In this document: piece after piece, positions 1-47,303 of the stretch | Position numbering within the stretch: the first letter of the stretch is position 1 | How the letters are laid out: the number at the start of each line of letters is the position of its first letter | Assembly (NCBI GenBank): GCA_946500425.1 | Contig: CAMMVQ010000009.1 | Coordinates: forward strand, 1 to 47,303 | Source: an uncultured Mollicutes bacterium | GTDB lineage: Bacteria > Bacillota_I > Bacilli_A > RF39 > UBA660 | Direction of reading: 5' to 3' | DNA length: 47,303 bases | Notes under the pieces: generated by a model | The model's input: the letters and a program-made list of their open reading frames with translations, nothing else | Told to the model about the DNA's origin: nothing | Databases searched by the model: none | Made by a program: the position numbers and the translations under genes

Positions 1-90
1 TTGGAAACCAAAGAAGAAACAACTTCTACAACGGCCTTGGAAACCAAAGAAGAAACAACTTCTACAACGGCCTTGGAAACCAAAGAAGAA
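1..90 (+). repeat. 36-bp tandem repeat (2.5 copies), unit ttggaaaccaaagaagaaacaacttctacaacggcc encoding LETKEETTSTTA
   Basis: Identical copies at 1-36 and 37-72, partial copy 73-90. Confidence 0.95.
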
Positions 91-831
91 ATATTAGTTA
101 CGGTTCCTTTAAAAAATGGTTTTGTTAATGAAGATAATAAAACTTATTATTACGAAAACGATGTTAAAGTAACTGGACTTAAAATAATTGACGGTGTAAA
201 TCATTATTTTGCTCCTAATGGCACTTATCTTGGAACTAATAACGTAAAGATAATTGACGTAAGTCATCACCAAGGTAAAATTAATTGGGAGGATATAAAA
301 AACAGTGCGGAAATTTATGGTGTTATTATAAGGGCTGGTTATTGGAACACGCTTGATAGAGAGTTTTCTAATAACATAAATGAGGTAAAAAGGTTAAACA
401 TTCCATACGGGATATATTTTTATAGTTATGCCTCTAGCGTTAATGGTGCTAAAATAGAAGGAGAGTTTGCAAGGAAAGTTATAAGTGATTATGATTTAAA
501 TCCTACATTAGGAATTTACTATGACATAGAAAGTTGGAACACCGGTACATCAAGCTCCGATTCCATTTCTAAAAGCATGTATGATGCAATTACGGGTGCT
601 TTTGTAAATAAAGTTAAAGAAGCAGTAGGAGATAAATATAAGGTAAAATTATATTCTGGTAGGTGGTACGCGATGAACAGGTTAGGAAGTGAATCAAAGG
701 CCTTGGTGGACTGGGTGGCTGAATATAATAGTACTTGTAAGTACGATGGAAGTTATTCACTTTGGCAGTACACTTCAAGTGGCAGTGTACCTGGAATAAC
801 CGGTAGGGTAGATATAAGTTATTTAAAATAA
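1..831 (+). CDS. GH25-family lysozyme (N-acetylmuramidase), 5' end probably cut by the window edge
   Basis: VKIIDVSHHQGKINWEDIKNS...GVIIRAGYW...YDIES...YSGRWYA...LWQYTSSGSVPGITGRVDISYL is typical of GH25; N-terminal 12-aa repeats; no RBS visible at the window start. Confidence 0.85.
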   Translation: METKEETTSTTALETKEETTSTTALETKEEILVTVPLKNGFVNEDNKTYYYENDVKVTGLKIIDGVNHYFAPNGTYLGTNNVKIIDVSHHQGKINWEDIKNSAEIYGVIIRAGYWNTLDREFSNNINEVKRLNIPYGIYFYSYASSVNGAKIEGEFARKVISDYDLNPTLGIYYDIESWNTGTSSSDSISKSMYDAITGAFVNKVKEAVGDKYKVKLYSGRWYAMNRLGSESKALVDWVAEYNSTCKYDGSYSLWQYTSSGSVPGITGRVDISYLK

Positions 832-856
832 AAAAAGAGAATAAATTCTCTTTTAG
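832..856. terminator. Bidirectional intrinsic terminator between convergent genes
   Basis: aaaaaaagagaataaattctctttt: hairpin with A-tract and T-tract. Confidence 0.7.
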
Positions 857-1131
857 AACCATCTTCTTGGTGGATAAGGATATGGATATGGTCCTGGTGG
901 ATAATAAACGGGTCTGTTATATCCGTATCCTGGTCTCCAAAATGCTGGTGCTAAGGCAGCGCCAGTTACGCCTCCAAGTAAGAACGGAAATACAAAGCCT
1001 CCAGCTAATCTTTCATCGTTATTACCAGTATAATAACTTGCATTTATTGGATAAGTGCTTTGAGTATAGTAGACTTGGTCATTTGTTTGCCTTACTGGGA
1101 CTTGGTTTGTTTGACCGTACATATTATTCAT
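853..1131 (-). CDS. Small Pro/Tyr/Gly-rich protein with a hydrophobic segment (spore-coat-like composition)
   Basis: ORF starting at MNNMYGQ after RBS gaaggtg; C-term PVYYPPGPYPYPYPPRRWF; hydrophobic LAGGFVFPFLLGGVTGAALAPAF. Confidence 0.6.
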   Translation of the reverse strand: MNNMYGQTNQVPVRQTNDQVYYTQSTYPINASYYTGNNDERLAGGFVFPFLLGGVTGAALAPAFWRPGYGYNRPVYYPPGPYPYPYPPRRWF

Positions 1132-1228
1132 AACTTCACCTTCCTGTTTTATTATATGAAACATCAAGTTTATGGAACCTTTAATTTACAAGAAAATGGT
1201 TAAATGATATAATGTTTGTGGTGGTAAC

Positions 1229-1837
1229 ATGAAAGCTTATAAGATTTATAAAAGAAGAAATCCTGTAGTTGTAAGAGGATTTTTAAAAACTTTAGCTAAA
1301 GATTATGATAAATATGGTTTTATGAGCGAGGATTTAGGAAAAGAATTAGAGGAATTATTCGATGATGATTACGTTGTTGGAATACATCGAACGGGGCATA
1401 CTATTGTTTCTGACGAGTTCTTAAGTGACGTATTTAATAATGGGTTAATAAATAATGGTGATGCGATGCAGGGCGTTGTATCAGATAATCCGGATATATC
1501 AAAAACGGTTTCGCTTCAAAGTGATTTTTTGCTGATGTACGGACAGATAAAAACTTGTAATGGTTATAAAAACTCACAAGGAGTGTTAATAATAAAGATT
1601 CCTAAATCATACTTGAGGTTAAAAGATGGAGTGGTTAAACCAATTTATTTTCATGAGTATGGCTATAAATTTAGGTTACTTCCGGAGTACGTATATGGTT
1701 ATGTTGGGGTAAATAAAGGTGTGTGTGCTTCAATAATTAGAAATCCAAATTATAAAGACTTTCATGACTATAATGATGATGGTCTTGTATTTGATTCTAG
1801 TGTTTGTGATATAAATGAAAAAGTAAAGGTTAAATAG
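1229..1837 (+). CDS. Hypothetical protein, possibly ADP-ribosyltransferase-like fold
   Basis: Intact 202-aa ORF; VVGIHRTGHTIVSDEFLSDVFNNGLINNGD resembles ART first-strand/helix segments; fold call is weak. Confidence 0.6.
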   Translation: MKAYKIYKRRNPVVVRGFLKTLAKDYDKYGFMSEDLGKELEELFDDDYVVGIHRTGHTIVSDEFLSDVFNNGLINNGDAMQGVVSDNPDISKTVSLQSDFLLMYGQIKTCNGYKNSQGVLIIKIPKSYLRLKDGVVKPIYFHEYGYKFRLLPEYVYGYVGVNKGVCASIIRNPNYKDFHDYNDDGLVFDSSVCDINEKVKVK

Positions 1838-1847
1838 TGGTGATTAT

Positions 1848-3641
1848 ATGGATAAAATAAAGTTAATGGACGAGGGGCTTGCTAACAAAATAGCAGCTGG
1901 AGAAGTGGTTGAAAAGTGTGTTTCAGTAGTTAAAGAACTAGTTGAAAATAGTGTTGACGCTGGTGCAACAGAAATAAAAATAGAGGTAAAAGAAGCCGGT
2001 ATTAAAATGATTAAGGTAACGGATAATGGTTCTGGAATGTCAAAGCATGACGCACTTTTAGCCTTTGAAAGACACGCAACAAGTAAACTTCTTGATGAAA
2101 CTGATTTATTTAGGATTGCGTCGTTAGGTTTTAGGGGTGAGGCACTACCTTCCATCGCAGCGGTATCGGAAGTGGAACTTAAAACATCAACCGGTGACGT
2201 TGGAACAAAGGTAGTTATAAAAGGCGGTAAACTAATTAAAAACGAGGTTTCAGACGCAAGAAAAGGGACGATAATTACCGTTAATAATTTGTTTTATAAC
2301 ACTCCAGCGAGGTTAAAGTATCTAAATAGTTATTACACCGAACTTGCTAATATATGTGAATACGTAAATAAAATGGCCCTTTCTTATACCGAAATTAAAT
2401 TCACTTTGATAAGTGATGATAAGGTTTTGTTAAATACGGATGGTTCAGGTAACTTACTTAAGGTTATAAAAGAAATATACGGTAGCGATGTTGCTAGAAA
2501 AATGAGACCAATTTCGGTTTTTAATGATGACTATGATGTTGATGGTTTCATATCTTTACCGGAGGTTACCAGGTCATCAAGAAACCATATGGTAACGTTA
2601 GTTAATAAAAGAGTGGTTAAGAACGTAGAATTAAACCGTGCAATAAATGATGCTTATCATACTTATAAGCCCGAAACCAGGTATCCAATCGTAGTTTTAA
2701 ACATTAATACGGATCCTTCTTTGGTTGACGTTAACGTGCACCCATCAAAGTTGGATATTAAGTTTAGTAACTTTGAAGATTTAAAAGAACTTATAAGAAC
2801 CGGAATAAAGCATGTTTTAGATAAAAACCTTTTAATTCCAAAAATAGAACAAAAACCATCCCAAGAAGAAAGACCAAAAGTAAAAGAACAAGTGCTAAAC
2901 CTTGAAAGAGCAAACGTAATTGATGATGTTACCATTGATTATTCTATTTTTGATGAACAAACGTTAGAAGTAAATGAAGACATCTCTAATTATAACGAAG
3001 CTAACGATGATACCATAATAGAAAATGAAGCTAAAAACACTGAAGAAAGTAAGGTGGTTATGCCTGAAATGTACCCTGTTGGTCTTGCTAAGGGAACGTA
3101 TATTATATGTCATAATGAACTAGGTATTTACATGATTGATCAGCATGCCGCAAAAGAAAGAATAAATTATGAAGGCTATTTAAAAGCTTTTGGTAATCCA
3201 AATAATAGCAGCATAAAAATGCTTGTTCCACTTACGCTTGAATTTCCAAGTAATGAGTTTATAATAATTAAAAAGAACATTGGCGTTTTAAAAGACATGA
3301 AGTTTGACATTGAAGAAAACGGGATTAATACTTTTGTTATAAAAGAACATCCAACGTGGCTTAAAACTGGTTATGAAGAGGAGAGCATTAAACGTATTTT
3401 AGAGGTTATAATAGAGCAAGAAAAAAACTTTTCAATTGAAAAGTTTAGGGAGAAAGCCGCAACCATGCTTAGCTGTAAAATGGCGATAAAAGCCAACATG
3501 AACATAAGTATAAAGGAAATGGAGGCTTTAATTGATGATTTAAGAAAATGTAATAATCCTTATACTTGTCCTCACGGAAGACCAACAACCATCTTCTTTA
3601 GTAATTATGAACTTGAAAAGATGTTTAAAAGGGCCATGTGA
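1848..3641 (+). CDS. mutL: DNA mismatch repair protein MutL (endonuclease-type)
   Basis: GHKL ATPase N-terminus IAAGEVVEKCVSVVKELVENSVDAGA, GFRGEALPSI; C-terminal DQHAAKERINYE and CPHGRPT. Confidence 0.97.
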   Translation: MDKIKLMDEGLANKIAAGEVVEKCVSVVKELVENSVDAGATEIKIEVKEAGIKMIKVTDNGSGMSKHDALLAFERHATSKLLDETDLFRIASLGFRGEALPSIAAVSEVELKTSTGDVGTKVVIKGGKLIKNEVSDARKGTIITVNNLFYNTPARLKYLNSYYTELANICEYVNKMALSYTEIKFTLISDDKVLLNTDGSGNLLKVIKEIYGSDVARKMRPISVFNDDYDVDGFISLPEVTRSSRNHMVTLVNKRVVKNVELNRAINDAYHTYKPETRYPIVVLNINTDPSLVDVNVHPSKLDIKFSNFEDLKELIRTGIKHVLDKNLLIPKIEQKPSQEERPKVKEQVLNLERANVIDDVTIDYSIFDEQTLEVNEDISNYNEANDDTIIENEAKNTEESKVVMPEMYPVGLAKGTYIICHNELGIYMIDQHAAKERINYEGYLKAFGNPNNSSIKMLVPLTLEFPSNEFIIIKKNIGVLKDMKFDIEENGINTFVIKEHPTWLKTGYEEESIKRILEVIIEQEKNFSIEKFREKAATMLSCKMAIKANMNISIKEMEALIDDLRKCNNPYTCPHGRPTTIFFSNYELEKMFKRAM

Positions 3642-3645
3642 TATT

Positions 3646-4332
3646 TTGAGTAGCAATTTATTTTTATCAAGTGATACTTTAAGAATGTTAAAACCAGTAT
3701 CAAATAATTCTAGTGGCTTTTCCGGAAAATGTTTTTGGTATGGTGATAACGTTATTAAGGTGTTTGACGGAATGATACCAAGTAAAATAAAAAGACATAT
3801 TTCAAAACAAATAAAATTAGATTCTAAAGTTTTTATGTATCCTAGAAAGAGACTATATGTTTATGGTGATTTTAAAATTAAGTATAAAGGATATTTAAAG
3901 AAAAGTGCGCCGGGTTATGATTTACCAGAAATCATTTCAAAAGTAAAAAACGGAACGTTTGACATTCCTTTTGAAAGGTTATTATCGGTTTACTATGATT
4001 ATTTCCTTCTTTACTTATTAAAAGAAGAGGTGTTAGTATCCGATGTTAAGATGGAACATATCTTTGTTGATGATAGTATTTATTTAATCGATACTGACCT
4101 ATACGAACATTCATTGTCTTTTATGAGTGACTTAGAAAAAAAGAACCATAATTTATTTGAAATTAATAGTTCTTTATATAGATTTTTTTATCAGTTAAAT
4201 CCAAATACTCGAAGATATACAAATACGGATTTTTACAAGGAAGAATATTTATATAATTTTATTAAAGATATATCTAAAGACTCTAACGGAATGATAAAGA
4301 CTTTGAGCGATTTTTATCATGAAAGAAGATAA
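3646..4332 (+). CDS. Kinase-like-fold hypothetical protein (TTG start likely)
   Basis: ORF between mutL and miaA; VLVSDVKMEHIFVDDSIYLIDTDLYE resembles a degenerate kinase catalytic loop/DxD region. Confidence 0.5.
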   Translation: MSSNLFLSSDTLRMLKPVSNNSSGFSGKCFWYGDNVIKVFDGMIPSKIKRHISKQIKLDSKVFMYPRKRLYVYGDFKIKYKGYLKKSAPGYDLPEIISKVKNGTFDIPFERLLSVYYDYFLLYLLKEEVLVSDVKMEHIFVDDSIYLIDTDLYEHSLSFMSDLEKKNHNLFEINSSLYRFFYQLNPNTRRYTNTDFYKEEYLYNFIKDISKDSNGMIKTLSDFYHERR

Positions 4333-4345
4333 GGGTGGTGTTATT

Positions 4346-5212
4346 TTGATTGTTGTAATAGTAGGTCCTACCGGAGTAGGTAAAACTAAGCTTTCAATTG
4401 AGCTTGCTAAACGTTATAACGCTGATGTAATAAGTGCTGATAGCATGCAAATATATAAGGAAATGGACGTTGGAACCGCTAAAGTTACCAAAGAAGAAAT
4501 GAAGGGTATACCCCATCATTTAATAGATTTTAAGAACGTAAGTGATGATTACTCGGTTTATGACTATCAAAAAGACGCAAGAAAAATTCTTAATGATTTG
4601 ATAAGCAAAAATAAAAACGTAATTATCGTAGGGGGCACTGGATTGTACTTAAAAGTTTTGCTTTATGATTATGATTTTAAAGAAAGCTTAAATAAAAAAG
4701 ACTTTACTAGTTACACTAATAAAGAATTATATGACATGGTAAGAAAAATAGATAGTAAAAGTAAAATACACGTTAATAACAGGCAAAGACTAGAAAGTTT
4801 TCTAAATAACCATGATACAGAAATCAGTAGTAACGGAAATAAACTTCTTTATGACGCGATAATAATTGGACTTACCAGGCCAAGAAGTGAGCTTTATGAG
4901 GTGATTAATAACCGGGTTGATTTAATGTTTGATCAAGGATTATTAGAAGAAGCAAAAAAATTATATGACAATTATAATGATACTAAGGCCTTTAAGACGG
5001 CTATTGCGTACAAAGAGTTAGCCTTGTTTTTTGAGGGTAAGATAACGCTTTTTGAGGCTAAAGAATTAATAAAGAAAAGAAGCCGTAACTACGCTAAAAG
5101 ACAGTATACGTGGTTTAATAACCAAATGAACGTAAAATGGTTTGACGTAAACGTAAGTGATTTTAATAAAACGATTGATGAGATTATAAGTTTTATAGAT
5201 AAAAAGGAGTGA
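4346..5212 (+). CDS. miaA: tRNA dimethylallyltransferase MiaA (TTG start likely after aagggtggtg)
   Basis: VVIVGPTGVGKTKLSIELAKRYNADVISADSMQIYKEMDVGTAK; ITLF..; family-typical. Confidence 0.95.
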   Translation: MIVVIVGPTGVGKTKLSIELAKRYNADVISADSMQIYKEMDVGTAKVTKEEMKGIPHHLIDFKNVSDDYSVYDYQKDARKILNDLISKNKNVIIVGGTGLYLKVLLYDYDFKESLNKKDFTSYTNKELYDMVRKIDSKSKIHVNNRQRLESFLNNHDTEISSNGNKLLYDAIIIGLTRPRSELYEVINNRVDLMFDQGLLEEAKKLYDNYNDTKAFKTAIAYKELALFFEGKITLFEAKELIKKRSRNYAKRQYTWFNNQMNVKWFDVNVSDFNKTIDEIISFIDKKE

Positions 5213-5216
5213 TAAA

Positions 5217-5399
5217 ATGGCTAAGAAGAAAGTGGGAAGACCAAGTAAAATTGATAATGATACGATGAGAGAAGTTAACGTATGGTTCGTATTTATAATT
5301 GTTATTTTGTTTGTTCTTTTATCAATGACGATAATTACGATTGTTAATCCAAACGTAATAGAAAACATAAAGGCGAGTATTATTAATTTATTTAAATAG
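5217..5399 (+). CDS. Small single-TM protein with AT-hook-like N-terminus
   Basis: MAKKKVGRPSKID then hydrophobic VWFVFIIVILFVLLSMTIITIV; RBS aaggagtgataa. Confidence 0.65.
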   Translation: MAKKKVGRPSKIDNDTMREVNVWFVFIIVILFVLLSMTIITIVNPNVIENIKASIINLFK

Positions 5400-5424
5400 G
5401 CCCAATTAAAATTGGACCTTTTAT
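5400..5424. terminator. Bidirectional terminator
   Basis: ggcccaattaaaattggaccttttatttt. Confidence 0.7.
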
Positions 5425-6350
5425 TTTGCTTCTATATATATATTCTTATCAAATTCATGTTCGTTTTTAGATAAGTTTTCTAAGGTGGTAGTTGGAATTA
5501 AAAAATAATCATGACTAAGACTTTGTGTCCCGTCATAAGTTATTGGATCATCCCAGGTTAGGTCAAGATGTAACCATTTGCCATCGACGTAAGCTAAGTT
5601 CCATACGTGGGTATCAGATGAAATGCGGTAATTTTTAACGCCCATTTTTTCTAGGAATAGCTGCATTGCATCAGTGTAACCACTGCATATTCCAACGCCT
5701 TCTATCAATACTCCGTAAGCACTACTTGAGTTTATGTCGGTGTTTCCGGTTACGTTATCAGTGTCGTACTTGGTATTGTTGATAATATAATCATGAAAGG
5801 TTTTAATGTTTTCCGTTAAGCTTTTGTTTTCATCATAATTTTCTTCATATATTTTATCTACGGTTTCGTTTATTTTCTTTATTTGTTCATCGGTGTACCT
5901 TGCTTTCTTTTTTAAGGTCACCTTACCCGCAGACGTAAAGGTGGTATTAACCCGGTCAAAAGTATTATAAGGATGAACAAAATTACTTATGTCGGTTAAA
6001 TACGTGTTGTTTTCAACCATTTCTTTCATGTCATCAGTACAAGTTAAGTAATCTGGATCACATTTTACCATGTACTCACCCCAACCAGCATCCAAAAAGG
6101 TATAAATAGCGTTTTTGGCGTCTTCCTTACTTTTTATTGTTGTGTCCGTATTTATTTTAACGTATTCATAATTTTCATTCTTTCGGTACTCGTTATCAGT
6201 TAGATTCTGCTTTATATCTGGCTGTAAATATTTTGTATAAACGTATTCAAGCTTGTTTGCTATTAAATAAAAGTTATCATATATTAAGTATCCTAATATT
6301 ACTATTACAACTACCGTAACCGCTATTTTTATTAACTTTTTTAAGTTCAT
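5421..6350 (-). CDS. Membrane-anchored transglutaminase-like (cysteine protease fold) protein
   Basis: N-terminal TM; GVGICSGYTDAMQLFLEKMGV...YRISSDTHVWNLAYVDGKWLHLDLTWDDP. Confidence 0.85.
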   Translation of the reverse strand: MNLKKLIKIAVTVVVIVILGYLIYDNFYLIANKLEYVYTKYLQPDIKQNLTDNEYRKNENYEYVKINTDTTIKSKEDAKNAIYTFLDAGWGEYMVKCDPDYLTCTDDMKEMVENNTYLTDISNFVHPYNTFDRVNTTFTSAGKVTLKKKARYTDEQIKKINETVDKIYEENYDENKSLTENIKTFHDYIINNTKYDTDNVTGNTDINSSSAYGVLIEGVGICSGYTDAMQLFLEKMGVKNYRISSDTHVWNLAYVDGKWLHLDLTWDDPITYDGTQSLSHDYFLIPTTTLENLSKNEHEFDKNIYIEAK

Positions 6351-6400
6351 CTTATCACCAGTTTAATTATACCAATAAAGTATAAAAAAAAGAAGTAAAA

Positions 6401-6643
6401 TTACTTCGTTTCGTTTACTTTTTTAGCTAATCTTGATTTTTCACGTGCTGCTTTGTTTTTTGTTATAATTCCTTGATTACAAGCTTTATCAATTCTTTTG
6501 TTAGCAATGTTTAAGTTTTCTAAAGTAGCATTTTTTTCTACTTTTTTAATTGCTGTTTTCATGCTTCCCTTTTTTAAAATGTTAGCATCATGTTTTGCGC
6601 TGGTAACTTTAACTCTTTTTTTAGCACTTTTAATATTTGGCAT
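6401..6643 (-). CDS. rpsT: 30S ribosomal protein bS20
   Basis: MPNIKSAKKRVKVTSAKHDANILKKGSMKTAIKKVEKNA...IDKACNQGIITKNKAAREKSRLAKKVN; RBS aggaggtg. Confidence 0.95.
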   Translation of the reverse strand: MPNIKSAKKRVKVTSAKHDANILKKGSMKTAIKKVEKNATLENLNIANKRIDKACNQGIITKNKAAREKSRLAKKVNETK

Positions 6644-6749
6644 CATTTCACCTCCTGGCGTACATAACTTCTATAAGTTTAACAAAAAAAATATAAAAAA
6701 TCAATAATAAATACTATTTTTGGTAAAAATAACAATAGGTGATACAAAC

Positions 6750-7760
6750 ATGCATAAAATAGATTTAAAAAAATACGAAATAAGAACCGACATGGCGATA
6801 GATTTGGCCGAAAAAAACAAGGAAACGTTTAATCCGGAGACAATGGAGGAAAACGGTGTTAAAACTTCGTGGCTAACCTTAGATGATAATAATCCAATAG
6901 GAAAAAAAGCTGGTACTTATTTAACCATTGAATTTGATGACGTAACCGATGATGACGCCAAGAAAAACGTTTCTAATATTTTTAGCAGAGAACTCTCAAA
7001 AATGCTTGGTTTGGTCGGATTTAATCACGCGGTAAAAACCTTGGTCGTTGGGCTGGGCAACGAGCGCTCAACTCCTGATGCTTTAGGTCCTTTAGTTTCT
7101 AATAAGATAATTGTTACCAAACATTTTTTTGATATGAAGGTAAACGTAGATGAAAAGTTTTCGAACGTATCTGCGATTTATCCCGGAGTTACTGGTACAA
7201 CTGGTATTGAAACGAGTGATTTAATCACGGGAATAGTAAAAGAAACCAAACCCGACTTAGTAATCGTGGTTGATGCGCTTGCCTCTAGCTCGATTTCTAG
7301 GGTTAATAGAAGTGTGCAGGTTTCTAATACCGGAATTTATCCCGGAAGCGGAATTGGTAACCGAAGAAAAGAAATTTCAAAAGATACTCTTGGTGTTCCG
7401 GTGGTCGCAATCGGCGTGCCAACCGTTGTTGATGCCGCGGTAATAGTGTGCGACACAATAAATTATATGTCAAAAAATTACGCATATAATAAAATGGTAA
7501 AAGATAAAAAAAGCTCAAAATTAATAACCAAACCAATTAATTATCTCAATAAAGAAGTTACCGCTAGCAAGGAAGATAAAAAAACTCTATTAGGATTGGT
7601 TGGTACCTTAAGCGAAGAAGAACTAATTAATTTAACGTATGAAGTTCTAACTCCCATTGGCTATAATCTTATGGTAACGCCAAAGGAAGTAGACTTTATG
7701 ATGGAAAAACTATCAGACGTAATAAGTTACGGAATAAACCACTGTCTTCATAACATTTAA
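6750..7760 (+). CDS. gpr: Germination (GPR) endopeptidase
   Basis: EIRTDMAIDLAEK; VVGLGNERSTPDALGP; IYPGVTGTTGIET; PDLVIVVDALAS; NTGIYPGSGIGNRRKEIS; adjacent to rpsT and spoIIP. Confidence 0.95.
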   Translation: MHKIDLKKYEIRTDMAIDLAEKNKETFNPETMEENGVKTSWLTLDDNNPIGKKAGTYLTIEFDDVTDDDAKKNVSNIFSRELSKMLGLVGFNHAVKTLVVGLGNERSTPDALGPLVSNKIIVTKHFFDMKVNVDEKFSNVSAIYPGVTGTTGIETSDLITGIVKETKPDLVIVVDALASSSISRVNRSVQVSNTGIYPGSGIGNRRKEISKDTLGVPVVAIGVPTVVDAAVIVCDTINYMSKNYAYNKMVKDKKSSKLITKPINYLNKEVTASKEDKKTLLGLVGTLSEEELINLTYEVLTPIGYNLMVTPKEVDFMMEKLSDVISYGINHCLHNI

Positions 7761-7823
7761 AGTTATAATTTATTCGACAATAATAACATTAAAAATGTGT
7801 TAAGTTTCATGTGGGTGATTAAA

Positions 7824-8738
7824 ATGAAACAATTTAAGTCCAGAAAAATAAAAAAGAAAAACAAGATAATAAAGTATGTTTTTATCTTCTTTTTCTTTTT
7901 TGCGTACGTTTTTGCTTTTAAGTATTCATCCGATAAAAAACTTAAGAAAGACGTTTTAGACCCGGACGTTAATTACGTATCATTTAACTTGTCAAGTACC
8001 TTTTCAAATAAGTTTAGTAAGGCCGTTAATAAACCGGTTTCTTTACTTAATAGTAACGTTAAGCAGGCCGTTAAAATAGAATCTAAACAAACCAAAGTTT
8101 CTGATAAGAAAGAAGAAAATAAAGTTGCTGAAAAAGTTGAAAAAGAAATAGCGGCGGTAGTATATGTATATAACACGCACCAAACGGAAAGCTATGTAGA
8201 TTATTCGGTTTATGATGCGGCCTCTTTATTATCAAACAAACTAAATGAAAGTGGCATTCCGACTTATTTTGAGGAACAAAGCGTAAGCACCGTATTACAA
8301 CAAAACAACATGAAGTATTACGAATCATATGACGTATCTAAAAATTATTTAAAACAAGCAATTGCTAATAATGCTAACCTTAAATACTTTATTGATTTTC
8401 ACCGTGATTCCGTTAGTAAACAAAAAAGTACCATTAGTTATAATGGAAAAAATTATGCAAAGGTTTTGTTTCTAATCGGGCTTGATAACGCTAATTATAG
8501 CGCTAACTTACAAAGTACCAGTAGTTTAAATGAAATAATAGAAGGTAAAGTACCTGGAATTAGCCGGGGAATCATGAAAAAAGGAGGAAAAGGGGTAGAT
8601 GGAGTATATAATCAGGATGTTTCAGAAAACTTGTTTTTAATTGAAGTTGGTAGTAATTATAACACCAAAGAGGAAGTACAAAACACGATAGAAGTAATTT
8701 GTGATTCGTTTATTGAGTACGTAAGAGGTGCCGTATGA
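7824..8738 (+). CDS. spoIIP: Stage II sporulation protein P
   Basis: N-terminal TM; VYVYNTHQTESYVDY; FIDFHRDSVSK; LFLIEVGSNYNTKEEVQNTI. Confidence 0.92.
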   Translation: MKQFKSRKIKKKNKIIKYVFIFFFFFAYVFAFKYSSDKKLKKDVLDPDVNYVSFNLSSTFSNKFSKAVNKPVSLLNSNVKQAVKIESKQTKVSDKKEENKVAEKVEKEIAAVVYVYNTHQTESYVDYSVYDAASLLSNKLNESGIPTYFEEQSVSTVLQQNNMKYYESYDVSKNYLKQAIANNANLKYFIDFHRDSVSKQKSTISYNGKNYAKVLFLIGLDNANYSANLQSTSSLNEIIEGKVPGISRGIMKKGGKGVDGVYNQDVSENLFLIEVGSNYNTKEEVQNTIEVICDSFIEYVRGAV

Positions 8739-9064
8739 TTAGCTATAAAAAAATATTTCATGGTTTTATTTGGTTTTTATTTCTTAGTTTTTTAGTTTTG
8801 TATTTTTCCCAGGCTAATGGTTATTACGAGGACCTTAATAATAAAAAGGCAACCTTAACGGAAGAAAAAATAAAACAGTTTGAAAAAGATGTTAAAGATG
8901 GAAAAGAAATAAAGGTTGAAAATTACGTAGTTAACATGAAGAAAGATTATGGTAACGCAGTTTCTAATTTTGGACTTTATACTTCTAAAACGTTTGCTAA
9001 ATATTTTCAAAAAGGTTTAAACAAGATATTTGGCGGGGTAGATAAAGTCGTTAGCGATAAATAA
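8735..9064 (+). CDS. YqxA-like small membrane protein (by position and topology)
   Basis: 4-nt overlap with spoIIP, N-terminal TM; same position as yqxA between spoIIP and lepA in Bacillus. Confidence 0.55.
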   Translation: MISYKKIFHGFIWFLFLSFLVLYFSQANGYYEDLNNKKATLTEEKIKQFEKDVKDGKEIKVENYVVNMKKDYGNAVSNFGLYTSKTFAKYFQKGLNKIFGGVDKVVSDK

Positions 9065-9121
9065 TGTTTGATGTTTTGAAAAGCTTGTGTTAATATAGTT
9101 AGTACCAAAGGAAGTGTAAGC

Positions 9122-10117
9122 GTGCATCATTATGAAGAAGACTTACTTGAGTTTGTTAAGCAAGATAGTAAAAAAAGACAAGGATATAAAGAGTTTAAGG
9201 ACTGTTATTTACAGTTTTTATCTTTAGCGGGCATTAAAGAAGATAAAATAGATAACGTTATTAACCGGGAATTATTGTACTACTTTAATACCGAAGAAGG
9301 AAGAATACGTTTAAAGTTTATGTTTAGTTACCTGGAAAAATCAGAAGTAAAATTAAGCGTTAATTCTATAAAAACATATTTTTTAGAGTGTTATCATAGT
9401 AATTATGTTAAAAAGGTAATGAACGGGCTAGAGGGCATGGAAGACGTCGTTAAGGTTGCGGACTTTTTTAGTAGGTATGAAAAATCAGACCTTTTAGTTA
9501 CTTTTTTAGAAGTAATAAAAATAGTTCTTTACTTAGCGGGTAAACAACTTATCCAGTTAAATGATTTTAAGGATAAGGCAAGAAAACCATTTTTAAAATA
9601 TTATAATAACATAATAAATAAAAAAATAATTTCAGAAAGCCTATTATCAGAAATAACCGGGTACTTAAGTTGTGATAGTTATTTTGATACTCAAAGTGAT
9701 TACTTATCTAATTTTATAAAATACACTAAAAGCCATAATGATAAAGTTAAAAGTATTCGTGAAGTTAAAATTAGAAAAGAAGTTAAAGAACCTTTTAATG
9801 CCAACAATAAAAAGCCCGTTAATGTAACGAGTAGCGCGGCTAAAGAGGAAACTTTATCACCAAGTCAAGATGACGAGAAGAAAAGACTCATTGATAATTA
9901 TATTGACTCTTATTTTGAGGTTTTAATTAGTTGTAACACTTCATGTGATTTAGATAGTTATTTACCTCCTAAGGGTATTTGTTGGTATGATGACGTGTTA
10001 AAAGGACTTCTTTTAAAATACGAAGAATACTTAGACCATGAAGCAAGTATTGGAGAAAATACCATGGATAAGATGAATTTATACATGGAACTTACTCAAA
10101 AGGTAATATCTAAATAA
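9122..10117 (+). CDS. Hypothetical protein (GTG start)
   Basis: 331-aa ORF with RBS aaaggaag; no recognised motifs. Confidence 0.6.
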   Translation: MHHYEEDLLEFVKQDSKKRQGYKEFKDCYLQFLSLAGIKEDKIDNVINRELLYYFNTEEGRIRLKFMFSYLEKSEVKLSVNSIKTYFLECYHSNYVKKVMNGLEGMEDVVKVADFFSRYEKSDLLVTFLEVIKIVLYLAGKQLIQLNDFKDKARKPFLKYYNNIINKKIISESLLSEITGYLSCDSYFDTQSDYLSNFIKYTKSHNDKVKSIREVKIRKEVKEPFNANNKKPVNVTSSAAKEETLSPSQDDEKKRLIDNYIDSYFEVLISCNTSCDLDSYLPPKGICWYDDVLKGLLLKYEEYLDHEASIGENTMDKMNLYMELTQKVISK

Positions 10118-10124
10118 ATATCAT

Positions 10125-10153
10125 TTGACAAACGCATGTTTTAATAATATAAT
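10125..10153 (+). promoter_or_regulatory. Sigma-A-type promoter for trpS T-box
   Basis: TTGACA-N17-TATAAT (perfect consensus). Confidence 0.9.
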
Positions 10154-10164
10154 TTAGATATATT

Positions 10165-10396
10165 TAAAGCGATGAACAAGAAAAGTAGCTGAAACAAATA
10201 TTAAAGAGAGTAACTGGTTGGTGAAAAGTTATATAGGCGTTTTAGTAAATGGGCTTGTGAGCGAATACCGAAATTTATAAAGTAGGCTATTTCCGGTTAG
10301 TTATCCGTTACCTAATAACATGTGCATGATGGTGCATAGGTGGCATTAAAAGTAAGAGTAAGCTCTTATCCTATAATTGGATAAGAGTTTTTTTTG
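10165..10396 (+). promoter_or_regulatory. T-box leader (Trp), specifier probably TGG at 10250-10252
   Basis: agcgatgaacaag...AGTA...aaagagag...ggtgaaaag...aaaTGGgcttgtgagcg...aggTGGCa (TGGC pairs with discriminator G) followed by terminator ctcttatcctataattggataagagtttttttt. Confidence 0.88.
10366..10396 (+). terminator. T-box regulated intrinsic terminator
   Basis: ctcttatcc-tataatt-ggataagag followed by T8. Confidence 0.9.
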
Positions 10397-10413
10397 TTTA
10401 AGGAGGAATAAAG

Positions 10414-10449
10414 GTGTTATATAAGCGATGGCGAACATTATCTAGTTAG
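10414..10449 (+). CDS. Possible 11-aa leader peptide MLYKRWRTLSS between T-box terminator and trpS
   Basis: Strong Shine-Dalgarno aaggagg 7 nt before GTG; stop tag at 10447-10449; contains one Trp codon. Confidence 0.35.
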   Translation: MLYKRWRTLSS

Positions 10450-10500
10450 ATTATAAATTATAATTATGATAAAATATTAATAGAAAGAAGGAGATTATAT

Positions 10501-11481
10501 ATGAAAAGAATGTTAACAGGATTACAACCAACGGGTGTAATTACTTTAGGAAATTATGTCGGAGCAATAAAGCAAATGGTAAAGTTGCAAGATGAGTATG
10601 AATCATATATCTTTGTTGCAGATTTACACGCTATAACGGTTCCAAACGACAATCTAAATTTAAAGGACAATACTAGAAGTTTAATAGCACTATACTTAGC
10701 ATGCGGAATAGACCCTAAAAAGAATACTATTTTTGTTCAATCACAAAATGAATACCATGCTAACTTATCATGGCTTTTAGAGTGTAATACGTATTTTGGT
10801 GAATTATCCAGAATGCACCAGTTTAAAGAAAAAAGTAAAAAAAGTAATAATTTCACCGTTGGGCTTTTGACTTATCCAGTTTTAATGGCAGCGGATATTT
10901 TAGCATATGACACCGACGTTGTTCCGGTAGGAATTGACCAAAAGCAGCACGTTGAAATAACTCGTGACATAGCAATTAGATTTAACAATAAGTACGGAAA
11001 AACTTTTAACGTGCCAGAACCATTAATTACTAAAACGGGAACTAAGATTATGGACCTTCTAGAACCAACCAAAAAGATGAGTAAATCAAGTGAAAACCAA
11101 AATGGCGTAATAAGACTTTTAGATGATGACGAAGTAATAAGAAAAAAGATAATGAGGGCCACGACTGACTCGGAGACTAAAGTTAAATTCGACCCAGAAA
11201 ATAAACCGGGTATTTCAAACCTTATAAACATTTATTCTGCTATAACTGATAAAACGGTAGAAGAAATAGAAAGCATGTTTGAAGAAAGTAATTATGGTAC
11301 GTTTAAAAAGGCGGTAGCGGACGTTGTTATAGATGAGTTATCCAGAATTAAAAAGCGCTATTATGAGTACTTAAATAGTGACTTGATTGACATTATTTTA
11401 GAAGAAGGAAAAAAGAAAACAAGGGTAATGGCTAAGGCTAAAGTAGATGCTGTTAAAAGAAAAATGGGATTCTATGATTAG
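10501..11481 (+). CDS. trpS: Tryptophanyl-tRNA synthetase
   Basis: MLTGLQPTGVITLGNYVGAI; KKMSKSSENQNG; downstream of Trp T-box. Confidence 0.97.
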   Translation: MKRMLTGLQPTGVITLGNYVGAIKQMVKLQDEYESYIFVADLHAITVPNDNLNLKDNTRSLIALYLACGIDPKKNTIFVQSQNEYHANLSWLLECNTYFGELSRMHQFKEKSKKSNNFTVGLLTYPVLMAADILAYDTDVVPVGIDQKQHVEITRDIAIRFNNKYGKTFNVPEPLITKTGTKIMDLLEPTKKMSKSSENQNGVIRLLDDDEVIRKKIMRATTDSETKVKFDPENKPGISNLINIYSAITDKTVEEIESMFEESNYGTFKKAVADVVIDELSRIKKRYYEYLNSDLIDIILEEGKKKTRVMAKAKVDAVKRKMGFYD

Positions 11482-11513
11482 AAAGTGTGTTTTTTAAGCA
11501 CACTTTATTTATT
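11482..11513 (+). terminator. Intrinsic terminator after trpS
   Basis: aaagtgtgttttttaagcacactttattt. Confidence 0.8.
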
Positions 11514-11556
11514 TTAATGTTATAATCTTTTATGTTAAGAGTTAGGTGATTTACGG

Positions 11557-13350
11557 ATGAAAAAAGAAAACATAAGAAATTTTTGTATCATTGCGCACAT
11601 TGACCATGGTAAATCTACCATAGCGGACAGAATATTAGAAAAGACTGGCGCAGTAACTAAGCGTGAGGCTAAAGACCAGCTATTAGACTCGATGGACTTA
11701 GAACGAGAGCGCGGTATCACGATAAAGCTAAACGCGGTAGAATTACATTATAATCATGATGGCAAAGAGTATTTGTTGCACCTTATTGATACTCCGGGAC
11801 ACGTGGATTTTTCTTATGAGGTATCAAGAAGTTTAGCAGCTTGTGAAGGAGCTATACTAGTCGTTGATGCCGCTCAAGGAATAGAAGCTCAGACGTTAGC
11901 TAACATGTATTTAGCACTAGAGAATAATTTAACGATAATTCCTATCATAAATAAAATTGATTTGGCAAACGCAGATGTAGATAAAGTGAAAAAAGAAATC
12001 ATTGATACGTTTGGTTTTAATGAAGAGGACATTATTTTAACAAGTGCTAAAACTGGCGTTGGAATAGACGAACTATTAGAAGCGGTAGTAAAAAGAATTC
12101 CAGCACCAACGGGGACTGATGATGCGCCGTTACAAGCTCTTATCTTTGATAGTATTTATGATTCTTATAAAGGAGCGGTTATCTGGCTTAGGGTTGTTAA
12201 CGGTACTATTAAAGTTGGTGACAAAATAAAGATGATTAAGTCTGGACAAGAGTATGAGGTCGTGGAATTAGGTAAACATAATCCTAAAGAAGAAAAGAAA
12301 AAAGTGCTTGCCGCGGGAGAAGTGGGGTACTTATGTGCATCCATTAAAAGCGTAAGTGATATTTGTGTTGGAGATACCATCACAAGCGTAAAAAATGAAG
12401 GGGAGCTATTAGAAGGATACGTGCCAATGAAACCAATGGTTTTTTGCGGTCTTTATCCAATTGAATCAAATAAGTATCAGGACTTAAGAGACGCCTTAGA
12501 AAAGTTGAAACTAAATGATGCGGCCCTTTCTTTTGAACCGGAAACCTCAAGCGCCTTAGGATTTGGATTTAGGTGTGGTTTTTTAGGAATGCTTCACATG
12601 GATGTTACCGAAGAAAGAATCGAGCGGGAGTTTGGTATAGAGATAATCGCAACAAGTCCCTCGGTTGTCTATGAAACCATCTTAACAAACGGGCAAACAG
12701 TTATGGTGGATAACCCGTGTAAGATGCCAGAGCAAACAAAGATAAGTAAGATTCTTGAACCTTACATAAAAACCAACATCTTTGTACCTAGCACTTACGT
12801 AGGAAACATTATGGAGTTGTGTCAAAACAAAAGAGGAAATTACGTTAACATGGACTACATTAATGCTACCCGGGTTAACATTCACTATGAGATGCCTTTA
12901 TCTGAGGTTGTTTATGACTTTTTTGATAAGTTAAAGTCATTTACTAAAGGCTATGCTTCTTTTGACTATGATTTAATTGGTTATAAGGAAAGTAATTTAG
13001 TTAAAATGGACATCATGATTAACGGTACTCAGATTGATGCTTTATCGGTGATTACTCATAAAGATTTTGCTTACTCCCGTGGTAAGATGATAGTTGAAAA
13101 CTTACGCAAGTTAATTCCAAGACAATTATTTGAAATTCCAATTCAAGCGGTTATCGGAACGAAGGTAATTGCAAGGTCAGACGTTAAAGCGATGCGAAAA
13201 AACGTTCTTGCCAAGTGCTATGGTGGTGACATAACAAGAAAAAGAAAACTTTTAGAAAAGCAAAAAGAAGGTAAAAAAAGGATGAAGAAAGTTGGTAACG
13301 TAGATGTTCCGCAAGAAGCATTCTTATCGGTTTTAAAAGTTGATGATTAA
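11557..13350 (+). CDS. lepA: Elongation factor 4 (LepA) GTPase
   Basis: [67 protein letters not shown]. Confidence 0.98.
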
Positions 13351-13381
13351 TTTTCATTTGTGTTTTTGGAGGTTTTGAAAA

Positions 13382-14173
13382 ATGAAAAAAGATGAAGCAA
13401 AAAAAATATGTTTAGATTGCTTTGGAAGTAAAGTAATTATTGACGTTAATGATTTTATGAACGAAGAGTTAGTTGCACCAATAGCGGTAGAAGCAAGTTT
13501 TAAGGATAAAACGATTGGTATAACGGGAGTGGTAGACGATTCTCTAAACGTTATCGTTCCTTTTAGAATGTCAGAAATAAGTCATGAAGAATTTGATAAC
13601 TTATATTTTAAAAACGCGGTAAACGTATATAAAAATTATCATGCCATTTATCACGCTGGTGACGATGACATTTACGTGATTGATTTAAAAACGGTAACTT
13701 TTAAAAAAGAAGGAAACAAAATTATTCCTGAAAATTATTTAATTAGAATGGATAGCTATAACGTAATAAACTATGATTACATAATCGTTTATAAAGATGT
13801 TTTTAAAAGCTATGGCGAGTCATACATATATAACGTTAGTGAAGCTAAAAAAATAGGAGACACTTATAATTTTGTTGCGGTAGGTGAAGGAGAACCTAGA
13901 AAGTTTTATGCTGGTTTTGTAACGACTAATAACGAATACATAAAACCTATTTTAGTTATGTTTGAAATAGGTCCAAATACCGGGATGCCAATTGATAATA
14001 AAGTTTTACTAGGAAAGCGTTATTTAGAAGGAACACTATTGAGTTATGAAGTGAAAATTAGTCTTCCAAAAAGAATTGTTGGTAATAAAAAAGAAGTTAT
14101 TAATTACTGTGATAATTATTTAAATTTATACGTTAAAATGATGAGAAGTGAAGTTAAAGGCATTATTAATTAG
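13382..14173 (+). CDS. Hypothetical protein
   Basis: Intact ORF with RBS tggaggttttgaaaa; no recognised domain. Confidence 0.65.
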   Translation: MKKDEAKKICLDCFGSKVIIDVNDFMNEELVAPIAVEASFKDKTIGITGVVDDSLNVIVPFRMSEISHEEFDNLYFKNAVNVYKNYHAIYHAGDDDIYVIDLKTVTFKKEGNKIIPENYLIRMDSYNVINYDYIIVYKDVFKSYGESYIYNVSEAKKIGDTYNFVAVGEGEPRKFYAGFVTTNNEYIKPILVMFEIGPNTGMPIDNKVLLGKRYLEGTLLSYEVKISLPKRIVGNKKEVINYCDNYLNLYVKMMRSEVKGIIN

Positions 14174-14191
14174 TAATAAAGGAGAATGTTA

Positions 14192-14680
14192 ATGGACAAA
14201 GATAAAATTTTAGTGGCCGCTAGTTATTATTTAAATAACGATGTTTCGTTAGAAGAAACGGCGAATTTCATTGGGATAAAGTCTAAGAAAACTTTAAATA
14301 AATATTTTGTTAGCGTGTTAAAGGAAAGTACTGATTCACATGAAAGAAGGATATATCATGATATTCTTTTAAAAAAGGTGTTAAATGAACTAAACGGAAG
14401 AAAAAAAGGTGGGAATAATGGCACCAGAACAAGTAATTATAATAATGAAGACGTTCAAAAACTTTATAATTTTGTAATAGAAAAGGGTGCCACTTATCGT
14501 GACGCGGCATTTATTTTTGGAATACCAAGATCAACTGTTTACGAAATGCTTCATTCTTCTTATTTGAGTAAGGCACAGCAAGAAAAAATTAAAAACTTGG
14601 CATCACTTAATAAAGTTGGACGTTTTATAGATGAAGAAGATGAAACTAATAACATTGATAGAGACTGGAACATAAAATGA
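14192..14680 (+). CDS. SpoIIID-like HTH protein with two HTH-like segments
   Basis: SLEETANFIGIKSKKTLNKYF (N-half) and TYRDAAFIFGIPRSTVYEMLHSSY (C-half); C-half resembles SpoIIID TVRVIAKEFGVSKSTVHKDL; RBS aaaggag. Confidence 0.6.
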   Translation: MDKDKILVAASYYLNNDVSLEETANFIGIKSKKTLNKYFVSVLKESTDSHERRIYHDILLKKVLNELNGRKKGGNNGTRTSNYNNEDVQKLYNFVIEKGATYRDAAFIFGIPRSTVYEMLHSSYLSKAQQEKIKNLASLNKVGRFIDEEDETNNIDRDWNIK

Positions 14681-15774
14681 TAAAAGCTTGTTATGTTCAC
14701 GTGCCTTTTTGTAAGAATATATGTTCATACTGTGATTTTTGTAAAAACTATTATAACGAAAAAATAGTTGATGACTATTTAGATGTTTTGGAAAAAGAAG
14801 TGAAAAATAATTATAAAAATGAGGTATTAAATACTTTATATGTTGGTGGTGGAACGCCAAGTGCTTTATCGTGTAAGGCACTAAATAAACTTTTTAAAGT
14901 ATTAAGCGTTTTTAAATTAAATGATGATTATGAATTTACTTTTGAATGTAACTATCAGGATATAAACGAAGACTTACTTAAGCTGTTAAAAGAAAATAGG
15001 ATAAATAGATTAAGTGTTGGAATACAAACTTTTAATAATAAATACATGAACGTGTTGAACAGAAACATAGATAAAGAAAAAATGATGGCCAATGTAAAGC
15101 TGGTAAAAAAATATTTTGATAACATAAACTTAGATTTAATGTATGCTCTTCCTGGTGAAACGTTGGAAAGTCTAGTAAAGGATATAGAGTTATTTGTTAG
15201 TTTGAACGTTGAACATATTAGTACTTATGCTTTAATCATTGAAGATCATACTAGGCTTAAGATGCTTAACGTTAACGACATAGATGATGATTTGCAAGCT
15301 AAAATGTATTACAAAATAATAGAAATTTTAAAAGGGCATGGTTATGAACATTATGAGATAAGTAATTTTTGTAAAATTGGGTATGAGTCTAAACATAATT
15401 TAACTTACTGGAATAACGATGAATATTATGGTTTTGGAGCGGGAGCATCAGGCTTTGTCAATGGTGTTAGATATGATAATACAAAAAGTATTTTTAACTA
15501 CCTAAATGAGCGCTTCAAAGTAGAAGAAGAATTAGTTAACGAGGAGTGTTTAATAAAAGATGAAGTTATGTTAGGTTTAAGAAAGATAAAAGGCATCAGT
15601 AAGGAAAGTTTTAAGTTTAAGTACCATAAACAATTTGAAAGGGTTTTTGATTATAAGGAGTTATTAAAATTAGGTTTGTTAAAAGAGTTTAATGACATGG
15701 TGTTTATACCTGAAAGTAAGCTTTTTGTGTCAAATGAAATCATTATAAAATTATTAGATACTTATATAGCTTGA
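14677..15774 (+). CDS. hemW: HemW-type radical SAM protein (formerly HemN-like)
   Basis: CYVHVPFCKNICSYCDFCKNYY; YVGGGTPSAL; RLSVGIQTFNNKYMNVLNR; YALPGETLESL. Confidence 0.92.
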   Translation: MIKACYVHVPFCKNICSYCDFCKNYYNEKIVDDYLDVLEKEVKNNYKNEVLNTLYVGGGTPSALSCKALNKLFKVLSVFKLNDDYEFTFECNYQDINEDLLKLLKENRINRLSVGIQTFNNKYMNVLNRNIDKEKMMANVKLVKKYFDNINLDLMYALPGETLESLVKDIELFVSLNVEHISTYALIIEDHTRLKMLNVNDIDDDLQAKMYYKIIEILKGHGYEHYEISNFCKIGYESKHNLTYWNNDEYYGFGAGASGFVNGVRYDNTKSIFNYLNERFKVEEELVNEECLIKDEVMLGLRKIKGISKESFKFKYHKQFERVFDYKELLKLGLLKEFNDMVFIPESKLFVSNEIIIKLLDTYIA

Positions 15775-15818
15775 ACTAATTCTTGTTTTAAGGTATAATT
15801 ATCGTAAGATATGGAGGT

Positions 15819-16295
15819 ATGGTTATGGATACTAAAGAAGAAATGATTGATGATATAAACGAAGTTGAAGATATAACACCTGATAAAAAAATAGAAGAAG
15901 TAGTTGAAAACTTATCTAATGAACCTAAACAAAGTGTTCCGGCCATGGTAACACCGGAACCAGTAATAGACCTTAACGTAAATCCAAGGCAAGAACCAGT
16001 AATCCCTGATGCTAATAACACTATTTCTACCGCTACAAGCAATCCTGGTGATAAACAGATTATTGCGTCTAATACTACAAACATGGATGAAGATTCCCTT
16101 GCCTCAGAAGTGAAAGTAGAAAATAAGGAAGAAGTGAAAGCTGAAGAAACCAAGCAAGAAGAGCAAGAGGCTGTAAAACCGAAGAAAAGGAAAGCACCAA
16201 TTATAGTTTTACTTTCTATTTTACTTGTTTTGGACGTGGCGGCTTTAGTAATATACATAATAGGAATTGATAAAGTGTTGAGTTTTATAAAATAA
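15819..16295 (+). CDS. Acidic low-complexity protein with C-terminal TM anchor
   Basis: Glu/Lys-rich stretch, then KPKKRKAPIIVLLSILLVLDVAALVIYIIG; RBS atggaggt. Confidence 0.65.
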   Translation: MVMDTKEEMIDDINEVEDITPDKKIEEVVENLSNEPKQSVPAMVTPEPVIDLNVNPRQEPVIPDANNTISTATSNPGDKQIIASNTTNMDEDSLASEVKVENKEEVKAEETKQEEQEAVKPKKRKAPIIVLLSILLVLDVAALVIYIIGIDKVLSFIK

Positions 16296-16330
16296 AAGAA
16301 TAACTTTTTGTTTGATATGACCCTTGTCTC

Positions 16331-16582
16331 TTGAATAAAGAAAATAAGGTGAGTTTAAAAATAAAAAAATTAGAAACTGGTGTAAAAGTTATAAAAGAGC
16401 CACCATTTTTAGATTATATAAACTTATTTGGAGTGTTATATATACCGAGTAAGGAACTGAGGACTTTTAATGTGAATTTCTTGGATAATAAAATAAAAAA
16501 TATATCAATAAGAAAAAATACAAATTATGTATATAGTAAATTTAATGGTATATCTCGCAAAAATTACGGATTAGTCATTTAA
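16331..16582 (+). CDS. Small hypothetical protein
   Basis: 83-aa ORF with non-ATG start, bounded by terminator; weak evidence. Confidence 0.35.
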   Translation: MNKENKVSLKIKKLETGVKVIKEPPFLDYINLFGVLYIPSKELRTFNVNFLDNKIKNISIRKNTNYVYSKFNGISRKNYGLVI

Positions 16583-16619
16583 AAATATGCTTAAATTTTA
16601 CGAGCATATTTATTTTTTG
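16582..16619 (+). terminator. Intrinsic terminator upstream of hrcA operon
   Basis: aaatatgcttaaattttacgagcatatttatttttt. Confidence 0.75.
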
Positions 16620-16626
16620 AAAATAT

Positions 16627-16653
16627 TTAGCACTCAGGTATTGACATTGCTAA
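16627..16653 (+). promoter_or_regulatory. CIRCE operator (HrcA binding site), right half degenerate
   Basis: TTAGCACTC-N9-cATTGCTAA versus consensus TTAGCACTC-N9-GAGTGCTAA (two differences). Confidence 0.88.
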
Positions 16654-16669
16654 AATTGCATATTATAAT
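16641..16669 (+). promoter_or_regulatory. Sigma-A promoter of hrcA-grpE-dnaK, overlapping CIRCE
   Basis: TTGACA-N17-TATAAT, -35 inside the CIRCE element. Confidence 0.92.
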
Positions 16670-16700
16670 ACTGTTAGACTACAAAAAAGAAGGTGAATTA

Positions 16701-17690
16701 ATGATAACGGAAAGACAAAGTAAGCTTCTTAAACTAATCGTGGAAGAATACATTAAAAGTGCTAATCCGGTCGGCTCATCTGGCCTTTGTGATAAGCTTA
16801 ATTGTTCATCTGCAACGATTAGAAATGAGATGGCTTATCTAGAAGAAATTGGTTTTTTGGAAAAAACGCACACGTCTTCTGGTAGGGTGCCTAGTGAAGC
16901 AGGATACCGTTACTACGTTGATCACCTAATGAAACCAAAAGAAATGACAGGTGAAGACGTTTTAAAACTTCAAAGGATTTTTGATAACAAACAGTTAATG
17001 CTATCTGATGTTATAACAAAAAGTATGGAAATTATCTCTGAAATAACGCATTGTACTTCTGTTGTTTTGGGTTCTAATAGTTCTGAAAATAACTTAAAGC
17101 AAGTAGAGGCAGTACCGATTGGTGATAACAGTGTAATTGCAATTGTTATAACGGATAAAGGACACATAGAACATAAAAAACTTGAAGTTGGTCAAAACGT
17201 ATCAGCCGAAGAGGTTAAAAAAGTAGTTGAATTAATTAATAAGCTCCTTGTTGGAACACCACTTGATGAGGTAAGTAGTAAACTTGAATTTGAAATTAAG
17301 CCAATAATAGGAAATTATGTTAAGTCACACGAAGCTTTATATCAAGCGTTCTATAATGCGTTTAATGAATTTTCATTTAAAAATCATATGCATATGGCAG
17401 GAAGAACGAAATTGCTTGATTATCAAGAATTTGATAACGTTAGTAAGGTAAAAGAACTACTTAATAAGTTTGATGATGATAAGTTAGTTAGAAAAATAGA
17501 AGCGAATGACAGTAACATAAACGTCTACATTGGCCACGAAAGTAATTTTGATGATGATGTATCAATTATTAAAACTAAGTATAAGGTTAATAATGATGAG
17601 GGAACGATTGCCATAGTAGGTCCTAAAAGAATGGACTATGAACGGGTTGTGGCGTTGCTAGACTACATAAAACATAATATAGAAAGGTAA
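16701..17690 (+). CDS. hrcA: Heat-inducible transcription repressor HrcA
   Basis: MITERQSKLLKLIVEEYIKSANPVGSSGLCDKLNCSSATIRNEMAYLEEIGFLEKTHTSSGRVPSEAGYRYYVDHLM. Confidence 0.97.
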   Translation: MITERQSKLLKLIVEEYIKSANPVGSSGLCDKLNCSSATIRNEMAYLEEIGFLEKTHTSSGRVPSEAGYRYYVDHLMKPKEMTGEDVLKLQRIFDNKQLMLSDVITKSMEIISEITHCTSVVLGSNSSENNLKQVEAVPIGDNSVIAIVITDKGHIEHKKLEVGQNVSAEEVKKVVELINKLLVGTPLDEVSSKLEFEIKPIIGNYVKSHEALYQAFYNAFNEFSFKNHMHMAGRTKLLDYQEFDNVSKVKELLNKFDDDKLVRKIEANDSNINVYIGHESNFDDDVSIIKTKYKVNNDEGTIAIVGPKRMDYERVVALLDYIKHNIER

Positions 17691-17696
17691 AGTAGT

Positions 17697-18248
17697 ATGG
17701 AAAAGGAAAATAAGAAACATAATGAGAATGTAAAGCAAGAAAAGCATGATGTAAAAAAAGAAAAGAAGGAAGAAAAGAAAGTTTCACTTACCAAAGAAGA
17801 GTTAGAAACGCTTAATAAAAAAGCAAGTGATGCCGAGGAAAAATTCTTAAGGGCACAAGCTGAACTTATTAATTACCGAAAAAGAAAAGATGAAGAAGTA
17901 TCTAAACAATTAAAGTATGCTAACGAAGCTTTAATTCTAGAAATTCTTCCGGCACTTGATAATTTTGAACGTGCTATTAAGATGGATGATGATAACTTAG
18001 AAGATGAAGTTTCTAAGTTCTTAAGCGGCATGAAGATGGTGTACGCATCATTAACTGCTACTTTAGAAAAATTTGGTGTTAAAGAAATTGATGCTTTAGG
18101 AAAACCGTTTGATCCGGTTTATCATGAAGCTGTCATGAAAGAAACAGTTGATGACAGGGAAAAAGGTGTTGTCTTAGAAGTATATCAAAAAGGATATATT
18201 CTAATTGACAAAGTAATTAGACCAGCGATGGTTAAGGTAAACGAATAA
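17697..18248 (+). CDS. grpE: Nucleotide exchange factor GrpE
   Basis: RAQAELINYRKRKDEE...ILPALDNFERAIK...PFDPVYHEAVMKE...YILIDKVIRPAMVKV. Confidence 0.96.
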   Translation: MEKENKKHNENVKQEKHDVKKEKKEEKKVSLTKEELETLNKKASDAEEKFLRAQAELINYRKRKDEEVSKQLKYANEALILEILPALDNFERAIKMDDDNLEDEVSKFLSGMKMVYASLTATLEKFGVKEIDALGKPFDPVYHEAVMKETVDDREKGVVLEVYQKGYILIDKVIRPAMVKVNE

Positions 18249-18269
18249 TTAATTTGAAAGGAATGATAG

Positions 18270-20093
<1,824 letters not shown>

Positions 20094-20105
20094 ATAATTT
20101 AAGTA

Positions 20106-20135
20106 ATAAAGTTCTAGGAAACTAGAACTTTATGC
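20106..20135 (+). terminator. Intrinsic terminator after dnaK
   Basis: aaagttctaggaaactagaacttt. Confidence 0.7.
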
Positions 20136-20152
20136 TTAGTTAAAGGAGAACA

Positions 20153-21952
20153 ATGATAAAAGAAAAGTTACGTAGTCAAATAGATGATAAATACAAGTGG
20201 GATTTAACAACCATTTATGAAAACGATGAAAAATGGAATGAGTGCTTTTTAGAAGCAGAAAATGAACTTAAAAAAGTAAACTCTTATAAAGATAGATTTT
20301 TATGTTCAGCAAATGATTTTTTACAATTCTTATCGTTTGATAATATGTTAGAAAGAAAGATTTTAAAATTATATTATTATGCTAATTTAAATCATGATGG
20401 AGATACAACTAATAATAAATATACAAAAATGTATAATAAAGCCCGTGATTTATATTCAAACTATAGTGAATTGACTTCATTTGTTGTTCCTGAAATACTA
20501 AAATTGGATTATGAAACATTTGAAAAGTTTTATAAAGATGAACCGAAACTTTTGGATTATAAGTTTGAAATTGAAAACATATATAGATATAAAACGCATA
20601 CATTGGACAAAGAAAAAGAAGAATTATTATCTAGTTTTTCTAACGTTTTTTCTAATCCAGAAGATACGTTTGGAGCTTTAAGTGACTCTGATATGAGTTT
20701 TGGTACCATTAAAGATGAAGAGGATAATGAAGCAGAGTTTAATGAAAGTAATTATTCAACTTTCATTAGTTCTTATGATAGAAGAGTAAGAAAAGATGCT
20801 TTTGAATTACTTTTAGGAACGTATGCTAAATATAAAAATACGATTGCTAATTGTTTTAGTGGAAACGTAGAAGTAAATGTCACGATGGCTAGAATAAAAA
20901 AATACAAATCTGCTTTAGAAGCATCTTTATTTTCTGATAATGTGAGTAAAGACGTGTATAATAATTTGATTTTAACGGTAAATGATAATTTACCTATTAT
21001 GTACAAGTATTATGATGTTAAGAAGAAAGTATTAGGTTTAGAAGAATTTCATCTGTATGACGTATATGTTCCATTAATAAAGGAAAGTAATAAAAAATAT
21101 ACTTTTGAAGAAGCTAAAGATTTAGTCATATCCGCATTATCGGTTTTGGGTAATGATTACATTGAAATTTTAAAAAGAGCTTTTGATGAAAGATGGATTG
21201 ACGTATATCATAATAAAGGTAAAAAATCTGGTGCTTATTCAAGTGGCTTTTATGATACAAATCCTTTTATACTTTTAAACTACGAAGGAAAGTTAGACGA
21301 TGTATCCTCACTTGCTCACGAATTAGGGCATTCTATGCATACTTATTTTTCATGCAAGAATAATCCTTTTCATTATTCTTCTTATGAGATTTTTGTGGCA
21401 GAAGTTGCCTCAACGGTTAATGAATTACTTCTTTCTTATTATTTGCTAGAACATTCAAATAATAAGAATGAGAAATTAAACGTTATAAATCATATGTTAG
21501 AACTATTTAAAGGAACAATATTTAGACAAACTATGTTTGCAGAATTTGAAAAAAATATGTATGAAAAAAGAGAAGAAAAAGAAGTTCTAACCGCAACGTT
21601 TATATCAGATAATTACTTTGAATTAGTAAAGAAATATTTTGGTCCAAACGTAGTTGTAGATGATTTAATAATGTATGAATGGGAAAGAATACCTCATTTT
21701 TATAGCAGTTTTTACGTTTATAAATACGCAACTAGTTTATCAGCTTCTTGTTACATAGTAGATGGTATACTAAATAATAAAAAGGGCGCGTTAGATAATT
21801 ATCTAAAGTTTTTAAAAACAGGGGGTAGTATGTATCCAATTGATGAGCTTAAAATAGCAGGAGTGGATATGAATGATAAAAAAGTTATTCAAAACGCGAT
21901 AAATATGTTTGATAATTTAATTGATGAGTTTGAAAAGTTATATAATAGTTAG
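20153..21952 (+). CDS. pepF: Oligoendopeptidase F (M3 family)
   Basis: LAHELGHSMHTYFSCKNNPFHYSSYEIFVAEVASTVNE zinc-binding motif; M3B architecture. Confidence 0.93.
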   Translation: MIKEKLRSQIDDKYKWDLTTIYENDEKWNECFLEAENELKKVNSYKDRFLCSANDFLQFLSFDNMLERKILKLYYYANLNHDGDTTNNKYTKMYNKARDLYSNYSELTSFVVPEILKLDYETFEKFYKDEPKLLDYKFEIENIYRYKTHTLDKEKEELLSSFSNVFSNPEDTFGALSDSDMSFGTIKDEEDNEAEFNESNYSTFISSYDRRVRKDAFELLLGTYAKYKNTIANCFSGNVEVNVTMARIKKYKSALEASLFSDNVSKDVYNNLILTVNDNLPIMYKYYDVKKKVLGLEEFHLYDVYVPLIKESNKKYTFEEAKDLVISALSVLGNDYIEILKRAFDERWIDVYHNKGKKSGAYSSGFYDTNPFILLNYEGKLDDVSSLAHELGHSMHTYFSCKNNPFHYSSYEIFVAEVASTVNELLLSYYLLEHSNNKNEKLNVINHMLELFKGTIFRQTMFAEFEKNMYEKREEKEVLTATFISDNYFELVKKYFGPNVVVDDLIMYEWERIPHFYSSFYVYKYATSLSASCYIVDGILNNKKGALDNYLKFLKTGGSMYPIDELKIAGVDMNDKKVIQNAINMFDNLIDEFEKLYNS

Positions 21953-21965
21953 GAGGTAAATAGGT

Positions 21966-23105
21966 ATGAGTAAAAAAGATTATTATGAAGTGCTTGGTGT
22001 TTCAAAAAATGCAACTGATGCAGAAATAAAAAGTGCTTTTAGAAAGTTAGCTAAAAAGTATCACCCAGACGTTTCTAAAGAGCCAGATGCGGCTGAGAAG
22101 TTTAAAGAAGCACAAGAAGCTTATGCGGTTTTATCTGACAAAGATAAACGTAGTAAGTATGATCAGTTTGGACATGCAGCCTTTGATCAAAATGGTGGCT
22201 TTGGCGGAGCGGGTGGCTTCTCTGGATTTGAAGATTTTGATTATTCAGATATTTTAAGAGATATTTTTGGCAATGGTTTTGGCTTTGGAAGTTCGTTTTT
22301 CGGGGGAGGTTCATCTTCTAAAAGTGGTGCTAAAAGAGCAACTAAAGGGCCTGATATAAACGTTATTTTTGAGATGAGCTTTGATGAAGCTGCAACAGGT
22401 ACCGAAACTACGGTCTCATTAGACATTATGGATACGTGCCCGGATTGTGATGGACACGGTGGAACCGGTGTTAAAACTTGTTCTGATTGTAAAGGAACTG
22501 GTTATATAAAAGAACAACAAAGAAGTATTTTAGGTGCCTTTATAACCCAAAGACCTTGTCCTACTTGCGGTGGAACCGGAGAAACATATACCACTAGATG
22601 TTCTACGTGTAAAGGAACTGGAAAGAAAAGAGTTAAGAAAAACATTGTTGTTAAAGTTCCAGCAGGCGTAGATACTGGTGACCATTTAAGGGTACCTGGA
22701 AAAGGTCCTGCAGGTGAAAACGGAGGACCAAACGGCGATGTTTATATTGAAATTAAAGTAAAAGATCATCCATTATTTAAAAGACAAGATAATGACTTAT
22801 ATTTAACTTTACCACTTACTATTACTGAAGCTATATTAGGCTGTAAAAAAGAAGTTCCAACCCTTGACGGTAATATCGTTTTAAGTGTTCCGGCAGGAAG
22901 TCAAACTGGAGATAGACAAAGAATAAAAGGAAAAGGTTTAAAGAGTCCATCAAGAAGGGGAACTGGTGATTTCTACGTGCTTTTTAAGGTTATAACACCT
23001 ACTAAGATAGATAGAAAACAAAAGAAATTATTAGAAGATTTAAGTAAAACCAACTTAAAAACAAGTGATTTTGATTTGTATGAAAGATACGTTAAAAAAG
23101 GATAA
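21966..23105 (+). CDS. dnaJ: Chaperone DnaJ
   Basis: J-domain [31 protein letters not shown]; Gly-Phe region; four CxxCxGxG zinc repeats. Confidence 0.98.
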
Positions 23106-23132
23106 TAAAAATTAATTGTTTTTGTAAAATAT

Positions 23133-23172
23133 ATTCCACCTAAATACATGGTGTTTTAGGTGGAATTTTTAT
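23133..23172 (+). terminator. Intrinsic terminator after dnaJ
   Basis: attccacctaaatacatggtgttttaggtggaattttta. Confidence 0.75.
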
Positions 23173-23319
23173 ATTAAAACAAGCCGTTAAACGTGAAGAA
23201 AATGTATACGTGAAAAGAAATAATAATTAAAAGTTATTATTTCTTTTATTCTTTCATAATTGTAATATTTAATATTGTTAAAAAATGGTATAATAATTAT
23301 GGTAGAAAGAAGCGATAAA

Positions 23320-25653
23320 ATGAATGTAACAAACGGACTAACTGATAAAGAAGTAAAACAAAGAATAGAACAAGGTAAAGTTAATTATGATACTACTACT
23401 CCAAGTAAGAGTATAAAACAGATTTTAGTGGAAAATACTTTTACGTTATTTAATTTTATCAACGTTGTACTTGGTGTTGCGGTAGTTTTAGTTGGCTCTT
23501 ATAAAAACTTATTATTTTTAGGTGTTGTTGTTTGTAATACGTTAATTAGTACCATTCAGGAAATAAGAGCTAAGCGGACGGTTGATAAGTTATCTGTTAT
23601 TTCTGCTTCTAAAGCCAGGGTAATTAGAAATGGTAAAGAAGAAGTAATAGGTATTAATGAAGTAGTATTAGATGATGTTATAAAGTTTTCGCTAGGAGAC
23701 CAGGTAATCACTGACTCAAGCGTTTTAACTGGCGAATGTGAAGTAGATGAATCATTTATAACGGGAGAGACTAAAACTATTATTAAAAAGAAGGGTGATA
23801 CTGTTTTATCAGGAAGCTTTATCATCAGTGGTAACGTTACTTGTAAGGTAGTGCACGTTGGAATTGATAATTATACCTCGGTTATTTCTAAAGATGCTAA
23901 AGTGATGGTTAAGGAAATAAATTCACAGATAATGCGTTCTTTAAACAAAATTGTTAAATACGTTTCAATCGTTCTTATTCCAATTGGTATTTTATTGTTA
24001 TTAAAACAGTTTAGCATTGAGGATAACACTACTGCAAACGCGGTTGTTTCAGTTGTTGCGGCTTTAATTGCCATGATTCCAGAAGGACTTATTTTGCTTG
24101 TTTCAACGGTACTTGCGATAAGTGTTATAAGACTTTCTAAATACAATGTGCTGGTTCAGGATTTATACTGCATTGAAACGCTAGCTAGAGTAGATACTTT
24201 GTGCCTTGATAAAACCGGAACAATTACGGAAGGAAAAATGGAAGTTGTTAACGTAGTTGCTTTAAACAATCATAAGATAAACGAAGTAGACGAGGCATTA
24301 GAAGCATTATCAACTAACCTTGATGATAGAAATCCTACTTTCAAGGCCATTAATGATAAGTATGGAAATAATTTTGAGGTTAAAGCCAAAAAAATAATTT
24401 CTTTTTCTTCCGAAAGAAAGTATTCCGGAGCTATCTTTGATGATTATGGATACGTGATGGGAGCACCTGAATTTGTTGTTCCAGAAAAGTTACATAAGTA
24501 TAAGGATAAGATAGACGAACTATCAACTGATAGTAGGGTTTTGGTAGTAGTGAAAACTAAAGGTGATTTTAAGACTAAAGAACTTTCAGATGACAAAGAC
24601 GTTTTAGGATTGGTTTTAATAAGGGATAAAATTAGAAAAGAAGCAGTTAATACCTTAAAATATTTCATGGATAACGACGTTGAATTAAAAGTTATATCAG
24701 GAGATAGTGTAAAAACCGTTCAAAACGTAGCTAAAGCAGTAGGAATAAACATTAAGGGAGTTTGTGATTTAAGCAAGCTATCACCTGATGTTAGTTATGC
24801 TTCTTTAGTAGAAGAAAACACTATTTTTGCAAGGGTAAGACCAGATCAAAAAAGATTACTTATTAAAGCATTAAAACAAAACGGCCACACGGTTGCCATG
24901 ACTGGTGACGGCGTAAATGACGTTTTGGCGTTAAAAGAGTCAGACTGTGGTGTTGCGATGAATTCTGGTTCTGACGCCGCAAGAAACGTAGCAGAATTAG
25001 TACTTTTGGATTCTAATTTTGATGCTATGCCAGAAGTTGTTAAAGAAGGAAGAAGAACAATAAATAACGTTGAAAGGTCAGCAACTTTATTCCTATCAAA
25101 AACGATATATGCATCACTTCTTGCGGTTTTATTCTTATTTATTAATTACACGTATCCGTTTATTCCGATTCAAATGACTCTTATTAACGCTTTAACGATT
25201 GGTATACCAGCGTTTATCTTGGCGCTAGAACCAAATCATGAAAGGGTAAAAGGAAAGTTTTTGATAAACGTAATTAGTAAGGCAATTCCAAGTGGAATTA
25301 CTACCGTTATAAACATTCTTATTTTAGTGTTTGTAGCAAGTATATTAAACTTAGAAAATGATCAAACTTCAACGTGTGCGGTAATAATAACGGGATACAC
25401 AGCACTTCTTTTAATTTACCGAATAAGTAAACCATTAAACTTATTAAGAAAAGTATTACTTATAAGTTTAACGGCTGTCTTTGCTATTTCCTTTATAATT
25501 CCAGTAGCTAGAGAATTTTACTCACTATCAATTTTAACCCCTAACGCATTACTAATTTTGTTACCACTTATGTACGTTAGTACCAGAATGTTTAGGGTGT
25601 TTAGTAAACTTATTAACTTGCTCATTCAAAAGAAAAGAAGTTGGTTTATTTAG
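23320..25653 (+). CDS. HAD-IC family cation-transporting P-type ATPase
   Basis: LCLDKTGTITEGKME; SGECEVDESFITGET; MTGDGVNDVLALKESDCGVAM; multiple TMs; start inferred downstream of a tataat at about 23288. Confidence 0.9.
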   Translation: MNVTNGLTDKEVKQRIEQGKVNYDTTTPSKSIKQILVENTFTLFNFINVVLGVAVVLVGSYKNLLFLGVVVCNTLISTIQEIRAKRTVDKLSVISASKARVIRNGKEEVIGINEVVLDDVIKFSLGDQVITDSSVLTGECEVDESFITGETKTIIKKKGDTVLSGSFIISGNVTCKVVHVGIDNYTSVISKDAKVMVKEINSQIMRSLNKIVKYVSIVLIPIGILLLLKQFSIEDNTTANAVVSVVAALIAMIPEGLILLVSTVLAISVIRLSKYNVLVQDLYCIETLARVDTLCLDKTGTITEGKMEVVNVVALNNHKINEVDEALEALSTNLDDRNPTFKAINDKYGNNFEVKAKKIISFSSERKYSGAIFDDYGYVMGAPEFVVPEKLHKYKDKIDELSTDSRVLVVVKTKGDFKTKELSDDKDVLGLVLIRDKIRKEAVNTLKYFMDNDVELKVISGDSVKTVQNVAKAVGINIKGVCDLSKLSPDVSYASLVEENTIFARVRPDQKRLLIKALKQNGHTVAMTGDGVNDVLALKESDCGVAMNSGSDAARNVAELVLLDSNFDAMPEVVKEGRRTINNVERSATLFLSKTIYASLLAVLFLFINYTYPFIPIQMTLINALTIGIPAFILALEPNHERVKGKFLINVISKAIPSGITTVINILILVFVASILNLENDQTSTCAVIITGYTALLLIYRISKPLNLLRKVLLISLTAVFAISFIIPVAREFYSLSILTPNALLILLPLMYVSTRMFRVFSKLINLLIQKKRSWFI

Positions 25654-25656
25654 TAA

Positions 25657-25685
25657 TTGAAAAAAAATAATTATTATGTTATAAT
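25657..25685 (+). promoter_or_regulatory. Promoter for metG T-box
   Basis: TTGAAA-N17-TATAAT. Confidence 0.8.
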
Positions 25686-25698
25686 TTTGTTAATTTAA

Positions 25699-25923
25699 AA
25701 AAGCGATGAAAGAAAGAGTATAGGTAAAACTATTAAAGAGAGTATGGTAAGGTGAAAGCATACATAGATAATAACTATATAAATGGTTCTGGAGCTAATT
25801 TATCGATACGTAGGTAAATTCGTTAACGTACGTTATACGTTTTAAGTGCATGCTTATTAACGCATGAATTAAGGTGGTACCGTGGACCAAAAGTTCATCC
25901 TTTATTTGGGATGGACTTTTTTT
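25699..25923 (+). promoter_or_regulatory. T-box leader (Met), specifier probably ATG at 25783-25785
   Basis: agcgatgaaagaaagagta...aaagagag...ggtgaaagc...aaATGGttctggagc...aaggTGGTaccgtgg...terminator catcctttatttgggatggactttttt. Confidence 0.92.
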
Positions 25924-25944
25924 AATTATGAAAGGATGATAAAA

Positions 25945-27504
25945 ATGGAAAAGAAAAAATATTATATATCAACGGCTATTGCGTATACTTCTGGAAAACC
26001 TCATATAGGAAACACATATGAAATCGTATTAGCGGACGCAATCGCAAGATACAAAAGACAAAAAGGCTTTGATGTTTACTTTCAAACCGGAACTGATGAA
26101 CACGGGGAAAAAATAGAACTAAAAGCTAAAGAAAAAGGAGTTAGCCCTCAGGAATTTGTTGATGAAGTAGCAGGAGAAATAAAAAGAATTTGGGATGTTA
26201 TGAATACATCTTATGATAGGTTTGTTAGAACAACTGATAAAAACCATGAAAGAGTAGTTCAAAAGATATTTAAGAAAATGTACGATAAAGGCGACATTTA
26301 TAAAGGAGAATACGAGGGATTGTATTGTACTCCTTGTGAGTCGTTTTGGACTGAGTCACAACTAGTTGATGGAAAATGTCCTGATTGTGGCCGTGAAGTA
26401 GAAAATAAAAAAGAAGAAGCCTACTTCTTTAAATTATCCAATTATCAAGATAGGTTAGTTGAGTATTATAACTCTCATCCTGATTTTATAAAACCTGATT
26501 CAAGAAAAAATGAGATGATAAATAATTTTATAAAACCAGGACTTCAAGATTTATGCGTATCAAGGACTTCATTTTCTTGGGGAGTTCCGGTTGACTTTGA
26601 TAAGAAACATGTTGTTTATGTTTGGCTTGATGCTTTAACTAATTACATAACTAACATAGGATATGATCCAGATGGTTCGTCGGATGAATTTAAAAAGTTA
26701 TGGCCTGCTGATTTACATTTAATAGGAAAAGACATAATAAGATTCCATACCATTTATTGGCCATGCTTCTTATGGTCTTTAGGATTGGAACTTCCTAAAA
26801 AGATTTTTGGTCATCCATGGCTCTTAACTAACAACGATAAAATTGGTAAATCAAGAGGAAACGCGATATACGCAGATGACTTGGTAGATTTGTTTGGTGT
26901 TGATGCCGTAAGATATTACGTTCTTCACGAGATACCTTATGCTAACGATGGTAATTTAACTTACGAGCTATTAATCGAAAGAACTAATACGGATTTAGCT
27001 AACACCTTAGGTAACTTAGTTAACCGAACCATATCAATGGCTAATAAATATTTTGATGGAATAGTTAGTAATAAAAACGTAAAAGAAGAAGTTGACGATG
27101 AATTAATTAGTATGGTTAACGTTTTAGACACTAAGGTTGAAGAAAAAATGGATAAATTAGAAATCGGTTTTGCGCTAGATGAAATTTTTGAAGTGTTAAG
27201 AAGATCAAATAAATACATTGATGAGACAACTCCATGGCAACTAGCTAAAGAAGATGGTAAAAAAGATAGATTAGAAACGGTTTTATATAACCTGCTAGAA
27301 GTAATACGTGTTTGTGCGGTAGCTTTAAAACCATTTTTAACGAATACTTCAGAAAATATTTTAAAACAATTAAATACTACTAACGAGGACTATCAATTCT
27401 TGGATTGTTTAACTTATGAAAACATGAAACCAGAAGTTTTGTTTGCAAGAATTGATAAGGAAAAGAAATTAAAAGAAATAGGAGAGGTTAATAATTTGAA
27501 TTAA
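25945..27504 (+). CDS. metG: Methionyl-tRNA synthetase
   Basis: YYISTAIAYTSGKPHIGNTYEIVLAD; CTPCESFW...CPDCGREVE; KIGKSRGN; downstream of Met T-box. Confidence 0.97.
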   Translation: MEKKKYYISTAIAYTSGKPHIGNTYEIVLADAIARYKRQKGFDVYFQTGTDEHGEKIELKAKEKGVSPQEFVDEVAGEIKRIWDVMNTSYDRFVRTTDKNHERVVQKIFKKMYDKGDIYKGEYEGLYCTPCESFWTESQLVDGKCPDCGREVENKKEEAYFFKLSNYQDRLVEYYNSHPDFIKPDSRKNEMINNFIKPGLQDLCVSRTSFSWGVPVDFDKKHVVYVWLDALTNYITNIGYDPDGSSDEFKKLWPADLHLIGKDIIRFHTIYWPCFLWSLGLELPKKIFGHPWLLTNNDKIGKSRGNAIYADDLVDLFGVDAVRYYVLHEIPYANDGNLTYELLIERTNTDLANTLGNLVNRTISMANKYFDGIVSNKNVKEEVDDELISMVNVLDTKVEEKMDKLEIGFALDEIFEVLRRSNKYIDETTPWQLAKEDGKKDRLETVLYNLLEVIRVCAVALKPFLTNTSENILKQLNTTNEDYQFLDCLTYENMKPEVLFARIDKEKKLKEIGEVNNLN

Positions 27505-27604
27505 TCTCTTTTTAATATTAAAGTGTAAAACAGTTTGACACTTGCTTAATTTGTTATTTTTCTCGTTACAAATTAGATATTATAATGAAGGTAGTGGGTG
27601 ATAA

Positions 27605-28687
27605 GTGATGTATGAGTTAAAGATATATAATAAGCGTGATGGTTTAGTAGCAACCTTTGTAGATGATAGTAAGGAAGTTAAGGCGGTATTAAATGAAAAA
27701 CAAGTTTATGAAATCATGGATGAGGTTAAGCAATCCAGGCTTAATATTGGAAGAATAAACTTTAGTGGAAATAATTTATCATTAAAATGTGGTTCTATTA
27801 AAGTAACGTTAATTAGCCATAAAAGATTTAGAAATAATAAGCGTTTTAGTTTTATTTTTAACGAGTTAAAAAAACGTAGGTATAAGCTCATGGCCCGAAG
27901 AAGTATTCTTCCTGGTGCTCTTTTGGCTACTTTATTATTCGTCATTCCGTCTCCGGTCAACTCTACTTCGTACGTTAATGAAGACTTTAATGGTGAAATG
28001 ACAAATGAATCAAACGTAGTCCAAGATGAGGAGCCGGTTTATTTTGAACCTTTTATAGGTGATGATGTATCTTTAAATCAAACGAAAAATAATCATCCTT
28101 TTTCAAACAAAAATTTAGAGTCATTGGATTATGGCTCTTTAGTTGGTAAGGAAAAATACAATAAAACCCGGGAATTATACGGTCCTATAATTGAACGTTA
28201 CGCTGACATGTACGGAATTAATCCTGATGTTATACTTGCAATTGCGACTCAAGAACGTGGTGTTCACGCAAGTGAAGTAGATGCTGGTGGTGCCGTCGGT
28301 CTTATGCAAATTCAGGTTTCAGTTTGGGACAATTCATCTGTTAAGGCTTATAATTATGAAACTAATGAGGAAGAAAAAATAGATATAAGTTTAGAAAAAC
28401 TAAGAGATATTTCTTTTAATGTGAAGGTTGGTTGTGCAATATTTCAAAATTATCTTGCCATGATGAAGGATAACGTTTTAGCGGCTATACAATGTTATAA
28501 CATGGGACCTGGAACAATGCAGAAAATTATTGGAACTTACGCAAAAGAAGTTGGAAAGACAACTGATGAGGTTTTGGAAAGCAATGATGATGGATGGTTA
28601 GATTACAGAAATGATTCATATGCTGGTGATGTCAATTACGTTGAGCATGTTTTAAGATACCTTGATACTGGTGCGAAAAAAATTTGA
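27605..28687 (+). CDS. Membrane-anchored SLT-type lytic transglycosylase
   Basis: GPIIERYADMYGINPDVILAIATQERG...GGAVGLMQIQVSVWDN...NVKVGCAIFQNYL...AIQCYNMGPG; internal TM ILPGALLATLLFVIPSPV. Confidence 0.88.
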   Translation: MMYELKIYNKRDGLVATFVDDSKEVKAVLNEKQVYEIMDEVKQSRLNIGRINFSGNNLSLKCGSIKVTLISHKRFRNNKRFSFIFNELKKRRYKLMARRSILPGALLATLLFVIPSPVNSTSYVNEDFNGEMTNESNVVQDEEPVYFEPFIGDDVSLNQTKNNHPFSNKNLESLDYGSLVGKEKYNKTRELYGPIIERYADMYGINPDVILAIATQERGVHASEVDAGGAVGLMQIQVSVWDNSSVKAYNYETNEEEKIDISLEKLRDISFNVKVGCAIFQNYLAMMKDNVLAAIQCYNMGPGTMQKIIGTYAKEVGKTTDEVLESNDDGWLDYRNDSYAGDVNYVEHVLRYLDTGAKKI

Positions 28688-28711
28688 TTTTTAATATTTA
28701 ACCTATATAAT
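28684..28711 (+). promoter_or_regulatory. Promoter of retron ncRNA
   Basis: TTGATT-N16-TATAAT; predicted start at about 28718 coincides with the a1 repeat. Confidence 0.65.
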
Positions 28712-28717
28712 ATAAGT

Positions 28718-28890
28718 GTAAACAAATAGCTTTTGATTTTATTATTAAAATCGTTTTAGCGAATCGCTAAAGTATAAAACTTAGATATAACAATTATATT
28801 GTAAAGCGCAATGTAAGTTTATAAGTACGCAGATTCTGCGTACTTATAAACTTACATCTTGCTATTACAATACATTTAGTATTTGTTTAA
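28718..28890 (+). ncRNA. Candidate retron msr-msd ncRNA
   Basis: a1 taaacaaata (28719-28728) complementary to a2 tatttgttta (28880-28889); TAGC with candidate branching G at 28729; msr hairpins 28735-28752 and 28755-28771; msd hairpin 28798-28871 with perfect 23-bp arms 28811-28833/28835-28857. Confidence 0.85.
28811..28857. repeat. Perfect 23-bp inverted repeat (msd stem)
   Basis: atgtaagtttataagtacgcaga-t-tctgcgtacttataaacttacat. Confidence 0.99.
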
Positions 28891-28909
28891 CATTCTAGAA
28901 GATGATAAA

Positions 28910-29855
28910 ATGTGGAAATATTTAACAGATGAGAAATATGACACTTTTTTATCATCTCTTAATTTAGTTAATACAACTAACGTTAAGAAAATAAAAAAGA
29001 TACTTTATAACATAACAAATAATTTAGATGCTAATTATAGTGAGATTATAATTTATAAAAAGCACGGAGGAATAAGATTTTTGTATGAGCCTAGCAAAAT
29101 TTTGAAAAGCATTCAAAAAAGAATATTAAAGAAAATGCTAGAAGAAAGAAAATTATCTAATAGTGCTTGTGCTTATAGAAAGAATTATGGAATTTTAAGA
29201 AATGTTTCTTCTCATGTTGGAAAAAACGTTGTATTAAAATTAGATATAAAAAATTTTTTTGATAACATTAGCTTTAAAATGGTGTATGATGAGTGCTTTA
29301 ACGAAACATTATATCCAAAAAAACTTGGTATGCTACTTACTAATTTGTGTGTTTATAATAATAAATTGCCTCAAGGCGCACCTACTAGTGGATATATATC
29401 TAACCTTGTTATGAGGTCTTTTGATATAAGAGTAGAAAATTATTGCATAAAAAATAACATTACTTATACTAGATATTCTGATGATATGAGTTTTTCTAGT
29501 GATTTTAACGTAAGAGCTTTAATTAATTTTATTGTGGCTTTATTAAGAGAAAGTGGTTTTTTCTTTAAACAAAAGCAAAATAAAGATTATAACCCAAAAA
29601 AAATAGGCAACAAATAACGGAAGCTGTTGTAAATGAAAAAACAACTATAAAAGAAAAATAAGACAAGAAATGTATTATATAAATAAATTTGGATTGAAAA
29701 AACATTTAATTAATAGTAAATACCATAATGACGAAAAATCGTATGTAAAAAGCCTTTATGGAAAAATTAATTATGTATTACAAATAGAAAAAGATAATAA
29801 GGAATTTAAAAAATATAAGTTATTAGTTAAAAGACTACTATTGTATAAAGAATAA
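28910..29855 (+). pseudogene. Retron-type reverse transcriptase, split by two frameshifts
   Basis: LKSIQKRILKKML; NVSSH (cf. retron NAxxH); LKLDIKNFFDNIS; LPQGAPTSGYISNLV; YTRYSDDMSFS. Frame breaks at A8 29596-29603 and at about 29650-29656; third-frame segment RQEMYYINKFGLKKHL...YVKSLYGKINYVLQIEKDNKEFKKY is retron-RT C-terminus-like. Confidence 0.9.
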
Positions 29856-29878
29856 ATGAAAGTTTATTCTTTTTTTAA
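29844..29878 (+). terminator. Intrinsic terminator after RT
   Basis: aaagaataaatgaaagtttattcttttttt. Confidence 0.75.
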
Positions 29879-29962
29879 TTGTATAAAAGCGAGTGATATA
29901 AAAAGATATGACTAATAATTAAAATGAGGGCAACTAAAAACTAGCTTTGTTTTCCATTTTTT

Positions 29963-30079
29963 ATGAAGAATAGAAAGTGGGTGGTGCTTATTAGAATTAA
30001 ATTTGAAATAAAGTTTACTTCAAAACTAATCATCATATTACTTATAATAGTAATCATAATGGTTATTATCTATAAATAA
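29963..30079 (+). CDS. Possible 38-aa single-TM peptide MKNRKWVVLIRIKFEIKFTSKLIIILLIIVIIMVIIYK (alternative GTG start at 29984)
   Basis: Short ORF with basic N-terminus and continuous hydrophobic helix; absent from the ORF track; no strong SD. Confidence 0.4.
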   Translation: MKNRKWVVLIRIKFEIKFTSKLIIILLIIVIIMVIIYK

Positions 30080-30081
30080 GA

Positions 30082-30120
30082 AAACAGAGTTAGTTGCTAA
30101 AAACTAGCTCTGCTTTTCAA
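30082..30120. terminator. Hairpin/terminator after small ORF
   Basis: aaaacagagttagttgctaaaaactagctctgctttt, 11-bp stem with A/T flanks. Confidence 0.6.
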
Positions 30121-30275
30121 ATGATTATATCTTTTGGAAAACAACTAGTAGTTGCCTTCACACAATTAAATTATATCCAAAAATAAGATAAATATCAAGA
30201 AAAAATATTTTCCCTTAAAAGTATTTTGGTTACCTTTTTTAATTATCCTCATAAGTAATAGTAAAGGGTGATAAT

Positions 30276-31586
30276 ATGTCTATATGGATGAATTCAAAAA
30301 TGGTGAAAAAAGGTGACGTATTTTTAGTAACTAATGATAATAAGAAGTATGTTAGCGAGGCGATTAAAAATGGAGCTAAATTAATTGTTACTGAAACTGA
30401 CGACGTATTTGAAATAAAAACCAAGAAGGTTAAAAACGTGAAAGATTATTTGAAAGGCAAGTTATATCCATTAATAAAAGATATAACGTTAATTGGAATT
30501 ACTGGTACTAACGGTAAGACTACTACTTGTTACTTAATTTACCAAATGCTTAATATGCTTGGCATTAAAACAGCGTTTATAGGAACCATAGGGTTTTACG
30601 TTGGAGAAAAAATATTTGATTTAAATAATACCACACCAACGATGGATGTTTTATATGAGCTTATTTTAAAAGCTAAAGAAAAAGATTGTAAGGTGGTGGT
30701 TACGGAAGTTTCGTCACACGCCTTAAAGCAAGAGAGGTTACACGGACTTTTATTTGACGCGGTTGGTGTTACAAACGTGACACAAGACCACCTAGACTAT
30801 CATAAAACGATGGAAGATTATGTAAATTCTAAGGCCTTAATTACTAATTTAACTAGAAATAAAAAAATAGTGATTTTAAATGGAAATGATAAATATTATA
30901 AGATGTTTTTAAAGAGAGATAATAATAATTATGTAATAGAAAAAGATGTTATTATAAAAAACGTATTACAGGAATTTGATAAGGTTAAGATTAATACTAG
31001 TGATGGAACTTTCAATATTAAATTATTGGGGCGTTTTAATGTTTTTAACTTTTTAATGGCTTATGAAATAATAAAAAAGTTAGGCTATAGTGTGAGTAAA
31101 TTAGATTTTTTAAAACTAACTGAACCCCCTGGTAGAATGCAAATGATAAATTATAAAGATAATTACATTTTAATTGATTATGCACACACTCCTGATGCGG
31201 TTGAAAACGTATTAAAAACCGTTTGTGAAACAAAAAATAAAGGTATTATCACAATCATTGGATGCGGAGGCAACCGTGATAAAAGTAAAAGACCGCTCAT
31301 GGCTAAGATTGCCTGTGAAAATTCTAGTTATGTTATTTTTACTAATGATAACCCAAGATGTGAGGATGAAAAACTAATAATGAATGATATTTTAAAAGGA
31401 GCTTTTGGAAGCTACGAAGTCATTTATAATCGTGGTGATGCAATAAAAAGAGGGATTGATCTTTTAGATGGTAATAAAATTCTTATGATACTTGGTAAAG
31501 GACACGAATGTTATCAAATAATAGGTAAAACAAAACATCATTTTTCAGATTATGAAGAAGTTAATAAAACTATATTAAAATTGTAA
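30276..31586 (+). CDS. murE: UDP-N-acetylmuramoyl-tripeptide synthetase (MurE-type ligase)
   Basis: IGITGTNGKTTTCYLIYQML; EVSSHALKQERL; DYAHTPDAVENVL; TNDNPRCED (DNPR). Confidence 0.93.
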   Translation: MSIWMNSKMVKKGDVFLVTNDNKKYVSEAIKNGAKLIVTETDDVFEIKTKKVKNVKDYLKGKLYPLIKDITLIGITGTNGKTTTCYLIYQMLNMLGIKTAFIGTIGFYVGEKIFDLNNTTPTMDVLYELILKAKEKDCKVVVTEVSSHALKQERLHGLLFDAVGVTNVTQDHLDYHKTMEDYVNSKALITNLTRNKKIVILNGNDKYYKMFLKRDNNNYVIEKDVIIKNVLQEFDKVKINTSDGTFNIKLLGRFNVFNFLMAYEIIKKLGYSVSKLDFLKLTEPPGRMQMINYKDNYILIDYAHTPDAVENVLKTVCETKNKGIITIIGCGGNRDKSKRPLMAKIACENSSYVIFTNDNPRCEDEKLIMNDILKGAFGSYEVIYNRGDAIKRGIDLLDGNKILMILGKGHECYQIIGKTKHHFSDYEEVNKTILKL

Positions 31587-31648
31587 AATTTCATAATATT
31601 TGATATAATTTTGTTAGGATAGAAAGGGTGCTATGTTAAGGAGGATTT

Positions 31649-32317
31649 ATGTCTAAGTGGGATAAGGATTATCTAGAATTATGTAAAAGAATATTAGAAG
31701 AGGGAAAAGAAGTTGAAAACAGAACTGGTATTAATACGATAAAAGTTCCATCTCATAGCTTTCATTTTAATTTACAAGATGAATACCCAGTTTTAACTAC
31801 TAAACAGTTATTTTTTAGGCAAGCGATACTTGAGATGTTTTGGATATATCAAGTACAAAGTAACGACGTTAGATGGTTAAAAGAAAGGGACGTTCACATT
31901 TGGGACGAATGGGAAATAAACGAAGATGGAATATGGCGTGCTTATCAGAACGTACCTGATGCGGATGGAAAATTAAATGCCTTTGTTCATCAAAGAAGTT
32001 GTGATGTTCCTCTTGGGCTTCCTTTTAATGTGACTCAGTATGCAACTCTTTTATGTATGCTTGCGAAAACTACGGGGCTAGAACCAGGGTATTTGGATTG
32101 GAGTATAAAAGATGCTCATATTTATGTTAATCAAGTTGATGGAATAAAAGAACAAATAAGAAGAATGGAAGAACTTGGAGATTTTCCGGCACCGTCTTTA
32201 TGGCTTAATCCAGAAGTTAAAAACTTTTATGATTATGATAACTCTAAAGATTTAAAAGACGTTAAAGTCTTAAATTATAAGCATCATGGAAAAATAAAGT
32301 TTCCAATTGCACAGTAG
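31649..32317 (+). CDS. thyA: Thymidylate synthase, apparently internally deleted
   Basis: Canonical N- and C-terminal segments (VENRTGINTIKVPSH, LTTKQLFFRQAILEM, HQRSCDVPLGLPFNVTQYATLL, DWSIKDAHIYVNQ, YKHHGKIKFPIAQ) but the catalytic PxC block is absent; 222 aa. Confidence 0.88.
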   Translation: MSKWDKDYLELCKRILEEGKEVENRTGINTIKVPSHSFHFNLQDEYPVLTTKQLFFRQAILEMFWIYQVQSNDVRWLKERDVHIWDEWEINEDGIWRAYQNVPDADGKLNAFVHQRSCDVPLGLPFNVTQYATLLCMLAKTTGLEPGYLDWSIKDAHIYVNQVDGIKEQIRRMEELGDFPAPSLWLNPEVKNFYDYDNSKDLKDVKVLNYKHHGKIKFPIAQ

Positions 32318-32324
32318 GTGTTTT

Positions 32325-32822
32325 ATGAGTAAACTAATAATTATTGCAGCCGTAGGAAAAAATTTAGAGTTAGGTCGTAAAAACGATTTAATATGGCACA
32401 TAAAAGGGGACATGAAGTTTTTTAAAGAGCATACCATGGGACATCCTATATTAATGGGAAAAAACACTTTTGTTTCTTTGCCTAAAATGTTACCAGGAAG
32501 AAAACACATAGTTTTATCTCGAAGCTCTGAAAGTTCTTTTCCTGACGATGTTACTGTTTTAGATTCATTGGATGAGTTTGACAAATTTAAAAGCACCATT
32601 AAAGAGGATATTTATGTAATAGGTGGAGCAAGTGTATATGCCCAGACCATTGATAAAGCAGACATGATATATTTAACCGAAATTAGTGATGAATGTAAAG
32701 ATGCGGACGTTTATTTTCCTTCGTTTAAAGATGCTGATTATGAAAAGGAAATTCTAGAAGATCATCCGGAAAACACTCCGCCGTATCGTCACGTTTTATA
32801 CAAGAAAAAAGGCCTTTTATAA
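32325..32822 (+). CDS. folA: Dihydrofolate reductase
   Basis: IIAAVGKNLELGRKNDLIWHIKGDMKFFKEHTMGHPILMGKNTFVSLP..LPGRKHIVLSR; IYVIGGASVYAQ. Confidence 0.95.
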   Translation: MSKLIIIAAVGKNLELGRKNDLIWHIKGDMKFFKEHTMGHPILMGKNTFVSLPKMLPGRKHIVLSRSSESSFPDDVTVLDSLDEFDKFKSTIKEDIYVIGGASVYAQTIDKADMIYLTEISDECKDADVYFPSFKDADYEKEILEDHPENTPPYRHVLYKKKGLL

Positions 32823-32835
32823 GGTCTTTTTTAAT
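32806..32835. terminator. Bidirectional terminator between folA and AAA+ gene
   Basis: aaaaaaggccttttataaggtctttttt. Confidence 0.8.
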
Positions 32836-33850
32836 AATCATTTAAGTCAACGTTTTCTTTTTCTAAGAATTCTTTAAATTGTGTTTTAAATTTTTCGGAT
32901 TCTTTTTTTATAACATCAGAGTATACACTTTGACAGTTCATTATGGCTTTATAAAAATGTTTAAAAGTAACAAACTCACTATTGTCAAATTTAGCGTATG
33001 AAAATGCTTTTGAAAGTAGTGATAAAGCATTGTCTGGATACCTTGAACCAAGTTCGTATATTCTTTTGTATTCGCTTGTCATATCGACGATGAATTTCAT
33101 TAGGTTTTCTATAACGTACTGTGAATACGCCAGTTTAACTCCTGTTTGTTTTTCTATTTTAGGGTAAGAACCCATAAGTATTTTAACGGTTGTTGCCGCG
33201 TCTGGTTCTGAGACATCTATTTTTTCAAAACGTCTTAAAAAGGCCTTATCTCTTATTAGATATTGATTATATTCATCTAGTGTTGTTGCGCCAATTACCT
33301 TAACGTCACCTCTTGATAGGGCTGGTTTCATTGCGTTAACAAAATCAACGCCACTATTTCTTGACTCAATAACCAAAGTATGTATTTCATCGATGAATAA
33401 AATTATGTTTTTAGCTTTGGTCACTTCTTTTAGCAAAAGGTTTATTTTTAATTCTTCGGTACCGTTTTCACTTGTATACTTTCCCAATAAAGAAGAGGTG
33501 TTAACTTTTATTATGTCATAACCTTTAATGGCGTTAGGCACATTTCCATGCTGTATTTTATAGGCGATTCCCTCTACGATTGCCGTCTTACCAATACCTG
33601 CCTTACCAACTAATATGGCTGATTTTTCCGGCGTTAAAATGGTTAAAATGGTCTTTTCAATCTCTTCTTCCCGTGCTATGGCAGGGTTGGTTATATAGTT
33701 TTTCTTGGTTAGATTTTCCCCGTATAATTCAATTAAGCTATTATTTTGACTTTCTTTTTTATTTGTTTTAGAAACTTCTTTTTTAGGCTCATCATCTAAC
33801 GAAAGAGTTTCGTCTTCAACGATGTCAAACATTTCGTCCATTTTGCTCAA
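32831..33850 (-). CDS. Stand-alone Clp D1-like AAA+ ATPase
   Basis: LVGKAGIGKTAIVEGIAYKI (Walker A); NIILFIDEIHTLV (Walker B); VIGATTLDEYNQYLIRDKAFLRRFEKI; only one AAA module. Confidence 0.85.
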   Translation of the reverse strand: MSKMDEMFDIVEDETLSLDDEPKKEVSKTNKKESQNNSLIELYGENLTKKNYITNPAIAREEEIEKTILTILTPEKSAILVGKAGIGKTAIVEGIAYKIQHGNVPNAIKGYDIIKVNTSSLLGKYTSENGTEELKINLLLKEVTKAKNIILFIDEIHTLVIESRNSGVDFVNAMKPALSRGDVKVIGATTLDEYNQYLIRDKAFLRRFEKIDVSEPDAATTVKILMGSYPKIEKQTGVKLAYSQYVIENLMKFIVDMTSEYKRIYELGSRYPDNALSLLSKAFSYAKFDNSEFVTFKHFYKAIMNCQSVYSDVIKKESEKFKTQFKEFLEKENVDLNDY

Positions 33851-33945
33851 CTCCTATTCATCTTTAATTATTATACAACAAATTCCTATTCATTTACAAC
33901 TTCATAGTTGTTTGGTATAATTTTTAATTGTTATGGAGGTTTTTG

Positions 33946-34653
33946 ATGCAACAATACTTTGCTAAAAATAAAGCTTTAGAATTAGAGAAAGAAGATTATT
34001 ATCATATTAAAACGGTTATGCGTATGAAAAAAGGAGATATTATTAAAGTGGTCTACGATAATGTTGTAAACGTTTGCAAACTTACCACCGTAAATAAAGA
34101 AATTAAATTTGACGTAGTTGAATCCTATTTAACTAACCAGACTAATTTTAATGTTACCATCGCCTTTTCTCTAATTAAAGAACAAAAGTTAAACTATTTG
34201 CTCCAAAAAGCAACGGAAGTAGGTGCTAGTGCTTTTGTTCCTTTTAGTTCTAAAAGAAGTGTCGTAAAAATAGATGAGGAAAGAAAAGAAAAAGTAAAAA
34301 TAGAAAGATGGCAAAAGATTTGTAAAGAAGCAGCTGAGCAGTCTGGCAGAACAAACGTTCCCGTTATTATGCCGATTAGGAGTTTAAAAGAATTGATGCA
34401 TTTGGATTACGACGTAAAACTTTTATGTTCCTTAAATAAAAATACAAAAAATATCAAAAAAATACTTCCAAAAATTAATAAGTGTGATAAAATGTTATTA
34501 GTAGTTGGACCGGAAGGTGGATTTGATTCTTCAGAAGAAGAGTTTTTAACCCAAAATGGTTTTCAAAGCATCTCTTTGGGGAATAACATTCTTCGTGCTG
34601 AAACGGCTCCGGTAGTTGCGATTAGTATGATAAATTATGAATTTATGGGGTGA
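33946..34653 (+). CDS. rsmE: 16S rRNA (uracil1498-N3)-methyltransferase
   Basis: EDYYHIKTVMRMKKGD; FSLIKEQKLNYLLQKATEVGASAFVPFSSKRSVVK; VVGPEGGFDSSEEEFL; SLGNNILRAETAPVVAI. Confidence 0.95.
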   Translation: MQQYFAKNKALELEKEDYYHIKTVMRMKKGDIIKVVYDNVVNVCKLTTVNKEIKFDVVESYLTNQTNFNVTIAFSLIKEQKLNYLLQKATEVGASAFVPFSSKRSVVKIDEERKEKVKIERWQKICKEAAEQSGRTNVPVIMPIRSLKELMHLDYDVKLLCSLNKNTKNIKKILPKINKCDKMLLVVGPEGGFDSSEEEFLTQNGFQSISLGNNILRAETAPVVAISMINYEFMG

Positions 34654-34658
34654 GTAGT

Positions 34659-35309
34659 ATGAAAAATTTGTTTGCGGCAGCGTCTTATACTTTTAATAAC
34701 TTTTATAATAATTTAAATACGCAAGGGCAAATGATTTTTTCAACCATAATGTTTTTAATAGTACTGTTATGTATTTTACTTTTCATAACTTACGTTATAC
34801 AGGGTATTCAAGCGAAAAGAAAATTAAAAAAGCTAAAGAACAACGAAGGATTAATTAGCAAAAGTAACGTTAACGAAGTTGTGAAGTCTGATAACATAAA
34901 AAAGGTAGAAGAAGTAGAAACATTATCTTTAAGAGATGATGAAGTGGTAAAAAAAACTGAAAATCAAAATGAAATAAGCGACATTGCTAAAAGAGTTGAG
35001 GATGCAATGAAAGAAGAGACACCAATTACTCTTACTAATTTTGAAGAAGATCAGGAAAGAACGGCAATTATATCAATCGATGAATTGATGGCAAAAGCAA
35101 AAGAGTTGGAATTGATTGATGATGAGGAAAATACAGGTATAAACTATTTAGAAAAATATAATTTAGAGCCTTCAGAAGTAAATGAGGTTGTAACAAAAGC
35201 AATGGGAGGCAAAGAATCAGCACCAGAAGTAAAAGCTTTTAAAGTTTCTCAAGTTATTTCGCCAGTGTACGGAATAAAAAAAGAAGCTATTAATAGTAAT
35301 AATCATTAA
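34659..35309 (+). CDS. Membrane-anchored hypothetical protein
   Basis: N-terminal TM MIFSTIMFLIVLLCILLFITYVIQ, acidic cytoplasmic tail. Confidence 0.65.
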   Translation: MKNLFAAASYTFNNFYNNLNTQGQMIFSTIMFLIVLLCILLFITYVIQGIQAKRKLKKLKNNEGLISKSNVNEVVKSDNIKKVEEVETLSLRDDEVVKKTENQNEISDIAKRVEDAMKEETPITLTNFEEDQERTAIISIDELMAKAKELELIDDEENTGINYLEKYNLEPSEVNEVVTKAMGGKESAPEVKAFKVSQVISPVYGIKKEAINSNNH

Positions 35310-35338
35310 GAAGCTAGAAAGCTTCTTATTTTTTAAAG
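35306..35338 (+). terminator. Terminator-like hairpin between 34659 ORF and mtaB
   Basis: taagaagctagaaagcttcttatttttt. Confidence 0.75.
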
Positions 35339-35347
35339 GAGGTAATC

Positions 35348-36640
35348 ATGAAGTTTGCAGTATGTACCTTGGGATGTAAAGTTAATGCTTATGAAAGTGA
35401 GTACGTAATAAATGAATTTTTAAAACATGGTTATGAAAAAGTTGATTTTAATGATAATAATAAAGCTGATATTTACATTATAAATACATGCACCGTAACT
35501 AATACTAGTGATCAAAAATCAAGGAAGATGATAAGGCAAGCAAGAAAGAAAAACAAAGATGCTCTTGTAGTTGTTATGGGGTGTTATAGTCAAATAAGAG
35601 AAAATGATGATAGCATACTTTCTTTTGCAGACATAGTAATCGGAAATACTAATAAAAATAAAGTTTATGATTTGGTTGTTTCTGCTTTAGAAAATAAAAA
35701 GAAAATAATTAAAGTTGATAATGTGATGGATTCTTCTTTTGAAGACATGGAATTAGAACATTTCACCACGAAAACTAGAGCATTCGTAAAGATAGAAGAC
35801 GGGTGTGAAAATTATTGTACTTATTGCATCATCCCTTACGTAAGAGGAAAAGTAAGAAGTAAAAAGAAAGAAAAAATAATAGAGGAAATATCTAAACTTG
35901 TTTTAGATGGACATAAGGAAGTTGTTTTAACAGGGATTCATACAGGACATTATGGAGCAGATTTAAAAGATTATGACTTTAGTGATTTGTTATTAGAATT
36001 AGAAAAAATAGATGGTTTAGAAAGAATAAGAATATCATCAATTGAAATAACTGAATTAAATGATAAGTTTTTAAACGTTTTAAAAACATCTAAAAAAATT
36101 GTAAATCATTTACATATTCCTTTACAAGCTGGAAGTGACCATGTATTAAAATTGATGAATCGTAAGTATGATTTAGAGTATTATGAGAATAAGATAAATC
36201 AAATTAGAAACATAAGAAAAGATATTGCTATTACAACTGATGTTATCGTAGGTTTTCCAGGAGAAACAGAAGAAGACTTTGAGGATACTTTGTCATTTGT
36301 TAAAAAAATTGATTTTTCAGGTGGACACGTATTTCCTTTTTCTTCAAGAAATGGTACGCCCGCTGCCAAAATGAAAGGCCAGTTAACTAAGCATGAAAAA
36401 CATGAAAGATGTAAAAAATTAATTGATTTATTTAAAGAACTAGAAAACGAATATTATAAAAAGCATGTTGGAATGGTTGTTACTGTTATTCCAGAGAATT
36501 TTAATGATGGATTTTTAACTGGTCACACTGATAATTACTTAAAGGTTACTTTTAAAGGTTGTGAAAAATTGATAGGAAAAGACGTTGAAGTAATGATAGA
36601 AGAATATAAAGATAATGTCTTAATTGGAAAAGAAATATAA
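35348..36640 (+). CDS. mtaB: tRNA t6A37 methylthiotransferase MtaB
   Basis: TLGCKVNAYESEYV; INTCTVTNTSDQKSRKMIRQ; VKIEDGCENYCTYCIIPYVRGKVRSK; DVIVGFPGETEEDF. Confidence 0.95.
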   Translation: MKFAVCTLGCKVNAYESEYVINEFLKHGYEKVDFNDNNKADIYIINTCTVTNTSDQKSRKMIRQARKKNKDALVVVMGCYSQIRENDDSILSFADIVIGNTNKNKVYDLVVSALENKKKIIKVDNVMDSSFEDMELEHFTTKTRAFVKIEDGCENYCTYCIIPYVRGKVRSKKKEKIIEEISKLVLDGHKEVVLTGIHTGHYGADLKDYDFSDLLLELEKIDGLERIRISSIEITELNDKFLNVLKTSKKIVNHLHIPLQAGSDHVLKLMNRKYDLEYYENKINQIRNIRKDIAITTDVIVGFPGETEEDFEDTLSFVKKIDFSGGHVFPFSSRNGTPAAKMKGQLTKHEKHERCKKLIDLFKELENEYYKKHVGMVVTVIPENFNDGFLTGHTDNYLKVTFKGCEKLIGKDVEVMIEEYKDNVLIGKEI

Positions 36641-36660
36641 TTAGTAATATTTCTTTTTAA

Positions 36661-36850
36661 TTTCGACAAGTTTTTTAGGAATAAGGTATATAGTAGGTGG
36701 CTAAAAGGAGCGTAACATGAACTACTATAACGAAATAAAACAAGAACTAATAAATAATGAAACATATAAAAAGGTAAAAGACTACTCTAAAAATAGAAAT
36801 GATTTAAAAACATATTATAACGTTGGAAAGCTTTTAAGTGATGCAGGAAA
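36661..36850 (+). repeat. Direct repeat copy 1 (upstream region plus 5' coding of DUF1016 A)
   Basis: tttcgacaag..ttttt.ggaataaggtatatagtaggtggctaaaaggagc.ta.catgaactactataacgaaataaaacaa; near-identical copy 959 nt downstream. Confidence 0.9.
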
Positions 36851-37607
36851 ACATTATGGTGAAGGAATTATTGAAAAGTATTCCAAAAAACTAGAGATAG
36901 AAGTTAATAAGAAATATAATAAAAGAACATTATTTAGAATGAGACAATTCTATTTGATGTTTAAAGACGAGAAAGTGTCACCATTGGCGACACAATTAAG
37001 TTGGTCGCATTATATAGAAGTATTGTCACTCAAAGATATGAATAAAATTAATTATTATATAAAAATAGCAGAAGAACAAATTTTAAGTAAAAGAGAACTT
37101 CGCAAAAGAATAAAAAATAATGAATATGAAAGACTAGATGAAAAGACGAAAGAAAAGTTAATAACAAAAGAAGAGAACAAAGTAGAAGATTTTATAAAAA
37201 ATCCAATATTAATTAGAAATAAATATAATAGAGAAAATATATCAGAAAAGATGTTACAGCAACTAATACTAGAAGATATACCATCTTTTTTAGATGAACT
37301 AGGTAGCGGTTTTACATTTATAAGAAATGAATTTAAAATGAAAATAGGTAACAGGTATAATTACATAGATTTATTACTATTTAATTATGTTTATAATTGT
37401 TTTGTAGTAGTAGAATTAAAAGTAACGGAGTTAAAAAAAGAACATATTGGACAAATAGAAACGTACATGAATTACATAGACAAAAACATAAAGCAATTAA
37501 ATCAAAATAGTACTATAGGAATTATTATATGTAGGAAAGATAACGTTTTTATTATGAGGTATGTAACAAATGAGAATATTTTTGAAAGAAATTATGAATT
37601 AACATAA
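36717..37607 (+). CDS. DUF1016/YhcG-family PDDEXK nuclease-like protein, paralog A
   Basis: N-terminal YYNVGKLLSDAGKHYGEGIIEKYSKKLE..MRQFYLMF..LSWSHYIEVL; C-terminal YNYIDLLLFNYVYNCFVVVELK. Confidence 0.88.
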   Translation: MNYYNEIKQELINNETYKKVKDYSKNRNDLKTYYNVGKLLSDAGKHYGEGIIEKYSKKLEIEVNKKYNKRTLFRMRQFYLMFKDEKVSPLATQLSWSHYIEVLSLKDMNKINYYIKIAEEQILSKRELRKRIKNNEYERLDEKTKEKLITKEENKVEDFIKNPILIRNKYNRENISEKMLQQLILEDIPSFLDELGSGFTFIRNEFKMKIGNRYNYIDLLLFNYVYNCFVVVELKVTELKKEHIGQIETYMNYIDKNIKQLNQNSTIGIIICRKDNVFIMRYVTNENIFERNYELT

Positions 37608-37619
37608 AGAGAATTTTTA

Positions 37620-37810
37620 TTTCGACAAGATTTTTTGGAATAAGGTATATAGTAGGTGGCTAAAAGGAGCATAGCATGAACTACTATAACGAAATAAAAC
37701 AAGAGTTAATAAATAATGAAACATATAAAAAAGTAAAAGACTATTCTAAAAATAGAAGTGATTTAAAAACATATTATAACGTTGGAAAGCTTTTAAGTGA
37801 GGCGGGAAAA
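37620..37810 (+). repeat. Direct repeat copy 2 (upstream region plus 5' coding of DUF1016 B)
   Basis: Matches 36661-36850 with few differences. Confidence 0.9.
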
Positions 37811-38560
37811 CATTATGGTGAAGGTATTATTAAAAGTTATTCCAAAAAGTTAACGATAGAACTTGGTACTGGCTATACGTCTTCTTCTTTAAAACGAATG
37901 AGGCAGTTTTTTATAGTTTTACAAAAAGGTGCGACAATGTCGCACCAATTGACCTGGAGTCATTATGTAGAACTTTTACCAATGGAAGATACAAATAAGA
38001 TTAACTATTATGTAAAAATAACAGAAAATCAAAACTTATCAGTAAGAGAATTAAGGCAAAGGATAAAAAATAATGAGTACGAAAGATTAGATTATAAAAC
38101 AAAGGAGAAATTAATAACAAAAGAAGAAAATAAAGTAGAAGATTTTATAAAGAATCCAATATTAATTAGAAATAAATATAATAAAGAAAATATATCAGAA
38201 AGGATGTTGCAACAGTTAATATTAGAGGATATACCTTCTTTTCTTCATGAACTAGGCAATGGTTTTAGTTTTATAGAAAACGAATATAAGATTAAGATAG
38301 GAAATAGATACAATTATATAGATTTACTATTATATAACATTAATTTTAATTGTTACGTAGTGGTTGAACTAAAAGTAACGGAATTAAAAAAAGAACATAT
38401 TGGACAAATAGAAACGTACATGGCTTACGTTGATAAGAATATTAAACAGGTAGAGCAAAATAATACTATAGGAATTATTATATGCAAAAAAGATAACGTC
38501 TTTATCATGAAATATGTAACAAATAAGAATGTTTTTGAAAGGGAATACGAGCTGCTATAA
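37676..38560 (+). CDS. DUF1016/YhcG-family PDDEXK nuclease-like protein, paralog B
   Basis: Very similar N- and C-termini to paralog A; KGATMSHQLTWSHYVELL; YNYIDLLLYNINFNCYVVVELK. Confidence 0.88.
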   Translation: MNYYNEIKQELINNETYKKVKDYSKNRSDLKTYYNVGKLLSEAGKHYGEGIIKSYSKKLTIELGTGYTSSSLKRMRQFFIVLQKGATMSHQLTWSHYVELLPMEDTNKINYYVKITENQNLSVRELRQRIKNNEYERLDYKTKEKLITKEENKVEDFIKNPILIRNKYNKENISERMLQQLILEDIPSFLHELGNGFSFIENEYKIKIGNRYNYIDLLLYNINFNCYVVVELKVTELKKEHIGQIETYMAYVDKNIKQVEQNNTIGIIICKKDNVFIMKYVTNKNVFEREYELL

Positions 38561-38561
38561 T

Positions 38562-38612
38562 TAAATTAATTATTTAAAACTTAGGATACCGCTAGTTAAA
38601 ATAATTAATTTA
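38562..38612. repeat. 14-bp perfect AT-rich inverted repeat between DUF1016 B and recD2
   Basis: taaattaattattt (38562-38575) and aaataattaattta (38599-38612). Confidence 0.85.
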
Positions 38613-38649
38613 TGTTAAAATTCTATTAGCGTTAATTAAGGAGGCAAAA

Positions 38650-40839
38650 ATGGAAACGTATATAAAAGGAACTTTTAAAAGAAGCATTTTTTCCTCTAAT
38701 GATGGTTTTACGGTTGGGTTAATAAAAATAAAAGATACTGATGATCAGGACTTAATTGATTATAAAGGTAAACAATTTACTTTTACTGGCCTTTTTGCTG
38801 CACTAAACATTGATGAAGACTACGTATTATATGGTGAAGTTATAGATAATCCTAAGTACGGATTACAATATAAAGTAAATCGTTATGAAAAAGTCATGCC
38901 TGAAGATAAAGACGGCCTAATTGTTTTTTTATCAAGTGACATATTTCCTGGAGTAGGAGAAAAAACGGCAGAGCAAATTGTTGAAGCTTTAGGCGAAGAT
39001 TGTTTAAACAAAATATCTCAAGGTTATGAATGTCTTCTTGTGGTTCCCAAAATGACTGCTAAAAAAGCCATGGACATACATGCTAAACTACAAAAGTATA
39101 ACGCTAGTTTTGAGACGGTGGTTTATTTAACTAATTTTGGATTCAACATGAAAGATGCATTGAAAATATATAATCATTACTTAGATGATACCATTAGAGT
39201 GGTTGAAAATAATCCGTACGAATTAATCGATACGGTAGATGGAATAACGTTTTCAAAAGTTGATGAATTAAGAGGTAAAACAAAAATAGAATCCAATGAC
39301 GAAAGAAGACTTTTAGCACTTATTATTTATGTTATGCAAAGCTTATGTTTTCAAACTGGTGATACTTTTTTACAATTTGAGTTAATAAAAAATGGAGTTA
39401 ACGCTGTTTATGAAGAAGGAATTAGTGATGAAAATTTAAGTTATTATTTAATAGAATTAAATCAGATGGGAAAGATAATTATAGAAGATGATAAGTACGT
39501 TTTATATAGTTATTATAAAAATGAAAACTACATAAGTAACGTTGCTTATAATCTTGCAAATAGACAAGATGTAGTAATAAAAGACATTGATTTAAAAATC
39601 GAAAAATTACAATTATTTTTTGAAATTGATTATAATGAAGAACAGAAAAAAGCGATAAAACAAGCTTTAGTAAAAAACTTTTCGATTATAACTGGTGGTC
39701 CAGGAACAGGTAAAACAACCATCATAAAAGGTATTGTTCAGCTTTATAAAATGGTTTATGCTTACGGTTTTGAAAAACTAAAAGAAAGACTTGTTTTATT
39801 AGCACCAACCGGAAGAGCTGCAAAAAGAATGAGTGAATCTTGTGATTATCCGGCATCAACCATTCATCGCTATTTAAAATGGAATAAAGAAACCGGAGAA
39901 TTTCAGTATAACGAGCGTAACAAAGTGCCGGCGGAATTCATTGTTGTTGATGAAACCAGTATGATTGATGCTGAGCTTTTAGCTAATTTTTTTAAAGCTC
40001 TTCCCCGTGGTATAAAACTTGTTTTCATAGGAGATTACCATCAGCTAGAAAGTGTTGGCCCTGGAAACGTTTTAAAAGACTTAATAGAATCAGACGTTAT
40101 AAACACTATCTTTCTAAAAGAAATATACCGTCAAGATCAAAATTCTTTTATAACAGAGCTTGCGTACGAAGTCAATAAAGGAGAGTTAGATGAAACTTTC
40201 TTAGAGAAAAAAGATGATTATAACTTTATTAAATGTTCTAGTAATGACGTTTTAATGGCTACTTGTACCATAGCTAAAAAAGCAATTGAAAAAGGTTATG
40301 ATTTGAAAAACGTTCAGGTTTTGGCACCAATGTATAAAGGCATTAACGGAATTGATAATTTAAACAAGGTACTTCAAAGCATATTTAATCCTATAAGTGA
40401 TGATAAAAAAGAAACGTATGATGCTGATGTTACTTACCGTGAAGGAGATAAAATTCTTCAGCTAGAAAACATGCCTGACAACAACGTATTTAATGGTGAT
40501 ATAGGTTTTATATCAAAGATAAGTGGAAGTGAAATAACCGTAGATTTTGACGGCAACATGGTTAAATATACTCCAAAAGAATATAAGTCGATTAAACATG
40601 GATACGCAATAAGCATTCATAAAGCACAAGGAAGTGAGTTTGAAATCGTTATAATGCCGGTTGTTCCTGAATACCGGATTATGTTATACCGAAAGTTAGT
40701 ATACACCGGAATAACAAGGGCAAAAAAATCACTTACTTTAATAGGTGACCCGGCATCTTTCGCTAAAGCCGTGTACAATAAAGGCAATAAGGAAAGAAAA
40801 ACACTTTTAAAAAACATGCTTATAAGTAATATTTCATAG
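38650..40839 (+). CDS. recD2: RecD2-like SF1B helicase
   Basis: GGPGTGKTTIIKGIVQLYK; LLAPTGRAAKRMSE; ASTIHRYL; VVDETSMIDAELL; GYAISIHKAQGSEF; YTGITRAKKSLTLIG. Confidence 0.93.
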   Translation: METYIKGTFKRSIFSSNDGFTVGLIKIKDTDDQDLIDYKGKQFTFTGLFAALNIDEDYVLYGEVIDNPKYGLQYKVNRYEKVMPEDKDGLIVFLSSDIFPGVGEKTAEQIVEALGEDCLNKISQGYECLLVVPKMTAKKAMDIHAKLQKYNASFETVVYLTNFGFNMKDALKIYNHYLDDTIRVVENNPYELIDTVDGITFSKVDELRGKTKIESNDERRLLALIIYVMQSLCFQTGDTFLQFELIKNGVNAVYEEGISDENLSYYLIELNQMGKIIIEDDKYVLYSYYKNENYISNVAYNLANRQDVVIKDIDLKIEKLQLFFEIDYNEEQKKAIKQALVKNFSIITGGPGTGKTTIIKGIVQLYKMVYAYGFEKLKERLVLLAPTGRAAKRMSESCDYPASTIHRYLKWNKETGEFQYNERNKVPAEFIVVDETSMIDAELLANFFKALPRGIKLVFIGDYHQLESVGPGNVLKDLIESDVINTIFLKEIYRQDQNSFITELAYEVNKGELDETFLEKKDDYNFIKCSSNDVLMATCTIAKKAIEKGYDLKNVQVLAPMYKGINGIDNLNKVLQSIFNPISDDKKETYDADVTYREGDKILQLENMPDNNVFNGDIGFISKISGSEITVDFDGNMVKYTPKEYKSIKHGYAISIHKAQGSEFEIVIMPVVPEYRIMLYRKLVYTGITRAKKSLTLIGDPASFAKAVYNKGNKERKTLLKNMLISNIS

Positions 40840-40923
40840 TATATTTAAAATTAAGTTAATCATAATAGTAATGGCATGATTTAATATGCCACGAGTCATA
40901 TTTTTTAAGTAGAGGTGATTTAG

Positions 40924-41088
40924 ATGAAAGCATTGAATAATCTTGGCTGGATGCTTTTAGGTGTTGCCGTAGGATCAGGAGCTCTTTATTGTTATAATGA
41001 ATGCTCTTGCAACGGAGGAATAAAGCAAACGATAAATAAGGTTAAGAAAAACGCAAGCGAAAAACTTGAAAATATGATGGAAAAATAG
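40924..41088 (+). CDS. 54-aa small membrane protein MKALNNLGWMLLGVAVGSGALYCYNECSCNGGIKQTINKVKKNASEKLENMMEK
   Basis: RBS agaggtgatttag; N-terminal TM with amphipathic Lys-rich C-term; not in ORF track; terminator follows. Confidence 0.6.
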   Translation: MKALNNLGWMLLGVAVGSGALYCYNECSCNGGIKQTINKVKKNASEKLENMMEK

Positions 41089-41111
41089 TTTCTTTATAGA
41101 AGCTGAAGGTT

Positions 41112-41142
41112 ATGGACGGCAATTTGCCGTCTTTTTGTTTTT
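41112..41142 (+). terminator. Intrinsic terminator
   Basis: gacggcaatttgccgtctttttg. Confidence 0.85.
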
Positions 41143-41199
41143 GATTCTTTATGTTTCCTTTGATTCATGCTATAATATTTTTTAAAGGAGGAATTAAAT

Positions 41200-41883
41200 G
41201 TGGGCGTTTTTAAAGAAATTACGAATATAACATCTGAGATATGTGCTTTGTCTTTAGAGGAAAACGCATCTTCGTTAAGTGGTATTAAATATGAAGCCTT
41301 AAATAGAGTAACTGAAACCATGCGCCATTTGATAGAAAAAAAGGAAAAATTAATTATTGAAAATGAAGAAGCTATTTGCGTTTATAGTAGTTTTAATCTT
41401 GATGACTTTGGATATGTATTAAGTAGACTGATTTCTTACGTAGAAGATGATTCTTATGAATATTATGAAACGAATTATAATTCTAGAATATTCGGATTTG
41501 GACCTAATATTTGCTCTTTAGAAGATAATAAAACGTTATACGTTGTTGGAAAGACAATTGATAAAAAAAGTACCATTTTTGAAGAGTTTTCAATTGATGA
41601 TATGTCAAAGAGTTTCTACGCGAATAATGATATAATAATTCTTGGAAGCACGAGAGATACAAAACCAGAAGAAATTAATCTTTTTAATGCGTTTCGTGGC
41701 ATAAGCATTGTTTGCAAAGATAAACCTTACATAGAAGAATTCATAGTTTACTTATTGGATTATAAATTTAAAAATAAAATTAGTGACTTGTCTTTAGAAG
41801 ATTTAGAATCGTTACTTGATACTTTTATTAACAAATTAGAAAAGGATAAGAAAGCCGCTAAAATAATTAGTAAAAAGAGGTAA
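41200..41883 (+). CDS. Hypothetical protein
   Basis: Intact ORF with RBS aaaggagg; no domain recognised. Confidence 0.65.
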   Translation: MGVFKEITNITSEICALSLEENASSLSGIKYEALNRVTETMRHLIEKKEKLIIENEEAICVYSSFNLDDFGYVLSRLISYVEDDSYEYYETNYNSRIFGFGPNICSLEDNKTLYVVGKTIDKKSTIFEEFSIDDMSKSFYANNDIIILGSTRDTKPEEINLFNAFRGISIVCKDKPYIEEFIVYLLDYKFKNKISDLSLEDLESLLDTFINKLEKDKKAAKIISKKR

Positions 41884-41887
41884 TAAA

Positions 41888-42472
41888 ATGGAAAAGAAAA
41901 TAAATAGAATGTGTAACACGTCACTTATAATATCGTTTATATTTATCGTTGTTGGATTATTTTTGTTTATAAAACCCGACACAACGATATCAATAATTTC
42001 TTACGTAATAGGAGGAGCTCTTTTATTTAGTGGGATTTTCTCCGTTTATAGATACTTTACCGCGGAAGGTATCGGAAGCGTTTTTAACTTTGACTTAGTA
42101 TACGGTGTGTTACTTATCATTGCAGGAGCGTTTTTGGTAATAAAACCAACTGCACTTGCAACTTTAATACCAATTATACTAGGAATTTGGATAATAATTA
42201 ACAGCGTAACAAAATTTCAGTATGCTTTAGTTTTAAAAAGAGTAAAAAACGAAGATTGGGTTTATACCGCTCTTGTTTCACTTTTAACTTTAATATGGGG
42301 AATTGTATTGTTATGGAATCCTTTTAAATCAGCTTTAGCTATTACCCAAATAATAGGTATATTTATAATCGTATATGCCGTATTAGACATCATAGATAAC
42401 TTTATCATTAGAAAAAACATCAAAGACATTTTAAAAATATTTGATAACAGTGATAGGAACGACTTGATGTGA
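41888..42472 (+). CDS. DUF308/HdeD-like multi-TM protein
   Basis: Six hydrophobic segments with repeating GxxLxxxGxxxxxxP patterns. Confidence 0.7.
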   Translation: MEKKINRMCNTSLIISFIFIVVGLFLFIKPDTTISIISYVIGGALLFSGIFSVYRYFTAEGIGSVFNFDLVYGVLLIIAGAFLVIKPTALATLIPIILGIWIIINSVTKFQYALVLKRVKNEDWVYTALVSLLTLIWGIVLLWNPFKSALAITQIIGIFIIVYAVLDIIDNFIIRKNIKDILKIFDNSDRNDLM

Positions 42473-42482
42473 GTTCCTTTTA
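42455..42482 (+). terminator. Possible terminator overlapping stop codon
   Basis: aggaacgacttgatgtgagttccttttac. Confidence 0.45.
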
Positions 42483-42540
42483 CTTTAAATAAACTAACGT
42501 TAAACATTAGTTAAAATTGTTAACACGTAAAATTTATTCA

Positions 42541-42569
42541 TTGATAAAAAGAATAATATTTGTTATAAT
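42541..42569 (+). promoter_or_regulatory. Promoter for Ala T-box
   Basis: TTGATA-N17-TATAAT. Confidence 0.8.
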
Positions 42570-42579
42570 TATTTTATAT

Positions 42580-42783
42580 TAAAATCATTGATGAAAAACT
42601 AGTAGACAAACAATTTGTTTTAAAGAGAGTTAGCGCGTGGTGAGAGCTAATAAACAATGGTTGCCGAAGCTATTTTCTAGAGCAATTAATACTTGCCGGT
42701 TAAAAGCCGTTATCTAAATTAAGAATAAATTAGGATGGTACCACGGTCTAATCGTTCCTAGCGATAGATGTGGTGCCTCTTTT
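42580..42783 (+). promoter_or_regulatory. T-box leader (Ala), specifier probably GCT at 42669-42671
   Basis: ttgatgaaaaactagtaga...aaagagag...ggtgagag...gaaGCTattttctagagc...aggaTGGTaccacggtc; terminator ggtaccac/gtggtgcc followed by tctttt. Confidence 0.9.
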
Positions 42784-42799
42784 AATATGGGAGGGAATA

Positions 42800-43372
42800 A
42801 TGGAACTAAAAAAAAGAGAACCAAAGATTTTTATTGTTGCGGGTAAAGCTAATTCAGGAAAGGATACTACTTGTGAGTTAATCGATAATTATATTAAAAT
42901 AAAGGGGTTAAAAGCCATTAATTTACAGTTTTCATCTTACATAAAGATGTATGCTAAAGAAATTAGCGGCTGGAACGGACAGGAGGATACCAAACCAAGA
43001 AGCTTACTTCAAGAATTAGGAACAGAAATTATAAGATCTAAAATAGATAATTTGTTTTTCATTAAAAGGATAATTGGCGACATAGAGGTATACTCATATT
43101 ATTTTGATGTTATTACCATATCTGATACTAGACTTCCGGAGGAAATAGAAAACATAAAAGCATCGTTTAAAAATGCTGTAAGTATTAACTTGATACGTCC
43201 AAACTTTGAAAATAGTTTAACTGGAAAAGAAAGAAAGCATAGAACTGAAACGGCGTTAGATGATTTTAAAGATTATGATTATACTATTATTAATGATGGT
43301 TCGATAGAAGACTTAAATGAGAAAATAAAAAGTATAGTAAATGAGGTGTTAGAAAATGAAAAGGTTAACTAG
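42800..43372 (+). CDS. Deoxynucleotide monophosphate kinase-like P-loop protein
   Basis: IFIVAGKANSGKDTTCELI (P-loop); VITISDTRLPEEIENIK; RTETALDDFKDYDYTIINDGS. Confidence 0.7.
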   Translation: MELKKREPKIFIVAGKANSGKDTTCELIDNYIKIKGLKAINLQFSSYIKMYAKEISGWNGQEDTKPRSLLQELGTEIIRSKIDNLFFIKRIIGDIEVYSYYFDVITISDTRLPEEIENIKASFKNAVSINLIRPNFENSLTGKERKHRTETALDDFKDYDYTIINDGSIEDLNEKIKSIVNEVLENEKVN

Positions 43373-46058
43373 TAACGAAATAAGAAAAATGTTTTTGGAT
43401 TACTTTAAAGAGCACGGACACATGATTGTTCCTTCAGCTTCCTTAATTCCGGATAATGATCCATCTATTTTATGGATTAATGCTGGTGTTGCGCCTTTAA
43501 AAAAGTATTTTGATGGAAGGGAAAATCCTCCTAGTAAAAGGCTTGTTAACGCGCAAAAATGTTTAAGAACTAATGATATTGAAAACGTTGGTAAAACCGC
43601 AAGACATCATACCTTTTTTGAAATGCTTGGTAATTTTTCAATTGGTGATTATTTTAGAGATGAAGCTTTAGGGTATGCTTGGGAGCTTTTAACTAGTCCT
43701 AATTGGTACGGAATTGATAAGGAAAAATTATATGTTACGGTATATCCGGATGATAATGAAACCTATGAAAAATGGTTATCACTAGGCGTTAATCCTTCTC
43801 ACATAATTAAATGCAAAGATAATTTCTGGGATATAGGTTCTGGACCTTGTGGACCTGATTCAGAAATATTTTTTGACCGGGGTGAAAAGTATGACCCGGA
43901 AAATAAGGGAATAGAATTATTGAAAAAAGACGTTGAAAATGATCGTTACATAGAGATATGGAACGTGGTTTTTAGTCAGTTTAATCATAAACCAGGACTT
44001 GAAAGAAAAGATTTCCCAGAGTTGCCACATAAGAACATTGATACCGGGATGGGACTTGAAAGGTTGGTTTGTATTATCCAATCTGGTGAAACAAACTATG
44101 ACACGGATTTATTCATGCCGATAATAAAGCGAATAGAAGAATTATCTTCCGCTAAATATGATGGCTCAATGCCTTTTAAAGTTATTTCTGACCATGTAAA
44201 AACCTTAGTTTTTGCACTTAGTGATGGTGCTTCTTTCTCGAACGAAGGAAGAGGTTACGTATTAAGAAGAATCTTAAGAAGAGCTTGTCGCTATGGTAAA
44301 AAAATCGGATTACATGAGCCTTTTATGTATAAATTAACCGGAAGCGTAATAGGGATAATGAAAGACGCTTATCCTTATCTTGTTAGAAATAAAGAGTTAG
44401 TTGATAAGCAAATAAAAAAAGAAGAGGAAACGTTTTTAAAAACCCTATCATCCGGTGAAAGAAAGTTAAACGAGATGGTGTCATCTGGTAAAAAGATAAC
44501 TGGTCAGGACGTTTTTAAACTTTATGATACTTATGGTTTCCCTTACGAGTTAACCGAAGAAATCTTAAGAGAAAACAATATTATGATAAGTAAAGACGAA
44601 TTTTTAAGTTGCATGCAAAGACAAAAACAAATGGCAAGAGAAGCATCTAACATGTCTAAAAGTGCTTCAATGAACGTTCAAAGTGACTTGATAAACTTTA
44701 AAGAAGAAAGTACGTTTACTGGTTATGATGAATTACAAACTAAGGCTAAGGTAATATTTCTTTGTGACACAGAAGGAAAAAAAGGTGAGTTTTACTCTGA
44801 AGGTATGGTAGTTTTGGATAAAACGCCGTTTTATGCAACCATGGGTGGTCAAGAAGGCGATACGGGCTATATTACTAATGATAATTTAAAAGCAGAGGTG
44901 ATTAGAACCGAAAAGGCCCCTAATGGACAAAACGTATGTTTTGTTAGAATAATAAACGGTGAAATTAACGTTGGTGATGAGGTTGTCGCAAGCGTTGATG
45001 AAGAAAAAAGGTTTACTACTTGTCAAAACCATACGGCAACTCATTTGCTCCAAAAGGCTCTTCAAGACGTGCTGGGAAGTAACGTTACGCAAGCGGGCAG
45101 TTACGTGGATTACGAAAATTTAAGATTTGATTTTCACTATGACGGGCAAATAACCGATGAGGACATAATTAAAGTAGAAGAAAAAGTAAACGAAATGATA
45201 AAGGCATGTTATCCTGCAGAGATAAAAGAAATGAGCTTGGATGACGCTAAAAAGCTTGGCGCTATGGCGCTATTTGAAGATAAGTACGGGAGTACTGTTA
45301 GGGTCGTAAAGTTTGGAAGTTCCATTGAATTATGCGGAGGAACTCATGTTACTAATACCGGAAACATAAGAAGTTTTGCAATTAAGCAAATAGAGTCTAA
45401 AGGTCTTAACGTTTATAGGATTGAAGGGGTTTGTGATACTAACCTAGAAACAGAAGTATTTGACATGATAAAACCATATAATGACGAGATGATATTACTT
45501 TTAAAGAAAGCTAAAAAAATCGTAAGCAAAGCTGAAGAAGATGGTTTTGAACTAAGTTTTAACGCTAAGATTTCAAACGAAAGACCAAAGTGCTATAAGG
45601 ACATCTTAGAAAATAAATCCGAGGTTGAAAGATTAAGAAAAGATGTTGCTAGTTTGGAGAAAAAGTATGATGAAGAAAAGGTAAAAGCATTGTTATTAAA
45701 AGCTCCTTCTTACGCTTCAAATAAAGTTGATGGAAAGTATGGTGAAGTTGTGATTGAAACGTTTAACAACTATGACATGAACGCGGTTAAGACGCTGGCC
45801 AGTGAAGTTTTAACCAAATTAGAAAACGGAATAGTATTCTTTGCAAACGTTAATGAAAACGCGGTTAACTTTGTTGCTAAAGCAAGCGATACTTTAAAAG
45901 ACAAAATAAACGTAGGCCAATTGGTTAAAGATGTGTCCGTTATATGTGAGGGAAATGGTGGAGGAAGTTCGTCATTTGCACAAGGCGGCGGAACTAACGC
46001 CTCAAAGTTAGACATGGCGATGAATTACGTAAAACAAAACATAGTAAATAAGGAGTAA
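43356..46058 (+). CDS. alaS: Alanyl-tRNA synthetase
   Basis: LFLDYFKEHGH-type N-terminus (MFLDYFKEHGHMIVPSASLIP); ARHHTFFEMLGNFSIGDYF; GRGYVLRRILRRACRYG; HTATHLLQKALQ; ELCGGTHVTNTG. Confidence 0.98.
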   Translation: MKRLTSNEIRKMFLDYFKEHGHMIVPSASLIPDNDPSILWINAGVAPLKKYFDGRENPPSKRLVNAQKCLRTNDIENVGKTARHHTFFEMLGNFSIGDYFRDEALGYAWELLTSPNWYGIDKEKLYVTVYPDDNETYEKWLSLGVNPSHIIKCKDNFWDIGSGPCGPDSEIFFDRGEKYDPENKGIELLKKDVENDRYIEIWNVVFSQFNHKPGLERKDFPELPHKNIDTGMGLERLVCIIQSGETNYDTDLFMPIIKRIEELSSAKYDGSMPFKVISDHVKTLVFALSDGASFSNEGRGYVLRRILRRACRYGKKIGLHEPFMYKLTGSVIGIMKDAYPYLVRNKELVDKQIKKEEETFLKTLSSGERKLNEMVSSGKKITGQDVFKLYDTYGFPYELTEEILRENNIMISKDEFLSCMQRQKQMAREASNMSKSASMNVQSDLINFKEESTFTGYDELQTKAKVIFLCDTEGKKGEFYSEGMVVLDKTPFYATMGGQEGDTGYITNDNLKAEVIRTEKAPNGQNVCFVRIINGEINVGDEVVASVDEEKRFTTCQNHTATHLLQKALQDVLGSNVTQAGSYVDYENLRFDFHYDGQITDEDIIKVEEKVNEMIKACYPAEIKEMSLDDAKKLGAMALFEDKYGSTVRVVKFGSSIELCGGTHVTNTGNIRSFAIKQIESKGLNVYRIEGVCDTNLETEVFDMIKPYNDEMILLLKKAKKIVSKAEEDGFELSFNAKISNERPKCYKDILENKSEVERLRKDVASLEKKYDEEKVKALLLKAPSYASNKVDGKYGEVVIETFNNYDMNAVKTLASEVLTKLENGIVFFANVNENAVNFVAKASDTLKDKINVGQLVKDVSVICEGNGGGSSSFAQGGGTNASKLDMAMNYVKQNIVNKE

Positions 46059-46064
46059 AAAGTT

Positions 46065-47186
46065 ATGGCAGAAAAAGTTGAAATACTAGAGCTTGAAGAA
46101 GAACCAAAAAGAAAATTAAAACGTTGGGTAAAAATATTACTTGGATTGTTAGTCATTTTAATAATTGCTATAGTATCAGTGATGATTATTTTTAGTTATC
46201 TTTTGTCTGCGGTGTCTTCTAAAAGTAACGTAATTGAGTTTTCGGTTGATGAGGGTTCATCAGTTTATGCGGTTGGTAAAAAACTAGAAGATGAGGGAGT
46301 AATAAGAAGTTATTTGGCATATAAAGTGCTTGTTAAATTAAGGGGAATAAACGGTTATAAGGCGGGTATTTATAGGCTTGATAAAAGTTATTCTACAACG
46401 GACATAGTTGACTTATTAACGGGAGAATATTATGAAAAAAATGGTGTTACCATTACTTTTAAAGAAGGAAATACGATTAGACGAGTTGCTAAAGAAATCG
46501 CTAAAAATACTAATATCACTGAAAATGAAATATACACCTTAATGGAAGATGATGCGTACGTAGATGAATTGATTAGTAAGTATTGGTTTTTGACTAATGA
46601 CATAAAAAATGATGATGTATATTATCCTTTGGAAGGATACTTATTTCCAGAAACTTATACTTTTACAACCAACGTAAATGCCAAGATGATAATCGAAACG
46701 ATGCTTGATCAAAGTGATAAAATATTATCAAAATATAAGTCTCAAATAGATTTAAGTGGGTATACGATTCATGAAATTGCCACGCTAGCTTCAATGGTGG
46801 AAAAAGAAGGCATATTAAACGAGGACCGTGCGATGATTGCTGGTGTGTTTTATAACCGACTAGATGCTGGTATGTCGCTTGGAAGTGACGTTACAACGTA
46901 TTATGCTGCTAAAGTAGAAGTTGGGGAAAGAGACCTTACTTCAAACGAGATAAACACTTATAACCCTTATAATACTAGGGGACCTAACATGGCTGGAAAA
47001 CTTCCGGTAGGACCAATATCAAACTTTGGAGAAGCTTCTTTAAAAGCGGTTTTAAACCCAACTAATAATGATTATTATTATTTTGTAGCGGATAAATCAG
47101 GTAAGACTCATTTTACTAAAACGTATGAAGAACACCAATCTTTAATAAAAGAATTAAAAGAAGCTAATAACTGGATAGAGTGGTAA
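46065..47186 (+). CDS. mltG: Endolytic murein transglycosylase MltG
   Basis: N-terminal TM; IHEIATLASMVEKEGILNEDRAMIAGVFYNRLDAGMSLGSDVTTYYA; NPYNTRGPNMAGKLPVGPISN; YYYFVADKSGKTHFTKTYEEH. Confidence 0.93.
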   Translation: MAEKVEILELEEEPKRKLKRWVKILLGLLVILIIAIVSVMIIFSYLLSAVSSKSNVIEFSVDEGSSVYAVGKKLEDEGVIRSYLAYKVLVKLRGINGYKAGIYRLDKSYSTTDIVDLLTGEYYEKNGVTITFKEGNTIRRVAKEIAKNTNITENEIYTLMEDDAYVDELISKYWFLTNDIKNDDVYYPLEGYLFPETYTFTTNVNAKMIIETMLDQSDKILSKYKSQIDLSGYTIHEIATLASMVEKEGILNEDRAMIAGVFYNRLDAGMSLGSDVTTYYAAKVEVGERDLTSNEINTYNPYNTRGPNMAGKLPVGPISNFGEASLKAVLNPTNNDYYYFVADKSGKTHFTKTYEEHQSLIKELKEANNWIEW

Positions 47187-47193
47187 AATCAAA

Positions 47194-47223
47194 TTAAAAA
47201 CTAACTTTAAGTTAGTTTTTATT
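47194..47223 (+). terminator. Intrinsic terminator after mltG
   Basis: aaaaactaactttaagttagtttttatt. Confidence 0.8.
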
Positions 47224-47303
47224 ATAACAGAATTCATAATAATGCATTGGAAGTGACTAACTATAAGAAGTCAAGACATTTTTTTGAAAAATCCTAAAAA
47301 GAT

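Follow-up and report, generated by a model that had tools for sequence, protein, structure and literature searches.

The stretch of DNA analysed here (47 303 nucleotides, hereafter the window) contains a retron which, judged by the sequence profiles of its reverse transcriptase (RT), is Ec107-like. The window copy is very probably an effector-less Ec107-like retron that persisted by vertical descent and was inactivated recently, and an intact relative in the same genome (G000:C21) probably supplies the retron activity of the cell.

Organization of the locus

The features of the locus are collected in Table 1. An earlier note on this DNA had described a complete-looking retron locus; the retron anatomy stood and the completeness did not, since the RT is split by three indels and its VTG motif is changed. 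The promoter, the perfectly complementary a1 and a2 repeats and the G after a1 were all present, the two msr hairpins and the single msd hairpin were recovered by folding, the RT motifs NVSSH, LPQGAPTSG and YSDD were all found and a terminator-like hairpin was seen at the end of the locus. The host had been taken to be a low-GC Firmicute, in agreement with a low-GC, Bacilli-like genome, and the placement between dnaJ (21966) and rsmE (33928) was correct and could be narrowed to the interval between slt and murE.

Table 1. Features of the retron locus (positions in the window).
Feature	Position	Strand	Basis
Sigma-70-like promoter TTGATT-N16-TATAAT	28684..28711	+	Read off sequence; TATAAT kept across loci
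TTGATT box; 16-nt spacer; TATAAT box	28684-28689; spacer; 28706-28711	+	Sequence
a1 inverted repeat TAAACAAATA	28719..28728	+	Perfect complement of a2; fold; covariation
Putative branching G (first msr base)	28729	+	Directly 3' of a1; aligned in 41 loci
msr stem-loop SL1, 7 bp, TTAT loop	28735..28752	+	Fold
msr stem-loop SL2, TTTAGCG-AAT-CGCTAAA	28755..28771	+	Fold; compensatory changes
msd region (outer stem 28797-28807/28861-28872; inner 22-bp perfect hairpin 28811-28857)	28797..28872	+	Fold
a2 inverted repeat TATTTGTTTA	28880..28889	+	Perfect complement of a1; fold; covariation
Retron RT, N-terminal two thirds (palm/fingers; NVSSH, LPQGAPTSG, YSDD)	28910..29617	+	PADLOC and Pfam profiles
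Displaced RT C-terminal region, other frames (QQITEAVVNEK..., KIRQEMYYINKFGLKKHL...)	29618..29855	+	Three-frame translation, relatives' alignment, whole-genome search
Terminator-like hairpin GAATAAA-TGAAAG-TTTATTC-T7	29850..29876	+	Sequence; matches place of slt terminator in empty sites

Promoter and structure of the RNA

The RNA at 28715-28895 gave a minimum free energy of -61.4 kcal/mol compared with -27.7 +/- 4.1 kcal/mol for dinucleotide shuffles (z = -8.3; 0 of 200 shuffles as good); the fold, whose calculation the earlier note had proposed, is far better than that of the shuffles. Forty-one homologous loci were aligned (alignment A1) and a consensus was calculated with RNAalifold, which recovered a1/a2, SL2 and the base of the msd stem. 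Covariation was tested on the RNAalifold structure with two added a1/a2 pairs, 21 pairs in all. Over the 41 loci 96.5% of the cells were paired (shuffles, 80.5%; slid controls, 33-53%), and the covariation score was 0.450 (shuffles, 0.163; slid controls, 0.06-0.10); as the structure was derived from the same alignment, the slid control is biased in its favour, and the double changes are independent of this bias. Such compensatory changes were found in 19 of the 21 tested pairs. They affected eight of nine pairs in the a1/a2 helix (helix 1 of A1) and seven of eight in SL2, and the inner msd stem covaried at its base, so that the covariation test that had also been suggested gave a strong result in a1/a2, SL2 and the msd base. 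An a1/a2-flanked msr-msd RNA with conserved structure is accordingly present upstream of the RT in these 41 loci.

The putative branching G after a1 is aligned in all A1 loci (by sequence position only). The place of SL1 is conserved among the relatives and its sequence is variable; the loop of SL2 reads GAGTC in most relatives and GAATC in the window copy, and the long perfect msd hairpin is peculiar to the window copy. When scored alone in a consensus scan, the window promoter was not above chance. TATAAT lies 18-24 nt 5' of the branching G in 35 of the 41 homologous loci (6.6 expected from shuffles), and the promoter call is supported by this conservation across loci rather than by the match at a single locus. 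Rfam searches at the gathering and at relaxed cut-offs yielded no retron family match to the window RNA. The RNA consensus of this retron family is well supported and is without an Rfam match at the gathering cut-off. Some miRNA-like Rfam matches to the long hairpin were taken as chance.

Class of the reverse transcriptase

The RT was assigned to a class by profile scores, with type names following PADLOC. For the window fragment the best profile was RT_Ec107-like (PDLC03739; 267.5 bits, 3.7e-80), and Pfam RVT_1 also matched. The same profile was the best for all five family members tested as well as for the window fragment; for the intact paralogue it scored 383.7 bits, with type III-A second at 331.8 bits. 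The PDB matches were all solved retron RTs, Ec86 being the best (6e-38).

Lesions and probable decay of the window copy

The RT frame of the window runs from an ATG at 28910 to a stop at 29615-29617; it is homologous in frame to about 29556 and out of frame thereafter. Nucleotide alignment with five relatives from the genus located a +1 insertion in the T-run at 29557-29562, another +1 near 29593-29595 and a loss of 13 nt near 29642. As a result of these three indels the 3' third of the RT is spread over three frames, with the C-terminal region (to 29855) in the third. A whole-genome search independently placed four stops inside the RT match. With the RT inactivated in this way, the window copy most likely makes no msDNA alone.

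An uninterrupted RT frame, lacking in the window, is found in the C21 copy (L001) and in nearly all relatives. Region X (NAxxH) reads NVSSH in the window and region Y (VTG) reads ITE, so that the NAxxH/VTG pair is absent; in Ec86/Ec73, msDNA synthesis and msr binding depend on these two regions (PMC6868368). The ribosome-binding site (Shine-Dalgarno) AGGAGA reads AGAAGA in the window and is weakened. The window copy was filed as a decayed retron member because its intact relatives carry the defining features.

The timing of the decay was judged from 215 in-frame codons. Unique amino-acid changes numbered 36 in the window and 14 in the sister lineage (chi2 9.7). The window branch was mildly long (0.42 compared with 0.28-0.39) and showed four violations of conserved columns, a number equalled by another divergent member. 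Changes by codon position were 28, 25 and 39; the third-position excess thus persists, which suggests that constraint was held over most of the branch and lost late. Two a1/a2 pairs (columns 15/221 and 19/217) have changed on both sides in the window lineage with pairing kept, which also points to recent loss.

Intact relatives and the slt-murE interval

The intact RT at G000:C21 is 319 residues long, is about 66% identical to the window RT, reads NAKPH, YSDD and VTG and has its own RNA. In G001 the slt-murE interval (about 10 kb) holds an intact retron whose RT is 92% identical to that of C21. The cyclophilin-like gene downstream of the retron is common to both places, as are further genes; the C21 copy therefore seems to belong to an island that was relocated or imported. 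The block common to the two places (L088, L089) comprises genes for a LeuA-like synthase, the retron, a cyclophilin-like membrane-anchored protein, a hydrolase and a flavoprotein, and the LeuA-like synthase gene is split in G000.

Relatives were found in eight of 18 genomes of the genus. In the bacterial family as a whole, 48 of 291 genomes gave some RT match (about 35 of them strong), and a GTDB-wide contig scan gave 48 loci, mostly in metagenome-assembled genomes named Bacilli, Erysipelotrichaceae or Tenericutes. Phage and plasmid collections held only distant relatives (<60% identity). The suggestion that the locus may be a new member was borne out only in a restricted sense: the locus is a decayed member of a retron family carried by about one in ten of the 291 genomes sampled in the bacterial family. 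Interrupted RT relatives also occur in G096, G105, G178 and G185; to judge from these frames, decay is recurrent in this retron family.

In three genomes of the genus (G002, G003 and G010) the slot is empty, the slt-murE gap being 71-111 bp, with the terminator included in G002 and G010. G004 and G008 carry an intact retron just 5' of the slt terminator (slt itself is absent in G008). Since the terminator is present in both empty and occupied sites, the retron uses the slt terminator and has not replaced it. In G017 an RT remnant (residues 176-287, in two frames) lies in the slot, and no retron RNA was found with it. The same slot is therefore seen intact, decayed, as a remnant and without the element, a natural series for the function and loss of a stand-alone retron.

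The slt-murE interval (28687-30276 in the window; L089, L092, L106) looks like an insertion hotspot of the genus. Its contents vary by species: a retron, a toxin-antitoxin-like module, transporter/regulator and redox genes, or nothing.

Alternative explanations

A non-retron RT (from a group II intron, a DGR or another class) next to incidental hairpins has a negligible probability. Weak matches to group II intron and DRT models were obtained, the group II intron model scoring 61.6 bits with the intact paralogue and 43.8 bits with the window fragment; the retron profiles lie hundreds of bits above it, the intact relative has NAxxH and VTG, and the upstream RNA covaries. The profile scores and the covariation refute a non-retron class and bear out the retron identification made in the earlier note. 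It is also quite unlikely that the living strain has an uninterrupted RT and a fully functional Ec107-like retron, the indels being assembly or sequencing faults. In favour of such faults, two of the three are single-base indels at or beside homopolymers, where sequencing faults occur. Some 2 kb downstream, thyA (31649-32317) is shorter than in genus relatives by an in-frame deletion of about 67 internal residues which covers the active-site region and whose break falls between two similar 15-bp stretches. No second thyA and no thyX were found in the 92%-complete genome, and an organism would rarely tolerate this; the deletion makes an assembly fault in this stretch possible, and may be either a real loss by the strain or a fault of the contig. 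Against such faults in the RT, no interruption is apparent in the remaining long frames of the window, thyA excepted, which favours real lesions; a loss of 13 nt is atypical of a base-calling fault, and genuine decay is indicated by the change of VTG to ITE, the altered ribosome-binding site and the surplus of amino-acid changes.

A further explanation, compatible with recent inactivation and in itself unlikely, is that the broken locus is still useful because the intact C21 RT reverse-transcribes the window RNA in trans, as a satellite msr-msd. In the window copy the promoter and a1/a2 are retained, the SL2 stem is complete and the msd hairpin is perfect; SL2 has a single change in 17 constant columns, the two doubly changed a1/a2 pairs still pair, and a retron with RT-less msr-msd repeats is mentioned in a review (PMC6868368). 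On the other side, the SL2 loop has a G-to-A change, the msd core has changes in 11 of 43 constant columns and the compensatory a1/a2 changes may predate the RT lesions. If action in trans did occur, one intact RT would serve two templates and the long perfect msd hairpin of the window would give a second, different msDNA. Recent inactivation of the window copy remains the preferred reading.

Neighbouring genes and proposed mechanism

Beyond local synteny groups (the pyrG group and the YchF group), no gene family recurs beside the RT in 49 loci, which argues that, as in stand-alone Ec107, no effector gene lies close by. An effector-less retron family, common among low-GC members, is thereby documented in uncultured gut Bacilli.

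The working form, as in the intact homologues, can be described by analogy with characterized retrons. The promoter would drive transcription of a1-msr-msd-a2-RT, and a1 and a2 would pair. The RT would bind SL2 and the neighbouring msr structure and use the 2'-OH of the G that follows a1 as primer; reverse transcription of the msd would then give a short hairpin DNA joined to the msr RNA. The intact members are likely to produce an msDNA-RT complex without a partner gene close by. With no adjacent effector, any defence or regulatory role would have to work through the msDNA-RT complex itself or through host factors acting in trans; a role in defence may be supposed for this family from what is known of other retrons.

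Other features of the window

A module at 29924-30180 resembles Fst-type type I toxin-antitoxin loci. It comprises a leader (ATGAGGGCAACTAAAAACTAGC), a small hydrophobic frame (LIRIKFEIKFTSKLIIILLIIVIIMVIIYK) and direct repeats, its 3' end is complementary to the leader and it gave no Rfam match at the gathering cut-off. A second copy lies at G000:C2:51307-51338 and a similar module occurs in the slt-murE interval of G012 (L106). Two T-box leaders over the Rfam cut-off were found, at 25697-25905 upstream of metG and at 42579-42762 just 5' of a frame at 42770 which precedes alaS. The adjacent genes at 36717-37607 and 37676-38560 are closely similar, encode about 295 residues starting with MNYYNEIKQELINNETYKKVKDYSKNR and form a tandem duplication; they presumably resemble DUF1016/YhcG-type nucleases.

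Comparison with known retrons

Type III-A retrons, which supply the second-best RT profile for the intact paralogue, carry PRTase/winged-helix effector genes (PMC12548924), whereas such effectors were not found beside the loci of this family. Retron-Eco1 (Ec86; PDB entries 7v9u, 7v9x and 8qbk) is the best PDB match, and its alignment with the intact paralogue brings NAxxH and VTG into register, but the match is distant and covers just the middle part of the RT (query residues 39-261 of 319). Ec86 itself is accompanied by an effector gene and has an msr of another kind, a presumed contrast with the present family.

Retron-Eco5 (Ec107) shares with the family an RT of about 310-320 residues, a neighbourhood in which no effector was found and an intergenic site with no mobile element directly attached (PMC6868368). 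It differs in its hosts, which are Enterobacteria and here are AT-rich uncultured Bacilli, and in its catalytic motif, YCDD instead of the YSDD found here; the window copy, moreover, is broken. The insertion of Ec107 in E. coli replaces a palindrome (PMC6868368), which is not known as a group-defining trait. Here no palindrome was replaced at the insertion site: the slt terminator hairpin is retained downstream of the RT in G004 and G008, so that the flanking terminator is kept where Ec107 has replaced a 34-bp palindrome.
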